From Acidobacteriota bacterium (GTDB lineage: Bacteria > Acidobacteriota > Terriglobia > Bryobacterales > Bryobacteraceae), in contig CANIVU010000046.1 in NCBI GenBank assembly GCA_947470805.1, positions 1 through 63,589 on the forward strand: a stretch of DNA of 63,589 nt. Direction: 5' to 3'. The notes under the pieces are model-generated. The model was not told the DNA's origin. It saw only the letters and a list, made by a program, of their open reading frames with translations, and did no database searches. Below are positions 1 through 63,589 of the stretch, piece after piece. Numbering within the stretch: position 1 is the stretch's first letter; each line of letters opens with the position of its first letter. The position numbers were made by a program, and so were the translations under genes.

Positions 1-1877
1 TCCACAAACAACGCCGGGTCCTCGATCCGCACCAGCCCCGCCGCCCCGCCCGCCCAGATCCGCCCCAATTTATCCTCCAGCAAAGAAAACGAAGTCACTC
101 CCTTATTCGTATGCGTGATCTGTTCCCCAATCCGCTGAAATTCTTCTACCCGCGTGCCCCCCGTCCGGTTCACCAGCAATCCCCGCTCATCGCCAATCCA
201 AACCCACCCCCGCTTGTCCACCAGCAGCGCCTTCACCAGCCCCAGCCCCACCACCGCTGGCACCGCCGCCACCGAAATCTTCTCCCCCTCCACATCCACC
301 ACCGCCACCCCCGGCAGCCCCTGATAGGTAATCCAATACCGCCCCTTCCCGTCCACCGCAATCAGTCGCACCCACGTCCGCAACAACCCGTCTTTATCCG
401 TCCACCGCGTCCACTTCTCCCCGTCCTTCCGGAACAGGCCCCGCGACGTCGGCACCACCAGCCGCCCTTCCTTGTCGAACGCCAGGCAGATCGCCTGATT
501 CCCCTGCGGAACCCCCGTCAGGTCAAGCCCCGTAATCTTCACCTCCCGCCCGTTTAACTCCGCCTTGTACAGTGTCCGCGCCGCGCCCAGCCAGTAGAAT
601 CCCTGCGGATCCCGCAACACCCTATGCACGTTCGGCCCGTCCTCCACCGGCGGAATAATATACTCCCGGCTAACCGCCCCATTCTTCTCCAGCCGCACCA
701 GCGTCGGCGGCCCCCGGTTCGCCCCCGCCAGCACCGCCCCCTCGCTCGCCTCAATCATCCCCGCAACCGGCCCATACTGCCATTCCGTCTTCGTCCCCGG
801 CTCCCAACGCCGCTCATCCGGCCCCAGCATATAGACACCCCGCGCCGTCCCCAACGCCGTCCGCCCGTCCTGCAACGGCAGCACCCCATACACCGGCCCC
901 ACCACCCCGTCCTCCTTCCCCCAGGCCCGGTACAACGGCGTCCGCAAATCCGCCCGCAACAACCCGCCCCCGCTCTGCCCCACCCACGCCGATCCCTGCC
1001 CGTCCCAATACGCCAACTTCCCGCCAAACCGACCCGTATCCGACTTGGGCGCCAGCCATTCCAGCTCCCCCTTCGCATTCCCGAACGCCATCCCCCGCGG
1101 TCCCCCGAAATACACAATCCCTCCGCGGGACCGGTGCAATATCGTCAACCCCGTCTCCCCCGTCCCGTCCTCCTTCACCCGCCGGTACCGCCCCCCAATC
1201 CGATCGGCCACAAACACCCGATCCTGATCTCTCACCCACACCCGCCCCCACCGGTCCTCGCTCAGCCCCCCGATCGGCAACCCCACTCCCAACGGCGTCG
1301 TCCCCAAAATCCCCGGATCATTCACCCGCAGATCCCGGAACTCCAAACTCCGCCACCGCTCCAACTGCTCCGCGCTGAACTCGCAAATCCGGTCCTCGCA
1401 TCCGGCCATCAACCCCCCGTTCCGTCCAAACGAAACCTGCCCCAATATCCGCCCTTCCCCCTTCACTACCCGCCACTCCGCCCCATCCCCCAACGCCAGC
1501 TTTCCCTCTTCCGTGTTCGTCGCAATCAGCCCCCGCGCGCTCACCGCCACCGACGCAATCGGATCCCGCAAAATCTGCCGGAACCGCCCGCCCTCCAACC
1601 GGTACAACCCCGCCCCGCTCCCCGCCAGCAACGTCCCGCCCGGTTCCACCGCCAAATACGTCACCCCGCGCGCCACCAGCCCTTCCGCCTCCCCAAACCC
1701 GACAAACCGGCGCCCGTCATAACGGTACACCTGCACGCCCGCTGACACCCACAAATACCCGTCCGGCGTCTGCACCGCATCGTAAGGCGCCGAGATCATC
1801 TCCGACCCCGGCACCACCTGCCACGTCTCCGCCCCCGCGGCGAACGCCAGCCCAACCGCCAACACCACCCCCCGCAT
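1..1877 (-). CDS. Ligand-binding sensor-type beta-propeller protein, partial (C-terminus off the left edge)
   Basis: The frame opens with ATG at 1877 and stays open to the window edge, about 625 codons. The start MRGVVLAVGLAFAAGAE looks like a Sec signal peptide, so the product is probably periplasmic or membrane-anchored with an outside sensor. Short repeats of the two-component-regulator-propeller type recur, such as YDAVQTPDGYLWVSAGVQVY, SEDRWGRVWVRDQDRVF and LEDKLGRIWAGGAAGLVRI near the edge. In this family two seven-bladed propellers are usually followed by a Y_Y_Y domain and then a kinase, GGDEF or HTH output module; that part lies outside, so the output is unknown. It starts 3 bp beyond the stop of the DUF1080 gene, so the two are probably co-transcribed. 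Confidence 0.82.
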   Translation of the reverse strand, partial: MRGVVLAVGLAFAAGAETWQVVPGSEMISAPYDAVQTPDGYLWVSAGVQVYRYDGRRFVGFGEAEGLVARGVTYLAVEPGGTLLAGSGAGLYRLEGGRFRQILRDPIASVAVSARGLIATNTEEGKLALGDGAEWRVVKGEGRILGQVSFGRNGGLMAGCEDRICEFSAEQLERWRSLEFRDLRVNDPGILGTTPLGVGLPIGGLSEDRWGRVWVRDQDRVFVADRIGGRYRRVKEDGTGETGLTILHRSRGGIVYFGGPRGMAFGNAKGELEWLAPKSDTGRFGGKLAYWDGQGSAWVGQSGGGLLRADLRTPLYRAWGKEDGVVGPVYGVLPLQDGRTALGTARGVYMLGPDERRWEPGTKTEWQYGPVAGMIEASEGAVLAGANRGPPTLVRLEKNGAVSREYIIPPVEDGPNVHRVLRDPQGFYWLGAARTLYKAELNGREVKITGLDLTGVPQGNQAICLAFDKEGRLVVPTSRGLFRKDGEKWTRWTDKDGLLRTWVRLIAVDGKGRYWITYQGLPGVAVVDVEGEKISVAAVPAVVGLGLVKALLVDKRGWVWIGDERGLLVNRTGGTRVEEFQRIGEQITHTNKGVTSFSLLEDKLGRIWAGGAAGLVRIEDPALFV

Positions 1878-1880
1878 GCG

Positions 1881-2558
1881 CTACTTCAGCTCCCGCACCC
1901 GAACTCCCCGGAACGCCGTAAAATGCCCATGATCCTGCAGCACAATAAACCCCTTCACCGGCACGCCAAACTTCTTCCACGTCGCAAATTTCCCCACCGA
2001 AACCCGCTTCTTATAATCCTCACTCCAGAAGTCAAACGAACACGCCAGCTTCCCATTCAAATACTGCTCCACATGCTTCCCCCGCGCCACAATCCGCGAC
2101 TTGTTCCACTGCCCCACCGCCACCGGTTCTACGCCCTTCGCCGGCGGATACAACGCATACGCCGCCCCGCTCCACCGGTCCTCCCCGTTCTTCCCGTCCG
2201 GATGGGAACCCCCGTCCAACAGCTGATACTCCACACCCGTCCACTGCGGCCGTTCTTCGTCTTCCGTCGACCGGTAAAACACGCCGCTATTCCCACCCGG
2301 CGCATTCTTCCACTCAAACTCCAACTCAAAATCCCCAAACTCCCGCACCGTCCGCAAGTAAGTCCCGCCCTGCCCCGGTGTCCCCGGCACGCCCTGCCGG
2401 TCCACGATAATCGCCCCGTCCTTCACCTTCCATACCGGATTCACCGGGCCCCGCCAACCCGTCCAACCCGTCAACGTCTTCCCGTCAAACAGCGTGATCC
2501 ACCCGCCGTCCGCCGCCATCGCGCTAACCGCCACTAACAGTACGCCCAGTATCTTCAT
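1881..2558 (-). CDS. DUF1080 (3-keto-disaccharide hydrolase-type) secreted protein
   Basis: The 225-residue product begins MKILGVLLVAVSAMA, a signal peptide, followed by the DUF1080 opening WITLFDGKTLTGW. Other family landmarks are the FELEFEWK strand, GGNSGVFYRS, a WTGVEYQLLDG segment and the C-terminal GFIVLQDHGH strand. The fold is a concanavalin/laminin-G-like jelly roll. The Pfam family is named for hydrolysis of 3-keto-glycosides, which implies a periplasmic glycoside-degrading role. The frame extends upstream to 2768, but that extension is Arg-rich and overlaps the neighbouring gene, so the ATG ahead of the signal peptide was chosen. It lies 22 bp after the DUF2278 gene and 3 bp before the propeller gene. 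A Gfo/Idh/MocA gene at 21.8 kb is a possible 3-keto-forming partner, though it is not adjacent. Confidence 0.88.
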   Translation of the reverse strand: MKILGVLLVAVSAMAADGGWITLFDGKTLTGWTGWRGPVNPVWKVKDGAIIVDRQGVPGTPGQGGTYLRTVREFGDFELEFEWKNAPGGNSGVFYRSTEDEERPQWTGVEYQLLDGGSHPDGKNGEDRWSGAAYALYPPAKGVEPVAVGQWNKSRIVARGKHVEQYLNGKLACSFDFWSEDYKKRVSVGKFATWKKFGVPVKGFIVLQDHGHFTAFRGVRVRELK

Positions 2559-2580
2559 AAGTAGATACTGTAACTTCTTT

Positions 2581-3267
2581 TTACCCGCCCGCGCCCGCCG
2601 CCTTGGCCTTCTTCTTCGCATGGCCCTTTTCATCGGTGTCCCAGCTCTGCGATTGAAACGCCAGAAACACGCCAATCCACTTCTCCGCCTTCCCCGCTTC
2701 CGCCGGAAAATGCAGCACCAATCCGCCGTCCTGCCACACCCCATCGTCTTTCTTGAACGCCGCCACATTCCCCTGATTCATGTGTATATCGTGGACCCCC
2801 GAACCCGGGTTGAAATCAAAGTACTGATCCCGCTTCGTCTCCGGTCCCCACGCCTGCCCGAACGCATAAATCCGCGGCTTATCGGCATGCACCGCATCCA
2901 TCACCGCCTCGTCCAGCAGGTCCCCCAAATCATTCTTCGGCCCCGGTTTGATATTCGGTAACACCGTCATATCCGCCTTCGTAAACAACCCGCCCCGCAC
3001 AAAGTCCAACGCCAGCCCGCCCGGCTTACTCCCCAACGGCGTAAACCCGTCCTTCAACTTCTTCAACGCCGTCCGCATCCCCGCCGGCAACGTGCTCGTC
3101 GTAAAGTACAGCAACTCCGGCGGCTTCTCTTTGGAAAGCACATTCACCGCAATCCGGTGCTGCGCCTTCCCGTCAGTCACCAGGATCTGAAAGTGGTCCT
3201 TGTTCGTCTTCGGCCGCAGGCGATGAAGCACCGCGCCCTTCAATACTCCGTAACGGTTCAGTTGCAT
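2581..3267 (-). CDS. DUF2278 family protein (YukJ-like)
   Basis: This 228-residue protein starts MQLNRYGVLKGAVLHR, matching the YGVLKG opening of DUF2278, and continues with DHFQILV, HRIAVNVLSKE, PELLYF and the hallmark PGGLALDFVRGGLF. The C-terminal half contains GVHDIHMNQG and a WIGVFLAFQSQSWDTD segment typical of the longer family members. No signal peptide or membrane segment is seen, so it is probably cytoplasmic. The function of the family is unknown. An in-frame ATG at 3303 would add 12 residues, but the family begins at the start used here. It is divergent from the DUF1592 gene, and the short gap probably holds both promoters. Confidence 0.85.
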   Translation of the reverse strand: MQLNRYGVLKGAVLHRLRPKTNKDHFQILVTDGKAQHRIAVNVLSKEKPPELLYFTTSTLPAGMRTALKKLKDGFTPLGSKPGGLALDFVRGGLFTKADMTVLPNIKPGPKNDLGDLLDEAVMDAVHADKPRIYAFGQAWGPETKRDQYFDFNPGSGVHDIHMNQGNVAAFKKDDGVWQDGGLVLHFPAEAGKAEKWIGVFLAFQSQSWDTDEKGHAKKKAKAAGAGG

Positions 3268-3317
3268 AACCCGATAGTGCCCCGCGCCCCCCTCCCGTTT
3301 CATGTATAGTGCGTATC

Positions 3318-5606
3318 ATGAGCCGTTTTGCGCTCAAGGCCTTGTATTGCCTGACGGCCCTCACCGCCGCCGCGCAAGCCCCATCGCCCGAGCAAACTTT
3401 CATCAACAAAAACTGCCTCGGCTGCCACAGCCGAGCCACCCGCAGTGGCAATCTCAACCTCGAAGATTCCACCCCCGCCCAGCACCCCGAACGCTGGGAA
3501 AAAGTGCTCCGCCGCCTCCGCGGCCGCACCATGCCGCCCCTCGGTATCCCCCACCCGCCCGAAGCCGCCTACCTGGCCACCATCGCTACCCTCGAAAAAT
3601 CCCTCGACGGCCTCCCCTCGAACCCCGGTCGCACCGACACCTTCCGCCGCCTCAACCGCACCGAATACCAGAACGCCGTCCGCGACCTCCTCGCCGTCGA
3701 CATCGACGTCACCAACCTCCTCCCCACCGACGAATCCAGCCACGGTTTCGACAACATCACCGTTGGCGATCTCTCCCCGACATTGCTCGAACGCTACCTC
3801 TCCGCCGCCCGCAAAATCGCCCGCCTCACCGTCGGCACCCCCGCCCGCGCCCCCGGCGGCGAAACCTTCAATCTCCCTCCCGACCTCACCCAAGAGGATC
3901 CCTTCGACGGTCTCCCCCTCGGCACCCGCGGCGGCAAAGTCGTCCGATACACCTTCCCCGTCAACGCCGAATACGAGTTCCAAATCCGCCTCGCCCGCGA
4001 TCGCAACGAACACGTCGAAGGCATCGCCGGCACCCACGAAGTAACCCTCCTGATCGATGGCGCCCCCGTCAAATCCTTCACCGTCAAACCGCCCCCCACC
4101 GGTCAGGATCACAACCTCGTCGACAAACACTTAAACGTAAAAATCCCAATAAAAGCCGGCCCCCACACCGTCGCCGTCGCCTTCCCCCGCAAAACCGGAG
4201 CCCTCCTCGAAACCGAACGCCAGCCCTACCAGGCCCACTTCAACATGGACCGCCACCCCCGCGTCCAACCCGCCGTCTACTCGGTCTCCATCAACGGCCC
4301 TTACGGCGAGCAAGCCCCCGGTGATACCCCCAGCCGCCGCCGCCTCTTCGTCTGCCAGACGAAGGACGATGCCTGCGCCAAAAAGATCGTCACCACCCTC
4401 GCCCGCCGAGCTTTCCGCCGCCCCGTCAACGACACGGACATCGCCGCCCCCCTGAAATTCTTCAAGCAACAACCGGACTTCGAAACCGGCATCGAAATGG
4501 CCCTCCGCGCCGTCCTCGTCAGCCCCGAATTCCTCTTCCGCGTCGAAGCCGATCCCGCGAACGTCGCCCCCAAAACCGCCTACAAAATCAGCGACCTCGA
4601 ACTCGCCTCCCGCTTGAGCTTCTTCCTCTGGTCCAGTATCCCCGACGACGAACTCCTCGACGCCGCCATCCAGGGCAAGCTCAAACAACCCGCCCAACTC
4701 GAACGCCAGGTCCGCCGCCTCCTCGCCGACAAACGCGCGAACGTGTTAATCACCAACTTCGCCGAGCAATGGCTCTATCTCCGCAACCTCAGCTCCTCCA
4801 ACCCCGACATGCGTTTATTCGCCGGCTTCGATGACAACCTCCGCCAGGCATTCCGAAAAGAGACGGAACTCTTCATCGAAAGCATCGTCCGCGAAGACCG
4901 CTCCGTCCTCGACCTCCTCCGCGCCAACTACACCTTCGTCAACGGCCGATTAGCCAAGCATTACGGCATCCCCAACGTCTACGGCCCCCGCTTCCAGCGC
5001 GTCGAATTCCCCGAAGCCGACCGCGTCCGCGGCGGCCTCCTCCGCCACGGCAGCATCCTCACCGTCACCAGTTACGCCACCCGCACCTCCCCCGTCATCC
5101 GCGGCAAATGGATCCTCGAAAACATCCTCGGCGTCCCGCCCCCTCCCCCTCCCCCCGCCGTCCCCGCGCTAGCCGAAAAAGTGAACATGTCCAAACCCAT
5201 GTCCATGCGCGAACGCCTCGCCGAGCACCGTGACAACCCCGCCTGCCGCGGCTGCCACCAGCTCATGGACCCCATCGGCTTCGCGCTCGAAAACTACGAC
5301 GCCGTCGGCAAATACCGAAAAACCGAAAACGCCCGCCCCCTCGACCTCTCCGGCGGCCTCCCCGACGGCAGCAAATTCCAAGGCGTCGACGGCCTCCAAA
5401 AGGCGCTCCTAAACCGCCCCGAAATCTTCGCCGGCACGTTCACCGAAAAGCTAATGACCTACGCCCTCGGACGAGGAGTGGAAGCGACCGACGCCCCCGC
5501 CGTCCGCAAAATCGTCCGCGAAACCCAACCCAAGGACTTCAAGTTCTCGGCCTTCATCCTGTCCATCGTCAACAGCACCCCATTCCAAATGAGGAGATCG
5601 TCATGA
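3318..5606 (+). CDS. DUF1592-family c-type-heme-motif protein (DUF1587/1592/1588/1585 set)
   Basis: This 762-residue exported protein has a signal peptide (MSRFALKALYCLTALTAAAQ), then a heme-c motif C33-LG-C36-H37. Next come the DUF1587 block (RRLNRTEYQNAVRDLL), a carbohydrate-binding-like middle (about 190-320), DUF1595/DUF1592 (ARRAFRRPV, LASRLSFFLWSSIPDDELL), DUF1588 with a second CxxCH (CRGCHQLMDPIGFALENYD) and DUF1585 at the end. The family is abundant in Planctomycetes and Acidobacteria; its reaction is unknown. An in-frame GTG at 3309 is possible, but the ATG sits directly before the signal peptide. The stop overlaps the start of the DUF1552 gene by 4 bp, implying coupled translation and a joint task outside the cytoplasm. 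Confidence 0.9.
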   Translation: MSRFALKALYCLTALTAAAQAPSPEQTFINKNCLGCHSRATRSGNLNLEDSTPAQHPERWEKVLRRLRGRTMPPLGIPHPPEAAYLATIATLEKSLDGLPSNPGRTDTFRRLNRTEYQNAVRDLLAVDIDVTNLLPTDESSHGFDNITVGDLSPTLLERYLSAARKIARLTVGTPARAPGGETFNLPPDLTQEDPFDGLPLGTRGGKVVRYTFPVNAEYEFQIRLARDRNEHVEGIAGTHEVTLLIDGAPVKSFTVKPPPTGQDHNLVDKHLNVKIPIKAGPHTVAVAFPRKTGALLETERQPYQAHFNMDRHPRVQPAVYSVSINGPYGEQAPGDTPSRRRLFVCQTKDDACAKKIVTTLARRAFRRPVNDTDIAAPLKFFKQQPDFETGIEMALRAVLVSPEFLFRVEADPANVAPKTAYKISDLELASRLSFFLWSSIPDDELLDAAIQGKLKQPAQLERQVRRLLADKRANVLITNFAEQWLYLRNLSSSNPDMRLFAGFDDNLRQAFRKETELFIESIVREDRSVLDLLRANYTFVNGRLAKHYGIPNVYGPRFQRVEFPEADRVRGGLLRHGSILTVTSYATRTSPVIRGKWILENILGVPPPPPPPAVPALAEKVNMSKPMSMRERLAEHRDNPACRGCHQLMDPIGFALENYDAVGKYRKTENARPLDLSGGLPDGSKFQGVDGLQKALLNRPEIFAGTFTEKLMTYALGRGVEATDAPAVRKIVRETQPKDFKFSAFILSIVNSTPFQMRRSS

Positions 5607-6913
5607 TCATCACCCAGAAATCTCTCCCCCGCCGCACCCTGCTCCGCGGCCTCGGCACGGCCCTCGCCCTGCCCATGCTCGACGCCATGGTCCCCGCGCT
5701 CTCCGCCGCGCCCACCGCCCCCATCCGCCGCCTCGGCTACGTCTATATCCCCATGGGCGCCCACATCCCCGATTGGACCCCCGCCTCCCCCGAAGGTCCC
5801 CTCGGCAAGCTCTCCCCCATCCTGAAATCCCTCGAGTCCGTGCGCGACCACCTCACCGTCGTCAGCAACCTCGAACTCCGCAACGCCTACCCCGGCACCC
5901 ACGCCACCTCCAACGCAGCGTTCTTATCTGCCGCCACCGCCAAGTGGACCGAGTCAACCGACTACCACCTCGCCACCACCGCCGACCAGCTAGCCGCCAA
6001 ACAAATCGGCCAAGCCACCCGCCTCCCGTCCCTGGAACTCGCCATGGACCTGCTGACCACCGTCGGCCAGTGCGATAACGGCTACGCCTGCGTCTACCAG
6101 AACAACCTCAGTTGGAGCTCGCCCACCACGCCTCTCCCCGCCGAAGCCCACCCCCGCGTGGCCTTTGAGCGCTTGTTCGGAGAAGGCGGCCCCGCCGCCG
6201 ACCGCCGCGCCGAATTGAGCAAGGACGCCAGCCTCCTCGATTGGGTCAAAGAAGACATCGCCCGCCTGCAGAAGAAGCTCGGCGCCAACGACCGTACGAA
6301 GGTAGCCGAATACCTCGACACCGTCCGCGAAGTCGAACGCCGCGTGCAAAAAGCAGAAGCCGAAGCAGCCGACAGCAAGTTGAAGGATCTCGACCGTCCC
6401 ATCGGCGTCCCCGTCGCCTACGCCGACCACGCCCGCCTGATGTTCGACCTCCAAGCCTTGGCGCTCCAAGGCGATGTCACCCGCGTCATCACCTTCCAAC
6501 TCGCCCGCGAGACGTCGACGCGCACCTACCCCGAAATCGGCGTGGCCGAACCGCACCACCCGCTCACCCACAACGGCGGCGACCTCGAAAAGCTCGCCAA
6601 AGTGGCCAAAATCAACGCCTTCCACGTCTCCCTCTTCGCGGGCTTCCTCGAAAAACTGAAGTCCATCCCCGATGGCGACGGCACCCTCCTCGACCACACG
6701 ACGTACCTCTACGGCAGCGGCATGTGCAACGCCGACAAGCACGACCACACCAACCTGCCTATCCTCGTAGCCGGCGGCAGTCGCACCCCGGGCGGTCGCC
6801 ACATCCGCTACGAAAAGGCCACGCCGCTCGCAAATCTCCACCTCACCCTCCTCGACCGAGCCGGCGTCCGCATCGACTCCTTCGCCGACAGCAAAGGCAA
6901 AGTCGCCCTGTGA
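5603..6913 (+). CDS. DUF1552 family Tat-exported protein
   Basis: The 436-residue protein begins with a Tat-like leader (SLPRRTLLRGLGTALALPML) and shows the DUF1552 landmarks RRLGYVYIPMGAH, LTVVSNLELRN, FERLFGEGG, a coiled segment LDTVREVERRVQKAE, TRVITFQLARETS and LDHTTYLYGSGMCNADKHDH. It is related to the DUF1501/sulfatase-like exported proteins, but no catalytic residue can be assigned. Its ATG overlaps the DUF1592 stop (ATGA), and its own stop overlaps the GTG of the ankyrin gene, making a tightly coupled three-gene operon. The twin-arginine leader suggests folding, perhaps with a cofactor, before export. Confidence 0.9.
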   Translation: MIITQKSLPRRTLLRGLGTALALPMLDAMVPALSAAPTAPIRRLGYVYIPMGAHIPDWTPASPEGPLGKLSPILKSLESVRDHLTVVSNLELRNAYPGTHATSNAAFLSAATAKWTESTDYHLATTADQLAAKQIGQATRLPSLELAMDLLTTVGQCDNGYACVYQNNLSWSSPTTPLPAEAHPRVAFERLFGEGGPAADRRAELSKDASLLDWVKEDIARLQKKLGANDRTKVAEYLDTVREVERRVQKAEAEAADSKLKDLDRPIGVPVAYADHARLMFDLQALALQGDVTRVITFQLARETSTRTYPEIGVAEPHHPLTHNGGDLEKLAKVAKINAFHVSLFAGFLEKLKSIPDGDGTLLDHTTYLYGSGMCNADKHDHTNLPILVAGGSRTPGGRHIRYEKATPLANLHLTLLDRAGVRIDSFADSKGKVAL

Positions 6914-8238
6914 AACTCTCGTTGATCCTCCTGTCCGCCGTGGCCTTGTTCGCGATAGACCCGGACGGAACAACGCCCCTCCACTGGGCCGCCCACAACG
7001 ACGACGTAGCCAGCGCCCAGCGTCTCCTGAAGAGCGGAGCCGACCCCAAAGCCGCCAACCAGTTCGGCATCACGCCCCTGTCGCTCGCCTGCACCAACGG
7101 CAGCGCCCCCATGGTGGAGCTTCTCCTGAAAGCAGGAGCCGATCCCAACACCACCCTCCCGGGCGGCGAAACAGCGCTAATGACCTGCTCAAGAACGGGG
7201 AAGCCGGACGCCATTCGCGCGCTGCTGAAGGCCGGAGCCAACGTCAACGCGCGCGAACAGAAGAGCGGCCAGACGGCCCTGATGTGGGCCGCTGCCGAAG
7301 GCAACGGCGAAGCCGTCGGAGCCCTGCTGGCCGGCAAGGCCGAACTGAATGCCAGAGTCGACTCCGGCTACACGGCATTCCTCTTCGCCGTCCGCGAAGG
7401 TCACATCGGTGTCGTAAGGACGCTGCTAAAAGCAGGCGTCGACGTCAACGAAACGATCCAACCCGGCCTGATCTCCGGCAAGAAATTCGCCCAAGTCCGA
7501 GCCGGCCCAAGACCCGGAACAACAGCTTTGCTAATTGCAGTAACCAACGCCCACTACGAACTAGCGAGCGTGCTGCTGGACATGGGAGCCGACCCCAACG
7601 CCTCCATCCCCGGCCTGACCGTCCTCCACGCCATCACAACCGTACGGAAGCCCGGAGTAGGCGACAACGACCCCGCCCCCGATGGTTCGGGGAACATGAC
7701 CGCGATCGAATTCGTCCGCAAGATCGCCGCCAAAGGCGCGAACCTGAACGCAAAAATGACCAAGAAAATCGGTCTGGGCCTAACGGCAATCAACACCGTT
7801 GGAGCGACCCCCTTCTTCATGGCCGCCCGCACCGCCGACACCGAACTGATGCGAGTGCTAGTAGAACTCGGAGCCGACCCCAAGATCAACAACGCCGACA
7901 ACTCCACCCCGCTAATGGCCGCCGCCGGCCTCGGCACAAGGTCCCCCGGCGAAGACAGCGGCACCGAGCCCGAAGTCCTGGAGGCAATCGAATATCTGAT
8001 CAGCATCGGAGCCGACGTAAATGCGGTGGATGACAAAGGCGAAACCGCGATGCACAGCGCCGCCTACAAGAACTACCCCAAAGCCGTGCAGCTGTTAGCA
8101 AAAAAAGGCGCAAAGCGCGACGTGTGGGATAAACCCAACAAGCAAGGCTGGACGCCCATGCGAATCGCGGAAGGCTACCGTTTCGGCAACTTCAAACCCA
8201 GCCCCGACACCGTCGCCGCCCTCCAATCATTAAATTAG
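6910..8238 (+). CDS. Exported ankyrin-repeat protein
   Basis: The start is the GTG inside GTGA that overlaps the DUF1552 stop; it is followed by a short hydrophobic leader (KLSLILLSAVALFA), so the 442-residue protein is probably exported. Ankyrin repeats fill the rest: DGTTPLHWAAHNDDVASAQR, FGITPLSLACTNGSAPMVEL, SGQTALMWAAAEGNGEAVGA, ATPFFMAARTADTELMRV and KGETAMHSAAYKNYPKAVQ. Ankyrin domains act as binding surfaces, so it may hold the DUF1592/DUF1552 pair together or contact its substrate; that is inference from the operon. The last codons and the TAG stop lie inside a palindromic repeat (8229-8257). Confidence 0.88.
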   Translation: MKLSLILLSAVALFAIDPDGTTPLHWAAHNDDVASAQRLLKSGADPKAANQFGITPLSLACTNGSAPMVELLLKAGADPNTTLPGGETALMTCSRTGKPDAIRALLKAGANVNAREQKSGQTALMWAAAEGNGEAVGALLAGKAELNARVDSGYTAFLFAVREGHIGVVRTLLKAGVDVNETIQPGLISGKKFAQVRAGPRPGTTALLIAVTNAHYELASVLLDMGADPNASIPGLTVLHAITTVRKPGVGDNDPAPDGSGNMTAIEFVRKIAAKGANLNAKMTKKIGLGLTAINTVGATPFFMAARTADTELMRVLVELGADPKINNADNSTPLMAAAGLGTRSPGEDSGTEPEVLEAIEYLISIGADVNAVDDKGETAMHSAAYKNYPKAVQLLAKKGAKRDVWDKPNKQGWTPMRIAEGYRFGNFKPSPDTVAALQSLN

Positions 8239-8257
8239 TGCCAAGCACCAATTTAAT
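8229..8257. repeat. 29-nt imperfect palindrome, GTGCC-A-AGCAC core, containing a stop codon
   Basis: AT-rich arms (ATTAAATT / AATTTAAT) surround a GTGCCAAGCAC core. The TAG stop of the ankyrin gene is at 8236-8238, inside the repeat. It is a diverged copy of the perfect palindrome at 8339-8367, with two mispairs between the arms. Confidence 0.85.
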
Positions 8258-8338
8258 CTAGAACCTGCCAAAAATAGGATTACTCCTCCCCTCCGGCCCC
8301 CAAACAGGCCGAAAACGCCCCATATCCCCCCTCCAAAC

Positions 8339-8367
8339 ATTAAATTGGTGCCAGGCACCAATTTAAT
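8339..8367. repeat. 29-nt perfect palindrome with GGTGCCAGGCACC core
   Basis: Two 14-nt arms pair perfectly around a single central A. No T-run follows on either strand, so it is not a standard intrinsic terminator. It lies in the 424-bp spacer (8239-8662) between two convergent ankyrin genes, which otherwise holds only repeats and C-rich filler with no credible gene. Confidence 0.9.
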
Positions 8368-8372
8368 CTCCC

Positions 8373-8392
8373 AAACCGTGTCACACACAATT
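8373..8392. repeat. AAACCGTGTCACACACAATT repeat, copy 1
   Basis: First of three near-identical units in the spacer between the ankyrin genes; it begins 5 bp after the perfect palindrome. Confidence 0.8.
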
Positions 8393-8460
8393 AATTCCCG
8401 CCCCCTCCCGCCACCCACTTAGCCCCTAACCCCAATCCCCTCAACACCGCCCTCCCCCGA

Positions 8461-8476
8461 AAACCGTGTCACACAC
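8461..8476. repeat. AAACCGTGTCACACAC repeat, copy 2
   Basis: Second unit, same orientation, preceded like copy 3 by a CCCCCGA run. Confidence 0.8.
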
Positions 8477-8654
8477 GGATTCGCTCTCCCCGCTCCTCCA
8501 CCCTCAATCAACTCGTCGTTCGCAAGATCCCGCCCGTCCGCAGTCAAGCCGAGAACACCACAAACCATTCCGAATCAATAACCTGCCGCCAGCCGTAGTA
8601 CTCCACAAGCCAGCCCCCCCTACAATCCAAAACCCGCCAACCACCCTCCCCCGA

Positions 8655-8674
8655 AAACCGTGTTACACACAATT
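8655..8674. repeat. AAACCGTGTTACACACAATT repeat, copy 3, containing a stop codon
   Basis: Third unit with one base change relative to copy 1. On the minus strand the changed base forms part of the TAA stop (8663-8665) of the second ankyrin gene, so the final residues of that protein are encoded by the repeat. Confidence 0.82.
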
Positions 8675-10147
8675 TCCCCGTAACACCTCCGCCACCTCCC
8701 CCTTCCCAAACCGCTCCGCCCACCCCAACGGCGTCAGCCGCAAATCCTCATCCACCGCATCCACCCGCGCCCCCCGCTCCAAAAACAGCCGCGTATTCTC
8801 CACATCCCCCCGCCGCGCAAAATGATGCAACGGCGTCGCCCCCAACCAATCCCGAAAATTCGCATCCATCCCATCGGCAAACAACAACTCCGTAATCACC
8901 CGCGTCTTCCCACCCACTCCCACCTTCCGCGCCAACCCCGGCCGCACCCGCAACAACAGTCGCACCATCTCGATATGCCCCTCCTCCGCCGCATTCACCA
9001 GCGCATCCGGATCATCCCCCAACCGCGGATCAGCCCCCAACATCGCCGCCGCAGTCACCACATCCCCGTAATACGCCAGCAAATGCAACTCCCGCGACGC
9101 CCCATGCGACGCCAATAAAGCCACCATCTCCGCATCCCCCTTCCGCATCGCCGCGCTCAACGTATCCGCCGAACTCTCCACCGGCACATTCGCATGCGCC
9201 CCCCGTTCCAACAACAACCGCACAATCTCGCCATGCCCATTACAAACCGCCATATGCAGCGCATGCCCCAACGGCGCGATCCCCTCCTCCGGCAAATTCG
9301 GATCCGCCCCCGCATCCAGCAAAAACCGCACAATCTCGATATGCCCACCCGCCGCCGCATTCCGCAACGGCGTCCCCGAACAGGCGTAATACGTCACATA
9401 CTCCGACGCCCGATTCGCCGCCCCCGGATCGGCCTCCACCACCTCCCGCACCCGCCCAAAATCCCCAATATAGGCCGCCGTGCACAGGTCACAATCCGCC
9501 CCCCGAGCCCGCAAATAGTCCAAAACCTTCCGCGGCGACGTCTTCGAAGAAACGTCCCGCCACCCCCGATACAAGTAGTCCCCATTGGTCAACTGAATCG
9601 GCCGCGCCCCATCAAACCTCCGCGCATTCACATCCGCCCCCCGAGCCAGGAACTCGTCAATGATCCCCAAATGCCGCGCCATCACCGCCCAATGAATAGG
9701 CTGATTCCCCCGCTCATCCACCGCCCCGACCAGCGACGAATCCCCATCCAACAACCGCCGCACCTTCCGCAAATTTCGCTCCCGGATCGCCGCCCCCACC
9801 GCCTCCCCCCGCCGGCTCACCCGAGTCTCCAACAGCGCCATCATCTCCGAATATCCCCGCTCCCGCGCCACCCCCAACAACGTGTCATTCACCGCCAACC
9901 CCAGCGTGGACCCAGCCAACTCCAACAACACCGAAACCACCCCCAACCGGTTCTCCCGCACCGCAAAATACAACGGCGTCCGGTAAGCAAAATGACACCG
10001 CGCCAACGAAGGATCTCTAGCCAACAACCCCCGCACCGCCTCCACATCCCCCGCCTCCGCCGCCCGCAACATCGCCCAAACATCCACCCCCGTTCCCGTC
10101 GACCAAAGCAGCTTTTTTTTCGTCCGCAACTCCCGTGGGCATCGCAT
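8663..10147 (-). CDS. Ankyrin-repeat protein, cytoplasmic
   Basis: The product is 494 residues with about a dozen ankyrin repeats, for example [80 protein letters not shown] and [20 protein letters not shown]. No signal peptide is visible, so unlike the neighbouring exported ankyrin protein it is probably cytoplasmic, a protein-protein binding scaffold. The first 20 or so residues are basic and low in structure; the true start may be the GTG or ATG about 60-75 bp downstream, at the first ankyrin helix. It is convergent with the ankyrin gene at 6910. The stop codon is supplied by a repeat unit. Confidence 0.85.
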
Positions 10148-10173
10148 GCCCGCCAGTGTCCCACAAACGTCAT

Positions 10174-10210
10174 AAACCCGTGTCAGTCACCCTATTTTTA
10201 TCCGTAAAAC
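10174..10210. repeat. GTGTCAGTCACC repeat with T-run, copy 1
   Basis: GTGTCAGTCACC is followed by YYATTTTT-W-TCCGTAA. The same pattern occurs at 12821-12852. Read on the minus strand it begins 5 bp after the stop of the sigma-54 activator gene. Confidence 0.75.
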
Positions 10211-10215
10211 AATAG

Positions 10216-11775
10216 CTAACCCCGCCCGCGTACCCCCAACGCCCGCAACCGCGAAGCCAACGTCGCCGGATGCACCCCCAACAACTCCGCCGCCCCCCCC
10301 GCCCCCGACACCTTCCCCTTCGCCTTCTCCAACGCCGCCAGCAAATTCGCCCGTTCCCGCAACCGCCACTCCCGCTCCGTCACCACCTCCCCACCAGTAG
10401 GCAAAACAACCTCCGCAGAATCCGGCAACTCAAACGAAATCACCCCGCCCCGAGCCAAAATCACCGCCCGCTCAACCACATTCTGCAACTCCCGCACATT
10501 CCCCGGCCACCCATACCCCTGCGCCCGCTCCAACTCCCGCAACGGCAACCGCGGCTCCGCCACATGAAACCGCGCGCACGCCGCCCGCACAAAATGCGCC
10601 GCCAACAACGGAATATCCTCCCGCCGCTCCCGCAACGGCGGCACCTCCATCGGAAAAACCCCCAATCGGTAATACAAATCCAACCGGAACCGCCCCTCAG
10701 CCACCTCCTTCCGCAAGTCCCGGTTCGTCGCCGCAATCACTCGCACACTCACCCGCCGCGTCACATCCTCCCCCACCCGCTCAAACTCCCCCTCCTGCAA
10801 CACCCGCAGCAACTTCGCCTGCAACTCCAACGGAATCTCCCCGACTTCATCCAAAAACAACGTCCCCCCATCGGCCAGCTGAAACCGCCCCACCCGGTCC
10901 GCCACCGCCCCCGTGAACGCCCCCCGCTTATGCCCGAAAAACTCGCTCTCAAACAGCTCCCGTGGAATCGACCCGCAATTCACCTTCACCAACGCCCGCC
11001 GCCCCCGCCGACTCCGCTGATGAATCGCCCGCGCCACCAGCTCTTTCCCGACCCCGCTCTCCCCCAAAATCAAAACGTTCGCATCCGTCGCCGCAACCAG
11101 TTCCACCTGCCGCAACGCCCGTTCCAACGCCGCGCTCCACCCCAAAATCTCTCCAAACGCCCCCGCGCTCTCCACCTCCTCCCGCAAATAGTCCCGTTCC
11201 AACTCCAATTCCCCCCTCAACCGCTCCGCCTCCTCAAATGCCCGCGCATTCGCCACCGCCACCGCCACCGCGTCCGCCAGCGTCCCAATCCAACGCCAAC
11301 AGTTGTCATCCGCCGCAACCCGCCGAAAAACAGCCAGAACACCCAAAACCTCCCCCCGAAACACCAACGGCCGCCCCGCAAAACTAACCAGCCCCTCCCC
11401 GGCCGCCCACTCCGGATGCCGCACCCACCGCAAGTCATCCGCCAGCCGCGGGATCTGAATCGCCTCCCCCGTCCGGGCAATGTGCCCCAACTTCAACGGA
11501 CTCCCCAGATCCACCCGATGAAAACTCCCCGTCGTCCGCCCCCAATCCACCCCCTCCGCCCGTGGCGCCCCGACACTGGCCCGCAAATGCAACGCCCGCT
11601 CCCCGCCCCCGCCCCGGCAAACCGGACAATCCCGGTCCGTCTCCAGCAACCAAACCCGCGCCAACCCCACCTCCGGCTGCCTCGCCAGTACATCCAGAAT
11701 TGTCCGTAAAACATCATCCAACGACCGCTGCTCGGCCAACGCCACCAGAATCGAAGGCAACTGCGAAAGGTCCAT
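10216..11775 (-). CDS. GAF-domain sigma-54-dependent transcriptional activator
   Basis: This 519-residue protein has an N-terminal GAF domain (about 1-180, with a DCPVCRGG cysteine pair), a linker helix and a sigma-54 AAA+ domain. Walker A is GESGVGKE, the sigma-54 contact loop is RGAFTGA, Walker B is LFLDEVGEIP, and the Arg-rich sensor WPGNVRELQNVVERA is present. The C-terminus is a Fis-type HTH (AAELLGVHPATLASRLRALG). It would open promoters used by RNA polymerase with sigma-54 in response to a ligand or redox cue sensed by the GAF domain. An upstream in-frame ATG at 11835 lies in the AT-rich control region, so 11775 was chosen. It is divergent from the AhpD-like/DUF1348 operon, its likely target. 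Confidence 0.92.
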   Translation of the reverse strand: MDLSQLPSILVALAEQRSLDDVLRTILDVLARQPEVGLARVWLLETDRDCPVCRGGGGERALHLRASVGAPRAEGVDWGRTTGSFHRVDLGSPLKLGHIARTGEAIQIPRLADDLRWVRHPEWAAGEGLVSFAGRPLVFRGEVLGVLAVFRRVAADDNCWRWIGTLADAVAVAVANARAFEEAERLRGELELERDYLREEVESAGAFGEILGWSAALERALRQVELVAATDANVLILGESGVGKELVARAIHQRSRRGRRALVKVNCGSIPRELFESEFFGHKRGAFTGAVADRVGRFQLADGGTLFLDEVGEIPLELQAKLLRVLQEGEFERVGEDVTRRVSVRVIAATNRDLRKEVAEGRFRLDLYYRLGVFPMEVPPLRERREDIPLLAAHFVRAACARFHVAEPRLPLRELERAQGYGWPGNVRELQNVVERAVILARGGVISFELPDSAEVVLPTGGEVVTEREWRLRERANLLAALEKAKGKVSGAGGAAELLGVHPATLASRLRALGVRGRG

Positions 11776-11893
11776 AATTATGAAATACCACAAATAGGAT
11801 CGTGAAAAGTGATAAATCATGAAAATCAACAACACTAAAAACTAAATGAAATCAACAACTTAACTTTGGCCACCCCCGTGCCTTAGAAAAGGC
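11776..11893. promoter_or_regulatory. AT-rich divergent control region with ATGAAA-type direct repeats
   Basis: This 118-bp gap separates the sigma-54 activator from the AhpD-like gene. It holds direct repeats ATGAAAATCAACAAC (11819-11833) and ATGAAATCAACAAC (11846-11859), plus a weaker ATGAAATACCACAA (11780-11793), which are candidate activator-binding sites. TTGGCC at 11867-11872 and TGCC at 11879-11882 have the GG/GC spacing of a -24/-12 promoter. That would put transcription start almost on the ATG at 11894, so this element is doubtful. Confidence 0.5.
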
Positions 11894-12433
11894 ATGCCCC
11901 GCATACAACCCATTCAAACCCAAGACGCCTCCGGCAAAGCCAAGGACCTCCTCAACGCCGTCCAAGCCAAAATCGGCATGACCCCCAACCTCATGAAGAC
12001 CCTGGCCCACTCCCCGGCCGCCCTCGAAGGCTATCTCAGCTTCTCCGGCGCCCTCTCGACCGGCGTGCTCAACGCCAAACTCCGCGAACAAATCGCCATC
12101 GCCGTCGCCCAGGCCAACTCCTGCCAATACTGCGTCTCCGCCCACACGACCATCGGCAAAATGACCGGCCTCAAGCCCGAAGATCTCGCCCAAAGCCGCC
12201 ACGCCCACAGCGCCGACCCCAAGATCGACGCCGCCCTCCAGTTCGCCCAGAAACTCGTTCTCCAGCGTGGCCTCGCCACAGATGGGGATCTGGACGCCAT
12301 CCGCGCGAGCGGCTACACCGAAGCCGAAATCACCGAAATCGTCTCCCATGTGGCCCTCAACATCTTCACCAACTACTTCAACAACGTCGCCCAGACCGAA
12401 GTCGACTTCCCCGTCGTCGACCTGGCCCTCTAA
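11894..12433 (+). CDS. Carboxymuconolactone decarboxylase / AhpD-like peroxidase-related protein
   Basis: The 179-residue protein is all-helical and carries the AhpD-type redox motif C77-QY-C80 with H84 ([12 protein letters not shown]). AhpD-like proteins use this Cys pair as an alkylhydroperoxidase or thiol relay. The closest named type is the uncharacterised peroxidase-related group, so it is likely a cytoplasmic thiol peroxidase or reductase. A GAAAAGG segment just before the ATG can act as ribosome binding site. DUF1348 follows after 2 bp, and the sigma-54 activator is divergent upstream, suggesting an induced detoxification unit. Confidence 0.88.
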
Positions 12434-12435
12434 CC

Positions 12436-12819
12436 ATGAAACCTCCATTCACCCTCGAAACCGCCTTGGTCAAAGTGCAAGCTGCCGAGGATGCCTGGAA
12501 CTCCCGCGACCCCGAGCGTGTAGCCCTGGCGTACACGCCGGACTCGGAGTGGCGCAACCGCTCCGAGTTCCTCCGCGGCCGCGACGAGATCAAGGCATTT
12601 CTGCGTCGAAAATGGGCCAAAGAACTCGACTACAAGCTGAAGAAGACCCTCTGGACCTTCAACGGCAACCGCATCGCCGTGACATTTGAATACACCTGGC
12701 ACAACGAGTCCGGCGAGCAATTCAAATCCTACGGCAACGAACTCTGGGAATTCGACGACGCCGGCCTCATGCGCCGCCGCCTCGCCTCCATCAACGACAC
12801 CGTCCTACAAACGCAATAA
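12436..12819 (+). CDS. DUF1348 / SnoaL-like (NTF2-fold) protein
   Basis: The 127-residue product matches the DUF1348 family along its whole length: [55 protein letters not shown] and [18 protein letters not shown]. The fold is the NTF2/SnoaL cone, usually a small binding or isomerase-like enzyme; no substrate is known. It is coupled 2 bp after the AhpD-like gene, so the two presumably act on the same compound under the sigma-54 activator. A GTGTCAGTCACC repeat begins 1 bp after the TAA. Confidence 0.88.
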
Positions 12820-12820
12820 T

Positions 12821-12852
12821 CAGGTGTCAGTCACCTCATTTTTTTCCGTAAT
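12821..12852. repeat. GTGTCAGTCACC repeat with T-run, copy 2
   Basis: This copy begins 1 bp after the DUF1348 stop. GGTGTCAGTCACC followed by a seven-T run could act as a weak terminator-like element. The pattern matches 10174-10210 over about 27 positions. The remaining spacer to 13007 is AT-rich and contains TGTGGAAAA at 12876-12884 and a TACTAT -10-like sequence near 12982. Confidence 0.75.
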
Positions 12853-13007
12853 GCGTACTACGGGAAAATCGCCCCTGTGGAAAAGTCAGTCGCAAGGCAA
12901 ATGGATTTATTTTCCAACCAACAAACTCAATCCATCCAATGACATACAGGAAAATCGGAATATCCCAAGCCGCCGGTTACTATACAACCACCCCATAGCC
13001 TAAAACT

Positions 13008-13646
13008 ATGGCACTCCAAAACCATTCCAACCGCCGCGCCGAATCCGCCCGGATCAACGGCGCCAAGTCCCAGGGCCCGAATACGCCCGAAGGCATCAAG
13101 AACGCAAAAACCGCCTCCGTCCAGCATGGCCTCTACGCCACCCAGGACACCCTCGGCCACCTCATCGACAAGGAGCTCTACGCCGAATTCTGCAACGAAA
13201 TGGTCGCCCTCTGGCAACCGTCCAACGCCTACGTAGCCCGGCGCGTCAACCAGCTCGTCGCCAACCTCTGGGAAATCGACCGCCTCCTCGCCGTCCGCCG
13301 CGAGTACCTGGCCGACGCCTTCACCGGCAACGCCACCACCGTCATCGACATGGAGCTCCTGCTCTCCAGCAAAGGCGACATCATCAACCGCCTCGATGTG
13401 CGCCTCCGCCGTCTCAACCTCGAAGTGTCCCGGCTGGAGACCGACATCCTGCGCCTTAAGAAACACTTCGCCACCGCGGGACCGTCCCAAGACTCGCTAA
13501 AAACAAACGACGAGCCCGAAACTACCCTGCAACCCGCTGCCGCGCCGCCGCCCGAAACGTCCAACGACGTCCCCGAGCCGCCCGCCCCGGCCACCAATAA
13601 CCCCGAATTCCCGCCCCCAACCGCGGAAATCCGGCCCATCATGTAA
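13008..13646 (+). CDS. Hypothetical protein of the 'SARINGAKSQGPNTPEG' type
   Basis: The N-terminus contains a segment (ESARINGAKSQGPNTPEG, then a HGLYA box) that defines a family common in Acidobacteria and often found beside mobile elements. The function is unknown. Residues 50-150 form a long amphipathic helical region (ARRVNQLVANLWEIDRLLAV; RLRRLNLEVSRLETDILRLK) that is probably coiled coil, followed by a Pro-rich disordered tail. No signal peptide or membrane segment is present. The 212-residue gene is monocistronic with an AT-rich leader. Nearby there is no transposase, so the mobile association is from family knowledge only. Confidence 0.75.
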   Translation: MALQNHSNRRAESARINGAKSQGPNTPEGIKNAKTASVQHGLYATQDTLGHLIDKELYAEFCNEMVALWQPSNAYVARRVNQLVANLWEIDRLLAVRREYLADAFTGNATTVIDMELLLSSKGDIINRLDVRLRRLNLEVSRLETDILRLKKHFATAGPSQDSLKTNDEPETTLQPAAAPPPETSNDVPEPPAPATNNPEFPPPTAEIRPIM

Positions 13647-13690
13647 CCCCAAAAAGGACGGACCACACCCGAAGTGTGTCCAAAAATACC

Positions 13691-14326
13691 ATGTACATCA
13701 AGGAAATCTGGCGCTACCCCGCCAAATCCATGGCCGGCGAACGCATCGCCGAATCCCCGGTCACCGCCCTCGGCCTCGCGCACGATCGCCAAATCCTGGT
13801 CGTCGGCGCCAACGGCCGCGTCGTCACCGCTCGCACCCATCACAAGCTACTAGGCCTCAAGGCCAAACTAAACGCCCGCAACGAAGTCGAAATCAACGGC
13901 CTGCCCTGGAACGCGCCCGCCATTCGCGAACTCGTCCAATCGATCGCCGGCCCCGGCGCCCAGCTCACCCACTACTCCGGCCCCGAGCGCTTCGACATCC
14001 TCCCGCTCCTCGTCGCCACCGATGGCGCCATCGACCACATGTCCATCGACTCCCGCCGCCTCCGTCCCAACCTCATCATTGGCGGCGTCGACGGCCTCGC
14101 CGAGCGTCAATGGCCCGGCCGCCGCCTCAAAATCGGCGACGTCATCCTCGCTCCGGCCCAACTTCGCGGCCGCTGCGTCATGACCACCTACGACCCCGAC
14201 ACCCTCGTCCAGGACCGCCGTGTCCTCCAAAACATCGTCCGGGAACTCGACGGCACCATGGCGCTCGATACCGCCGTCGAATCCCCTGGGCTCATCCGCG
14301 AAGGCGACGAAGTCACCCTGCTCTAA
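13691..14326 (+). CDS. MOSC domain protein (MOSC beta-barrel N-terminal type)
   Basis: This 211-residue protein begins MYIKEIWRYPAKSMAGE, the typical MOSC N-terminal barrel motif (ixRYPvKSm-GE). It continues with a conserved HMSIDSRRLRPNLIIGG stretch and the MOSC Cys in LRGRCVMTTYDPDT. MOSC proteins bind sulfur on a conserved Cys or a molybdenum cofactor for sulfur transfer or reductase reactions; YiiM and mARC are examples. No ferredoxin domain is attached. A GTG at 13676 would add five residues. Its TAA overlaps the TAG of the convergent TonB receptor gene (14323-14326). Confidence 0.88.
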   Translation: MYIKEIWRYPAKSMAGERIAESPVTALGLAHDRQILVVGANGRVVTARTHHKLLGLKAKLNARNEVEINGLPWNAPAIRELVQSIAGPGAQLTHYSGPERFDILPLLVATDGAIDHMSIDSRRLRPNLIIGGVDGLAERQWPGRRLKIGDVILAPAQLRGRCVMTTYDPDTLVQDRRVLQNIVRELDGTMALDTAVESPGLIREGDEVTLL

Positions 14327-17300
14327 AACACCGCCTTCAGCGCGAACTGCACCCGCCGCGGCTCGGCCGCGCTCGTGATCGTGCCCACCCCGGCGGCATT
14401 GATGTTCGCGGCCGGGAACCCGAAGTTCGCCGTGTTGGTCGCGTTGAACGACTCGGCCCGGAACTGCACCCGAACCTTCTCGGTCACCACGAAGCTCTTG
14501 GCCAGCGACAGATCCACGTTCCGGTTCCCCGGCCCGTCCAGAATGTTCCGGCCCGAGTTGCCATACGTGTACTGCGCCTGCGTCGTAAACGCCGCCAGGT
14601 CGAACCACCGGTCAATCGACTGCTGGCTCTTCGGCAGGTTGCCATCCGCGATCCGGTTCGGCCGGTCCGCGCCGCCGGCATTCGTGATGCCGCCGCCGCT
14701 GTTCACCGTGAACGGCAAGCCCGTCTGCAGCGTCAGAATCCCTCCCAGCTGCCAGCCGCCGAACACCAGATCCGCCGCCCGGTTCGTGTTCATGAAGCTC
14801 TTGCCCTTCCCGAACGGCAACTCATAGCTCGCGCTCATCACGTAGTTGTGCCGCAAGTCGGTCGTCGACCGGCCCCGGTTCAAGTTCCGGTCCCACGGCT
14901 TCAGCGCGCCCACGCCCGAATTGCTCAGCGTCTCATCGACGTTGTCGATCGTCTTGCTCCACGTGTACGCCGAAAGGAAGGTGAGCCCCTTCGAGAACCG
15001 CTTCTCCACCTTCACCGTCATCGCGTTATAGCTCAGCCGGCCAACGGGCAACTGCCGCGTCGCCGCCGTGTAGAACGGCCACAACCGGCGGCTGGCGATC
15101 GGCGTCGGCCCCGGCGCGATGTCGAACGGCAGGTTGAAGTCCACCCCGGCCAGCATCTGCCGCGTCCCGTTCCCGTTGTAGCCAACGGTCAACAGCGTGT
15201 CGAACGGCAGTTGGTGTTGCGCGTCCAGGAACCACTGCTGCGAATACTGCGTCGGCAAAAACTCCTGCGGAATGTCGACGCCCACCAGCGCCGGCCCCGG
15301 CACCGTCGTCGCCGGCAACTGCACCGCCGGGAACCCGCCGCTCAGCGTCAGCCGCGGCACAATCCGGTCCAGCGTGCCAAACCCGATCTCCACAAAGTCC
15401 GGCGCCTGATTCGACAGCCGCGCGCCCACCTGAATGCTGTCCGGCTGCGCGTAGATCACGCCCGCGCCGGCCCGGACAACGGTCTTCTCGTTCGCCTTCC
15501 ACGCCAGGCCCAGCCGCGGCGCGAAGTTGTTCTTGTCGTTCTTGCAACCGCAGTCGCCCGGGTTCACCTTCACCTGCTGCAACCGCGCGTTGGCGCCTGT
15601 GTTCGTCAGGTCCGGAATGAAACGCGACACGTTGTTCTGCACAAACGTCGCCGCGTAGAAGATGTCGTAGCGCATGCCCAGGTTCAGCGTCAGCCGCGGC
15701 GTGATCTTCCAGTCGTCCTGGATGAAGCCGGCGATCGTGTTCGCCCACATGTCTTCGCCGTTCTCGTTGCCGATCGTGCCGCCCGCCGCCATGCCCAGCA
15801 TGAACTCGGCTAGCCCGTCACCGGTCGCCGCGCGGTTCGCCGGATTGGCCGTGAACTCGCGGTTGAACGCAAACTGCCCGCGCGCGAACCGCGCCGCCAG
15901 CCGCGAAATGTTCTGCCGCCGGAACTCCCCGCCAATGCGCACGTTGTGCTTGCCAAAGTTCTTGTACAGCGTATCGGTGATCTGGAACAGATCCATGTTG
16001 TTGAAGTTCGGCCAGAAGCTGCGCGAGCCGATCTCGCTATACCCGGCCGGGGTGAACCGCGACAACCCGTGGTCGTTCGACCCCGCGTTGCTCACCTTCG
16101 GAATCCCCTTGATGCCGAACTGATCGTACAGCGCCGTGTCGTAGGGGATGTCGAAGCGCGAGATGATCCGCGAGAAACCGAAGCGGAACTCGTTGGTGCC
16201 AGTCGCGCCCAGCGTTGCCGAATGCGTCGCCGCGATCGAGTGGCTGTCGATATGGGTCACCGTCGCCAGGCCGCCATCGGCGGGCAGCGGCAGAGGACCG
16301 GGCTCGTACCGGTCGCGCGTCCGCTTGCTGTAGCGCGCCGAAAAGCGCTGGCGGTCGCTGATGTTGTGGTCGCCCTTGAAGTCGTAGCTGTCGACGTCGT
16401 TCTTCTCCGAAGGCGCGAAGAAGTAGTTGTTTACGATGCCCGTCCCGCTGTTCGGCCGCGGATAGAGGTCGAGCAACTTCGGGAACAGCGGGTCCCAGCG
16501 ATTGGCCGGGATGATGTTGCCAGGGAACGGCTGGCGCGTGAAGCTCGCCGCGTTGCCAACCGTGGTCGCCGGATCGAACACCGGGCGGATGCGGTTGAAG
16601 TCGCCGCGACGCAACTCGTCCACCGGCACCGTCGAAACAAAGCTCCGGCCCAGGCGCGTCCGCGTTCCTTCAAAGCTGCCGAAGAAGAACGTCTTGTCCT
16701 TGCGGATCGGCCCGCCAAACGTGCCGCCAAACTGGTTCTGCTTGTACGCCGGCTTCTTGTTCCCGGCGCGATTGGCGAAGAAGTTGGTGCCGTCCAGGTT
16801 CGAGTTCCGCAGGAACTCGAACGCCGTGCCGTGGAACTGGTTGGTGCCGGACTTGATGTTCACGAACACCTGCCCGCCCATGCGCGTGCCGTACTCGGCC
16901 GACAGGTTGTTGGTCACGACGCGGAACTCGCCGACGGCGTCGACGGATGGCTTCACCGCCTGCGCCTCAAACCCCAGCGGCCCGCCGGAGGCCACCGACG
17001 AGTTGTCCACACCGTCGATGGAGACGTGCACCTGATAGATATGCTGCCCCGAAGCGGAGAACCCGCCGTTGTCCTGCGTGCGCCCGCCGCGACCGGGATT
17101 GGTGCCCGCCGTCAGCGCCGCCAAATCCAGATAGTTGCGCCCGTTCAGCGGCAACTCCACGATCCGCTTGTTGTCGATCACCTGGCCGACGGTCGTCGTC
17201 TCCGAATCGATGAGCGCCGCCGCGGCGGTCACCTCGATGCTCTCCGTCACCGTGCCGGTCTTCAGCGTAAAGTCGATACGCGCCGTCTGCGCCACGTCGA

Positions 17301-17565
17301 GTTTGATCTCCGGCACTTCGGCGTTGGAGAACCCGGCGCGAGCGGCCGAGATCTTATAGCGTCCCACGGGCAGCGTCGGCGCGGTGTAGAAACCCTGATC
17401 GTTGGTGGTCAGTTCCCGGCGCAGGCCGGTGTCGATATTGACGACCGCCACCTTGGCGCCAGCCACGACGGCGTCGGTGGGGTCTTTGACCACACCTTGA
17501 ATTGTTCCACTCTGAGCGAAAACGGCGCACGCGGCCGCGAAGAACCACAAGACCCTGGAAAGCAT
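14323..17565 (-). CDS. TonB-dependent receptor with carboxypeptidase-regulatory-like domain (Oar-like)
   Basis: This 1080-residue outer-membrane protein has a signal peptide (MLSRVLWFFAAACAVFAQ), a carboxypeptidase-D-regulatory-like Ig domain (about 20-105, SGTIQGVVKDPTDAVVAGAK), a plug (VELPLNGRNYLDLAALTAG, HVSIDGVDNSS) and a long beta barrel ending in the aromatic VQFALKAVF signal. Acidobacteria carry many of these large receptors; the ligands are usually unknown, most likely oligosaccharides or peptides. No TonB/ExbBD genes are near. It is downstream of ribA on the same strand with a 19-bp gap. Unlike its neighbours to the left, this gene has nearly balanced G and C in its central part, lying inside the skew transition. 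Confidence 0.92.
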   Translation of the reverse strand: MLSRVLWFFAAACAVFAQSGTIQGVVKDPTDAVVAGAKVAVVNIDTGLRRELTTNDQGFYTAPTLPVGRYKISAARAGFSNAEVPEIKLDVAQTARIDFTLKTGTVTESIEVTAAAALIDSETTTVGQVIDNKRIVELPLNGRNYLDLAALTAGTNPGRGGRTQDNGGFSASGQHIYQVHVSIDGVDNSSVASGGPLGFEAQAVKPSVDAVGEFRVVTNNLSAEYGTRMGGQVFVNIKSGTNQFHGTAFEFLRNSNLDGTNFFANRAGNKKPAYKQNQFGGTFGGPIRKDKTFFFGSFEGTRTRLGRSFVSTVPVDELRRGDFNRIRPVFDPATTVGNAASFTRQPFPGNIIPANRWDPLFPKLLDLYPRPNSGTGIVNNYFFAPSEKNDVDSYDFKGDHNISDRQRFSARYSKRTRDRYEPGPLPLPADGGLATVTHIDSHSIAATHSATLGATGTNEFRFGFSRIISRFDIPYDTALYDQFGIKGIPKVSNAGSNDHGLSRFTPAGYSEIGSRSFWPNFNNMDLFQITDTLYKNFGKHNVRIGGEFRRQNISRLAARFARGQFAFNREFTANPANRAATGDGLAEFMLGMAAGGTIGNENGEDMWANTIAGFIQDDWKITPRLTLNLGMRYDIFYAATFVQNNVSRFIPDLTNTGANARLQQVKVNPGDCGCKNDKNNFAPRLGLAWKANEKTVVRAGAGVIYAQPDSIQVGARLSNQAPDFVEIGFGTLDRIVPRLTLSGGFPAVQLPATTVPGPALVGVDIPQEFLPTQYSQQWFLDAQHQLPFDTLLTVGYNGNGTRQMLAGVDFNLPFDIAPGPTPIASRRLWPFYTAATRQLPVGRLSYNAMTVKVEKRFSKGLTFLSAYTWSKTIDNVDETLSNSGVGALKPWDRNLNRGRSTTDLRHNYVMSASYELPFGKGKSFMNTNRAADLVFGGWQLGGILTLQTGLPFTVNSGGGITNAGGADRPNRIADGNLPKSQQSIDRWFDLAAFTTQAQYTYGNSGRNILDGPGNRNVDLSLAKSFVVTEKVRVQFRAESFNATNTANFGFPAANINAAGVGTITSAAEPRRVQFALKAVF

Positions 17566-17584
17566 ATGGACATCATATCGTCTT

Positions 17585-18199
17585 CTAGAAGACGTCTAAT
17601 AGGTGGCCCAGCCGGTCGCGCTTGGTTCGTAGGTAATCCTCGGCGTGTGATTGCGGTTCTACGATCGCCGGGATCCGTTCCGCGACCCGCACTCCGGCCC
17701 GCTCCAGCGCCGAGATCTTGTCCGGGTTGTTCGACAGGAACCGCACGCTCGCGAGGCCGAAGTACTTCATGATCGCGACTGGCAGATCGTAGCTGCGCAG
17801 GTCCACGTCGAGGCCCAGTTGCAGGTTCGCGTCCACCGTGTCCGCGCCGTGGTCCTGTAGCTCATAGGCGCGCAGCTTGTTCATGATGCCGATGCCGCGC
17901 CCTTCCTGCTGCTCGTAGATGATCAGTCCGCGGCCCTCGCCGCCCACCTTCTCCATGGCCAGTTCCAGCTGCGCGCGGCAATCGCACCGCAGCGAGTGGA
18001 ACACGTCCCCGGTCAGGCACTGAGAATGGATCCGCACAATCGGCGGTTCCCCTTCGAGCGAGCCCATCTTCAATACAACCGCCTCCTCGGTGGTCTCCCC
18101 GGTATGGCCGACAAAGCCATAGATCCGAAAAGGGCCGAAGCGGGTGGGAAAGTCGGCTTCCGCCACTTTTTCCAAACGAAATGCCTGATTTTCCGCCAT
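17585..18199 (-). CDS. ribA: GTP cyclohydrolase II
   Basis: The 204-residue cytoplasmic enzyme makes the first committed step of riboflavin synthesis, opening GTP to the diaminopyrimidine precursor with release of formate and pyrophosphate. Zinc ligands C61, C72 and C74 are present (SQCLTGDVFHSLRCDC), as are the catalytic EQQEGRGIG loop and the AYELQDHGADTVDAN block. It is a stand-alone RibA, without a RibB domain. A longer start at 18226 would overlap a good TATAAT box, so the ATG at 18199 is preferred. No FMN riboswitch is visible in the short leader. Confidence 0.93.
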   Translation of the reverse strand: MAENQAFRLEKVAEADFPTRFGPFRIYGFVGHTGETTEEAVVLKMGSLEGEPPIVRIHSQCLTGDVFHSLRCDCRAQLELAMEKVGGEGRGLIIYEQQEGRGIGIMNKLRAYELQDHGADTVDANLQLGLDVDLRSYDLPVAIMKYFGLASVRFLSNNPDKISALERAGVRVAERIPAIVEPQSHAEDYLRTKRDRLGHLLDVF

Positions 18200-18235
18200 G
18201 CTATCTAAAAGCGAAGATAATCTCATTATACGGCG
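18200..18235 (-). promoter_or_regulatory. Divergent promoter region of ribA and the LytS-like kinase gene
   Basis: Only 36 bp separate the two starts. TATAAT reads on the minus strand at 18225-18230, placing a ribA transcript start near 18218 and a short leader. The -35 position (about 18248-18253) would lie inside the kinase gene and is weak. Transcription of the two genes probably interferes. Confidence 0.5.
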
Positions 18236-19546
18236 ATGCTAGAGCAGCACCTGGTAATCCTTTTGATGAAGCTCGCCGTGTCGGCGGCGCTGGCGAGTAT
18301 TCTCGGCCGGTCCAGCGCTTTTCTCCGCATGCTGACACGCGAAGAACGCACGACGCCCCAGCGTTTACAGATGGCTGTGGGCTTCGCGGTGATCTTCGGC
18401 GGCGGCATCGTTTTGCGGGTTCTCACTCAGAACAACTACCAGGCGCTCGACCTGGGGCTGGAGGGCGCGCTGCTCGCCGGCGTGCTCGGCGGCTACGTCA
18501 CCGGGCTCGTTGGCGGCATTCTGATTTCGCTTCCTGCCTGTTTGATGAACGGAGAATGGATGGCGATGCTCCTTTATGCGGGCCTCGGGGTGACCGGCGG
18601 ATTGCTGCGGGATCTGGCGCCGTCGAAAGACGACATCTGGCGCTTCTCGCCCTATCTCGATCTCACCGTCTATCGTCTCTTCCGCGCCAAGTACGACTTC
18701 CGCGTCACGCTCTTCCACGGCTTCGTGTTGCTGATCATCATCTTCGCCGAGTTCTGCCGCTGGGCGCTCTCGCAACTCCTGCCGGACGACCGTTTCCTCT
18801 ACACCCTCTACAGCTCCTGGAAGCAGCCCGACTGGCTGGGCATGTTGCTCATCTACTCCTCCACCATCTTCGCCTTCGCCATCCCGCTGAAGATCTGGAA
18901 CAGTATCCGGCAGGAACAGCTGCTCGGCGCACAGCAGCGGCTGCTGACCGAGGCGCGGCTGCGCGCGCTGACCTCGCAGATCAACCCGCACTTCCTGTTC
19001 AACACGCTCAATACCGTCAACTCGCTGATCCGCACGAATCCCGAGCAGGCCCGGACGGTTGTCCGGAAGCTCTCCAATATTCTGCGCCGGCTGTTGCGGA
19101 AGGACGAGAACCTTTCTCCGCTGCGCGACGAGATCAGCTTCATCAACGACTACTTGAGCATTGAGATGACGCGCTTCGGCGAGAAGCTACGCTTCGTCAA
19201 TGAGACCGCGCCGGACACGCTGGACCGGCTGATTCCATCGATGCTGTTGCAACCGATTATTGAGAACTCGATCAAGCACGGGCTGAGTTCCAAGGTGGAA
19301 GGCGGGGTGATCACATTGCGCACTCGTGTAAGGGATGAGCGGCTGCACATCGAAATCGAGGATGATGGTGTAGGAGTGGAGGAATCGAAACTGGCGACGA
19401 TGTTTGACTCCGGGATCGGGGTTTCCAATGTTAACGAGCGGCTGCATGTGCTTTTCGGCGATGATTACAGGATGGACGTTGATAGCCGGCCGGGCGAAGG
19501 CACGAGGACTCACATCGAGTTTCCTGACCTGAGCGGGCGTAGATAA
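18236..19546 (+). CDS. LytS/YpdA-type membrane sensor histidine kinase
   Basis: This 436-residue kinase has about six hydrophobic segments (roughly residues 8-30, 47-65, 77-100, 108-124, 160-180, 200-220) forming the 5TM-5TMR-LYT sensor. A His_kinase domain follows with the phosphoacceptor H252 in SQINPHFLFNTLN, and a HATPase domain with the N-box PIIENSIKHGL and G-box DDGVGVE. LytS-type kinases sense cell-envelope state or small extracellular metabolites and normally pass phosphate to a LytTR response regulator. No such regulator is adjacent; a methyltransferase gene follows after 6 bp. The partner is therefore elsewhere or unusual. Confidence 0.92.
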   Translation: MLEQHLVILLMKLAVSAALASILGRSSAFLRMLTREERTTPQRLQMAVGFAVIFGGGIVLRVLTQNNYQALDLGLEGALLAGVLGGYVTGLVGGILISLPACLMNGEWMAMLLYAGLGVTGGLLRDLAPSKDDIWRFSPYLDLTVYRLFRAKYDFRVTLFHGFVLLIIIFAEFCRWALSQLLPDDRFLYTLYSSWKQPDWLGMLLIYSSTIFAFAIPLKIWNSIRQEQLLGAQQRLLTEARLRALTSQINPHFLFNTLNTVNSLIRTNPEQARTVVRKLSNILRRLLRKDENLSPLRDEISFINDYLSIEMTRFGEKLRFVNETAPDTLDRLIPSMLLQPIIENSIKHGLSSKVEGGVITLRTRVRDERLHIEIEDDGVGVEESKLATMFDSGIGVSNVNERLHVLFGDDYRMDVDSRPGEGTRTHIEFPDLSGRR

Positions 19547-19552
19547 GATACA

Positions 19553-20248
19553 ATGCCGCAACGACTGTCTATGCAGACTGCTGTCGCCTACAAGAGCGAA
19601 AGACTCCACAAAACGATCGCCACGCGCACCAAACGCGTGTACGATCACATCTCTCGTATCTATCCGGCGTCGACGTACTTCTTTCACCGGAAGGCGCATA
19701 AAATCGCGTTGGAGATGAGCGGGCTGCGGAACGGGATGAACGTTCTGGAAGTGGCCACCGGATCGGGCGAGATGTTCCGCCGTCTGGTGAAACATAACCC
19801 GGATGGGTATACCTGCGGCGTGGATCTGTCGCCGAACATGGCGGCGCGGACCCAGGCGCACGCGCGGAAGCAGTTCCCGAAATCGTCGCTGCACTGCCAG
19901 GCGGTGGACTGCCGTTCGCTGCCGTATCGCGATGGCTCCTTCGACCACATCTTCTGCTGCTATCTGTACGAGCTGCTTTCCACCGACGACATCTACCAGA
20001 CGATGGAGGAGATGCACCGGGTATTGAAGCCGCGCGGCACGCTGACCTCGATCCTGATCGGCCAGCAGGCGGAGTTCTTCAACAAGGCCTATCTGGTGGC
20101 GGCGTCCGTTGTGCCCGCCTTCTGGGGCCGGCAGATGGATCTCTCCGCCCCGGGCATTCTGGAAGAGACCGGGTTCCGCGTGATCAAGGAACACAAGGTT
20201 CGGCAGGGCTTCTATCCTTCGCGGATTTTGACTTCGGTGAAAGACTGA
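19553..20248 (+). CDS. Class I SAM-dependent methyltransferase (UbiE-like)
   Basis: The 231-residue protein has a Rossmann-type methyltransferase core: motif I NVLEVATGSGEMFRRL, motif II GVDLSPNMAARTQ, motif IV DGSFDHIFCCYLYELL and post-motif RVLKPRGTLTSI. It resembles UbiE/MenG-type enzymes that methylate quinones or lipids, but the substrate cannot be read from sequence. The C-terminal third is hydrophobic (YLVAASVVPAFWG), suggesting a lipid-like substrate at the membrane. It starts 6 bp after the LytS-like kinase and is surely co-transcribed. A second ATG at 19571 is an alternative start. Confidence 0.87.
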   Translation: MPQRLSMQTAVAYKSERLHKTIATRTKRVYDHISRIYPASTYFFHRKAHKIALEMSGLRNGMNVLEVATGSGEMFRRLVKHNPDGYTCGVDLSPNMAARTQAHARKQFPKSSLHCQAVDCRSLPYRDGSFDHIFCCYLYELLSTDDIYQTMEEMHRVLKPRGTLTSILIGQQAEFFNKAYLVAASVVPAFWGRQMDLSAPGILEETGFRVIKEHKVRQGFYPSRILTSVKD

Positions 20249-20252
20249 CCGG

Positions 20253-21755
20253 TTATTGCCACAAGACTGAGATCGTGCTCTGGAGCGTGTTGCTGCGGTT
20301 GCCGGCTTCGTCGAAGAGCGTGATCCAGACGGGGAACGGACCGCTGACGGAGCTGCGGGCGAACTTGGTGATGGTGAAGCGCGCCGTGCCCGGCTTGGCG
20401 AGCAGTTCGATGGTGCCGGAGGAGGCGCTGGTGCCTTCGATTAGCATCTCGACGCGGGCGCCGTTTTTGATGTCCCCGTTGGCGTCGGTAAACTCGAATT
20501 CCGCGTTGTAGTCGGCGCGTTCGGAGAAGGCGCCTTGGATGTTGGCGTTGTAGCGGCTGATGGTGATGGGCGTGAGGGCGCCGATGGCGGGGGCGTTGGC
20601 TGGGGCGGGGACGACCTCCAGCGACGCGGGTGGCGAGACGTCCCACGGGGTTCGCAGGCGAACCTGGACGGTGCCGGTGGGGGTGGCGCTATCGAGCTGG
20701 ATATAGCCGCCGATGATGCGGATGCCGGTGGGGGGCGTGAGTTCGATGTTGGTGACGCCGGCGGTGTCGGTGCCGTTGATGGGGAACGGGTAGATGCGGC
20801 CGGGCCAGACGGTGGATGGCGTCAGGGAAGTAATGCGCGGCTCGCCGCGGCGGATGGTGAAGGGGATCGGGTTGGAGACGCCTTTGGGCGTGGTGACGGT
20901 GAGGGTGCGCTGGCCGGGCGTGGCGTTGCCTTCGACGGTGAGCTGAAAACCCTGGTTCCCGGGATTGTCGCCGAGGACGAGACGGGAGGGATCGGAGAGC
21001 GTCACGGCGGTGATGCGGCTGAGGCCGGTGCCGGAGAGCCGGACGGCGGCGGTTTGGCCCCAGATGAAGTCGTTGGGCGTGATGGCGGTGAGGACGGGCG
21101 GGCCTTCGGGCGCCTGGATGGAGAGCCGCAAGCGGGGCGCGGCGATGCCGGCGGCAGAGACGGTGAGGTCCCAGATGCCGGAGGTGATGTTGGTTGGGAT
21201 CGCGACGTTGATTTGAAAGAGCCCGGGGCCGGTGAGCCCGGCGAACTGGATGGCGACCGGGAATTCATCGATGTTGGCGGTGACCGGGGCGGCGAAGCCC
21301 GAGCCGTAGAGGACGATCTGTTCGCCGGGGGCGGCGGGTTCGCTGGGGCTGACGGAGGCGCCGTTGGCGTGGACGGCGGCAAGCCAGGTGGGCGCGACTG
21401 GCTGCACGGCGGTCGTCGCGGGCGCGCTGGCGCCGAGGGCTGTCGTGACGGTGACCGGGACGGAGCCTGTGGCCATGGGGGAAGGCACGAGGACGTTGAG
21501 TTGGGTGGGGCTGATGTAGGCGAGTGGCGCGGAGACGCCGTTGATGCGGACGGTGACGCCATCGAGCGCGGTGGGGAGAATGGCGCCGTTGAAATCGGCG
21601 GTCCGCCATTCGCGTGTGGACTGGGCGAGGTTGGCTCCGTAGAGGGATATCCAGGCGCCGGGCGCGATGGCGTCACCGTTTGAGACGCGGTCGATGCGGG
21701 GTGTTTGGGCGGCGCCGAAGATGGCGGTCAGGAGCAGGAGGAGCGCGGCGCGCAT
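20253..21755 (-). CDS. Secreted IPT/TIG and TIGR03437-like protein
   Basis: The 500-residue product has a signal peptide (MRAALLLLLTAIFGAAQ) followed by Ig-like beta domains with the pattern VSNGDAIAPGAWISLYGANL, ISPTQLNVLVPSPM, GEQIVLYGSGF and FQINVAIPTNI. This is characteristic of the domain annotated as TIGR03437 in Solibacter-type genomes. Two or three TIG-like repeats follow (PPVLTAITPNDFIWGQ; EPRITSLTPSTVWPGR). It is probably a surface or extracellular structural or adhesive protein; no catalytic motif is visible. It is convergent with the methyltransferase (4-bp gap) and divergent from the Gfo/Idh/MocA gene. Confidence 0.82.
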   Translation of the reverse strand: MRAALLLLLTAIFGAAQTPRIDRVSNGDAIAPGAWISLYGANLAQSTREWRTADFNGAILPTALDGVTVRINGVSAPLAYISPTQLNVLVPSPMATGSVPVTVTTALGASAPATTAVQPVAPTWLAAVHANGASVSPSEPAAPGEQIVLYGSGFAAPVTANIDEFPVAIQFAGLTGPGLFQINVAIPTNITSGIWDLTVSAAGIAAPRLRLSIQAPEGPPVLTAITPNDFIWGQTAAVRLSGTGLSRITAVTLSDPSRLVLGDNPGNQGFQLTVEGNATPGQRTLTVTTPKGVSNPIPFTIRRGEPRITSLTPSTVWPGRIYPFPINGTDTAGVTNIELTPPTGIRIIGGYIQLDSATPTGTVQVRLRTPWDVSPPASLEVVPAPANAPAIGALTPITISRYNANIQGAFSERADYNAEFEFTDANGDIKNGARVEMLIEGTSASSGTIELLAKPGTARFTITKFARSSVSGPFPVWITLFDEAGNRSNTLQSTISVLWQ

Positions 21756-21814
21756 GCTCCATGTTAATTGTTTTCCATCTTTGATAGAGTGGCGGCGAAA
21801 GGGAGTTAACGCAC

Positions 21815-22963
21815 ATGTCTACTGATCGTCGCCGTTTCGTTGGGGCGCTTGGAGTAGCGCCTCTTTTCATTCCGCAGAGCGCCTTCGGCGCCAATGACCG
21901 CGTGACGTACGCCGCCATTGCCACCGGGGGCCGGGGCCGTTATTTGATGGGGAAGTTCAAGCAGCTGGGCGCGGTTTGCGCCGCGGTTTGCGACGTCTAT
22001 GAGCCCAATTTGGAGAAGGGTTCGCAGTTGGAGCCGGAGGCGAAGAAGTTCCTGGACTACCGCGAGCTGTTGGCGGGTGTGAAGACGGATTGCGTGGTGG
22101 TGGCGTCGCCCGATCACCAGCATGCGCCGATGCTGATGGCGGCGCTGGATGCGAAAGTCGATGTGTATTTGGAGAAGCCGCTGTCGCATAGCTTGGAGCA
22201 GAGCGACCGGATGATTAAAGCCGTGCGCGCATCGAAGCAGGTGGTGCAGATTGGCATGCAGCGGCGGTCTGCGCCGGCGTTGATTGAGGCGAAGAAGCTG
22301 GTGGATGAGGGGATGCTGGGGCGGATTGCGATGGTGAAGGCGCAGTGGAATTGGAACGTGGCGGGGGCGTTGGACAACTCGACGTTGCCGGGAAAACTGG
22401 ATTGGAATCGGTTCCTGGGGACGGCTCCCAAGCGCGAGTTGGAGCCGATGCGGTTCCGGCGGTGGCGGTATTTTTATGACTACGCCGGCGGCAACATGAC
22501 GGACCAGGGGACGCACCTGATGGACGTGGTGCAGTGGTTCACGAAGAACGGTCCGCCAAGGGCGGCGCAGGCGAGCGGGTATGTGGCGAAGATGACGGGG
22601 TCGGAACATCCGGATGTGTTCAGCGCGGTGTTTGAGTATCCGAACATGATGGCGACGTGGACGTTGGACTACTGCAACAGCTATGAGAATGGCTGGACGA
22701 TTTTCCTGCAGGGCGATAAGGCCACGATGATTCTGGATGATGCCGGGTATAAAGTACTGGGCGAGCCGTGGAAGCGGGCGAACGCGCCGGTGATGGAGAA
22801 GTTGGCGCCGGTGCCGGTGGAGGCGCATATTCAGAACTTCCTGGATTGCATCAAGACGCGGCAGGAGCCGAACGCGCCGGTGGAAGTGGCGGCGGCGGCG
22901 GTGGCCGGGCCGCATATGGCGAACAAGGCGATGTTCGACGGGCGAAAGTTCGTGCGGGTGTAG
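21815..22963 (+). CDS. Gfo/Idh/MocA-family oxidoreductase with Tat leader
   Basis: The 382-residue protein starts with a short Tat-like leader (MSTDRRRFVGALGVAPLF), then a Rossmann NAD(P)-binding domain (YAAIATGGRGRYLMGKF), the hallmark YLEKPLSHS and a C-terminal GFO domain with DQGTHLMDVVQWF. Exported members oxidise or rearrange sugars with a tightly held nicotinamide cofactor, which is why Tat is used. GGGAG ahead of the ATG is the likely ribosome binding site. It is 38 bp upstream of a DUF6807 gene, a common pairing in glycan-degrading Acidobacteria and Planctomycetes. It may generate 3-keto sugars for the DUF1080 protein at 1.9 kb; that link is inference. Confidence 0.9.
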   Translation: MSTDRRRFVGALGVAPLFIPQSAFGANDRVTYAAIATGGRGRYLMGKFKQLGAVCAAVCDVYEPNLEKGSQLEPEAKKFLDYRELLAGVKTDCVVVASPDHQHAPMLMAALDAKVDVYLEKPLSHSLEQSDRMIKAVRASKQVVQIGMQRRSAPALIEAKKLVDEGMLGRIAMVKAQWNWNVAGALDNSTLPGKLDWNRFLGTAPKRELEPMRFRRWRYFYDYAGGNMTDQGTHLMDVVQWFTKNGPPRAAQASGYVAKMTGSEHPDVFSAVFEYPNMMATWTLDYCNSYENGWTIFLQGDKATMILDDAGYKVLGEPWKRANAPVMEKLAPVPVEAHIQNFLDCIKTRQEPNAPVEVAAAAVAGPHMANKAMFDGRKFVRV

Positions 22964-23001
22964 CTACCCGTTGGGTGCGGAGTTGTGATCGAATGTGAGG
23001 G

Positions 23002-23946
23002 ATGCAACTCCGCGCTCTCTCCCTTATGGTGTTCTCTGTGGCCTGCTTTGCGCAGGTGCAGATCAAGCAGTCGCCCGACCGTGTTTCGGTGTCGATCGAT
23101 GGTAAGCCGTTTACCGATTTCTTCGTTGGCGCCGATGCGGTGAAGCCGTATCTGCACCCGCTGCGGACGGCGAATGGCAAGATTGTCACGCGCTCCTATC
23201 CGATGGAGACGGTGGCGGGGGAGGCCAAAGATCACCCGCATCACCGCGGGCTGTGGATGACGCACGGACTGTTGAACGAAGTGGACTTCTGGGCGAACGA
23301 GAAGAACCAGAAGGGGGCGGGGAAGGCCGGGCGCGGGACGATTGTCACGCGGCGGATTACGAAAGTTGAGAGCGGGAAGAAGAAGGGCGCGATTGGGGCC
23401 AACTTTGAGTGGCAGGATTCGACGGGGAAAGGGCTGCTTGCCGAGACGCGGCTGATGACGTTTTACTCGCATCCGACGCAGCGGTGGATTGATTTCGACG
23501 TGACGTTGACGGCGATGGAAGATGTCGTCTTTGGGGATACCAAGGAGGGGATGTTTGCGATCCGGTTGACGACGGCGTTGGAGGAGAAGCATACGGGGAA
23601 GATGCGGTCGGCGGAAGGGAAAGAGGGGGAGAAGGCGGTGTGGGGGAAGCGGTCGCCTTGGGTTGACTATGCGGGGACGTTGGAGGGAGAGAAGGTTGGT
23701 TTGGCGATTTTGGATCACCCGTCGAACCCGCGGCACCCGACGTATTGGCATTCGCGTGGGTATGGGTTGTTTGCGGCGAACCCGTTTGGTGTGCGGGATT
23801 TTGAGCGGGATAAGACGAAGAATGGGGAGATGAAGTTGGCGAAGGGGAGCGCGGTGCGTTTCCGGTACCGGTTGATTATTCATCCGGGGGATGCGGGGGA
23901 TGCGAAGATTGCTGAGGAGTTTGGGAAGTATTCGAAGGTTAAGTAG
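23002..23946 (+). CDS. DUF6807 ('PmoA family') secreted protein
   Basis: This 314-residue protein has a signal peptide (LRALSLMVFSVACFAQ) and family landmarks: DFFVGADAVKPYLHPL, DHPHHRGLWMTHG, VDFWAN, GMFAIRLTT, AILDHPSNPRHPTYWHSRGY and LFAANPFG. The histidine-rich motifs suggest a metal site. The family is labelled methane oxygenase PmoA in some databases, but it is not particulate methane monooxygenase and most likely takes part in sugar metabolism. It follows the Gfo/Idh/MocA gene and ends at a strong terminator. Confidence 0.86.
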   Translation: MQLRALSLMVFSVACFAQVQIKQSPDRVSVSIDGKPFTDFFVGADAVKPYLHPLRTANGKIVTRSYPMETVAGEAKDHPHHRGLWMTHGLLNEVDFWANEKNQKGAGKAGRGTIVTRRITKVESGKKKGAIGANFEWQDSTGKGLLAETRLMTFYSHPTQRWIDFDVTLTAMEDVVFGDTKEGMFAIRLTTALEEKHTGKMRSAEGKEGEKAVWGKRSPWVDYAGTLEGEKVGLAILDHPSNPRHPTYWHSRGYGLFAANPFGVRDFERDKTKNGEMKLAKGSAVRFRYRLIIHPGDAGDAKIAEEFGKYSKVK

Positions 23947-23968
23947 TTTTTGGGTTGGTTGAGTTCTT

Positions 23969-24012
23969 AGTCCTGGCTGTGCGCTTGTTGCATGGCCAGG
24001 ACTTTTGTTTTT
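23969..24012 (+). terminator. Rho-independent terminator after the DUF6807 gene
   Basis: AGTCCTGGC (23969-23977) pairs with GCCAGGACT (23995-24003), and the stem is followed by TTTGTTTTTG. Confidence 0.85.
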
Positions 24013-24123
24013 GGGGGTGTTTGCGGGTGGGGACCCGGTAGGGGCTGGCGCTTCTTGGTTTCCGTCGAGATGGGGGAGCGTGGTCTTTGGGGTAGGGTGG
24101 GCGAGTTTGCGTTGGCGGACACG

Positions 24124-24163
24124 TGTCGCTTTCAGAAATATTTGGCGCATATCCGTCAACATT
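24124..24163 (+). repeat. Left terminal inverted repeat of the cargo element
   Basis: This 40-nt end begins TGTCGCTTTCAG and includes ATATTTGGCGCATATCC. It matches the reverse complement of 25377-25416 at 33 of 40 positions. Confidence 0.75.
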
Positions 24164-24393
24164 TGTTTGGCACCAGGATCGCCGTCGGGTGTTGCGGAAA
24201 CGTGTCGCCATGCCAGTGCTCAGCGCAATACAGTCTCGCAACGCCGAAAGCCCCGCCGTTGGAAGCCGTCGCTTCCGTTGCGAAAACATCCGATTTAGCA
24301 AGGCCCAAAACCGTGCGGGGAGGGCTGGCAGGTACACTCTACACTGCGCCGTTTTGCGGGAGTTGGCCGAGGATCGCGCGCGTGTGCCTGGCG

Positions 24394-25251
24394 TTAGCGC
24401 GCAGAATTCAATAGGAACGCTCGGATCTCGCGAGCCAGAATTGCTTGCTGCTCTTCCTCGAATACGAAGCCGCCGTGAGTGGTGTTGTGCAATTCGACGA
24501 CCCGCCCGTCCCTCATTTCTCTTAGGAAGCGCTCAATCTGTTCGCGTCGGTAAGCTTTCCCGTATTCGTTCCAATAGGCCACTAATTTCAGCCTTGTGGC
24601 CTCATCCCAGAGTGCCGACTTCGGAGCTTCGTCATAGGTCACAAAGAAGCCGAGAGCGGGCACTTGGATTTGTCGCAAGTCGGGATGGTACTCATTTGAA
24701 CGGGCGATGAGAGCCAGAGTGGCGTTGTCGGCGCCGGGAAGCTTTAGATCTAAGCCTGCCTTTCGGCCCAGTTCCGCATTCTGCGGAAGATCGTACGCTG
24801 CGTCCAGATAGACAAGCTTCCCGACACGCTTCGGATACAAAGTGGCAAACGCCGTCAACTCATTTCCCGCGAGCGAATAGCCGACCAGCGTTGCCCGCTT
24901 GATCTTCTTGAAATCCAAAAAGGCCCGAATGTCCTCGACTAGCGTGGCGGTATCGTAACCGGCAACCGGTTTGTCCGAACGCCCCTGTCCGCGCCGCGTC
25001 AAGCCGATGGCATGAAAGCGGTCCCCAAAGCGGGTCGCGAGCGGATGAAAATCATCAGCCGAGCCGCCGAGGGAGGTCAGGAAGAGCAGAGTCTCTCCTT
25101 TGCCGCCCCAGTCTAGGTAATGCAGCTTGACGCCGTTGACCGTTGCGAACTGAGGCCTCGGTATTCCTGCCTTTGGATCCGCGAACGACACCATCCCCAT
25201 GGCTGCGAGAACTGCTGTCCATCTGATCAAAGCTCGTGTCGCGAAACTCAA
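24394..25251 (-). CDS. Alpha/beta hydrolase (exported), cargo of the element
   Basis: This 285-residue protein has a hydrophobic leader ending near SFADPKA and an alpha/beta hydrolase fold: HYLDWGGKGETLLFL, oxyanion region LTSLGGSADDF, nucleophile elbow G-Y-S-L-A-G (LVGYSLAGNEL), a D in VYLDAAYD or downstream, and the C-terminal catalytic His in HNTTHGGFVFEE. It most resembles haloperoxidase- or esterase-like hydrolases; the substrate is unknown. The gene uses noticeably more A and T than its neighbours and is the only gene between the two inverted ends, both signs of transfer. About 220 bp between its stop and the left end hold no credible gene. Confidence 0.87.
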   Translation of the reverse strand: MSFATRALIRWTAVLAAMGMVSFADPKAGIPRPQFATVNGVKLHYLDWGGKGETLLFLTSLGGSADDFHPLATRFGDRFHAIGLTRRGQGRSDKPVAGYDTATLVEDIRAFLDFKKIKRATLVGYSLAGNELTAFATLYPKRVGKLVYLDAAYDLPQNAELGRKAGLDLKLPGADNATLALIARSNEYHPDLRQIQVPALGFFVTYDEAPKSALWDEATRLKLVAYWNEYGKAYRREQIERFLREMRDGRVVELHNTTHGGFVFEEEQQAILAREIRAFLLNSAR

Positions 25252-25376
25252 GTCCCTATCATAGACTTTCTACGCATCACCTCAATATCACCCTAGTCGC
25301 GCAGTGTAGAGGCGACCGGTACTCGGTCCGCCCCCGTACCGGTTCAATCGCACGGTACAGGGAACGTACGCCGAAT

Positions 25377-25416
25377 AATGTTGGCGGAACTACGCCAAAT
25401 AATCCTGAAAGTGACA
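25377..25416 (-). repeat. Right terminal inverted repeat of the cargo element
   Basis: Read inward on the minus strand this end begins TGTCACTTTCAGG and includes ATTATTTGGCGTAGTTCC, followed by a second ATTATTCGGCGTACGTTCC copy just inside. GACACG follows at 25417-25422. Confidence 0.75.
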
Positions 25417-25580
25417 GACACGCTTACGCATGTCCCCGGAGGGTGGCGTTGCTGCGTAGGAATTTCCTTCTTCTGCTTCGGCGTCGGTGTGGTTGGGGGG
25501 TGGGTTCCTGAGTGGGGCCGGTGCGTTTCTATGAAAAATGGAAGAAGGGGACAGGGGTGGTTGGCACTGTATAAGGGGAT

Positions 25581-28055
25581 ATGATATTGGCGATGCGGAT
25601 GATTGGTGTTTGGATGGTTCTCGCGAGTGGGTTGTGGGCCGTGCCGGCGGGGGTGCGGACTTCGTGTCTGTCTTGTCACTCGGGGGCTTCTGCTCAGGGT
25701 GGGTTGGATTTTGGTGCGCTCTCGTTTGAGCTTTCGTCGCGGGTGGTTCGGGAACGGTGGGTGCGGGTTTATGATCGCGTTGAACGGGGGGAGATGCCTC
25801 CTAAGGGGGTTCCGTTTTCGGAGGCGGAGCGGGCTGCGTTTTTGGCGGAGTTGGGGCGGGAGTTGACGGCGGCGGATCGGGCCGATGTGCGCGCCCATGG
25901 GCGGGGGCCGATGCGGCGGCTGAATCGCGATGAGTTCGAACAGAACTTGCGGGACCTGTTGCAGTTGCCGCATTTGGACATTCGGGACATGCTGCCGGAG
26001 GACCGTGAGGCGTTTCACTTTCACAAAGTTTCGGACAGCTTGGACATGTCGCGGGTGCAGTTGGCGGCTTATTTGGACGCTACCGAAGTCGCTTTGCGGC
26101 AGGCGATGGTGACCGCTTCGGCGCCGCCTCCTATTGCGAAGTTTCGGGCGAATGGCTTTCAGTTGTTTCCGGGGTTAAGAAGCACCGGCGGGATTGAGTC
26201 CATGTTCTTTCTGAAGGGCAATGAGGGGATCAATGTTGCCACGGAACGGGCGCGGCCGTTGACGAAGGAGGAGTTGGCGGACCCCTCGATTGAGATGGGT
26301 TTGTTCCGATCGCCGGGGTGGCCGTATGGGGCGTTTCCTCGTGGGTTTGCGGCTCCTGCGGCTGGCGAGTATCGGGTTCGTTTTGCGGCGCGGGCGGTGT
26401 TGCAGCAGAAGGGGTTCAAAGTCATCGATGCTGCGCAGACTGTGCCGATGACGTTCCGGTCGCGGCGGCCCACCAATCACGATATTGCGGAGGATGTGAA
26501 GTCTGTCGGCGGGATCATGGACTTGAAGCCGGGGCAGCATGTTTATGAGACCACCGTGGTTTTGGGGGTTGGGCAGACGGTGGAGTGGGGCTTGTTGGGG
26601 TTACCGGTGCCGCAGGTGGATGCGCAGCCGGGGATTTCGGGGAGTTACCGGTATCCGCCGTTTCCCGAGGGCGGGGCGCCGGGGGTGGCGTTTCAGTGGA
26701 TTGAGATTGAGGGGCCCATTCCGCCTGCCGCGTGGCCGCCGGCTAGCCATCGGGTTTTGTTTGATTCGTTGGGGGTGGGGCAGGTGCCTGCGGCGCCTAA
26801 GGAAGAGGCTCGGCGGTTGTTGCGGCGCTTCGTGGGCGCGGCTGGCAGGGCGCCGGTTCCCTTGGAAGCGTTGGACAAGTTTGAACGGTTGGTGATGGCG
26901 CGGTTGGACAAGGGGGATTCTTTCTCCGATGCGTTGTTGTCGGGGTATCAGGCGTTTCTTTGCTCGGGGCTGTTTTTGTATTTGCCGGAGCCGGGGGATT
27001 CTAATGCGGTGGCGGAGCGGTTGTCGCACTTTTTGACGGACTCGCGGCCGGATGCTTCGTTGCGGGAACTGGTGGGGAAGGGGCGGTGGCGGGAGGCTGT
27101 CGACTCGCTGGTCGCGGGGGCGGGGTTTGATCGGTTTGTGAAGAGTTTTACGGGGTATTGGCTGAACTTGCGGCACTTGCGGCGGGATGATCCGGACATT
27201 CGTTTGTACCCGGAGTACAGGCTGGATGAGTATCTGGTGGATTCGATGGAGCGGGAGACGCTCCTTTATTTCACGGCTATGGTTCGGGAGAATTGGCCGG
27301 TGCGGCGGTTGGTGGAATCGGATTTTGTGTTTGCGAATGAGCGGCTGGCTCGGCATTACGGGCTGCCCGCTATCGCCGGGTCGGCTTTGCGGAGAGTTTC
27401 ACTGCCGGCGGGGAGTCCGCTGGGCGGGTTGTTGACGCAGGGTTCTGTTTTGAAGGTCACGGCGAATGGGACTTCGACTTCGCCGGTGTTGCGGGGGGCT
27501 TGGATTATGGACCGGATTATTGGGGAGCCGCCGCCGCCACCGCCGCCGGGGGTGCCGGCGGTGGAGCCGGATATTCGCGGGGCGAAGACGATTCGGGATC
27601 TGTTGAAGATGCATACGAAGTCGGCGACTTGTGCGTCGTGTCATGCGAAGTTTGATCCGGTGGGGTTGGCGCTGGAGAATTTCGATGTGATGGGGAAGTG
27701 GCGCGACCGGTATCGGGGGACTTCCGAGGGGGAACGGGTGAGCGGGATCGACCATACGGGGCACGACTTTGCGTATACGATTGCCGGGGATGTGGATGCG
27801 AGTGGCACGCTTATTGATGGGCGGAGCTTCCGGGATGTTCGGGAGTTGAAGGCGTTGTTTGCTGGGAATGCGCGGGGGCTGGCGCGGAATTTGTTGCGGC
27901 AGTTTGTGGTGTATGCGACGGGGACGCCGGTGCGGTTTGCGGACCGGGCGGAGGTGGAGCGGATTTTGGATTCTTGTGCCGGGGATGGGTACCGGGTTCG
28001 GGATCTGATTTATGGGTTGGTGGAGAGTCCGGTGTTTCGGGGAGGTGTTCGATGA
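25581..28055 (+). CDS. DUF1592-family c-type-heme-motif protein, long form
   Basis: The 824-residue exported protein has a signal peptide and a heme-c motif C29-LS-C32-H33 (VRTSCLSCHSG). DUF1587-like (RRLNRDEFEQNLRDLLQLP), a large central beta region (about 180-390), DUF1592 (AERLSHFLTDSRPDASLREL), a Pro-rich turn (GEPPPPPPPG), DUF1588 with CASCHAKFDPVGLALENFD and C-terminal DUF1585 follow. It is the same domain order as the protein at 3318 with a longer middle. An AAGGGG site precedes the ATG. The stop overlaps the next start (ATGA). Function unknown; possibly an extracytoplasmic oxidoreductase or glycan-binding subunit acting with its DUF1552 partner. Confidence 0.88.
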   Translation: MILAMRMIGVWMVLASGLWAVPAGVRTSCLSCHSGASAQGGLDFGALSFELSSRVVRERWVRVYDRVERGEMPPKGVPFSEAERAAFLAELGRELTAADRADVRAHGRGPMRRLNRDEFEQNLRDLLQLPHLDIRDMLPEDREAFHFHKVSDSLDMSRVQLAAYLDATEVALRQAMVTASAPPPIAKFRANGFQLFPGLRSTGGIESMFFLKGNEGINVATERARPLTKEELADPSIEMGLFRSPGWPYGAFPRGFAAPAAGEYRVRFAARAVLQQKGFKVIDAAQTVPMTFRSRRPTNHDIAEDVKSVGGIMDLKPGQHVYETTVVLGVGQTVEWGLLGLPVPQVDAQPGISGSYRYPPFPEGGAPGVAFQWIEIEGPIPPAAWPPASHRVLFDSLGVGQVPAAPKEEARRLLRRFVGAAGRAPVPLEALDKFERLVMARLDKGDSFSDALLSGYQAFLCSGLFLYLPEPGDSNAVAERLSHFLTDSRPDASLRELVGKGRWREAVDSLVAGAGFDRFVKSFTGYWLNLRHLRRDDPDIRLYPEYRLDEYLVDSMERETLLYFTAMVRENWPVRRLVESDFVFANERLARHYGLPAIAGSALRRVSLPAGSPLGGLLTQGSVLKVTANGTSTSPVLRGAWIMDRIIGEPPPPPPPGVPAVEPDIRGAKTIRDLLKMHTKSATCASCHAKFDPVGLALENFDVMGKWRDRYRGTSEGERVSGIDHTGHDFAYTIAGDVDASGTLIDGRSFRDVRELKALFAGNARGLARNLLRQFVVYATGTPVRFADRAEVERILDSCAGDGYRVRDLIYGLVESPVFRGGVR

Positions 28056-29317
28056 TTTCACGGCGCACGGTTTTGCGCGGGGCTGGGGTGGCGTTGGGGC
28101 TGCCTTTATTTGGCGATGCCAAGCCGCCGATGCGGATGTTGATTATTGCCAATAACCTCGGCGTTTTGCCGAAGTACTTCTTTCCGGAGGGGGCGGGGCG
28201 AGAGTATACGTTGTCGCCGTATTTGAGTGTTTTGGCGGATTGGCGGAAGGAGTTTACGGTGTTCAGCGGGTTGTCGCATCCGGGGGTGTCGGGTGGGCAT
28301 AGTACGGACAACTGTTTCCTGACGGCGGCTCGGGGGGCTTTCAAGAGTGGCTTTCGGAATTCGATTTCGTTGGACCAGTTCGCGGCGGAGAAGTTGGGAC
28401 AGGTGACTCGGTTCCCTTCGTTGAATCTGGGGGTGAATATCGATAAGGGGAATCGGAGTTTGTCGTGGACGCGGGACGGGGTGTTGTTGCCGGCGGAGGA
28501 TTCGGCGCCGAAGTTGTATCAGCGGATGTTTGTGCAGGGGGATCCGGAATCGGTGGCGCGGCAGTTGCACAGGCTGGAGAACCGGGGGAGTGTGTTGGAT
28601 ACGTTGCTGGATGAGACTCGGCGGTTTAGTGGGAAGTTGGGCGGGGAGGATCGGGCTCGGTTGGACCAGTATGTGACCTCGGTTCGGGAGGTGGAGGAGC
28701 GGCTGGTTACGGCTAAGGAGTGGGAGTTACGGGCGAAGCCTACGGCTAGCGGGCCGGCGCCGGCGGAGATTTCGGAGAAGAAGTTGTTTTTTGAGAAGTT
28801 TGATTTGATGCTCGCGATGGCGCAGTTGGCGTTTGAGAGTGATTCGACGCGGATTGTGACGCTGATGGCGGATGCGTTTACGACGCCGGTGTTTCAGTTG
28901 AACGGGCGGGAGGCGACGACGGAGAGTTATCACGGGTTGAGCCATCACGGGCAGGCGGAGGGGAAGGTGAAGCAGTTGCAGGAGGCCGACCGGCAGCAGA
29001 TGACTTTGCTGAAGGGGTTGTGGGGGCGGTTGGCTTCGCGGGTGGAGAATGGACGGCGGTTGTTGGACCAGACTATGGTGATGTATGGGAGCAATATGGG
29101 GGACGCCAACATTCACGACAATACGAATCTGCCGATTATCTTGGCTGGGGGCGGGTTTGCGCACGGGCAACATTTGGTGTTTCGGAAAGACAACAATTTG
29201 CCGTTGTGCAATTTGTTTGTGACGATGCTGCAGCGGATGGGGGTGGAGGCTTCGGCGTTTGGGAGCAGTACGGGCGGGGTGGCGGGGTTGGAAATTGGCC
29301 AGACAATTCCTGGGTGA
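28052..29317 (+). CDS. DUF1552 family Tat-exported protein, second copy
   Basis: This 421-residue protein starts MISRRTVLRGAGVALGLPLF, a twin-arginine leader, and has the DUF1552 markers LSHPGVSGGHSTDNCF, a coiled LDQYVTSVREVEERLV segment, STRIVTLMADAF, and LDQTMVMYGSNMGDANIHDN. The start overlaps the DUF1592 stop by 4 bp; the longer frame to 27974 is a shadow of that gene. No ankyrin gene follows here, unlike the 3-8 kb module. The last codons (QTIPG) and the TGA stop lie in a repeat that forms a long hairpin. Confidence 0.9.
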   Translation: MISRRTVLRGAGVALGLPLFGDAKPPMRMLIIANNLGVLPKYFFPEGAGREYTLSPYLSVLADWRKEFTVFSGLSHPGVSGGHSTDNCFLTAARGAFKSGFRNSISLDQFAAEKLGQVTRFPSLNLGVNIDKGNRSLSWTRDGVLLPAEDSAPKLYQRMFVQGDPESVARQLHRLENRGSVLDTLLDETRRFSGKLGGEDRARLDQYVTSVREVEERLVTAKEWELRAKPTASGPAPAEISEKKLFFEKFDLMLAMAQLAFESDSTRIVTLMADAFTTPVFQLNGREATTESYHGLSHHGQAEGKVKQLQEADRQQMTLLKGLWGRLASRVENGRRLLDQTMVMYGSNMGDANIHDNTNLPIILAGGGFAHGQHLVFRKDNNLPLCNLFVTMLQRMGVEASAFGSSTGGVAGLEIGQTIPG

Positions 29318-29369
29318 CAGTCATCCGCCATCGCCAAGGCTTCGGAGGACTGGCCCAGGAATTGTCTGG
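29299..29369. repeat. Long hairpin: CCAGACAATTCCTGGG inverted repeat between convergent genes
   Basis: CCAGACAATTCCTGGG (29299-29314) pairs perfectly with its reverse complement at 29354-29369. The 39-nt loop can extend the stem further (AGTCATCCG against CGGAGGACT, one mispair). It contains the DUF1552 stop and ends 8 bp before the stop of the facing gene, so it may end transcription from both sides, although no T-run follows. Confidence 0.82.
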
Positions 29370-29376
29370 GGGTTGG

Positions 29377-31872
29377 TTAGCGGAAGTTGGCGGTGACCGA
29401 TTTATCGGCGGTCATGACCACGGTGCAGGTGAGGGAGGTTCCGGTGCAGGCTCCGGTCCAGCCGGTCCAGGCGGAGCCGGGGTCGGGGGTGGCCGTTAGC
29501 GTCACGCTGGTGTTGGGCGCGAAGCTGGTGCCGGGGAGGCTGCTGGTAACCGTACCTTTGCCGCTGCGGGCGACGGTGAGTTTGTAGGTGGTGGACGTAG
29601 AGCCGCCACCGCCACCACCACCACCGCCACCACCGCCGCCGCCTACCCCACCGCCGCCGGCGGAGGAGAGCTTGGGGGTGACGACCATGGTGGCCTGGCC
29701 ACCGTCGGAACTCCATACGGTCACGACCGCGGGGGCCGTGGGCATGATGGTTGCGCCTTTGTACTGGCCGAGTTCCAACTGCAGGGTACCGATGGCCGGA
29801 CCGAGGGGGTCGGTGCCGAAGGTGAACGTGGCGTTGGTGAGGGTTGTAGTGGCGGCCACTTTCAGCATGTGCAGGTCGGTGAGGTAATCGGCCTGGACGA
29901 TGGTGATGGTGGGGACGGGGACGACCGAGGCCGTGGTGGTGATGCTGGAGGCACCGAGGGTGGCCTTGACGGCGACGCCCTTGGACCCGTTGACCACGAT
30001 AGTGGTGATGGGGAAGGTGGCCGAGTAGCCGCCCTGCGGGATGGTGACAGTGGGCGGAACCTGCAAGGTGCGGGTGTCACCGCTGGAGAGGGTGATGACG
30101 GCGCCTTCGGGGTTGCGCGGGAAGTTGGTCACGGTGATGACGCCGGTTTGCGCCTGGCCGCCGACGGTGAACGGAATCGTCAGGGTGGCGACGGCGACAA
30201 CAGGGGCGGGGCTCAGGGTGATGGTGCCGTTGAGCGTTTGGCCGTTGAAGGACGCGGTGAAGGGCACGGGGGTGCTGGCGGCAACGGACTGGGTGAGTAC
30301 GCTGAAGCCGATGGAGGAGGTGCCCTGATTGAGCGTCACCGAGGCGGGCAGGGTGACGAGGGGGTTGGCGGAGGCGAGGGTGACGGTGGCGCCACCGGCC
30401 TGGGCCGGGATGGAGAGATTGATCGTGCCGGTGGTGGAGAAGCCGCCTTCGACCGGGTTGACGGTGGCGGAGGCGATGGTGACCACGGGGGTGATGACGA
30501 CGCTGGCGGCGCGGCTGGAAGAGCCGTCGGTGGCCAGGATCTTGGCGTAGGTGGGCACCTGCATACCGGCGCCGCCGGCGATGAAGGAGACCGACGCGCT
30601 GGACTGGCCGCCGGAGATCTGGATGGAGGCCGGGGCGGCGAGGAGCGCGGTGTTGCCGGAGAGGAGGGTGACGGTAACGCCGGCGGCGGGCGCGGGGCCG
30701 CCGAGGGTGAGTGTGCCCTGGACGGTGGCGCCGGGGGCCGGTTTGGCGGGCGTCAGCGTGAGGGAGGCGAGCGCGGTGGCGCTGGCCTGGCCGGGGGCGA
30801 AGACGACGGCGATGGCGTCGGGCGGCATGACGAGACCGGTGGCGGGGGTGTTGTAGGCGAAGCCGACGACGTTGCCATTGGCATCGATACCGGTGGCGAC
30901 GGCGTGGGTGTAGCCGGGCGGCAGGTATTGGTTCAGGTCGACCACGGATTGCGCGGTGCCGTTCCAGACGAGGGCGTGGCGGACGGAACCGACGGCGCCC
31001 ATGGGGCCGACCCAGCCATCGCCGACCTGCTGGGTGTCGGACATGGCGGTGACGCGGCTGTCGTTATAGCCGGCGGGGTGGAGATCGACGAACGACGCGG
31101 CGGTGCCGGACCAGAGGGCGGCGTGCTGCGTGGGGAGGGGGAGGGCCAGGTAGGCGTGGCCGCCCTGCTGGGTGCCGTTGGTGGCCCAGGCTTCGGAGGC
31201 GTCGTACCCGGTGGGGTTGAGATCGACGAAGCTGGCGGCGGTACCGGCCCAGAGGAGGGCGCGGCTGCCGGCGTGATAGGCGAAGTTTTCGCCGTAGGGG
31301 TAGGGGAGCGTGGAGCCGTAGCCGACCTGCTGCCCGTTCTTGACGGCGAGGGCTTTGGAGTAGCCGTAGCCGATGAGGGGGTGGAGGTTGGTGGCGACGC
31401 CACTGGACCAGAGAATGGCGTTCTGGTAGGTGGTGAAGTAGACGGGGCGTTCGCCGTAGCCGACCTGCTGGCCGCCGTGGGTGCCGAGGCAGTAGGAGCC
31501 GTCGAAGGAGATGGCGCCGTGGAGGTCGGTGAAGGTGGAACTGGAGCCGGACCACTTCATGGCGTGGTTGCGGCCGTTGAGGGTGGAGAAGGCGTAGCCG
31601 CACTGTTCGACGTCGTCGGTGGCGGTGGCCATGGAGGAGGCGTAGTTGGCGGGGTGGAGGTCGATTGCGTTGAGCGCACTGCCGTTCATCAGCAGGGCGT
31701 GACTGTTGCCGCCGCCGCCGACTTGCTTGCCGGAGGAGGCGCCGTTGATTTTCGCGCTGGTTTGGGTGAGAGGGGTTAGGTCGTTGGAGTTGTACTGCTG
31801 CGCGACGGCAGGCAGTGTTAAGAGTAGTCCGGCTGCCATCCATGAGAGCCGGAGTGTGAAGGGGATTCCCAT
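29377..31872 (-). CDS. Large secreted HAF-repeat / Ig-like protein with poly-Gly linker and InlB-type C-terminal repeat
   Basis: The 831-residue exported protein has a signal peptide (LSWMAAGLLLTLPAVAQ). Residues about 40-340 contain repeats of the HAF type (GxQVGYG..., HALLW-SGTAASFVDLHPAGY), which form a beta-propeller-like array. Residues 370-720 are Ig-like beta domains (LTLTPAKPAPGATVQGTLTL; TIASATVNPVEGGFSTTG). A linker of about 20 residues, nearly all Gly, leads to a C-terminal repeat (YKLTVARSGKGTVTSSLPGT ... GWTGACTGTSLTCTVVM) that binds or decorates surfaces in other proteins. No enzyme motif is seen; surface adhesion or matrix role is likely. The Gly tract is encoded by a CCN trinucleotide array (29602-29660). 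Confidence 0.82.
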   Translation of the reverse strand: MGIPFTLRLSWMAAGLLLTLPAVAQQYNSNDLTPLTQTSAKINGASSGKQVGGGGNSHALLMNGSALNAIDLHPANYASSMATATDDVEQCGYAFSTLNGRNHAMKWSGSSSTFTDLHGAISFDGSYCLGTHGGQQVGYGERPVYFTTYQNAILWSSGVATNLHPLIGYGYSKALAVKNGQQVGYGSTLPYPYGENFAYHAGSRALLWAGTAASFVDLNPTGYDASEAWATNGTQQGGHAYLALPLPTQHAALWSGTAASFVDLHPAGYNDSRVTAMSDTQQVGDGWVGPMGAVGSVRHALVWNGTAQSVVDLNQYLPPGYTHAVATGIDANGNVVGFAYNTPATGLVMPPDAIAVVFAPGQASATALASLTLTPAKPAPGATVQGTLTLGGPAPAAGVTVTLLSGNTALLAAPASIQISGGQSSASVSFIAGGAGMQVPTYAKILATDGSSSRAASVVITPVVTIASATVNPVEGGFSTTGTINLSIPAQAGGATVTLASANPLVTLPASVTLNQGTSSIGFSVLTQSVAASTPVPFTASFNGQTLNGTITLSPAPVVAVATLTIPFTVGGQAQTGVITVTNFPRNPEGAVITLSSGDTRTLQVPPTVTIPQGGYSATFPITTIVVNGSKGVAVKATLGASSITTTASVVPVPTITIVQADYLTDLHMLKVAATTTLTNATFTFGTDPLGPAIGTLQLELGQYKGATIMPTAPAVVTVWSSDGGQATMVVTPKLSSAGGGGVGGGGGGGGGGGGGGSTSTTYKLTVARSGKGTVTSSLPGTSFAPNTSVTLTATPDPGSAWTGWTGACTGTSLTCTVVMTADKSVTANFR

Positions 31873-31943
31873 GGTTGGTGGGACCCGGATTGGTTGGGGG
31901 CGGAACAGGGTTATGGGAAATTAATGCCGTGGCCCAGTGGTCG

Positions 31944-31978
31944 GACAAATCCTGGGTGACAGTCACCCAGGATTTGTC
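31944..31978. repeat. 35-nt perfect palindrome with GGTGAC-A-GTCACC core
   Basis: Two 17-nt arms beginning GACAAATCCTGGGTGAC pair perfectly around one central A. It lies 3 bp beyond the stop of the minus-strand TIGR03437 gene. The left half plus 9 bases of flank reappears at 37289-37320. Confidence 0.9.
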
Positions 31979-31981
31979 TGG

Positions 31982-33787
31982 TTAGTTGGTAATGGCGATG
32001 TCGACCATGTCGTGGAAGGCTTCGGGGGTTTCGATGGCGAGTGGGATGGCGGCGCCGATGGGGGCGTTCGTGGGGACCGTCAGATTGATTTGATACAGGC
32101 CGGCGAGGCCGGGGGCCAGGCCTTTGAAAAGTACGGTGGCTGGGCGGCCGCCGATGTAGACTTTGACGTCGCCGGGGACTTGGCTTAAGGGGCTTGATGG
32201 GGCGGCGGCGCCGTCCTGGATGGTGGGGGTTACGGCTCCTAAGCCGGTGAGGAAGAGGAGGATGGTTTCGCCGCGCTTGGCGGGGCTGGCGGCGTTGACC
32301 AAGGTGAAGTTGGCGTGGAGGAGGGCTCCGGGGCCGGTGCCGGCGGGGGGGATGGTGAAGATGCCGGGGCTGGATTTGGCGAGGGGGATTTCGGCGGTGT
32401 TGGAACGCTGGCCGTTGTTGACGACGACGATGCTGGCGGTTGTGCCGGTGGCCGTTAGCGGGACGAGGGCGCTGATCTGGCCGGCGCTGGTTAGGTAGAG
32501 CGGGGCGGGGGTGTTGTTGATCAGCACCTGGACGTTGCCGAGGGTGGTGGGGAAGGGAAGCGTGCTGGCGACGGTGGTGGCGGCGGCGAGGCCGGAACCG
32601 AACAACGTGAAGAAGCCGCCGGGGGAGAGGGGCGCGCCGACGGGAGCGAAGCTGGCGGCGTTGACCACACCTTGCGGGCTGATGAAGACGCCCGAGCCGG
32701 TGGGGGTGGCGGCGCGGATGGCGAAGCTGAGTTCGTAGTTGTTGGAATCGACGTTGGAGAGGCCGGTGGTTTGGAAGGTGTTGGCGGATTGGCCGATGAC
32801 CAGGCGGTTGAGATCGAGGGTGCCGGTGTTGTCCGTGGTGAGGAGATAGGTGTTGGCGCTGGTGAGGTCGATTGCTCCTTCGGGCTGGCGGACGCGGAGG
32901 CTGGAGACGAGTTTGCCGGTGTTGGTGGAGTTGGAGGAGCCCGCGTAGGTGCCGGCTTTGTTGGCTTCATAGCGCAGGCCGGCGCGGAAGTAGAGATTGC
33001 GGAAGGCGGTGGAGGGGGCGGCGGATTTGGCGGCGACCCAGATGTCGTGGCCGCCGGGGGCGGTGGAGCCGAGGAGGGCGAGGGTTCCATCGGCGGAGAC
33101 CCAGAGGCTGCGGACGCCGTTGAGGAGAGCGGTGCCGGGGAGGGTGAGGGTGCCGGCGCCATCGGTGGCGATAGAGTACGTTGCGTTGGCGATTTGGAAT
33201 GTGGTGGTTTGGTTATTGGCGGCGGCGGATTTGGCGGTGACGGTGAAGGCGGGGGCGGCGCCGGCGCCGGTGGGCGCGAGGCGGAAGGCGGCATTGCGCA
33301 TTTGGGCGGAGGAGGCGTTGGGGAATTCGAGGGCGCTGACGTCGTAGCTGCCGGAGAGGGAGGCGTTGGATTGGCCGCCGGGGGGCGCGGGGATGGCGAG
33401 GAAGAGATCGTAGACGGTGGCGGTTTCGGTGGAGGCGCCGGTGAGTGCGCCCTGGCCGAGGCCGGCGGTGATATCGGTGTTGGCGCGTTGGGGGTTAGAA
33501 ATTGTGACGTAGCCGGTGGACTTGACGGCGTAGGTGCCGTTGGCGGTGAAGGCAGCGGGGGCGGCGGGGCCGATGATCTGGGAGCCGGTGAGGGTGTATG
33601 TGCCTGTCCCGGAGAAGGTGATGGCGCCGTAGGCGGTGCGCATCTCTGATACGGCGCCGGCCGAGTTTCCGAGTATCATCAGGTGGCGGAAAAAGTATTT
33701 CCCATTTAGTGAGCTATTGGAAAAGCTTTGGGAAAACAATTCCACTGCCGATAGGATGAAGAGCGCCGCGGTGAGTTTCTTAGACAT
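31982..33787 (-). CDS. Secreted protein with C-terminal TIGR03437 domain
   Basis: The 601-residue protein has a signal peptide (LTAALFILSAVELFSQ), a beta-rich N-terminal two-thirds (SLNGKYFFRHLMILGN; SLSGSYDVSALEF) and a textbook TIGR03437 C-terminus: GVVNAASFAPVGAPLSPGGF, LTSAGQISALVPLTA, LFLTGLGAVTPTIQDGAAAP and GLYQINLTVPTNAPIG. This domain is expanded in Solibacter-type genomes; the proteins are extracellular with no known activity. It ends next to a perfect 35-nt palindrome. It is divergent from the DUF1549/DUF1553 gene with an 85-bp gap. Confidence 0.86.
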   Translation of the reverse strand: MSKKLTAALFILSAVELFSQSFSNSSLNGKYFFRHLMILGNSAGAVSEMRTAYGAITFSGTGTYTLTGSQIIGPAAPAAFTANGTYAVKSTGYVTISNPQRANTDITAGLGQGALTGASTETATVYDLFLAIPAPPGGQSNASLSGSYDVSALEFPNASSAQMRNAAFRLAPTGAGAAPAFTVTAKSAAANNQTTTFQIANATYSIATDGAGTLTLPGTALLNGVRSLWVSADGTLALLGSTAPGGHDIWVAAKSAAPSTAFRNLYFRAGLRYEANKAGTYAGSSNSTNTGKLVSSLRVRQPEGAIDLTSANTYLLTTDNTGTLDLNRLVIGQSANTFQTTGLSNVDSNNYELSFAIRAATPTGSGVFISPQGVVNAASFAPVGAPLSPGGFFTLFGSGLAAATTVASTLPFPTTLGNVQVLINNTPAPLYLTSAGQISALVPLTATGTTASIVVVNNGQRSNTAEIPLAKSSPGIFTIPPAGTGPGALLHANFTLVNAASPAKRGETILLFLTGLGAVTPTIQDGAAAPSSPLSQVPGDVKVYIGGRPATVLFKGLAPGLAGLYQINLTVPTNAPIGAAIPLAIETPEAFHDMVDIAITN

Positions 33788-33872
33788 TAGTCCCCATTTC
33801 GATTATTTCTGAAACTCCATATCGGCCGCAGTGTTTCGGTAGGCAGAACGATTTTGTAAATGGAGTCTGACA

Positions 33873-35753
33873 ATGCGCGTGGCAGTACCTCTTATTTTGG
33901 GCCTATTTCCGTTTCTTTGCGCGGGGCAGGAGTGTTCTTTCTTTGGCCCGTTGCGGGAGCGGATGCTGGAGGGCGGGAAGTTTGGGCGGGTGAGCGAGGT
34001 GACGGCGCGCGTGTTGGGGCGGATGGGCGAGACGCGGATGTTTGTGCCGGGCGGGAGCCGGACGAACGCGCAGTATCAGCTGGACGAATTGGGGACCATT
34101 GACCGCCATATTTACGGGACGTTGCAGGCGCGGGGCGTGGCGGCGGCGCCGCGGACCGATGACTACGAGTTTATTCGCCGGGTGACGTTGGACCTGACGG
34201 GGCGGGTGCCGGTGCCGGAGCGGGTGACGTCGTTTATTGCTGATACGCGGGCGAACAAGCGGGAGTTGCTGGTGGATGAACTGCTGGCCAAGCCCGAGTG
34301 GGTGGACAAGTGGACGATGTTCTACGGGGACCTGTTTAAGAACAACTCGGTGAACACGAATATCCGCCGGGATGGGGACGGGGTGGCGGCGTTTTATAAG
34401 TGGATTGGGGACGCGTTGCGGACGGGGAAGCCGTACAGCACGATGGCGACGGAGTTGATCACGGCTCGTGGGACGAATAGCTACGAGCAGGGGGAGTTGA
34501 ATTTTTTGCCGGGGAGCTTTCAGCCGATGGTGCCGTTGCAGGATACCTACGACCAGGCGGCGGTGGACGTGGTGCGGACGTTTATGGGGCTGGGCCATTT
34601 GAACTGTATTCTTTGCCACAACGGGCGGGGGCACCTGGACACGTTGAGCCTGTGGGGGAAGAACACGGTTCGGACGCAGGGCTGGGGGATGGCGAGCTTC
34701 TTTTCGCGGACGACGATGTCGCGGACGGCGGTGAACAGTACCGTTGCGGTGCCGTATTACTGGGGGATTGCGACGAATCCGGCGATTCGGAACGACTACA
34801 CGTTGAACACGACGACGGGGAACCGGCCGGCGCGGAACCCGATTGGGACGCAGACGACGGTGGCGCCGACCTATCTGTTCACGGGGGCGAAGCCGGCGGC
34901 GGGGGAGGATTACCGGACCGTTTTTGCGCGGGAGGTGGTGGCGGATCCGCTGTTTTCGAAGGCCGCGGTGAACTATGTTTGGGAGCATTTCTTTGGGCTG
35001 GCTCTCGTCACGCCGACCGACGGGATTGACCCGGAGCGGTTGGATCCGGACAAGCCGCCGACCGATGACGGCTGGACGTTGCAGCCGACGAACGCGGCGC
35101 TGTTGCGGGATCTGGCGGCGGACTTTGTGGCGGCGAAGTACGACGTGAAAAAGCTGATGCGGCAGATGGTGTTGTCGGACGCCTATCAGATGTCGAGCCG
35201 GTATCCGGGGACGTGGGATCCGAACTGGGAGCCGCTGTATGCTCGGCACTTTGTGCGGCGGTTGTGGGGGGAAGAAGTGCATGACGCGTTGGTGCAGACG
35301 AGCGGGTTGACGCCGAGCTATGACTTGAACCGGACGTATCCGGGGTTGAGCCGCACGGAGGCGTGGGCGATGCGGAATCCGGAGCCGCTGTCGACGCCGG
35401 ACCGGGGCGGAGCGGTGTCGCGGTTCCTGGACGCTTTCCTGCGGGGGAACCGGGATGACGAGGAACGGAAGACGGAGGGATCGATTTCGCAGGCCCTGGC
35501 GATGATGAACGATTCGCTGGTGTTGACGCGGATTCGGGGGACGGGGAATGCGAATTTGCTGTTGCAGAAGAACCTGTCGAAGACGGATGAGGAGTTGGTG
35601 AGTACCTTGTTTTTGACGGTGCTTTCGCGCGTGCCGACGGAGACGGAGAAGACGGCGGCGTTGGCGCAGTTGAAGGCCGGTGCGAGGACGGCGCAGGCGG
35701 AAGATTTGCTGTGGTCGCTTTATAACAAAGTGGATTTCCTTTTCAGCTACTAG
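33873..35753 (+). CDS. DUF1549/DUF1553 heme-motif protein, copy A
   Basis: This 626-residue exported protein has a signal peptide, a mature N-terminus with QECSFFGPLR and FVPGGSRT, then DUF1549 (DYEFIRRVTLDLTGRVPVPE; KPEWVDKWTMFYGDLFKN) with a single heme-type motif C245-IL-C248-H249 (CILCHNGRGHLDTLSLWGK). DUF1553 follows (FSKAAVNYVWEHFFGLALV; DVKKLMRQMVLSDAYQMSSR), ending in LLWSLYNKVDFLFSY. The usual planctomycete-type relatives carry an N-terminal cytochrome domain, missing here; instead CxxCH sits within DUF1549. It is 11 bp upstream of a DUF1501 gene, a standard partner. Paralogue at 43069. Confidence 0.88.
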   Translation: MRVAVPLILGLFPFLCAGQECSFFGPLRERMLEGGKFGRVSEVTARVLGRMGETRMFVPGGSRTNAQYQLDELGTIDRHIYGTLQARGVAAAPRTDDYEFIRRVTLDLTGRVPVPERVTSFIADTRANKRELLVDELLAKPEWVDKWTMFYGDLFKNNSVNTNIRRDGDGVAAFYKWIGDALRTGKPYSTMATELITARGTNSYEQGELNFLPGSFQPMVPLQDTYDQAAVDVVRTFMGLGHLNCILCHNGRGHLDTLSLWGKNTVRTQGWGMASFFSRTTMSRTAVNSTVAVPYYWGIATNPAIRNDYTLNTTTGNRPARNPIGTQTTVAPTYLFTGAKPAAGEDYRTVFAREVVADPLFSKAAVNYVWEHFFGLALVTPTDGIDPERLDPDKPPTDDGWTLQPTNAALLRDLAADFVAAKYDVKKLMRQMVLSDAYQMSSRYPGTWDPNWEPLYARHFVRRLWGEEVHDALVQTSGLTPSYDLNRTYPGLSRTEAWAMRNPEPLSTPDRGGAVSRFLDAFLRGNRDDEERKTEGSISQALAMMNDSLVLTRIRGTGNANLLLQKNLSKTDEELVSTLFLTVLSRVPTETEKTAALAQLKAGARTAQAEDLLWSLYNKVDFLFSY

Positions 35754-35764
35754 GGGACACGACG

Positions 35765-37141
35765 ATGAATGAACAGAAAGTTTCGCGGCGGCACGTCACG
35801 TTTGGGTCGGCTCCGCATTTGTCACGGCGGCGTTTTTTTGAGGTGACCGGGGCTGGGGTGGCGGGGTCGTACCTGACACAGCCGTTGCTGGCTGATGCCG
35901 GTGGGCGGGCGGTGACGACGAAGAACACGGCGAAGAATGTGATCTTCATTCTGATGACCGGGGCGCCGAGCCACGTGGATACGTTCGATTGCAAAGTGGG
36001 GCCATCGACACCTGCGACGTTGAAGGCGGAGACGGTGAACGGGGTGTTGTGGCCGACCGGGGTGATGCCGAAGTTGGGGCAGCAGTTGGGGAAGATTGCG
36101 ATTGTGCGGTCGATGCGGGCGTGGGCGCTGGTGCATTCGCTGGGGCAGACGTGGACGCAGATTGGGCGGAACCCGGCGGCGGCGTTGGGGGATGTGTCGC
36201 CGAATATGGGAAGTGTTGTGGCTTCGGAGAAGGAGCGGGATCGGACGGCGTCGCAAGTGTTTCCGTCGTTTTTGGCGTTGAACGCGAATTCGGCGATGGG
36301 GCCGGGGTATTTTTCGGGGACGTATGCGCCGTTCAAGGTGACGCCGGCGACGACGGGATTGCCGAATACTTCGAACACCGATGGGAAGACGCGGAGCGAT
36401 GCGCGGTTGCGGTTTCTGCACACGATCGATGACCCGTTGCGGGTGACGTCGCCGTTGGGGAAGACGGTGGAGGATTTTGATAAGTTCTACGGCGCGGCGA
36501 ACGGGATGATGTTCAATTCGGCGGTGGATACGGCTTTCAAGTTTGTTGCCGCCGATAGTGTGCGGTATGGGGCGGGCGGGGTGGCGAATGGGTTTGGGAA
36601 TGCTTGTTTAGTGGCCAAGCAGGTGTTGGCGGCGAATCAGGGGACGCGGTTCATTCAGATCAATGTGGGCAATTGGGATATGCACAACGATATTTACGGG
36701 ACGGGGGGGAGCCCGGTGAACATTTTTAGTTTGGGGGCGGTGTTTGATGGGGGCGTAAGTGCGTTGATGACGGATTTGGAGGCGGCGGGGTTGTTGAAAG
36801 AGACGCTCATTGTGATGGCTGGGGAGTTTGGACGGACGGTGGGGGCGGTGTCGGCGTCGGGCGGGCGGGATCATTTTGTGCAGCAGTTCGCGGCGTTCGC
36901 GGGGGCGGGGGTGAAGGGCGGGAAGGTGATTGGGCAGACGAATGCGACGGGTTCGGATGTGACGAATTATGGGTGGAAGCAGGACCGGTATGTGCGGCCG
37001 GAGGATGTGATGGCGACGGTGTATTCGGCGATGGGGATTGATTGGACGAAGCAGTTGGATACGCCGTTTGGGCGGACGTTTGAGTATGTGCCGGATGCGG
37101 CAGATGGGGTGTATGGGCCTATTGAGGAGTTGTGGGGGTAG
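35765..37141 (+). CDS. DUF1501 family Tat-exported protein, copy A
   Basis: The 458-residue protein has an internal twin-arginine signal (LSRRRFFEVTGAGVAGSYL) about 20 residues in, then DUF1501 markers FILMTGAPSHVDTFDCK, IVRSMRAWALVHSLGQTW, RFIQINVGNWDMHNDIY, LIVMAGEFGRTV and RDHFVQQFAAFAGAGVKGG, ending FEYVPDAADGVYGPIEELWG. DUF1501 has a sulfatase/alkaline-phosphatase-like fold, and the conserved D and H residues (HVDTFD, WDMH, RDH) could hold metal, but no activity is established. It forms a two-gene operon with the DUF1549/1553 gene. Confidence 0.9.
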   Translation: MNEQKVSRRHVTFGSAPHLSRRRFFEVTGAGVAGSYLTQPLLADAGGRAVTTKNTAKNVIFILMTGAPSHVDTFDCKVGPSTPATLKAETVNGVLWPTGVMPKLGQQLGKIAIVRSMRAWALVHSLGQTWTQIGRNPAAALGDVSPNMGSVVASEKERDRTASQVFPSFLALNANSAMGPGYFSGTYAPFKVTPATTGLPNTSNTDGKTRSDARLRFLHTIDDPLRVTSPLGKTVEDFDKFYGAANGMMFNSAVDTAFKFVAADSVRYGAGGVANGFGNACLVAKQVLAANQGTRFIQINVGNWDMHNDIYGTGGSPVNIFSLGAVFDGGVSALMTDLEAAGLLKETLIVMAGEFGRTVGAVSASGGRDHFVQQFAAFAGAGVKGGKVIGQTNATGSDVTNYGWKQDRYVRPEDVMATVYSAMGIDWTKQLDTPFGRTFEYVPDAADGVYGPIEELWG

Positions 37142-37200
37142 GGGGGGGCTGCCTGGGTTTTGTGTTGACGGGCATGGGCGGCGGGGATAGTTCGGCGTCT

Positions 37201-37234
37201 GGGGACATCCGGCCTTCGGCCCGCGGATGTCCCC
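37201..37234. repeat. GGGGACATCC hairpin repeat
   Basis: GGGGACATCC (37201-37210) pairs with GGATGTCCCC (37225-37234) around a 14-nt GC-rich loop, preceded by GGCGTCT. Related sequence occurs twice at 46724-46826. Confidence 0.82.
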
Positions 37235-37297
37235 GTGGGTTGGTTGCTGCGTGGGGGTGAGGGGCGGTCGAGTTTGGCGTCTGTTTGAAAGTGGTCG

Positions 37298-37332
37298 GAC
37301 AAATCCTGGGTGACAGTCACCTAGGGTTTGTC
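37298..37332. repeat. GACAAATCC...GTCACC palindrome, imperfect copy containing a stop codon
   Basis: This is the same unit as 31944-31978 with two changes in the right arm. The TGA stop of the minus-strand CzcA-type gene is at 37317-37319, inside the repeat, so its last residues (QTNPR) come from the repeat. Confidence 0.85.
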
Positions 37333-40300
37333 TGGGTGGATTTTGGGGAGAACCAGGAGTACATGGCCGGGAGGAGGAAGAGGGTTAGCAGGGTGGAACT
37401 GGCCAGGCCTCCGATGACTACTGATGCCAGCGGGCGTTGGACTTCGGAGCCGGCGGAGGTGGAGAGGGCCATCGGCAGGAAGCCGAGGCTCGCTACCAGC
37501 GCCGTCATCAGCACCGGGCGGAGGCGGAGGGTGGCGCCTTCGGGGACTGCTTCGTCGTCGGGCATGCCGCTGGCGCGGAGACGGTTGATCTGGCTTACCA
37601 TCACGATGCCGTTGAGCACGGCTACGCCGAAGAGGGCGATGAAGCCGATGGAGGCTGAGAGGTTCAGGTTCATGCCGCGGACCCAAAGGGCGGCGACTCC
37701 GCCGACGAGCGCGAAGGGCACGTTGCAGAGGATCAACATGGCCTGACGCATGGAGTAGAACGTGAAGTAGAGCAGGGCGAAGATGGCCACGATCGAAATG
37801 GGCAGGACCAGCGTCAGGCGGCCGAGGGCGCGCTCCTGGTTTTCAAATTGCCCGCCCCAGTCGATGAAGTAGCCGGGGGGGAGTTGGACCTCCTCGGAGA
37901 CGCGGCGGCGGGCTTCGTCAGCGAAGCTGCCGAGGTCGCGGCCCTGCACGTTGCACTGCACGACGACGCGACGCATACCGTTTTCTCTCGACACGACTTC
38001 GGGGCCGCGGGCGGTGTGGACTTGGGCGACTTGACCGAGGAGGACGCGTTCGCCGCCGGGGGCTTGGAGGCGGATCTGTTCGAGCGATTCGGGGCGCTGG
38101 CGGTAGGCTTCGGGCAGGCGGACGACGATGGCGAAGCGGCGCTGGCCGTCGATCATCTCGCTGACCGGGCGGCCGCCGACGGCGGCTTCGACCATGTTCT
38201 TCACGTCATCGACGTGGAGGCCGTAGCGGGCGAGGGCGTCGCGGTTGGGTTCGATGTGGAGTTCGGCGACGCCGTTGGCGACTTCCATTTGTGCGTCGGT
38301 CGCGCCGGGGACGCGTTCCAGGATGCGGAAGGCTTTCAAGGCCAACGCGTCGAGCTTTTCGGGGTCTTCGCCGAAGACCTTTACGGCGACGTCGGCCTTG
38401 ATGCCGCTGATGGTTTCGTCCAGGCGCATGGCCATGGGCTGGGTGAAGTTGTAGGCCACGCCGGGGACGGCCTCCAAGGCCACCCGCATTTTGGCGATGA
38501 GTTCTTCCTTCGTTGCTACTTTCCACTGTTCCTGGGGCTGGAGGATGACGTAGACGTCGGCTTCGAAGATGCCCATTTGATCGGTCGCCAGATCGGGGCG
38601 GCCGAGCTTGGAGACGATGCCTTTGACTTCGGGGAGTGTCATCAGCGCCTTTTCGACTTCGACGCTCAGCTTCGAAGAATCTGTGAGGGAGACGCCGGGG
38701 AGTTTCTTCGTTTGGACGAGGATGGAGCCTTCTTCGAGGCGGGGCATGAATTCGGTGCCGAGGAAGTGGACGGAGCCGAGGGCGATGGTGGCGATGATGA
38801 CGCCGATGGAGATTGTGAGGACGCGGAGTTTCAAGGCGCCGGTGAGGAGGCGGCGGTAGAGCGCGCGGAGATGTTCGAACCAGCCTTCGTCGGAGTGGGC
38901 CTTGACGCCGTGGCGGAGGGTATAGCTTGCCAGCACGGGCATGGCGAAGAGGGCGAGGGCGAGGGAGCCGGTGAGGGCGGAGACCACGGTGACGGCCATG
39001 GGGCGGAACATACGGCCTTCGAGGCCTTCGAGGAAGAAGATGGGCACGTAGACGGCGATGATGATGCCGACGGCGAAGACGATGGGGCGGGCGACTTCGT
39101 GGGCGGCGGAGCGGATGACGCTGTTGATGTCTTCGTCTTCGGTGCGGGAGCCGAGGCGGGCGACGGCGTTTTCCATCATGACGACGGCGCCATCGACGAT
39201 CATGCCGAAATCGACGGCTCCCAATGACATGAGATTGGCGGTGACGCCGAACCACTTCATGCCGATGAAGCCGGCCAGGAGCGAGAGCGGAATGACGGCG
39301 GCGACGAGGAGGGCGGCGCGCACGTTGCCGAGGAAGAGCAGCAGGACGACCATGACGAGCAGGCCGGCTTCGCCGAGGTTGCGGCGGACGGTGGCGATGG
39401 TGCGGTTGATGACTTCGCTCTGGTCGTAGAAGGGCACGATTTTGGTGCCTTCGGGCATTTTGACCGTGTCGAGGCGGCGTTTGACGCGGTCGATGACTTC
39501 GCGGGAGTTTTCGCCCTTGAGCATGATGGCCATGGCGGAGACGGATTCGCCCTGGCCATCGCGGAGGGTGGCGCCTTGGCGGAGGTGTGCGCCGGTTTTG
39601 ACCTGGGCGACGTCGCGGATCAGGACCGGTGTGCCGGCGCGGGAGGTGATGACGATGTTTTCGATATCGCTGATTTTGTTGACGCGGCCTTTGCCAACGA
39701 CGGTGTGTTGTTCCCCGGCGAATTCGAAGAAGCCGCCGCCGAAGTTTTCGTTGCTATCGGTGACCGCTTTTTCGACATCTTCGAGGGACAGGTTGTAGCG
39801 TTCGAGGGATTCGGGGCGCACCTCGATTTCGTACTGGCGGGTGAGGCCGCCCCAGGTTTCGACTTCGACGATGCCGGGGACTGTCCGGAGGAGCGGGCGA
39901 ATGACCCAATCGAGGAAGGCCTTCTTTTCATCGAGGGGGACTTTGGCGCCTTCGATGGTGAACTGGTAGACCTCACCGAACGGAGTGGCGTTGGGGCCGA
40001 GGGAGGGTTCGAGACCGGCGGGGAGGCGGCCGCGGACCTCTTGGAGCCGCTCGTTGACGAGCTGGCGGGCAAAGTAGGGGCTGACGGAATCGTCGAAGAC
40101 GACGGTGATTTTCGACAGGGCGAATTTGGAGACGCTGCGGGCTTCGGTGACGCGGGGGAGGCCCATGAGGGAGGTTTCGAGTGGCCAGGAGACGAGGCGT
40201 TCGACCTCGGTGGGGGGCATGCCGGGCGAGTCGGTGACGACGGTGACCTGGTTGTTGGTGAGGTCGGGGAAGGCGTCGATGGGGAGTTCAAGGAGGCTGA

Positions 40301-40385
40301 AGATGCCTCCGCCGATTAGCAGGCCGAGGGCGGCGAGGACGAGGATGCGGTTGCGGAGAGCGGCGTCGATGAGGCGGTTGAGCAC
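37317..40385 (-). CDS. czcA: Heavy-metal efflux RND transporter, CzcA/CusA family
   Basis: This 1022-residue inner-membrane proton antiporter pumps divalent or monovalent metal ions across the envelope as the trimeric core of a tripartite system. The TM4 proton-relay motif of metal RND pumps is intact: D392-FGMIV-D398 ... E405-N (DFGMIVDGAVVMMEN). The N-terminal helix (RILVLAALGLLIGGGIFSLL), porter domains and the C-terminal half (PISIVAIFALLYFTFYSM) are complete. The motif with two Asp and a Glu resembles the Zn/Co/Ni (CzcA) subgroup more than Cus. It starts with GTG directly after the TAA of the adaptor gene, and its 3' end runs into a repeat. Confidence 0.93.
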   Translation of the reverse strand: MLNRLIDAALRNRILVLAALGLLIGGGIFSLLELPIDAFPDLTNNQVTVVTDSPGMPPTEVERLVSWPLETSLMGLPRVTEARSVSKFALSKITVVFDDSVSPYFARQLVNERLQEVRGRLPAGLEPSLGPNATPFGEVYQFTIEGAKVPLDEKKAFLDWVIRPLLRTVPGIVEVETWGGLTRQYEIEVRPESLERYNLSLEDVEKAVTDSNENFGGGFFEFAGEQHTVVGKGRVNKISDIENIVITSRAGTPVLIRDVAQVKTGAHLRQGATLRDGQGESVSAMAIMLKGENSREVIDRVKRRLDTVKMPEGTKIVPFYDQSEVINRTIATVRRNLGEAGLLVMVVLLLFLGNVRAALLVAAVIPLSLLAGFIGMKWFGVTANLMSLGAVDFGMIVDGAVVMMENAVARLGSRTEDEDINSVIRSAAHEVARPIVFAVGIIIAVYVPIFFLEGLEGRMFRPMAVTVVSALTGSLALALFAMPVLASYTLRHGVKAHSDEGWFEHLRALYRRLLTGALKLRVLTISIGVIIATIALGSVHFLGTEFMPRLEEGSILVQTKKLPGVSLTDSSKLSVEVEKALMTLPEVKGIVSKLGRPDLATDQMGIFEADVYVILQPQEQWKVATKEELIAKMRVALEAVPGVAYNFTQPMAMRLDETISGIKADVAVKVFGEDPEKLDALALKAFRILERVPGATDAQMEVANGVAELHIEPNRDALARYGLHVDDVKNMVEAAVGGRPVSEMIDGQRRFAIVVRLPEAYRQRPESLEQIRLQAPGGERVLLGQVAQVHTARGPEVVSRENGMRRVVVQCNVQGRDLGSFADEARRRVSEEVQLPPGYFIDWGGQFENQERALGRLTLVLPISIVAIFALLYFTFYSMRQAMLILCNVPFALVGGVAALWVRGMNLNLSASIGFIALFGVAVLNGIVMVSQINRLRASGMPDDEAVPEGATLRLRPVLMTALVASLGFLPMALSTSAGSEVQRPLASVVIGGLASSTLLTLFLLPAMYSWFSPKSTQTNPR

Positions 40386-41606
40386 TTATTCCTCGGTGAG
40401 GGTCGACTTGAGCATTTCGGATTTGAGGAGGAAAGCGCCGCGGGTGACGACTTTGTCGCCGGGGGCGAGGCCGGAGAGGATGGCGATGGCGCCGGCGGCG
40501 CGGGAGCCGGTTTCAACGGCGCGGGCCTTGAATTTGCCGGGTTCGCCGGCGACGAAGACGATGTTGTGACCGTTCAATTCCTGGATGGATTCCTGGGGGA
40601 CGTAGAGGGCTTCGCCGGTGCCGCCGGAGACGATTTCGGCGGCGGCGTACATTTCAGGTTTGAGGTCGCCGCGGGGGTTGGAGAGGACGATGCGGGCCTG
40701 GACGGTGCGGGTGGCGGGGTCGAGCTGATCGCCGATGCGGGAGAGGCGGCCGGGGAAGGGTTTGTCTTCGAAGGCGCGGACGAAGACTTGGGTGTTCATC
40801 CCGGTTTTGAGGCGGCCGAGGTTTTCTTCGGGGACGGCGGCGAGCATCCAGATGGAGGAGAGGTCGGAGATGACGAAGAGGTCGTCACCGGGTTTGGCGA
40901 CTGAGCCGGCGGAGACGGAGCGGGAGATGATGACGCCGGAGGAGGGGGCTTTGATGGGGGCGGTGTCGTCGTCGTGATCGAACTCGCCTTGCTTGTGGCC
41001 GGGGGGATCTTCGGCGGCGACTTCGAGGAATTCTTCGAGGTGCTGGCGGGTGCGGGCGAGTTCGAGCTGGGCGGATTCAATGGTGGAGGCGGTGTTTTTC
41101 AGCTCGTTGTCGGCGTGGTCGAGTTGTTCCTGGGAGGCGGCTTTGAGATCGAGGAGGCGTTTGATGCGGTCGCGGTTTTTCTGGGCGAAGGAGAGCTGGG
41201 TTTTGAGGCGGGAGAGCTCGACCTTGGCCTTTTGATAATCGCTGCGGGATTCGTGGATGTCGTGGGAGTGGAGGCGGGCGAGGACTTGCCCCTTTTGGAC
41301 GCGGTCGCCGACGTTGAAGTAGATTTTGACGATGCGGCCATCGATGACGGCGCCGGCTTTGTGGGTTTTTTCCTCGTCGGCGACGAGGCGGCCGTTGACT
41401 CGGAAGGTGGTGGGGACGTTGCGTTTTTCGACGTCGACGAGTTGGATGCCGGCGGTTTTCTGGAGTTCGGCGGAGAGGTGGACTTCGCCGGGTTCGGGCT
41501 TGGCTTCTTTGGCGCCTTTGGTTTCTGCTGGTTTGGCGGGTTCGGGGGATTTGGGGCCGCAGGCTAGTAGTGCCAGGGCCAGAGGGATGAGGGCGAGGCG
41601 GATCAC
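40386..41606 (-). CDS. czcB: RND efflux periplasmic adaptor (membrane fusion protein), lipoprotein
   Basis: This 406-residue adaptor links the RND pump with the outer-membrane channel. It has a lipobox (LALLACGPK), a barrel-sandwich hybrid (VIDGRIVKIYFNVGDRVQKG and the matching IKAPSSGVIISRSVSAGSVA), a long alpha-helical hairpin (about 120-205) and a beta-barrel/MP domain. The short His/Asp-rich segment GHKQGEFDHDDDTAP in the hairpin-to-lipoyl transition could bind metal. The gene abuts czcA (no gap) and overlaps the channel gene by 4 bp. Confidence 0.92.
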   Translation of the reverse strand: MIRLALIPLALALLACGPKSPEPAKPAETKGAKEAKPEPGEVHLSAELQKTAGIQLVDVEKRNVPTTFRVNGRLVADEEKTHKAGAVIDGRIVKIYFNVGDRVQKGQVLARLHSHDIHESRSDYQKAKVELSRLKTQLSFAQKNRDRIKRLLDLKAASQEQLDHADNELKNTASTIESAQLELARTRQHLEEFLEVAAEDPPGHKQGEFDHDDDTAPIKAPSSGVIISRSVSAGSVAKPGDDLFVISDLSSIWMLAAVPEENLGRLKTGMNTQVFVRAFEDKPFPGRLSRIGDQLDPATRTVQARIVLSNPRGDLKPEMYAAAEIVSGGTGEALYVPQESIQELNGHNIVFVAGEPGKFKARAVETGSRAAGAIAILSGLAPGDKVVTRGAFLLKSEMLKSTLTEE

Positions 41607-42832
41607 GGCATGACTCCCATTGCCGTGTCGACGGCGGATTCACTGAGGCGGAATTCGGTTTGGGCCTGGACGCGGAGGAGTTCGGTTTCGAGGCGAACGC
41701 GTTCGGCGTCGAGGAGGCGGAGGAGATCGGCGCCACCTTCGCGGTAGGCGGCCTGGGCGATGCGGGCGGTATCGCGGGCGTGCTGGGAGAGCGCGGTTAG
41801 CATGCCGGAGATTTGGGATTGGCGGAGGCGGTAGGCGGAGTAGGCGGCGCGGATTTCGGCGCGGACGAGGGCTTCGGCGGCGGCGACGTTGGAACGGGCG
41901 ACGCGGACTTCGGCGGCTGCGGCGGCCAGGTTGCCCTGATTTTTGTTGCGCCAGGGGAGATCCATATTGAGGTAGGCGAGAAGGCCGTCGTAGCCGTTGG
42001 TGCGTTTGTAGCCGGCGGAGAGGTCGATATCGGGCCGGGCGATGGCGGTTTGGAGTTGTTCGTTGGCGGCAGCGGCGGCGACGCCCTGGCGGGCGAGGCG
42101 GACTTCGGCGCGGCGGTTTAGGGCCTCGTCGATGTTTTCGGCGGGGATTTGCGATTTTTCGTCGAGGGTATCGGCGATTTTGAGATTGTCGTCGAAGACG
42201 GTCCGGCCCATTTCGCGTTGGAGGTTGATGATCGCCTTTTCGGCGGCGAGGGTGGCACCGGAGGCGGCGAGGCGGAGGCGCTCGTTTTCGAGTTTGATAC
42301 GGATCAAGTCCGCTTCGGCCATGTTTCCTTCTTTGACACGCACCTCGTTGTAGGCGACTGTTTGGGCGAAGTTGGTTACCGTCTCGTTATAAACAGCGGC
42401 GATGCGGGCGGCGCCGGCGGCGGACCAGAAGGCTTCGCGGACTTGGGCGGCGATGCGTTGGGCGAGGATATCGCGGGCGATGGCGGCGAGTTCTTTGTTG
42501 GCGGTAGCGAGATCGGTACGGCGTTCGCGTTTGCGGGCGGTTTCGAGGGTTTGGGTGAGATAGAGGAAGTAGTCGTTATCGATGGCGGGGCGGTAGGGGG
42601 ATTGCCAGCCGCCGCGAAGATTTTCGAGTTGGAGGGAGAGGCGGGGGTTGGGTTTGAGGGCGGCTTGTTCGAGGAGGCCGGCGGCGGTGGAGACGCGGCC
42701 GTCGGCGGCGGCGAGGAGCGGGTGTTTTTCGATGGCCTCGCGGATGGCCGAGGCAAGGGTGAGCGGCTGTTGGGAGAACAGGGAGAGGGGGAGTAAGAGG
42801 GCTAGTAGGGCGATGGGCCGAGTGGCTGGCAC
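41603..42832 (-). CDS. czcC: TolC-family outer-membrane efflux channel (CzcC-like)
   Basis: The 409-residue protein has a signal peptide (IALLALLLPLSLFSQ) and two OEP repeats of long helices and beta strands (LTLASAIREAIEKHPLLAAA; LKPNPRLSLQLENLRGG; ARPDIDLSAGYKRTNGYDG). It would form the outer-membrane exit duct for the metal pump. It is first in the czcCBA-type operon on the minus strand. The 236-bp gap to the divergent DUF1549/1553 gene shows no clear metal-regulator site, and no CzcR/S or CopR-type regulator is beside it. Confidence 0.9.
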   Translation of the reverse strand: MPATRPIALLALLLPLSLFSQQPLTLASAIREAIEKHPLLAAADGRVSTAAGLLEQAALKPNPRLSLQLENLRGGWQSPYRPAIDNDYFLYLTQTLETARKRERRTDLATANKELAAIARDILAQRIAAQVREAFWSAAGAARIAAVYNETVTNFAQTVAYNEVRVKEGNMAEADLIRIKLENERLRLAASGATLAAEKAIINLQREMGRTVFDDNLKIADTLDEKSQIPAENIDEALNRRAEVRLARQGVAAAAANEQLQTAIARPDIDLSAGYKRTNGYDGLLAYLNMDLPWRNKNQGNLAAAAAEVRVARSNVAAAEALVRAEIRAAYSAYRLRQSQISGMLTALSQHARDTARIAQAAYREGGADLLRLLDAERVRLETELLRVQAQTEFRLSESAVDTAMGVMP

Positions 42833-43068
42833 AACGTTGAGTGTAACAGAGCATGCCTCTTGTTTTCAGTGATTTACAGGCGCAACTGACTTGCAGGTGG
42901 TAGGTGTTCCGGGGGTGTTGTTCGAGAAAATTTACCTAGACTCGAAACTTGCCATGGTGGAGGGGGTTCAATCCCTTAGAATCAAGGCTATGGCCGCCGA
43001 GGTTCATGAAGAGCCTGGCACGCCGACGGGGCAAGGGTGTTGCCAAGACAGTTAGGGGACCAATCCAG

Positions 43069-45039
43069 ATGAAACGAAGTGCTTATCCGGCGCTGCTGGG
43101 GATTTTGTTTTCCGGAGCGACGTTGGTATTGGGACAGACGCAGGATGCGGAAGTCACGGGTGACCACGCGGAATGTGTCTTTTTTGGGGCGAAGCGGGCT
43201 CAGTTCATGACCGAGACGATGCGGGCGGCGCGCGGGGCGCGGGCGTCGTTTTCGCAGGAGACGGAAGAGATTGTAGGGCGGCTGGGCGGGTTGCGAGAGA
43301 CGCAGCAGTTTGTGCCGGGCGGGTCGCGGACGTACGCGAACCAGAAGGGATCGGACGCGAATAATCTGATCGACCGGCATATCTTTGGGGTTTTGCAGGC
43401 CAAGGGCGTGCAGCCGGCGGCGCGGACTTCGGATTACGAGTTTATTCGCCGGGCGTCGTTGGACCTGACGGGGCGAGTGCCGAAGCCGGAGCGGGTGACG
43501 GCGTTTGTGAGCGATTCCGATCCGGACAAGCGGGCGAAGTATGTGGACGAGTTGCTGGCGTCGCCGGAGTGGGTGGACAAGTGGGCGATGTTCTTTGGCG
43601 ATTTGTTCAAGAACACCGATCAGATCCGGGCGACGGGGACGTTGCGGCGGGCTGAGGGGCGAGAGGCGTTTTATAGCTGGATTGTGAAATCGCTGCAGGA
43701 TGGGAAGCCCTACAACAAGATGGCGTTTGAGTTGATTGCGGCCGAAGGGGCGAACTCCTGGACGCAGGGCGAGTTGAACTGGCAGATTGGGAATCGGACG
43801 ACGGGCGGGCCGGCGCAGGACAACTTCGACCAGATGGCGTCATCGACAGCGGAGACGTTCCTGGGCAACGCGCATTTCAACTGCATTGTTTGCCACAACG
43901 GGCGCGGGCATTTGGACACGTTGAGCCTGTGGGGGAAGAATTCGAGCCGGATGCATGGGTACGGGTTCGCGGCGTTTTTCTCGCAGACCAACATGGTGCA
44001 GCAGGACCGCGCGGCGCGGCCGGATCCCAATATCTACTACTGGGGCCTGACGACGGTGCGGACGGGAACCTACGCGCTGAACACGACGACCGGGAATCGG
44101 CCGCCGCGGCAGCCGGTGGGTTCGACACGGGTGGTGGCGCCGGCGTATCCGTTCGGGGATGGCGCGGGGCCGAACGCCGGGGAGCCGTTACGGACGGCGG
44201 CGGCGCGGCTGGTGACGACCGATTTTAATTTTTCGCGGGCGGCGGTGAATTACATCTGGAAGGAGCTGATGGTGCGGGGGCTGGTGGAGCCGGTGAACCA
44301 GATGGATCCGGAGCGGCTGGACCCGGACAATCCGCCGCCGGCGCCATGGACGTTGCAGCCGTCGAACGCGGCGTTGCTGCGGGATTTGGCGCAGGACTTT
44401 ATCGACAATGGGTACAACTTGAAATCGCTGATGCGGCGGATTGCGACGAGTGACGCCTACCAGTTGAGCGCGCGGTATGACGGGCAGTGGGACCCGACGT
44501 GGGAGAGCCTGCATGCGCGGCGGCTGGTGAAGCGGCTGTGGGCGGAAGAGGTTTACGACGCGATTGCGCAGACCTCCAACATGCCGGGGCCGGTGGTGAT
44601 GACGACTTCGACACGGGTGCCGAACGGGCCGGTGGCGGATACGCGGACGGTGCAGTGGGCGATGCAGACGACGAGTCCGGCGTCGCGGGGCGGGGCGGCC
44701 GCCTTCTTGAATCCGTTCTATCCGGGGGACCGGGAAGACACGGAGCGGCGGCGGGACGGCAGCGACCAGCAGGCGTTGACGCTGATGAACAACGCGTTTG
44801 TGATGAACCGGACGCGATCGGCGACGGTGGCCGGGCAGGACACCTTGTTGAAAAAACACATCAATAAGACGGACCGGGAGTTGATCGACAACTTGTATTT
44901 GACGGTGCTTTCGCGGTTGCCGAACGAGAGTGAACGGGCGACGGCGGCGGGCGCGTTGACGTCGGGCAACCGGTCGCAGGCGGCGGAGAATTTGCTGTGG
45001 TCGCTTTATAACAAAGTCGACTTTTTCTTCAACTACTAG
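43069..45039 (+). CDS. DUF1549/DUF1553 heme-motif protein, copy B
   Basis: The 656-residue exported protein is a close paralogue of the one at 33873: the mature N-terminus has AECVFFGAKR and FVPGGSRT, DUF1549 has DYEFIRRASLDLTGRVPKPE and the heme-type C272-IV-C275-H276 (CIVCHNGRGHLDTLSLWGK), and DUF1553 ends LLWSLYNKVDFFFNY. The frame runs up to 42949, but the ATG at 43069 directly precedes the signal peptide (SAYPALLGILFSGATLVLG). A DUF1501 gene follows after 21 bp. Function unknown. Confidence 0.89.
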   Translation: MKRSAYPALLGILFSGATLVLGQTQDAEVTGDHAECVFFGAKRAQFMTETMRAARGARASFSQETEEIVGRLGGLRETQQFVPGGSRTYANQKGSDANNLIDRHIFGVLQAKGVQPAARTSDYEFIRRASLDLTGRVPKPERVTAFVSDSDPDKRAKYVDELLASPEWVDKWAMFFGDLFKNTDQIRATGTLRRAEGREAFYSWIVKSLQDGKPYNKMAFELIAAEGANSWTQGELNWQIGNRTTGGPAQDNFDQMASSTAETFLGNAHFNCIVCHNGRGHLDTLSLWGKNSSRMHGYGFAAFFSQTNMVQQDRAARPDPNIYYWGLTTVRTGTYALNTTTGNRPPRQPVGSTRVVAPAYPFGDGAGPNAGEPLRTAAARLVTTDFNFSRAAVNYIWKELMVRGLVEPVNQMDPERLDPDNPPPAPWTLQPSNAALLRDLAQDFIDNGYNLKSLMRRIATSDAYQLSARYDGQWDPTWESLHARRLVKRLWAEEVYDAIAQTSNMPGPVVMTTSTRVPNGPVADTRTVQWAMQTTSPASRGGAAAFLNPFYPGDREDTERRRDGSDQQALTLMNNAFVMNRTRSATVAGQDTLLKKHINKTDRELIDNLYLTVLSRLPNESERATAAGALTSGNRSQAAENLLWSLYNKVDFFFNY

Positions 45040-45060
45040 GGCAAACGGGAGAACACGACC

Positions 45061-46461
45061 ATGCACAACGAAGAGAAATTTCGACAGTTTGTGGCGAAGA
45101 ATCCGCATCCGCACGTGCCGTTCTATGCGCGGCCGGCGGGGAGCCGGCGGGACTTTTTCCGGCTGGCGGGGGCCGGAGTTGCGGGGAGTTTCCTTGCTTC
45201 GCAATCGCTGCAGGCGCAGACGATTAAGGGCCAGAACGTGAAGATGAAGAACACGGCGAAGAACGTGATCTTCATTCTGCTGACGGGGGCGCCGAGCCAC
45301 ATTGACACGTTCGACTTGAAGATGACCGACGGGATTACGCCGAAGACATTTAACCCGGCGAGTTTGAAGGGCGTGCAGTGGAACTCGGGCGTTTTCCCGA
45401 AAATGGCCGCGCAGTTTGACGACATTGCGGTGGTGCGGTCGGCGCGGGCGTGGGCGGCGCAGCATACGCTGTCGCAGACCTGGGTGCAGATTGGCCGGAA
45501 TCCGGCGGCGGTGCTGGGCGATGTGGCGCCGAATATGGGCGCGATTGTTTCGATTGAAAAGCGCAACGAGCGGACGCCGAGTCAGATCTTCCCGACGTTT
45601 TTGGCGTTGAATTCCGATGGGGCGATCGGGGCCGGGTACCTGCCGGCGTCGTATGAGCCGTTCAAATTTACGCCGAGCACGGCTGGGCTGCCGAACACGA
45701 CGAACGCCGATGGCGGGACGCGGTTCGACACGAAGTACACGCTGCTGCAGGGGCTGGATAATCCGCTGCGGGTGAATTCGCCGTATGGGGATCCGATGAC
45801 GGATTTCGGGGCGTTTTATCAGGCGGCGCGCGGGTTGATGTACAACGCGGCGGTGGATAAGGCGTTTAAGTATTCGGCGACGGATAGCGCGCGGTATGGG
45901 AATACGTCGTTCGGCAACGCGCTGTTGACGGCACGGCAGGTTCTGGAAGCCAACATGGGCACGCGGTATGTGCAGGTGTCACTGGGCAGTTGGGACATGC
46001 ACAACAACATCTACTCCATGCAGGCCGGGCAGAGCTCGATCTTCACGATGGGGAAGGTGCTGGACGATGGGTTGGGCGCGCTGCTGGCCGATTTAAAGGC
46101 GAGCGGGCAGTTGAAGGAGACGCTCATTGTGATGATGGGCGAGTTCGGGCGGACGGTGGGGCCGTTGTCGGCGACCGCCGGGCGCGACCACTACACGCAG
46201 CAGTTTGTGATGTTCGCCGGTGGCGGCGTGAAGGGCGGGCGGGCGATTGGATCGACCGACGCGACTGGCGCGCGGACGGAGGAGTGGGGCTGGAGCGGGG
46301 AGCGGGATGTGCGTGTGGAGGATGTGGAGGCGACGATCTATTCGGCGCTGGGCATCAACTGGACGAACATCCGGTATGACGATCCGTTCGGGCGGGGTTT
46401 CGAGTATGTCCCGTTTGCCAATGATGGGTTGTACAAGCCGATTGACGAGTTGTGGGGATGA
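45061..46461 (+). CDS. DUF1501 family Tat-exported protein, copy B
   Basis: The 466-residue paralogue of the protein at 35765 has the twin-arginine region SRRDFFRLAGAGVAGSFLAS, then FILLTGAPSHIDTFDLK, VVRSARAWAAQHTLSQTW, YVQVSLGSWDMHNNIY, LIVMMGEFGRTVGPLSA, RDHYTQQFVMFAGGGVKGG and FEYVPFANDGLYKPIDELWG. It has the same probable sulfatase-like fold and unknown activity. The operon pair (DUF1549/1553 then DUF1501) is repeated about 9 kb from its copy. Confidence 0.9.
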   Translation: MHNEEKFRQFVAKNPHPHVPFYARPAGSRRDFFRLAGAGVAGSFLASQSLQAQTIKGQNVKMKNTAKNVIFILLTGAPSHIDTFDLKMTDGITPKTFNPASLKGVQWNSGVFPKMAAQFDDIAVVRSARAWAAQHTLSQTWVQIGRNPAAVLGDVAPNMGAIVSIEKRNERTPSQIFPTFLALNSDGAIGAGYLPASYEPFKFTPSTAGLPNTTNADGGTRFDTKYTLLQGLDNPLRVNSPYGDPMTDFGAFYQAARGLMYNAAVDKAFKYSATDSARYGNTSFGNALLTARQVLEANMGTRYVQVSLGSWDMHNNIYSMQAGQSSIFTMGKVLDDGLGALLADLKASGQLKETLIVMMGEFGRTVGPLSATAGRDHYTQQFVMFAGGGVKGGRAIGSTDATGARTEEWGWSGERDVRVEDVEATIYSALGINWTNIRYDDPFGRGFEYVPFANDGLYKPIDELWG

Positions 46462-46485
46462 CGGCTGTTGGTATGCTGGAGCCGT

Positions 46486-46701
46486 ATGACTAAGGTTCAA
46501 TTGCGCTACGAGTTGCTTCGCCCGCTGGACGAGACTCTGATGAAGCGCATCTCCGATGCGCACGGAATTTACGGGTTCCAGAAGATTGAAGTGGAGCCTT
46601 CGCTGGATCATATTCTGGTGGAGTATGACGCTTCGCGGTTGTCGCGGAGTGGCATGGAAGCCAAGTTGCACGGCGCGGGGATTCCGGTTAAGGCGCTGTA
46701 G
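46486..46701 (+). CDS. Small HMA-fold-like protein without CxxC
   Basis: This 71-residue protein (MTKVQLRYELLRPLDETLM ... VEYDASRLSRSGMEAKL) has the beta-alpha-beta-beta-alpha-beta pattern and the VxYDxxxxS...L..AGIPV ending of heavy-metal-associated domains. The metal-binding CxxC loop is absent (LRPLD at that place). It may act as a small regulator or protein-binding module rather than as a metal chaperone. A TTG at 46468 gives a longer frame; the ATG fits the domain. It is 24 bp after the DUF1501 gene and may be co-transcribed. The nearby czc operon makes a metal link tempting but unproven. Confidence 0.65.
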   Translation: MTKVQLRYELLRPLDETLMKRISDAHGIYGFQKIEVEPSLDHILVEYDASRLSRSGMEAKLHGAGIPVKAL

Positions 46702-46723
46702 TTTTCAGGCTGGGTTGCGGGGG

Positions 46724-46826
46724 CTGGGGACACCCGGCCTGCGCGCGGGTGTTTGCGGGCGGGTTTGGCGTCTGGGGACACCCGGCCTGCGCGCTGTCGC
46801 GCTCGGCGCGCGGGCGTCCCCGTGGG
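46724..46826. repeat. Double GGGGACACCCGGCCTGCGCG repeat
   Basis: Two copies start at about 46726 and 46774; the second is preceded by GGCGTCT, as at 37195. The right side (CGGGCGTCCCCG) can pair with the GGGGAC of the second copy. The spacer 46702-46868 holds no gene. Confidence 0.75.
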
Positions 46827-46868
46827 TGTTTGGGTTGCCATGGGGAAAACTGAATGGGCCGCATTGGG

Positions 46869-47840
46869 CTAGCGAGGGGCGACTTTGGCGTCTTGCTGGA
46901 TGCAGAGGTTGGCCAGGCAGGCGCGCCAGGTGTTTTGGGTGAGTTGGAAGTCCATGTCCTTTTCGGGCGGGAGTTCTTTGGCCGTGGCCCAGCGTTTGTG
47001 GGCCCTGCGGTAGTCGTGTTGGCGCTGATAGTAGGCTTGCAGGCGCATGCGGGTGGGGTATGCTGGGTCGGGGGCCAGGGTGCCGGGTTTTTCGGCGAAT
47101 TGGACGTAGCCCCAGTGTTCGGGGAGATGCATGTTCACCTTGCCTTGCGGTGACCAGACCCAGTTGTCCTCCTTCGTGTTGGGGACGCGGCGGTATTTGC
47201 CTTCGTGGATTTCGTGATGCCATTCGACGCGGGAGAAGTTGACTCGCCAGGTGTCGTTGGGCTTGGGGGGCAGGGGCATGTGGGCCGCCTTTCCGAAGGC
47301 CGTCCAGGGGATGGCGATTTCGAGGGTCCAGCCTTTGTCGGTATCGGTGTGATTGTTGATGGTTCCCTGCACCTGGACGGCGGTGCGGAGGCCGGGGATC
47401 TCCCAGCTGTTGTCGGCCGAGCCGCCGTCTTTATAGGGCTTGGGGAGGAAGAGGTCCCAGGTGGTGTTGAGGGCGTTCATTTCGAATTCGAAGTATTCGT
47501 GGGAGTCGGAGTTGGGATCGATGAAGAGTTCGAAGTCGTTGTCGTGGAAGATGACGGAGTCGTGCTTGGTGAGGGTGCCCCAGACGTGGGGTTCTTCGAG
47601 TTCGGCGGCGATGTAGAAGTACTTTTCGTCCCACTGCATTTTGGCGCGGGTTTGGAAGCGGGGTTTGGTTTTTTGCGGGCCTTCGATGTCGAGGAAGAGG
47701 GAGGTCCAGGGGGCTTGTTGCCACTGGGCGTCGAGGTGACCGTCGATCTTGATTGGCTGGAGGGCGCGGGGGGCGACGTAGCTGTTGGGCTGGGCGGCGA
47801 GGGCGAGGAGGGCAAAGGGTAGGATGAGGAAGAACCGCAT
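46869..47840 (-). CDS. Secreted CBM9-like carbohydrate-binding protein
   Basis: This 323-residue protein has a signal peptide (MRFFLILPFALLALA) and a CBM9/DOMON-like beta sandwich: LQPIKIDGHLDAQWQQAPW, AKMQWDEKYFYIAAELEEPH, FELFIDPNSDSHEYFEFEMN, WTLEIAIPWTAFG and TWRVNFSRVEWHHE. In this family the domain binds sugars or supports enzymes acting on polysaccharide; no catalytic domain is attached. The C-terminal 70 residues are helical and basic. It is divergent from an alpha/beta hydrolase gene with starts 12 bp apart, suggesting shared control. Confidence 0.86.
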   Translation of the reverse strand: MRFFLILPFALLALAAQPNSYVAPRALQPIKIDGHLDAQWQQAPWTSLFLDIEGPQKTKPRFQTRAKMQWDEKYFYIAAELEEPHVWGTLTKHDSVIFHDNDFELFIDPNSDSHEYFEFEMNALNTTWDLFLPKPYKDGGSADNSWEIPGLRTAVQVQGTINNHTDTDKGWTLEIAIPWTAFGKAAHMPLPPKPNDTWRVNFSRVEWHHEIHEGKYRRVPNTKEDNWVWSPQGKVNMHLPEHWGYVQFAEKPGTLAPDPAYPTRMRLQAYYQRQHDYRRAHKRWATAKELPPEKDMDFQLTQNTWRACLANLCIQQDAKVAPR

Positions 47841-47851
47841 TGGAGATATTT

Positions 47852-48808
47852 ATGGCACAGATCGCGCGAATTGTCTGGTTGTTGTTGCTGGTTGTGCCTG
47901 CTTTCGGACAGGGGCGGGCGGAGTTGCTGGCGAAGATGGAGGCGGCGATGGGGCCGATGCCGCGACTCGACCGGGCGCGGCCGTTGGGGATAGCGGTATT
48001 GGCTACGGAGGATGCTGGCACGTATACGCGGACGAAGATTACGTATGAGCCGGAGGCGGGGCGGAAGGTGTTTGCGTGGTTGCTGGTGCCGAAGGGGGGC
48101 GGGCGGCGGCCGGCGGCGCTGGCGTTGCACCAGACGACTCGCATTGGGAAAGACGAGCCGGTGGGGTTGGGCGGGAAGGCGAATTTGCAGTATGCGCGGG
48201 AGCTGGCAGAGCGGGGGTGGGTGGTGTTAGCGCCGGATTATCCGTCGTTTGGGGATGACGGGACGGATTTTGCTCGCGATGTGTATGGGAAGGGGTATGC
48301 GAGCGGGACGATGTATGGGATTGTGAATCACGTTCGCGGGGTTGATTTGCTGGCGGGGCATCCGCGGGTGGACAAGCGGCGGATTGTGGCGATTGGTCAT
48401 TCGTTGGGCGGGCATAACGCGCTGTTTGTGGGAGCGTTTGACGAGCGGATCCGGGCCGTTGTGACCAGTTGCGGGTTTACGGCTTTTGCGAAGTATTATG
48501 GCGGGAATTTGAAGGGCTGGACGTCGACGCGATATATGCCGCGGATCAACGATTTGTACGGGAATAGCTCGGCGAAGGTGCCGTTTGATTTCACCGATGT
48601 TTTGGGAGCGATCGGGGGGCGGGCGGTGTTTGTGAATGCGCCGATGCGGGACGCGAATTTTGAGGTGTCCGGGGTGGATGATGTGACGCGGGCGGTGGCG
48701 GGGCGGTTCGGGAAGGGGCGACTTGTGGTGGAACATCCGGAGGCGGAGCACGATTTTCCGGAGGCGGTGCGGCTGCGGGCGTATGATTTCCTGAAGAAAA
48801 CAAAATAG
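47852..48808 (+). CDS. Secreted alpha/beta hydrolase (dienelactone-hydrolase/acetyl-xylan-esterase type)
   Basis: The 318-residue protein has a signal peptide (IARIVWLLLLVVPAFGQ), a beta-strand core (FAWLLVPKGGGRRPAALALH), the nucleophile elbow GHSLGGHNALF, and a catalytic His in VVEHPEAEHDFPE. The overall layout is that of secreted DLH-like or xylan esterase-like enzymes; deacetylation of polysaccharide is a reasonable guess given the CBM9-like neighbour. A TTG at 47840 is an alternative start, but the ATG at 47852 begins the signal peptide. Confidence 0.85.
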   Translation: MAQIARIVWLLLLVVPAFGQGRAELLAKMEAAMGPMPRLDRARPLGIAVLATEDAGTYTRTKITYEPEAGRKVFAWLLVPKGGGRRPAALALHQTTRIGKDEPVGLGGKANLQYARELAERGWVVLAPDYPSFGDDGTDFARDVYGKGYASGTMYGIVNHVRGVDLLAGHPRVDKRRIVAIGHSLGGHNALFVGAFDERIRAVVTSCGFTAFAKYYGGNLKGWTSTRYMPRINDLYGNSSAKVPFDFTDVLGAIGGRAVFVNAPMRDANFEVSGVDDVTRAVAGRFGKGRLVVEHPEAEHDFPEAVRLRAYDFLKKTK

Positions 48809-48821
48809 CTCTTTTTCGGCT

Positions 48822-48843
48822 TTTACAACTTTTTTACAAGTTG
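48822..48843 (+). promoter_or_regulatory. Two 11-bp direct repeats, candidate operator for the winged-helix regulator
   Basis: TTTACAACTTT (48822-48832) is followed directly by TTTACAAGTTG (48833-48843), identical at 9 of 11 positions. An 11-bp direct repeat is the usual site form for PhoB/OmpR winged helices. It ends 38 bp before the regulator start. The inner bases also form CAACTT...AAGTTG. Confidence 0.55.
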
Positions 48844-48881
48844 CGAACGACCTACATCGCGAAACCCCATAATCTACCCTC

Positions 48882-49241
48882 ATGGAGCGCACGACGATGT
48901 ACCGCGATGAACACCTTTCGATCGAACAAACCGGGCCGGTGGAGCTGGACAGCCGCCGTTTGACCCTGACTCGCAAAGAGTTTGAACTGCTGACGATGCT
49001 GGCGCGCAACGCCGGTGAAATCGTGCCACGGGACATTCTGCTGAGCACCGTTTGGGGCTACTGCGAAGGGACCCGGACGCGGACTCTGGACGTGCACATT
49101 CGGCGGCTGCGCCGGAAGCTGGGTGAATTCGGCGACACGTACATTCAGACGGTGTTTGGCGTGGGCTACCGGTTTGAGCGGTATCGCGCGGCGCGTCCGT
49201 TGCTGACCTACTCCATGCCTGCTTACGCGGCGACGGCGTAA
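48882..49241 (+). CDS. Stand-alone OmpR/PhoB-type winged-helix DNA-binding protein
   Basis: This 119-residue protein consists of the Trans_reg_C domain alone: LDSRRLTLTRKEFELLTMLA, the recognition helix TRTRTLDVHIRRLRRKLG and the wing YIQTVFGVGYRFERY. The receiver domain that normally precedes it is missing, and the 20-residue N-terminus is too short to hold one, so activity cannot be set by phosphorylation of this chain. No histidine kinase is adjacent; a minimal kinase lies 1.4 kb downstream beyond aroA. Regulation may be through its own abundance, with an 11-bp direct repeat upstream as a possible site. Confidence 0.88.
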   Translation: MERTTMYRDEHLSIEQTGPVELDSRRLTLTRKEFELLTMLARNAGEIVPRDILLSTVWGYCEGTRTRTLDVHIRRLRRKLGEFGDTYIQTVFGVGYRFERYRAARPLLTYSMPAYAATA

Positions 49242-49302
49242 GAGATTTTCTGGCTGCATGGGCAGCGGCGGCCGGTTTGGCCGTTACAATAAGAGATTGC
49301 CC

Positions 49303-50589
49303 ATGCAGGTTCGAATTGCTCCATCGAAAGCGCTTGGCGGCGCGATCCGCCTTCCTGGTGATAAATCGATTTCCCATCGATACGCCATTCTTGCCGCGAT
49401 TGCGGAGGGGACCACCACGCTGAAGAATTTCTCTTCGGGCGCGGATCCCCACTCTACTTTGGGATGTGTGCAGTCCCTGGGGATTGTGGTGGAGACGGGG
49501 GAGGGCGAGATTAAAGTGCATGGCCGCGGTTTGCGCGGGCTGCAGGCGCCGGCGGGCCAGTTGGACGCGGGGAACTCCGGATCGACGATCCGGATGCTGA
49601 GCGGGGTGCTGGCGGGGCAGCCGTTTGCTTCGACAATTTTCGGCGATGAGTCGTTGTCGCGGCGGCCGATGAAGCGGATCATGACGCCGTTGACGCAGAT
49701 GGGCGCGCGGATTGAGGCCGTTGACGGGACGTACCCGCCGATTACGATTTACGGCACGCGGGACTTGAAAGCGATTGCGTATGAGACGCCGGTGGCGTCG
49801 GCGCAGGTGAAGAGCTGTGTGTTGTTTGCGGGGTTGTCGTGTGCGGGCGAAACCTCCGTTACCGAGCCGTTGAAGACGCGCGACCACTCCGAGATTGCGA
49901 TGCGCGAGTTTGGCGCCGATATTAAGACCATTGGCCGGACGACGACGGTGGTGGGCGGGAAAGAGCTGGAGGGGCGGGAGCTGTATGTGCCCGGGGACCT
50001 TTCCGGCGCGGCGTTCTTCCTGGTGGCGGCGATGATGAATCCGGAAGCGAATGTGATTTTGTACGACGTGGGCGTGAACCCGTCGCGGACGGCGTTGATT
50101 GATTTCCTGGTGGGCGGCGGCGGACAGGTGAAAGTTCTGGACGTGCGGTCGTCGGGCGGGGAGTTGGTTGGCGATTTGCAGGTACGGAACTCGAAGTTCC
50201 AGGGCGGGGAGATTTCCGGCGGGCTGACGGCGGCGTTGATTGACGAGATTCCGGTGTTGGCGGTGCTGGGCGCGACGAGCGAGAACGGGCTGACGGTGCG
50301 GGATGCGTCGGAGTTGCGCGTCAAAGAGACCGACCGGATTGCCACGGTTGCCGAGAACCTGCGGCGGATGGGCATTGAGATTGAGACGGCGGCCGATGGG
50401 TTCCACATTCCGGGTAAGCAGACGTTCCGGGCGGCGGAGGTGGACAGCTTCGGGGATCACCGGATTGGCATGGCGTTTGCGGTGGCCGGGCTGGTGGCCG
50501 AGGGCGGGGAGACGGTGGTGAACGAAGCCGAGGCGGCGAGCGTTTCCTTCCCCGAATTCTTCAGCTCGTTGGAATCGATTCGGACGTAG
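49303..50589 (+). CDS. aroA: 3-phosphoshikimate 1-carboxyvinyltransferase (EPSP synthase), class II-like
   Basis: This 428-residue cytoplasmic enzyme joins shikimate-3-phosphate and phosphoenolpyruvate in aromatic amino acid synthesis. Visible motifs are PGDKSISHR (K21), LDAGNSGSTIRML, SLSRRPMKRIMTPL, the catalytic IDEIP loop and the ELRVKETDRIATVAENL active-site segment. PGDKSISHR and SRRPM-R match the class II type found in Bacillus and Agrobacterium CP4, not the class I PGSKS/TVSNR type. The GNSGS loop keeps a Gly at the position linked to glyphosate binding, so tolerance cannot be claimed. The frame extends to 49258, but the ATG at 49303 fits the family. Confidence 0.95.
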   Translation: MQVRIAPSKALGGAIRLPGDKSISHRYAILAAIAEGTTTLKNFSSGADPHSTLGCVQSLGIVVETGEGEIKVHGRGLRGLQAPAGQLDAGNSGSTIRMLSGVLAGQPFASTIFGDESLSRRPMKRIMTPLTQMGARIEAVDGTYPPITIYGTRDLKAIAYETPVASAQVKSCVLFAGLSCAGETSVTEPLKTRDHSEIAMREFGADIKTIGRTTTVVGGKELEGRELYVPGDLSGAAFFLVAAMMNPEANVILYDVGVNPSRTALIDFLVGGGGQVKVLDVRSSGGELVGDLQVRNSKFQGGEISGGLTAALIDEIPVLAVLGATSENGLTVRDASELRVKETDRIATVAENLRRMGIEIETAADGFHIPGKQTFRAAEVDSFGDHRIGMAFAVAGLVAEGGETVVNEAEAASVSFPEFFSSLESIRT

Positions 50590-50599
50590 GGGCTTTCCG

Positions 50600-51244
50600 A
50601 TGTCTGGTGATTCTGAACTTACCGTTGAGGGCCTGGCCCACGACTTGAACAACGTATTTGAAACGCTCTCGGAGGCGGCGGAGGTGCTTGCCTCCGATGG
50701 GAAGTGGACGAAGCTGGCGAAGACGATTCAGCGGAGTGTGCGGCGCGGAGAGCGGATTGTGGCGTCGTTGAGCGAGACGATCAGCGAGCATGGGGACTTG
50801 TCGGAGATTCTGGACAATGCCGCGCAGCATGCCGAGGATGTGCTGACCTTCACGAAGGGCACGGCGATTCAATACTCGCGGCGGGTGGATGTACCAGTGT
50901 CGCTGCCCGGTTCGCCGGCGGCGTGGGAGCGGGTGTTTGTGAACCTGTTTTTGAACGCGGCGCAGGCGAATCCGCAGGGCGTGGCGGTGGAGATCGGCGC
51001 GGCGCTGGAGGGCGGCGTGATTACGCTGACGGTGACCGACGACGGGCCGGGGATTCCGGTGGGGATCCTGCCGACGATTTTTGAGCCGAATGTGACGACG
51101 AAGAAATCGCGCGGGCGGCGGGGGCTGGGGTTGCATATTGTGCAATCGATTGTGGTCGAGCATGGCGGGACGGTGGAGGCGCAGAACCACCAGCCGACGG
51201 GCGCGATATTTACTGTCCGATTGCCGCAAGCCGGATTGTCGTAA
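50600..51244 (+). CDS. Minimal soluble histidine kinase (HisKA-like plus HATPase, no sensor)
   Basis: The 214-residue protein has an H-box at residue 14 (VEGLAHDLNNVFE), of the AHDLNN type seen in NtrB-like and hybrid kinases, a helical dimer region, and a full HATPase domain: N-box NLFLNAAQANP, G1 DDGPGIP, F-box IFEPNVTTK and G2 GLGLHIV. There is no membrane segment or PAS/GAF sensor. The histidine starts only 14 residues in, so input must come from a partner protein. It begins 10 bp after aroA and ends 12 bp before coxB, and might sit in either transcript. The stand-alone winged-helix protein is the only DNA-binding regulator nearby. Confidence 0.85.
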   Translation: MSGDSELTVEGLAHDLNNVFETLSEAAEVLASDGKWTKLAKTIQRSVRRGERIVASLSETISEHGDLSEILDNAAQHAEDVLTFTKGTAIQYSRRVDVPVSLPGSPAAWERVFVNLFLNAAQANPQGVAVEIGAALEGGVITLTVTDDGPGIPVGILPTIFEPNVTTKKSRGRRGLGLHIVQSIVVEHGGTVEAQNHQPTGAIFTVRLPQAGLS

Positions 51245-51256
51245 ACTTACGTTTCT

Positions 51257-52051
51257 ATGGCAATTGCGATTCTGATTGCCGCGCTTGCGGGCGCGACGCT
51301 GGCGTTGTTTTTTCAGCCGCGCTGGTGGTTCCCGGAAGCCATCTCCGCGCATGCGCGGGCCTATGACGCGCACTTCCTGGTGACGCTGTGCGTGATTGGC
51401 TGCATTTTTGTGTTTGCGCAGGGGCTTCTGGCGTGGGTGATCTTCCGGTATCGGGACCGGGGGCAGGCGGTGACGGGGTCGGATGGGAACAATACGCTGG
51501 AGATTGCGTGGACGTCGGCGACGGCGGTGATCTTCCTGGGGCTGGCGTTGGCGGGGCAGGGGATTTGGGCGGGGGTGCATTTGGAAGGGTCAGACCCGCG
51601 GGCATTGAAGGTGGAAGTTCTGGCGAAGCAGTTTGCGTGGTCGTATCGCTACGCGGGGGCCGATGGGGCGTTTGGGCGGGTGGACGTGAAGCAGATTGAC
51701 GATGCCGGGGGGAACTCGTTTGGCATTGACGCGAAAGACCCGAAGGGGAAGGACGACTTGACGGCGGCGGTGCTGCGGGTGCCGGTGGGGCGGCCGGTGG
51801 AACTGCACTTGAAGAGCCGGGATGTGATTCACAACTTCTTTGTGCGGGAGTTGCGATTGAAGCAGGACGTGGTGCCGGGGATGACGATTCCGCTGCGGTT
51901 TACGGCGACGAAGACGGGGACGTATGAGGTGCCGTGTTCGGAGTTGTGCGGGCTGGGGCATCACCAGATGCGGAGTTCGCTGGTGGTGATGACGGAGGAA
52001 GATTACGCCGCCTGGCTGGCGGAGGCGCAGCAGAAGGTGGTGCTGCCGTGA
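51257..52051 (+). CDS. coxB: Cytochrome c oxidase subunit II
   Basis: This 264-residue subunit has two N-terminal membrane helices (about 1-20 and 40-65, with a further hydrophobic stretch near 85-100) and a periplasmic cupredoxin carrying the binuclear CuA centre. All ligands are present: H192, C227, E229, C231, H235 and M238 (CSELCGLGHHQM). It takes electrons from a soluble donor; no cytochrome c domain is fused to the C-terminus. It overlaps coxA by 4 bp. Confidence 0.95.
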   Translation: MAIAILIAALAGATLALFFQPRWWFPEAISAHARAYDAHFLVTLCVIGCIFVFAQGLLAWVIFRYRDRGQAVTGSDGNNTLEIAWTSATAVIFLGLALAGQGIWAGVHLEGSDPRALKVEVLAKQFAWSYRYAGADGAFGRVDVKQIDDAGGNSFGIDAKDPKGKDDLTAAVLRVPVGRPVELHLKSRDVIHNFFVRELRLKQDVVPGMTIPLRFTATKTGTYEVPCSELCGLGHHQMRSSLVVMTEEDYAAWLAEAQQKVVLP

Positions 52052-53634
52052 CGTTGTTTTCGACCGACCATAAAGTGATCGGGAAGCAGTATATTGGGCT
52101 CGCCCTTTTTAGTGTTTTTCTGGGGATGTTGCTGTCGCTGGTGATGCGATTCCACTTGGTGCATCCAGATACGAAAGTGCGGCTGTTTCAGATGCTGTGG
52201 CCGGAGGGGGCGCCGGGCGGGCAGATGACGCCGGAGCTGTACCTTTCGCTGATGACGATGCACGGCACGATCATGGTGTTTTTCGTGCTGACGACGGCAC
52301 CGCAATCGGGGTTCGGGAACTACTTTTTGCCGCTGCAGATTGGCGCGCACGATATGGCGTTTCCGGTGTTGAACATGCTGTCGTTCTGGACGACGGCGTT
52401 GTCGCTGGGGACGTTGTTGCTGGCGTTTGTGGTGGAGGGCGGGGCGCCGCTGTCGGGATGGACGGCGTATCCGCCGTTGTCGGGGTTGGGAAAGATTACA
52501 GGGCCGGGGCAGGGGTTGGGGCAGGATTTGTGGATCCTTTCGATTGCGCTGTTTTGCGTGGCGAGTTTGATGGGGGCGATCAATATCATCGTCACGGTGA
52601 TTGAGCTGCGCGCGCCGGGCATGGGCTATTTTGATATGCCGTTGACGTGCTGGGGCTGGTTTGTGACGGCTCTCATTAGCCTGTTTGCGTTTGCGGTGTT
52701 GCTGCCGGGGGGCGTGCTGTTGCTGTTGGACCGGGTGGCGGGGACGAGCTTCTTTATTCCGGGCGGGCTGATTGTGAATGATCAGGTGCAGGGGAGGTCG
52801 GGCGGGTCGCCGCTGTTGTTCCAGCATCTGTTCTGGTTCTTCGGGCACCCGGAAGTTTATATCGCTATTTTGCCGGGAATGGGCGTGATTAGCACGGTTT
52901 TGAGTGTTTTCAGCGGGAAGAAAGTGTTTGGGTATAAGGCCATGACGGTGGCGATGCTGGCCATTGGCGGGCTGGGGTTTGTGGTGTGGGGGCACCATAT
53001 GTTCATCAGCGGGATGAGCCCGTATTCCTCGATTGCGTTCAGCGTGCTGACGATGGCGGTGGGCGTGCCGAGTGCCGTCAAGACTTTTAACTGGCTGGCG
53101 ACGCTGTGGGGCGGGCGGCTGCGATTTACGGCGGCGATGCACTATGCGCTGGGGTTTGTTTCGCTGTTCATCACGGGCGGGATTACGGGGCTGGTGCTGG
53201 GGCAGCCGGGGTTGGACATTTACTTCCACGACACCTATTTCGTGGTGGCGCATTTCCATCTGATTATGGGCGTGGCGGCGGTGTTTGCGATCTGGGCGGC
53301 GCTGCACTACTGGTTCCCGAAGATGTATGGACGATTCTTGAACGAACGGCTGGGAAAGATCCACTTTTTCCTTACTTTCGTTGGGGTTTATGCGGTTTTT
53401 GTGCCGTTGCACTTTGCGGGGTTTGTGGGGAATCCGCGGCGGTATCCGGATTTCAAGGAGTATGAGTTTTTGAAGTCCGTCACGGGGCTGCATATGGGCG
53501 TGACGCATGCCGCTTATTTTCTGGCGGCGGTGCAGCTGATTTTCCTGTTCAACTACTTTTGGAGCAAGCGGCGGGGGGCGGTGGCGCCTGGGAATCCGTG
53601 GGGGGCGACGACTCGGGAGTGGACCGATGACTAA
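52048..53634 (+). CDS. coxA: Cytochrome c oxidase subunit I (aa3-type)
   Basis: The 528-residue catalytic subunit has 12 membrane helices. Heme and copper ligands are complete: H72 (MHGTIM) and H404 for the low-spin heme, H402 for the high-spin heme, and H267, H316 and H317 for CuB, with the cross-linked Y271 in GHPEVY. E269 in GHPEVY marks the A1 type of proton-pumping oxidase. Translation starts at GTG in GTGA, overlapping the coxB stop; the longer frame upstream is a coxB shadow. It reduces oxygen to water while moving protons. Confidence 0.95.
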   Translation: MTLFSTDHKVIGKQYIGLALFSVFLGMLLSLVMRFHLVHPDTKVRLFQMLWPEGAPGGQMTPELYLSLMTMHGTIMVFFVLTTAPQSGFGNYFLPLQIGAHDMAFPVLNMLSFWTTALSLGTLLLAFVVEGGAPLSGWTAYPPLSGLGKITGPGQGLGQDLWILSIALFCVASLMGAINIIVTVIELRAPGMGYFDMPLTCWGWFVTALISLFAFAVLLPGGVLLLLDRVAGTSFFIPGGLIVNDQVQGRSGGSPLLFQHLFWFFGHPEVYIAILPGMGVISTVLSVFSGKKVFGYKAMTVAMLAIGGLGFVVWGHHMFISGMSPYSSIAFSVLTMAVGVPSAVKTFNWLATLWGGRLRFTAAMHYALGFVSLFITGGITGLVLGQPGLDIYFHDTYFVVAHFHLIMGVAAVFAIWAALHYWFPKMYGRFLNERLGKIHFFLTFVGVYAVFVPLHFAGFVGNPRRYPDFKEYEFLKSVTGLHMGVTHAAYFLAAVQLIFLFNYFWSKRRGAVAPGNPWGATTREWTDD

Positions 53635-54058
53635 CGTTTCGCGGACGGGGCAGACGCTGCTGGTGGTGGCGAGTTCGATGCTGTTTGCGGCGGTGACGAG
53701 CGCGATGGTGGTGCGGCGCGGGATTGGCGGGGACTGGGTGGCGCCGGAGTTGCCGGTGTGGGTGTGGGCGACGGCGGTGCTGGGGCCGTTGGCGAGTTGG
53801 TTGATTTTGCGGGGGTGGTTGCGGGGGGCTGTGATTGCCGGGGCTTTGTTGGTGGGTTTGCAGGTTTTGGTTTTGGCGGAGTTGCGGATGGGCGTGATTG
53901 GGGAGGCGTTTTTGAGCGTGTTGGTGGCGGCGCACGCGCTGCATGCGGCGGCGGGCGTGGCGGCGTTGGCCCGATGGGGCGAGCGGGCGGGGCTGTTCTG
54001 GCACTTTGTGGGGGCGCTGTGGATCTACGTGCTGTTCCTGTTTGGAGTGTGGGCATGA
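53627..54058 (+). CDS. Short heme-copper oxidase subunit III-like protein
   Basis: This 143-residue membrane protein with four to five helices ends AGLFWHFVGALWIYVLFLFGVW, matching the C-terminal helix pattern of oxidase subunit III, with AHALHAAAGVAALARW before it. It is shorter than classical subunit III (about 260 residues) and lacks the first helices. Its ATG overlaps the last 8 bp of coxA, and its stop overlaps the next gene, also subunit III-like. Whether both assemble into the same oxidase or form a heteromeric subunit III is unknown. Confidence 0.82.
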   Translation: MTNVSRTGQTLLVVASSMLFAAVTSAMVVRRGIGGDWVAPELPVWVWATAVLGPLASWLILRGWLRGAVIAGALLVGLQVLVLAELRMGVIGEAFLSVLVAAHALHAAAGVAALARWGERAGLFWHFVGALWIYVLFLFGVWA

Positions 54059-54600
54059 CGGGGCATAAGCGGCTGGGGATGTGGCTGTTTGTGATGAGCG
54101 ACGTGCTGACGTTTGCGACGTTGCTGATTGTTTATATGGCTCTTCGGTTGGGGAATCCGGATTGGCCGCGGCCGTTTACGCTGTCGCCGGCGATTCTGTT
54201 TGCGACGGGGATGACCATTGTTTTGCTGGCATCGAGCCTGACGATGGTGTGGGCGGTGGCGGCGATGGAGGCGGGGGACCGGCGCGGGGCGGTGCGGTGG
54301 CTGGTGGCGACGATGGCGGGCGGGCTGGGGTTTATTGGCCTGCACTTGACGGAGTGGCGGCATTTGTTGGAGACCGTTTCGCCGGGGACGATTTTCGGTT
54401 CGGTTTTCTTCGGGATTACGGGGCTGCACATGGCGCATGTGGCGGCGGGGGTGATCTATTTGGGCGTGCTGGCGGTGGGGGTGGGGCGTGGGAAGTTTGC
54501 GGCCGAGGACGTGGAGACGGGCGGGCTGTACTGGCACTTTGTGGATGTGGTGTGGATGTTTGTGTTTCCGCTGATTTATTTGATGGCGGTGAAGCCGTGA
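54055..54600 (+). CDS. coxC: Cytochrome c oxidase subunit III
   Basis: This 181-residue protein has five membrane helices and the diagnostic features GMWLFVMSDVLTFATLL, HLTEWRHLL, TGLHMAHVAAGVIYL and the C-terminal YWHFVDVVWMFVFPLIYL. Subunit III stabilises subunit I and its proton uptake. ATGA overlaps the upstream stop, and GTGA overlaps the downstream start. It is the second subunit III-like gene in a row. Confidence 0.9.
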   Translation: MTGHKRLGMWLFVMSDVLTFATLLIVYMALRLGNPDWPRPFTLSPAILFATGMTIVLLASSLTMVWAVAAMEAGDRRGAVRWLVATMAGGLGFIGLHLTEWRHLLETVSPGTIFGSVFFGITGLHMAHVAAGVIYLGVLAVGVGRGKFAAEDVETGGLYWHFVDVVWMFVFPLIYLMAVKP

Positions 54601-54848
54601 AGCCGGTGGTGGTGTGGGCGGGGCTGGTGGCGTTGACGCTGGTGGAAGTGGCGTTGGCGTGGGTGCATACGGCGCCGGTGTTGATGCTGGGGTTGTTGAT
54701 ATTGCTGTCGGTGGGGAAGGCGGCGATGATTGCGTGGTGGTTCATGCATCTGCGGTCGTTTCGGCCGCGGTTGCTGGTGTGGCTGTTTCCGATGTTGCTG
54801 CTTTGTATTGGGTTGTTGTTTGTGTTGGTGCGGGACGGTGGGCGGTGA
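54597..54848 (+). CDS. Cytochrome c oxidase subunit IV (prokaryotic COX4-type)
   Basis: This 83-residue protein has three membrane helices: VVWAGLVALTLVEVALAWV, VLMLGLLILLSVGKAAMIAW and LLVWLFPMLLLCIGLLFVLV. The KAAMIAWWFMHLR motif is typical of prokaryotic COX4-type subunits. It starts at the GTG overlapping the coxC stop and overlaps the next gene by 4 bp. Confidence 0.85.
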   Translation: MKPVVVWAGLVALTLVEVALAWVHTAPVLMLGLLILLSVGKAAMIAWWFMHLRSFRPRLLVWLFPMLLLCIGLLFVLVRDGGR

Positions 54849-55084
54849 GGGCCGTGTTGGGGCTGGTGATGGCGGCGGGTTGTTGGGGGCAGTGCGCGAT
54901 GTGTTTCCGGAACGCGGAGGCACAGGGGCGGGCGCGGGCATCGGCGTTTAATCAGGGCATTTTGGTGCTTGCGGCGCCGCTGGCGGGGAGTTTTGGGCTG
55001 GTGGGGTGGTTGGCCTACAGGCGGCGGGCGCGGGTGATTGACACGGGCGGGGTGAGCGTTTGTCCGGAGGCGGGGGAGCTTTGA
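54845..55084 (+). CDS. Small CxxC membrane protein at the end of the oxidase operon
   Basis: This 79-residue protein has a signal-like N-terminus (VLGLVMAAGCWG), a QC-AM-C pair, a charged AEAQGRARASAFNQG stretch and one strong membrane helix (ILVLAAPLAGSFGLVGWLAY). The CxxC lies outside the membrane by simple topology and could bind copper or carry electrons during CuA/CuB assembly; that is inference. The GTG start overlaps the COX4 stop. Its last 70 bp overlap, in antisense, the 3' end of the cyclophilin gene. Confidence 0.7.
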   Translation: MRAVLGLVMAAGCWGQCAMCFRNAEAQGRARASAFNQGILVLAAPLAGSFGLVGWLAYRRRARVIDTGGVSVCPEAGEL

Positions 55085-55617
55085 ATCTGCTGTAGGACGA
55101 GCCAGCCGGAGATGAGACGGCCGAAGGCGGCGAAGCCCTGGCCATCGGCGTTGCGGCGGCCGCCGAAGTCGAGTTCGGGTTGATCGCCGATGCAGAGGAA
55201 GAACTGATTGGTGGCGGTGTCGGCGGTGGTGCGGGCCATGCTGATGGTGCCGTTCAAGTGACGGAGACCGGTGATTGTGGTTCGTTCGAGGGGGATGGGC
55301 GGGTAAACGGGCGCGCCGGCGCGGGCGGAGCCCTGAATGACGCCGATGCGGATTTCGTTGTCCGGTTGATTGGTTGGGGTGACGGTGCGGTGGAATTGGG
55401 CGTTGTTGTAGGCACCGGCGTCGAGGTAGCGGAAAAAGTTTGCCGCGGTAACGGGAGCGGCGATGGTGTCGATTTCGACGATGAGAGTGCCGAATTGTGT
55501 CTCAAACGCTACTTTTGGCAGGGCTTTCAAGGGGGTGGAATCCGCCAAACCCGCATCAATTAAGGGTTTGGCGGCCTGTGCCGCAAAAAATCCGCGAAAA
55601 CTGGGGGTTTCAGGCAT
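55015..55617 (-). CDS. Cyclophilin-type peptidyl-prolyl cis-trans isomerase
   Basis: The 200-residue protein has cyclophilin landmarks: FETQFGTLIVEIDTIAAPVT, AANFFRYLDAGAYNNAQFHR (with the catalytic Arg after FH), NGTISMART and NQFFLCIGDQPELD. The usual QGGDP motif is replaced by VIQGSA, so catalysis may be weaker. No signal peptide is visible at the start used, and the first 30 residues have no family match; a later start is possible. It overlaps the oxidase-operon CxxC gene by 70 bp tail to tail. Confidence 0.85.
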   Translation of the reverse strand: MPETPSFRGFFAAQAAKPLIDAGLADSTPLKALPKVAFETQFGTLIVEIDTIAAPVTAANFFRYLDAGAYNNAQFHRTVTPTNQPDNEIRIGVIQGSARAGAPVYPPIPLERTTITGLRHLNGTISMARTTADTATNQFFLCIGDQPELDFGGRRNADGQGFAAFGRLISGWLVLQQIQSSPASGQTLTPPVSITRARRL

Positions 55618-55756
55618 ATTTTCTCTTTACACTGATGAGCGTATTCCCTTATTATCGGAACTGCAAACGCTCGTCGCCAGAACATTTAGTAGTAAAAATG
55701 ATTTGGGCGCCGGGGGCGCCTCTCTCGGGAGAATCAGTTTTAGTAAGGAGCTCAAC

Positions 55757-56065
55757 ATGGCTGCTGCTCGCATGACGCAGACTCAACTCGTAAAGGCCCT
55801 CGTCGACGCCGTCGAAGGGTCCACCAGCAAGCAGGTAAAGGCGCTGCTGGCCGCTTATTCGGAAATCGCCATCAAAGAAACGAAGAAGAACGGCGTGTTC
55901 GTTCTTCCGGGTCTGGGCCGTCTGGTCCGCCAGGAACGGAAGGCTCGCATGGGCCGCAATCCGGCGACCGGCGCGGCGATCAAGATTCCGGCCAAGAAGG
56001 TCGTTAAGTTCCGCGTGGCGAAAGCCGTGAAGGACGCGATCGTTCCGCCGAAAAAGACCAAGTAG
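55757..56065 (+). CDS. hup: HU-family DNA-binding protein
   Basis: The 102-residue histone-like protein bends and compacts DNA. It shows the HU pattern MTQTQLVKALVDAVEGSTSK, the turn VLPGLGRLVRQERKARMGRN and the PATGAAIKIPAKKVVKFRVA arm. The family's usual C-terminal KAVKDAI is followed by a short Lys-rich tail (VPPKKTK). AAGGAG at 55745-55750 sits 6 bp before the ATG, and a strong terminator follows. It is monocistronic and probably highly expressed. Confidence 0.93.
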   Translation: MAAARMTQTQLVKALVDAVEGSTSKQVKALLAAYSEIAIKETKKNGVFVLPGLGRLVRQERKARMGRNPATGAAIKIPAKKVVKFRVAKAVKDAIVPPKKTK

Positions 56066-56086
56066 TTTTCGGACTACTGAAAGCAG

Positions 56087-56119
56087 AAACCCCGCCGGGC
56101 GACCGGCGGGGTTTCTTGT
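56087..56119 (+). terminator. Rho-independent terminator of the HU gene
   Basis: AAACCCCGCCGG (56087-56098), loop GCGA, and CCGGCGGGGTTT (56103-56114) form a perfect 12-bp stem followed by CTTGTTT. It is partly bidirectional because the stem starts with AAA, and could also serve the minus-strand tatA gene. Confidence 0.95.
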
Positions 56120-56174
56120 TTCTGGGGTACCGATTTCTTTTCGCTCAAAGTGCGAGCGTCCAGAGGAAGCCCTG

Positions 56175-56345
56175 TTAGGCCTGCTTCTTTTCCTCGGTGG
56201 GTTTCTGTTCTTCCTTGATGGCGTTTTTGAAGTTCTTGATACCTTCCCCTAAACCTTTCGCCATTTCAGGGATCTTCTTGCCGCCGAAAAGCAGCAAGGC
56301 GATGGCGAGGATGATAACAAGCTCCATGGGCCCAAGTGAGCGCAT
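56175..56345 (-). CDS. tatA: Twin-arginine translocase subunit TatA/E
   Basis: The 56-residue protein has a single N-terminal helix ([16 protein letters not shown]), the [20 protein letters not shown] amphipathic helix that follows it in all TatA proteins, and a charged tail. It forms the pore-like part of the Tat system that exports folded proteins. AAGGAGG sits 5 bp before the ATG at 56345, settling the start. No tatB or tatC is beside it. The window encodes at least five likely Tat substrates. Confidence 0.93.
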
Positions 56346-56432
56346 ACGGCCTCCTTCTGAATACAACTATCATTATAGAACCCTTTGTGCTTCGTCAACT
56401 GACCCAGTTTGGAGGGGAGTGAGTAAAAGAGT

Positions 56433-56597
56433 ATGGCGACGAGAAAAAAACCGAAGATGCCGGACGCCGGAACGACGGCGCGGCGGGTGGCGCGAAAGGT
56501 GGTGGGGATCGTGAAAGCCTCGCGGCCGATTGACCCGGACCCGCGAAAGAAGAAGCCGAAGTACAAGAAAGATCCGCAGGTGGACACGGAGGGATGA
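56433..56597 (+). CDS. Tiny basic protein, coupled to the DUF2490 gene
   Basis: The 54-residue product is rich in Lys and Arg (MATRKKPKMPDAGTTARRVA ... DPRKKKPKYKKDPQ) and probably disordered, with possible nucleic-acid or ribosome binding. No family is recognised. Its TGA overlaps the ATG of the next gene (ATGA at 56594-56597), and GGAGGGGAG lies upstream, both supporting real translation. Confidence 0.6.
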   Translation: MATRKKPKMPDAGTTARRVARKVVGIVKASRPIDPDPRKKKPKYKKDPQVDTEG

Positions 56598-57223
56598 GGC
56601 TGGGGCTATTGTTGTTAGCGGGAGCGCTGGCGGCGGAGACGCCGGTGTTTTTTTCGTGGCACCAGTTGGAGTGGGAGGCGTACCGGGACGCGGACCGGGA
56701 TGTGTCGGCTATTTTGCATTTTCGGACGAGCCGGGATTTTTCGGCGTTTAACTTGATTCGCGGGTCGGTGGTGGGGCGGCAGCGGTTGGCGAAGGGCCTG
56801 GTGGTTTCGGCGGGGTATCTGATTCAGGACCAGGAGCCGGGCGGGAATGGGGACGGGGAGTGGTTGAAGCAGCAGCGGGTGTTTGCGTCGATTGGGCGGA
56901 CGATGGGGCGGGGGAAGTTGCGGCATACGCCGCGGTTCCAGTACGACTACCTCTACGATATGACGACGGCGGCGTATGGGCGGTACAGGTTTGCGTGGCA
57001 GACGGAGTGGGCCGGGCGGGTGCGGCCGTATGGAGCGGCGGAGGAGTTTATTGAACGCGCAGGGGTGCAGCGGTTCCGGCCACGGGTGGGGGTGCGTTTT
57101 GCGGCGGGGAAATATCTGGACACCGATATCGGCTACATCTACGACCGGATCTATTTGCGGGGGAATACGAACCGGCACATTCTGCAGACGACGTTCAGCT
57201 TTCACCGGGCGGGGAGAGACTAG
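56594..57223 (+). CDS. DUF2490 family outer-membrane beta-barrel protein
   Basis: The 209-residue protein has a signal peptide (MRLGLLLLAGALAAE) and alternating beta strands (GLVVSAGYLIQDQ; TPRFQYDYLYDM; RVRPYGAAEEFIE; KYLDTDIGYIYDRIYL) ending in QTTFSFHRAGRD. This matches DUF2490, small barrels of unknown function found in Bacteroidetes and Acidobacteria. It would lie in the outer membrane. It is translationally coupled to the tiny basic gene. Confidence 0.8.
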   Translation: MRLGLLLLAGALAAETPVFFSWHQLEWEAYRDADRDVSAILHFRTSRDFSAFNLIRGSVVGRQRLAKGLVVSAGYLIQDQEPGGNGDGEWLKQQRVFASIGRTMGRGKLRHTPRFQYDYLYDMTTAAYGRYRFAWQTEWAGRVRPYGAAEEFIERAGVQRFRPRVGVRFAAGKYLDTDIGYIYDRIYLRGNTNRHILQTTFSFHRAGRD

Positions 57224-57252
57224 GTTTCGCGGTTCTGATAGAATTCGGAACC

Positions 57253-58581
57253 ATGATGAGCAAGGCGATTTGGTTGCTGGTGGCAGGGGCGACACTGCTT
57301 ACCGCCGAGACCCGGGTTTTCCAAGGTTTTACGCTGATTGACGGTACCGGGAAGGCACCGTTGGCCGATGCGGCGATGGTGATCACCGATGGGCGGATTA
57401 CCTATGTGGGGCCGAAGAAATCGATGAAGCTGCCGGCGGGGAAGCCGGAGGTGATTGAGCTGGCCGGGAAGTACGTGATTCCGGGGCTGATCAACTTGCA
57501 TTGCCACTTGGGAAATACCAAGCGCATGGTGCAGGACCCGAAGAATTTTACGCGGGACAACGTGAACGAGCAGTTGAAGACGTATGCGAAGAATGGTGTG
57601 ACGGCGGTGCTGAGCATGGGCAGCGACCAGCCGGTGATTTTTGATATGCGTGCCGAGCAGCGGGCGGGGCGGCCGAGTTTGACTCGGATTTATACCGCCG
57701 GGCGCGGGTTTACGGGGAAGAACGGCTACCCGACGATGGCGCAGGGGATGAAGGGCGTGCCGTACGAGGTGACCACCGAGCAGCAGGTGATTGACGCGGT
57801 GAAGACCGAGGCGTCGCACAAGGTGGACATGCTGAAGATCTGGGTGGACGACCACCTGGGCAAGGAAGTGAAAATCCCGGCGAATCTGTCGGCGGCGATT
57901 ATCCGGGAGGGCAAGAAGTACGGGATTCCGACGTCGGCGCATATTTTCTACCTCTCCGATGCGAAGCAGTTGGTGGCGGCGGGGCTGCACGGGTTGGGTC
58001 ATAGCATTCGCGATGTGCCGGTGGACGATGAATTGATCAAGCTGATGAAGCAGAAGGGCGCGTGGCTGTCGGCGACGACTTTGACGCGCGAGTATTCGGT
58101 GTTCACCTACGCCAAGGGCGCGGCTTGGGCCGACGATCCGTGGTTTGTGCGGAGCGTGGATCCGGCGGACCGGGACACGATCAAGACGCCGGCCTACAAG
58201 CAGAAGATGGCGGGGGCGGACCCGCACTGGCCGCGGTATGAGAACGAGTTTATTGAGACGGCGAAGAAGAATTTGAAGAAGCTGGCCGATGCCGGAGTGA
58301 AGTTTGGCTTTGGCACCGATACGGGCCCGCCGGCGCGTTTTCCGGGGTACTTTGAGCATCTGGAGATGGAGTTCATGGCCGATGCCGGGTTGACGCCGGC
58401 GCAGATCATCGGCGCGGCGACGAAGAGTTCGTCGGAGTTCCTGGGCGTGAACAAAGATCTGGGCACCTTAGAGCGTGGAAAATGGGCGGATTTTGTGATT
58501 TTGGGCAAGAATCCGTTGGAGAACATCAAGAACACGCGGTCGGTGGAGCAGACGTGGGTGGCGGGAAATAGGGCCTTCTAG
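57253..58581 (+). CDS. Secreted metal-dependent amidohydrolase
   Basis: This 442-residue protein has a signal peptide (IWLLVAGATLLTAE) and an amidohydrolase TIM barrel: GFTLIDGTGKAPLADAAMVI, the metal-binding H-C-H in PGLINLHCHLG, the lysine MLKIWVDDH that may be carboxylated, H in PTSAHIF and GLGHSIRD, and the catalytic Asp in GFGTDTGPP. The C-terminal small domain reads GTLERGKWADFVILGKNPLE. Imidazolonepropionase- or prolidase-like members cleave C-N bonds; the substrate is unknown, possibly peptides. A second ATG follows directly. Confidence 0.9.
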   Translation: MMSKAIWLLVAGATLLTAETRVFQGFTLIDGTGKAPLADAAMVITDGRITYVGPKKSMKLPAGKPEVIELAGKYVIPGLINLHCHLGNTKRMVQDPKNFTRDNVNEQLKTYAKNGVTAVLSMGSDQPVIFDMRAEQRAGRPSLTRIYTAGRGFTGKNGYPTMAQGMKGVPYEVTTEQQVIDAVKTEASHKVDMLKIWVDDHLGKEVKIPANLSAAIIREGKKYGIPTSAHIFYLSDAKQLVAAGLHGLGHSIRDVPVDDELIKLMKQKGAWLSATTLTREYSVFTYAKGAAWADDPWFVRSVDPADRDTIKTPAYKQKMAGADPHWPRYENEFIETAKKNLKKLADAGVKFGFGTDTGPPARFPGYFEHLEMEFMADAGLTPAQIIGAATKSSSEFLGVNKDLGTLERGKWADFVILGKNPLENIKNTRSVEQTWVAGNRAF

Positions 58582-58628
58582 GTAAAAACCTGGATTCCTA
58601 TTTGTAAGCCTGTCTTTACAATGGGGCA

Positions 58629-61600
58629 ATGCGCCTTGTAGCTGCGTTGCTCCTTTGTGTTTCCAGTCTTGCGTTTGGGCAGACTTCGCTGGTTCCAGCC
58701 GGATCGGTTTGGAAGTATCTGGATAACGGCTCCGACCAGGGGACGGCGTGGCGCGCGCCGGCGTTCTCGGATGCGTCGTGGGCGTCGGGTCCGGCGCAGT
58801 TGGGCTATGGGGACGGCGATGAGGCGACGGTGATTGGCTACGGGCCGAACGCCAATGCGAAGTACATCACGACGTATTTCCGGAAGTCATTTTCGGTGGC
58901 GAGCCCGGGAGCGTTTGCCGGGTTGAACATGCGAGTGAAGCGGGACGACGGGATTGTCGTCTACCTGAACGGCACGGAAGTGTATCGGGACACGATGCCG
59001 GCGGGGGCGATCACGGCGGCGACGCTGGCGACGACGGCGGTGGTCGATGACGGGGCGACGTGGTTTTCGGCTTCGATTCCGCCCGCGCTGCTGGTGGCTG
59101 GGAATAACGTCCTGGCTGTAGAGGTGCACCAGTCGGCGGGGACGAGTTCGGATTTGAGTTTCGATTTGGAGTTGGTTGGGAATACGACGGTGTCGTTGAC
59201 GCGGGGGCCGTATTTGCAGATTGGGACGCCGAGCGCGATTACGGTGCGGTGGCGGACGGACGCGGCGACGGATTCGCGGGTGCGGTACGGGTTGTCTTCG
59301 GCGAGCCTGGCGACGACGGTGGACGACGCTGTCGCCACGACCGAGCATGTGGTGACGTTGACGGGGTTGAGCCCGAACACGAAGTATTTTTATTCCATTG
59401 GCTCGACGGCGACGACGTTGGCCGGGGCGGATGCGAACCACTACTTTCTGACTTCGCCCGCGACGGGGAGCCAGCGGCCGACGCGCATTTGGGTTTTGGG
59501 AGACGCCGGGACGGGTGATGCGAATCAGACGCGCGTGCGGGACGCTTACTACACGTTTACGGGCACGACGCACACCGACCTGTGGCTGCAGTTGGGCGAT
59601 AACGCCTATGAGAACGGGACGGACGCGGAGTATCAGGCGAAGGTGTTCAATATCTACGGCGCGATGATGCGGAAGAGCGTGACGTGGCCGACGTTGGGGA
59701 ACCACGATACGGCGCAATCGACTGCGCCGCCGGCTTCGTTGCCGTACTTCCAGATGTTCAGCTTTCCGACGGTGGGGCAGGCGGGCGGCGTGGCTTCGGG
59801 GACGCGGAACTACTATTCGTTCGACTTTGGGAATATCCACTTTGTTTGTCTGGATTCGATGGTGTCGTCGCGGGCGGCGGGGAGCGCGATGTTGACGTGG
59901 CTGCAGAACGATTTGGCGGCGAACTCGAAAGACTGGTTGATTGCGTTCTGGCATCATCCGCCGTACACGAAGGGCACGCACGACTCCGACGTGGATACGA
60001 ATGCGACGCAGATCCGGCAGAATATTCTGCCGATTCTGGAGAACTATGGGGTGGATTTGGTGCTGTCCGGGCATAGCCACACGTATGAGCGCTCGTATCT
60101 GATTGACGGGCACTATGGGCTGTCGTCGACGTTTACCGCTTCGATGAAGAAGAATGCGGGGAGCGGGCGGCCGACGGAGACGGGCGCGTACACCAAGCCG
60201 CTGCTGGGGCCGAGCGCGCATCAGGGCGCGGTTTATGCCGTTGCCGGGAGTTCGGGGAAGGCTGGGACGGGGACGTTGAACCATCCGGCGATGTTCGTTT
60301 CGATGAGCGCGTTGGGGTCGATGGTGGTGGATGTGAACGGGGCGCAGTTGAATGCGAAGTTCCTGAACGATTCCGGTGTGGTGGTGGACAACTTTACGAT
60401 CAACAAGGGCGCGACGGCGAATCAGCCGCCGACGGTGGCGCTGACCTCTCCGGCGGTGGGGGCTGTTTATACGGCGCCGGCGACGGTGACGCTGGCGGCG
60501 AACGCGGCGGACATTGATGGGACCGTGCAGCGGGTGGAGTTTTTCCAGGGTGCAACGCTGGTGGGCACGGCGACTACGGCGCCGTACAGCTTTGCGTGGA
60601 CGGGCGTGGCGGCGGGGACGTATTCGCTGACGGCGCGGGCGTACGATAACCTGGGCGCGTCGACGGTGTCGGGGGCGGTTTCGGTGACGGTGAATCCGGT
60701 TTCGAATCCGGGCACGACGACGCTGATTGCGAAGAATTCGGTGTGGAAGTACTTGGCGAACGGGAGCGACCAGGGGACGGCATGGCGCACCGTTGGGTTC
60801 AGCGACGCCGCGTGGTTGAGCGGGGCGGGGCAGTTGGGGTACGGCGATGGGGATGAGGCGACGGTGCTGCCGTTCGGGCCGGACGCGAACAACAAGTACA
60901 TCACTTCGTATTTCCGGCGGGCGTTTACGGTGACGAATCCGGCGACGGTGGCAAGTTTGGCGCTGAACCTGTTGCGGGATGACGGGGCTGTTGTGTATCT
61001 GAACGGCGTGGAGATCATGCTGTCGAATTTGCCGGCGGGGGCGATTGCGTTTAACACGCTGGCGCCGGTGGCGATCAGCGGGGCGGAGGAATCGACCACG
61101 TATATTGCGGGTACGGCGGCGAGTTCGCTGCTGGTGGCGGGGACCAATGTGATTGCGGTGGAGATGCATCAGAACCTGGGCACGAGCACTGATTTGAGCT
61201 TTGATCTGGAACTGATTGCGAATACCACCACGGTGGTGAATGCGTTGCCGACGGTAACGCTGGTTTCTCCGGGGAATGGGGAGACGTTCATTGCGCCGGC
61301 GAATGTGACTCTGACGGCGACGGCGGCCGATACGGATGGGACGATTCAGAAAGTGGAGTTCTATCGCGGGACGACGCTGCTGGCGACGGTTTCGGCGGCG
61401 CCTTACACCTTCCTTTGGACGAACGCGCCGACGGGCGCTTCGGCGATTACGGCGAAGGCGTACGACAACGTTGGGGCCGTTGTGACATCGGCGGTAGCGA
61501 ACATTACGGTGAACGCGGCGACGCCGGTGACGCTGGTGGCGAAGGGTTCGGCGTGGAAGTATCTGGACAATGGGAGCGACCAGGGGACGGCTTGGCGCGG

Positions 61601-62039
61601 GACTGCGTTCAACGATAGCGCGTGGGCGAGCGGCTTGGGACAGTTGGGCTTTGGCGATGGCGACGAGGCGACGGTGCTGCAGTATGGGCCGAACGTGAAT
61701 GCGAAGTACATTACGACCTATTTCCGGAAGACGGTGACTGTGACGAACCCGGCGCAGTTCACTTCGTTGTTGCTGAACCTGCTGCGGGATGACGGGGCGG
61801 TGGTCTACATCAATGGCGTTGAGGTGTATCGCAACAACATGCCGGCGGGCGCGGTGACGGCGGCGACGCTGGCGTCGACGGGTATCAGCGGCGCCGAGGA
61901 GAGCACGACGTATATCCAGGCGACGCTGCCGGTGACGGGGTTGGTGGCCGGGGCGAATGTGATTGCGGTGGAGATTCACCAGAACCTGGGGACGAGTTCG
62001 GATTTGAGCTTCGATATGGAGCTGATCGCGCGGCCATGA
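58629..62039 (+). CDS. Giant secreted purple-acid-phosphatase-like protein with three jelly-roll repeats and two Ig domains
   Basis: This 1136-residue protein has a signal peptide (LVAALLLCVSSLAFG). The order is a first jelly-roll-like module (about 22-190, starting WKYLDNGSDQGTAWR at 28), a fibronectin-III-like domain (about 190-275), a metallophosphoesterase (about 285-500: GDAGTGD, LGDNAYENG, TLGNHD, WHHPPY, SGHSHTYER), an Ig-like domain (about 600-690), a second module (from 706), a second Ig-like domain (about 880-965) and a third module (from 976). The enzyme domain has all the usual metal ligands and should remove phosphate from extracellular organic phosphate. The repeated modules may bind sugar or cell wall. 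A TPR gene overlaps its stop. Confidence 0.9.
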   Translation: MRLVAALLLCVSSLAFGQTSLVPAGSVWKYLDNGSDQGTAWRAPAFSDASWASGPAQLGYGDGDEATVIGYGPNANAKYITTYFRKSFSVASPGAFAGLNMRVKRDDGIVVYLNGTEVYRDTMPAGAITAATLATTAVVDDGATWFSASIPPALLVAGNNVLAVEVHQSAGTSSDLSFDLELVGNTTVSLTRGPYLQIGTPSAITVRWRTDAATDSRVRYGLSSASLATTVDDAVATTEHVVTLTGLSPNTKYFYSIGSTATTLAGADANHYFLTSPATGSQRPTRIWVLGDAGTGDANQTRVRDAYYTFTGTTHTDLWLQLGDNAYENGTDAEYQAKVFNIYGAMMRKSVTWPTLGNHDTAQSTAPPASLPYFQMFSFPTVGQAGGVASGTRNYYSFDFGNIHFVCLDSMVSSRAAGSAMLTWLQNDLAANSKDWLIAFWHHPPYTKGTHDSDVDTNATQIRQNILPILENYGVDLVLSGHSHTYERSYLIDGHYGLSSTFTASMKKNAGSGRPTETGAYTKPLLGPSAHQGAVYAVAGSSGKAGTGTLNHPAMFVSMSALGSMVVDVNGAQLNAKFLNDSGVVVDNFTINKGATANQPPTVALTSPAVGAVYTAPATVTLAANAADIDGTVQRVEFFQGATLVGTATTAPYSFAWTGVAAGTYSLTARAYDNLGASTVSGAVSVTVNPVSNPGTTTLIAKNSVWKYLANGSDQGTAWRTVGFSDAAWLSGAGQLGYGDGDEATVLPFGPDANNKYITSYFRRAFTVTNPATVASLALNLLRDDGAVVYLNGVEIMLSNLPAGAIAFNTLAPVAISGAEESTTYIAGTAASSLLVAGTNVIAVEMHQNLGTSTDLSFDLELIANTTTVVNALPTVTLVSPGNGETFIAPANVTLTATAADTDGTIQKVEFYRGTTLLATVSAAPYTFLWTNAPTGASAITAKAYDNVGAVVTSAVANITVNAATPVTLVAKGSAWKYLDNGSDQGTAWRGTAFNDSAWASGLGQLGFGDGDEATVLQYGPNVNAKYITTYFRKTVTVTNPAQFTSLLLNLLRDDGAVVYINGVEVYRNNMPAGAVTAATLASTGISGAEESTTYIQATLPVTGLVAGANVIAVEIHQNLGTSSDLSFDMELIARP

Positions 62040-62815
62040 GGTGGCGCTGGTTGGTGTTGTTTTGCGGTGTCCTGTTTGCGCATGGCGCGTTGCATGAGCA
62101 GATTGAGGCGTTGAGCAAATCGATCGCGCTGGCGCCGCGGAATCCGGTGCTGTATGTGAAGCGGGGCGAGCTGCACCGGATGCACCAGGAGTGGATGGCG
62201 GCGGCATCCGATTTCAATCAGGCGCTGGCGATTGATGGGAAGGCTGCTGACGCCGTGTTGGGGTTGGCGAGGCTGGCGAGCGACCGGGGCGAGTTGGCGC
62301 GGGCGGAGAAACTGGCGACGGAGTATTTGCAGGTGCGGATTGACTCTGAAGTTGGGTACCGGTTGCGGGCGGAGATTCGGGCGCGGGCGGGGCTGGCCGG
62401 GGCGGCGGGGGACTGGGCGTCGGCGATCAAGTATTCGGCCGAGCCGGCGGTGGAGTATTTTCTGGGGCAGGCGGAGGCGCTGGCTTTGAGCGGCGGGGAC
62501 GCGGTTTCGGCGATTGACGCGGGCGTGGCGAGGCTGGGGCCGCTGGTGGTGTTGGAACAGTGGGCGGTGGAATACCTGGTGAAGCAGCGGCGTTGGGACG
62601 CGGCGCTGGCGCGGCAGGATCGGCTGGTGGCGGGGGCGCCGAGGAAGGAATCGGCATTGACGCGGCGGGCGGAGATTCTGCTGGCGGCGGGGCGTGGAGC
62701 GCAGGCGCGGGCGGGGTTCCAGGCGGCGCTGGCGGCGTGGGAACAGTTGCCGGAACGGTTGCGGCGGACGAAGGCGATGGTTGAGCTGCGGGCGCGAATT
62801 ACGGCGGGGCTTTAG
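62036..62815 (+). CDS. Exported TPR protein
   Basis: The 259-residue protein has a signal peptide (RWLVLFCGVLFAHG) and tetratricopeptide repeats: LSKSIALAPRNPVLYVKRGE, SDFNQALAIDGKAADAVLGL and ARAEKLATEYLQVRIDSEVG, with weaker repeats to the end (RRAEILLAAGRGAQARAGFQ). It likely works as an extracytoplasmic binding scaffold. ATGA overlaps the phosphatase stop, so the two are coupled and may form a complex. The TAG stop shares bases with the stop of the YIP1 gene. Confidence 0.85.
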   Translation: MRWRWLVLFCGVLFAHGALHEQIEALSKSIALAPRNPVLYVKRGELHRMHQEWMAAASDFNQALAIDGKAADAVLGLARLASDRGELARAEKLATEYLQVRIDSEVGYRLRAEIRARAGLAGAAGDWASAIKYSAEPAVEYFLGQAEALALSGGDAVSAIDAGVARLGPLVVLEQWAVEYLVKQRRWDAALARQDRLVAGAPRKESALTRRAEILLAAGRGAQARAGFQAALAAWEQLPERLRRTKAMVELRARITAGL

Positions 62816-63483
62816 CGAGAGAGCGTGACGACGATTTCGTAGAGCATGCCGATGATCCAGCTGGGCGCGGTGGCGACGAAGACGCGGCGCTTGGTGCAGC
62901 CGGTGAGCGCGGCGAAGCCGATCACCAGCATGAGAATGTGCCAGACGGAGAAGACGGAGAAGAAGCCGACGAAGCCTTGGGCGAGTTTGGAGGCGTCGGC
63001 GGGGAGCAGCCCGGCGAGGCCGAAGTTGGGCGTGAGTTGCTTGACGGTGATGGCGCTGCCGATGTTGCGCAGGACGAAGACGTGGGTAAGCGTTTGGACG
63101 GCGTTGATCATGCCGACGTGGGCCATGAAGTTGTAGAGATCGGGGAAGCGGACGTTGATGCGCAGCAGGATGCACATGGCGAAGATGAGCCCGGCGCCGA
63201 CGAGGATCATGAGGGCGAACATCATGGGCGCGCTGATGGTGGAGAAGCGGGACATCATTTCCATGGCGCTGACGAGCGAATCGAGCTTGGCCTGGTCGAA
63301 GCCGGCGGGCGGTTCGTTGCGGAGCGCCTGCATGGTGGCGCGCGGGAGGGTGTAGTTATACGCGGCCATGATGAGGCCGCCGAGGAGGATGGGCGGGAAC
63401 CACGCCGTTTTGTTTCCCTTGATGCGGCGTACCGTTTCCGCCGGATTGAAAAAGACGTTGAGAATGGCCAGAAGTGCGTTCAC
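62812..63483 (-). CDS. YIP1-family integral membrane protein
   Basis: This 223-residue protein has about five membrane helices (WFPPILLGGLIMAAYNY; FALMILVGAGLIFAMCIL; NFMAHVGMINAVQTLTHVFV; GFFSVFSVWHILMLVIGF; FVATAPSWIIGMLYEIVVTL), with the family opening FNPAETVRRIKGNKTAW. A strong GGAGGTG site lies 3 bp before the GTG at 63483, so this start is favoured over upstream ATGs at 63504 and 63576. The function is unknown; bacterial members are often linked with transporters or membrane organisation. Confidence 0.85.
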   Translation of the reverse strand: MNALLAILNVFFNPAETVRRIKGNKTAWFPPILLGGLIMAAYNYTLPRATMQALRNEPPAGFDQAKLDSLVSAMEMMSRFSTISAPMMFALMILVGAGLIFAMCILLRINVRFPDLYNFMAHVGMINAVQTLTHVFVLRNIGSAITVKQLTPNFGLAGLLPADASKLAQGFVGFFSVFSVWHILMLVIGFAALTGCTKRRVFVATAPSWIIGMLYEIVVTLSR

Positions 63484-63503
63484 TGTCACCTCCGACGATA
63501 CCA

Positions 63504-63589
63504 TCAGGGCTCGCGAACGGTCACTACGCGATCGGCGCGAATCTGCTTCAATTCCTGCGTGGCGCCGCTGGGCCAATGGATGGTGACGA
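63504..63589 (-). CDS. ASPIC/UnbV domain protein, C-terminal fragment
   Basis: The last 28 codons of a gene entering from the right edge encode VTIHWPSGATQELKQIRADR and then VVTVREP, a clear match to the end of the ASPIC/UnbV domain (V-WPSG-xQxL--v-ad-). Such proteins are large secreted FG-GAP/CRTAC1 types, frequent in Solibacter. The stop is 20 bp upstream of the YIP1 start, so they are probably in one transcript. Confidence 0.75.
   Translation of the reverse strand, partial: VTIHWPSGATQELKQIRADRVVTVREP

Follow-up and report, generated by a model that had tools for sequence, protein, structure and literature searches.

The window is the whole stretch of DNA analysed here, 63,589 nucleotides from a member of the Bryobacteraceae (Acidobacteriota), and it contains a transposon-like insert of 1293 bp at 24124–25416. 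The 40-bp ends of this insert, at 24124–24163 (left tip, plus strand) and 25377–25416 (right tip, minus strand), matched as inverted copies at 33 of 40 positions; among the 74,688,989 pairs of 40-mers lying 800–2000 bp apart in the window, theirs was the sole pair to reach 33. Both ends had TTTGGCG-like repeats, which are likely transposase-binding sites, and the tips read TG...CA. The sequence GACACG directly abutted the insert on either side (24118–24123 and 25417–25422, plus strand), and exact duplications of at least 6 bp occurred at 11 of 20,000 random position pairs in the fetched loci. These features had been described in a first-pass annotation of the same DNA, and all of them are present in the sequence.

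The insertion split a REP-like repeat. The left flank ends in GGACACG (24117–24123) and the right flank starts the right part of the repeat (25417–25442, plus strand), so that the flanks jointly rebuild the interrupted repeat. Together with the two GACACG copies, the rebuilt repeat is direct evidence that an element inserted here and duplicated 6 bp of its target. At up to three mismatches, the interrupted repeat had eight matches in the 8.7-Mb genome that holds the window (G000), counting the window copy, and no control matches; the window copy diverges where the element tip stands in place of G. The palindromic sequence GGACACGCT..AGCATGTCCCCGGAGG lies at 25417–25442 and at seven other places in G000, with closely spaced copies in contig C193. 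The sequence of the empty site that the annotation had called for is shown by copies of the repeat elsewhere in the genome; no orthologous one was found at the three DUF6807 orthologue loci inspected (G002, G003, G014), which are not syntenic downstream. All genomes compared were drafts. The tip pattern was absent from the window's own genome beyond the insert's two ends, and the insert had no DNA match in the plasmid collection.

The longest ORF within the insert encodes a 285-aa alpha/beta hydrolase on the minus strand (24394–25251; Abhydrolase_1, E 1.7e-15). The other listed ORFs either overlap it in antisense or run through the ends. The lower GC content described for the hydrolase was borne out: 56.6% for the gene and 56.8% for the element versus 62.6% for the window, with a third-position GC of 64.3% versus 72–82% in three neighbouring genes. 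Relatives of the hydrolase (E ≤ 1e-30) occurred in six other genomes among 237, the best being 68% identical, and in none of 18 other members of the genus. The loci of its two closest relatives lacked tips and had no inner site (described below) scoring above 7.0. The hydrolase is one accessory gene now occupying the slot between the ends. Transposition genes were lacking among the ORFs listed within the insert, which is therefore non-autonomous.

We found the tip pattern in 34 of 300 relatives, comprising 33 of 180 in the same family (own genome counted) and one of the 120 others; the control gave no match. Exact matches to the core of the left end in the named collection were eight stretches, all from acidobacterial MAGs, including Bryobacterales, Bryobacteraceae and Candidatus Sulfopaludibacter. 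Sixteen tip pairs lay on the same contig; nine were flanked by an exact 6–8 bp duplication, one by a duplication with one mismatch, and six by none, and some of these six may not be true pairs. That is, further pairs of ends, as sought by the annotation, do exist in relatives, whereas the own genome holds no second pair. We also observed a second tip subfamily, TGTCACTTTGCAAATTATTTGGCG, with 24 bases identical across several genera (L047, L048, L049, L050, L051, L052, L053, L054); L050 of this subfamily has a 6-bp duplication.

Full-length elements with the same ends and a transposase, also sought by the annotation, were found among the relatives. The 4368-bp element L043 (G045), flanked by the duplication CCTGGC, encodes a 494-aa transposase with Mu-transpos_C and rve domains (Pfam was run on the proteins of L039 and L043 only), a 334-aa AAA ATPase and a 192-aa serine resolvase, and its cargo is an alpha/beta hydrolase-like gene. 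Element L105 (G009) has ORFs for transposase, ATPase and resolvase, L046 (G124) has the same set with the transposase in two pieces, and L039 (G003) has transposase and ATPase. Residues D169, D243 and E279 were present in the transposases of G045 and G003; in the G009 transposase the search string for the second D was not found. The nearest solved structure to the family transposase was TnsB of the V-K CRISPR-associated transposon (7svw, E 2e-55), and V-K models matched proteins of the autonomous relatives for both TnsB (E 2.7e-58) and TnsC (E 9e-9). No TniQ-like ORF was recognised among the ORFs of L043, for which no TniQ model was used. The TG...CA tips had suggested IS21, IS481 or IS3 origins, which we rejected on the TnsB/TniA-type transposase and ATPase of the autonomous relatives. 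The best NCBIfam match of TniA was IS481 (E 1.7e-33), at 116 bits below the cut-off of 224 for that model.

Relatives of the transposase (E ≤ 1e-20) occurred in 31 of 237 family genomes, 13 of them with a match of at least 69% identity, and in neither the window's genome nor that of a sister species, G010. Movement in trans is inferred from the relatives, since the window's genome offers neither a matching transposase nor a further copy of the element. The annotation had proposed such movement for a non-autonomous element; the autonomous relatives with the same ends favour it, whereas the assembled genome itself supplies no helper.

Beyond the tips, the insert has about 235 bp on the left and about 125 bp on the right in common with copies elsewhere. 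We counted 14 copies of this shell, including that of the window. Both ends were present in five (window, G010 contig C51, G127, G326 and G325), the left shell only in seven (G146, G002, G005, two in G133 and two more in G010), and the right shell only in two (G133). The five two-ended shells hold five different cargos: besides the window hydrolase, these are a PadR regulator, a 389-aa protein lacking a Pfam match and an amidohydrolase (G010 C51); a CRP-type regulator and a GNAT acetyltransferase (G127); a DuOB-domain protein and a DUF488 protein (G326); and a DUF5694 protein (G325). Homology among the shells ends in or just past a pair of 25-bp inner sites, an L type (..GC-CGT-TT..) on the left and an inverted R type (..GC-GAC-TT..) on the right. 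In the window, the L site lies at 24337–24361 (plus strand), where homology with other shells fades, and the R site, inverted relative to it, at 25287–25311 (minus strand). Inspection of the right shell revealed a palindrome, CCGGTAC-N13-GTACCGG, at 25316–25342.

Comparison with the other copies also delimited a res-like block in the left shell (all plus strand). It comprises an outer motif (24190–24212), a middle motif that is the best conserved part of the left shell (24223–24243), and a putative 28-bp res site I, CGTTGC-N16-GCAAGG (24276–24303), whose counterpart in L043 is a near-perfect 28-bp palindrome and which may be the crossover site. In the order of its motifs the block resembles the stretch immediately upstream of the L043, L044 and L046 resolvase genes; in the fourth resolvase upstream region compared, that of L105, the res core was unmatched at up to 5 mismatches. 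It was matched at 3–5 mismatches over 21 positions in L039, L052, L099, L100 and L104; elsewhere, matches at 5 mismatches also arise by chance. A coding role of the left shell was rejected, as the substitutions in nine compared pairs were spread evenly over first, second and third codon positions. From the sequence, we read the block as a res site retained in cis, which would fit replicative transposition followed by resolution. Kholodii's 1995 paper reportedly has replicative transposition and subsequent resolution in its title, and Kholodii is also said to have described shuffling of modules by a resolvase. At about 525–560 of L208 (G005:C149), left-shell homology starts inside res site I and the other side is unrelated DNA; we did not count this junction as a res × res exchange, since that other side is non-res.

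The sister species G010 has a 3411-bp element at the window's site, with identical orientation, duplication and neighbours. The interiors of the two elements had no BLASTN match at E 1e-3, and a different cargo thus occupies the same insertion. The flanking intergenic DNA was identical at 171/177 and 149/156 positions, and the shells, at 216/237 and 108/120, were more diverged than these flanks, which argues against a purely vertical history. The simplest reading is that the element inserted once, long ago, and that at least one of the lineages has since had its cargo replaced; part of the shell could have been replaced together with the cargo. Identity between the two left shells was 94.8% at element positions 35–169 and 81.2% at 170–238 (Fisher p 0.005), with limits picked after looking and last columns that extend into the cargo, so that greater divergence just inside res site I is only suggestive. 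A shared-derived site at element position 194 argues against a break in divergence there.

Alternatively, related shells with different cargo might have inserted twice, independently, at the same base of the repeat, with no replacement. The greater divergence of the shells relative to the flanks would suit such an origin, as would a target that is itself a repeat. Against it, the two elements stand at the identical base in the identical orientation, and at 12 left-shell sites the window and G010 agree against the majority base of ten other aligned copies. Moreover, the duplications of other elements have no common sequence, and the other two G010 shells, judged by their flanks, lie outside the interrupted repeat. 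We therefore consider independent insertions improbable. Still less probable is that the insert arose by deletion from a single autonomous element or IS and kept the hydrolase by chance: the lack of a transposase in the window's genome would suit such a relic, but both tips, the res-like block and the inner sites are retained, and at least 13 other copies of the shell in other genomes or loci imply that the shell multiplied as such. The view of the annotation that this is not a decayed insertion sequence was upheld by the retained tips and res-like block.

The inner sites are widespread. Their pattern (up to 3 mismatches) had 114 matches in 65 of 237 genomes versus 30 matches for the reversed control. 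With a scoring matrix made from 30 matched sites, a pair was detected in all five two-ended shells, including low R scores in G127 (11.7) and the window (18.9). In the autonomous element L105, resolvase and ATPase are separated by an R/L pair in inverted orientation, and L106 has a pair with the L type nearer the transposase; L/R pairs thus bound a cargo slot in two autonomous elements too. Single sites occurred in L039, L042 and L043, and L044, L046 and L050 had no site scoring above 11; the reversed control gave one match over the 29 loci. Twenty further regions contained 11 neighbouring pairs scoring above 15 within 6 kb, ten inverted and one direct; nine of the ten inverted pairs joined an L with an R site (reversed control 0), in regions that are mostly cargo-side with little outer sequence, where outward pairs are hardly detectable.

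Inner-site pairs also bound free-standing units, and the nine units examined contained about 1–4 small genes and no recognised transposase. One such unit, in the window's own genome (G000:C50 40121–41033; L218 1122–2034), holds a HEAT-repeat gene. The unit recurs in G010; in G014 the orthologous genes are not separated by any insert (L249 near 1086–1128), and between the same boundaries G004 carries another segment, about 1.3 kb long (L248 702–2001). Of 20 inner-site pairs, only those of the window and G010 had TG...CA tips with a duplication within 500 bp, in a test that misses L105 and L106 and that distant or worn tips may escape; L088 yielded nothing, and at L089 and L090 no duplication was seen. 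Screening the ORFs of L169–L218 against TniA, TniB, resolvase and four tyrosine recombinases turned up a single resolvase, in L190, and a single tyrosine recombinase, a Phage_integrase protein in L205. The latter ORF (L205 2890–3861, minus strand; G160:C57) adjoins inner-site units. In L177 (about 1257–1475; G072:C106), R-type sites within a long inverted repeat stand back to back, and an L-type site lies between them.

We asked whether the inner sites are integron attC/attI half-sites and the cargo is an integron cassette borne by a Tn402-like element, the arrangement of class 1 integrons. The units are compact and gene-sized, L-type sites contain GTT (some GTTAGGC), and adjacent units in L177, L186 and L205 lie about 80–88 bp apart. 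Nevertheless, an integron integrase scored above cut-off in 4 of 237 genomes (G308, G065, G330, G157), none with an inner-site match; the best inner-site score in the 20 recombinase loci fetched was 9.2; R-type sites lack the AAC that the canonical attC consensus contains; and single-strand folding of three adjacent-unit sites gave z values of −0.5, +0.9 and −2.4. G005, which has inner sites, carries an integron integrase fragment with a stop. Integrase distribution and site scores left an integron origin unsupported, and we regard it as the least probable alternative.

We concluded that the insert is very probably a non-autonomous member of a Tn552/Tn5053-like family, laid out as tip, putative res site, cargo slot and tip. 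The observations of the annotation are confirmed and its interpretation supported; the res-like block, the inner sites and the replacement of cargo are features beyond it. In the mechanism that we propose jointly with this assignment, an autonomous relative residing in the same cell would supply TniA and TniB, which would copy the shell elsewhere by replicative transposition and generate a 6–8 bp duplication, and a resolvase acting at the res site would separate the cointegrate. The cargo of a persisting shell might later be replaced by recombination at or near the res and inner L/R sites, or alternatively by ordinary homologous recombination between shells. Counted against this explanation are the absence of a helper transposase and of a second copy from the window's genome, the 6 of 16 tip pairs lacking a duplication, the failure of L105 to match the res core, the chance matches to that core at 5 mismatches, and the divergence of the window and G010 shells beyond that of their flanks.

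A broader reading is tentative and rather unlikely: a cassette-exchange system of the Bryobacteraceae, in which a recombinase would swap L-cargo-R units among shells of differing tip types and chromosomal loci. Accessory genes would lie between inverted, non-identical L (CGT) and R (GAC) sites that are otherwise similar over 25–31 bp. Such a system would be a counterpart of integrons, but with paired heterotypic sites. Should recombination take place at the inner sites, they would mark a new means of gene capture in a large group of mostly uncultured bacteria. The element itself points to a route by which acidobacterial genomes may gain or exchange single metabolic genes, in which a transposase-less carrier seems to stay at its site while its gene content changes. 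No description of the element family or its inner sites was found in a literature covered largely at title level, with subscription papers mostly outside it, and four site sequences used as text queries had no match.

Among known systems, Tn552-type transposons have the gene set of the autonomous relatives (resolvase, Mu-C transposase and ATPase), whereas the window copy has none of these genes. On a staphylococcal plasmid, a recombinase, a transposase and an ATPase are encoded next to one another, the transposase being 48% identical over 98% of the query. Duplications are 6–7 bp for Tn552 and 5 bp for Tn5053, and TniQ is present in Tn5053 and absent from Tn552. Like the insert, the tni-defective Tn5053/Tn402 derivatives, which include the class 1 integrons In0 and In2 and Tn6606, lack a functional transposition module and have intact ends, and they were moved by tni in trans (PMC7765201). 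In the portion of that source available to us, they are Pseudomonas elements with mer or integron content that insert near res sites; the insert is acidobacterial, carries a metabolic gene, has a repeat for its target and possesses inner L/R sites, and the one insertion, itself unchanged, holds another cargo in G010. Tn7-like transposons resemble it in their TnsB-type transposase, subterminal repeat arrays and very varied cargo; the survey of them lists four acidobacterial host species and, in its main text as accessed, uses the term 'non-autonomous' 0 times (PMC8649781). TIMEs and mobile insertion cassettes (MICs) are likewise non-autonomous and carry passenger genes, and some of them include a res site and the gene for a resolvase, but TIMEs, in the part of the source available, are Tn3-derived, whereas the elements here have TnsB-type tips and 6–8 bp duplications (PMC4133298). 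A MIC is recognised by transposable-element ends around passenger genes with no transposase, and the window insert has this arrangement. Derivatives of tni-type transposons that lack a transposase are a known kind of element, to which class 1 integrons, Tn6606, MICs and TIMEs may be compared; what is new is that TnsB-type ends occur here together with a cis-located res-like block, metabolic cargo that is exchangeable, and inner sites in pairs.
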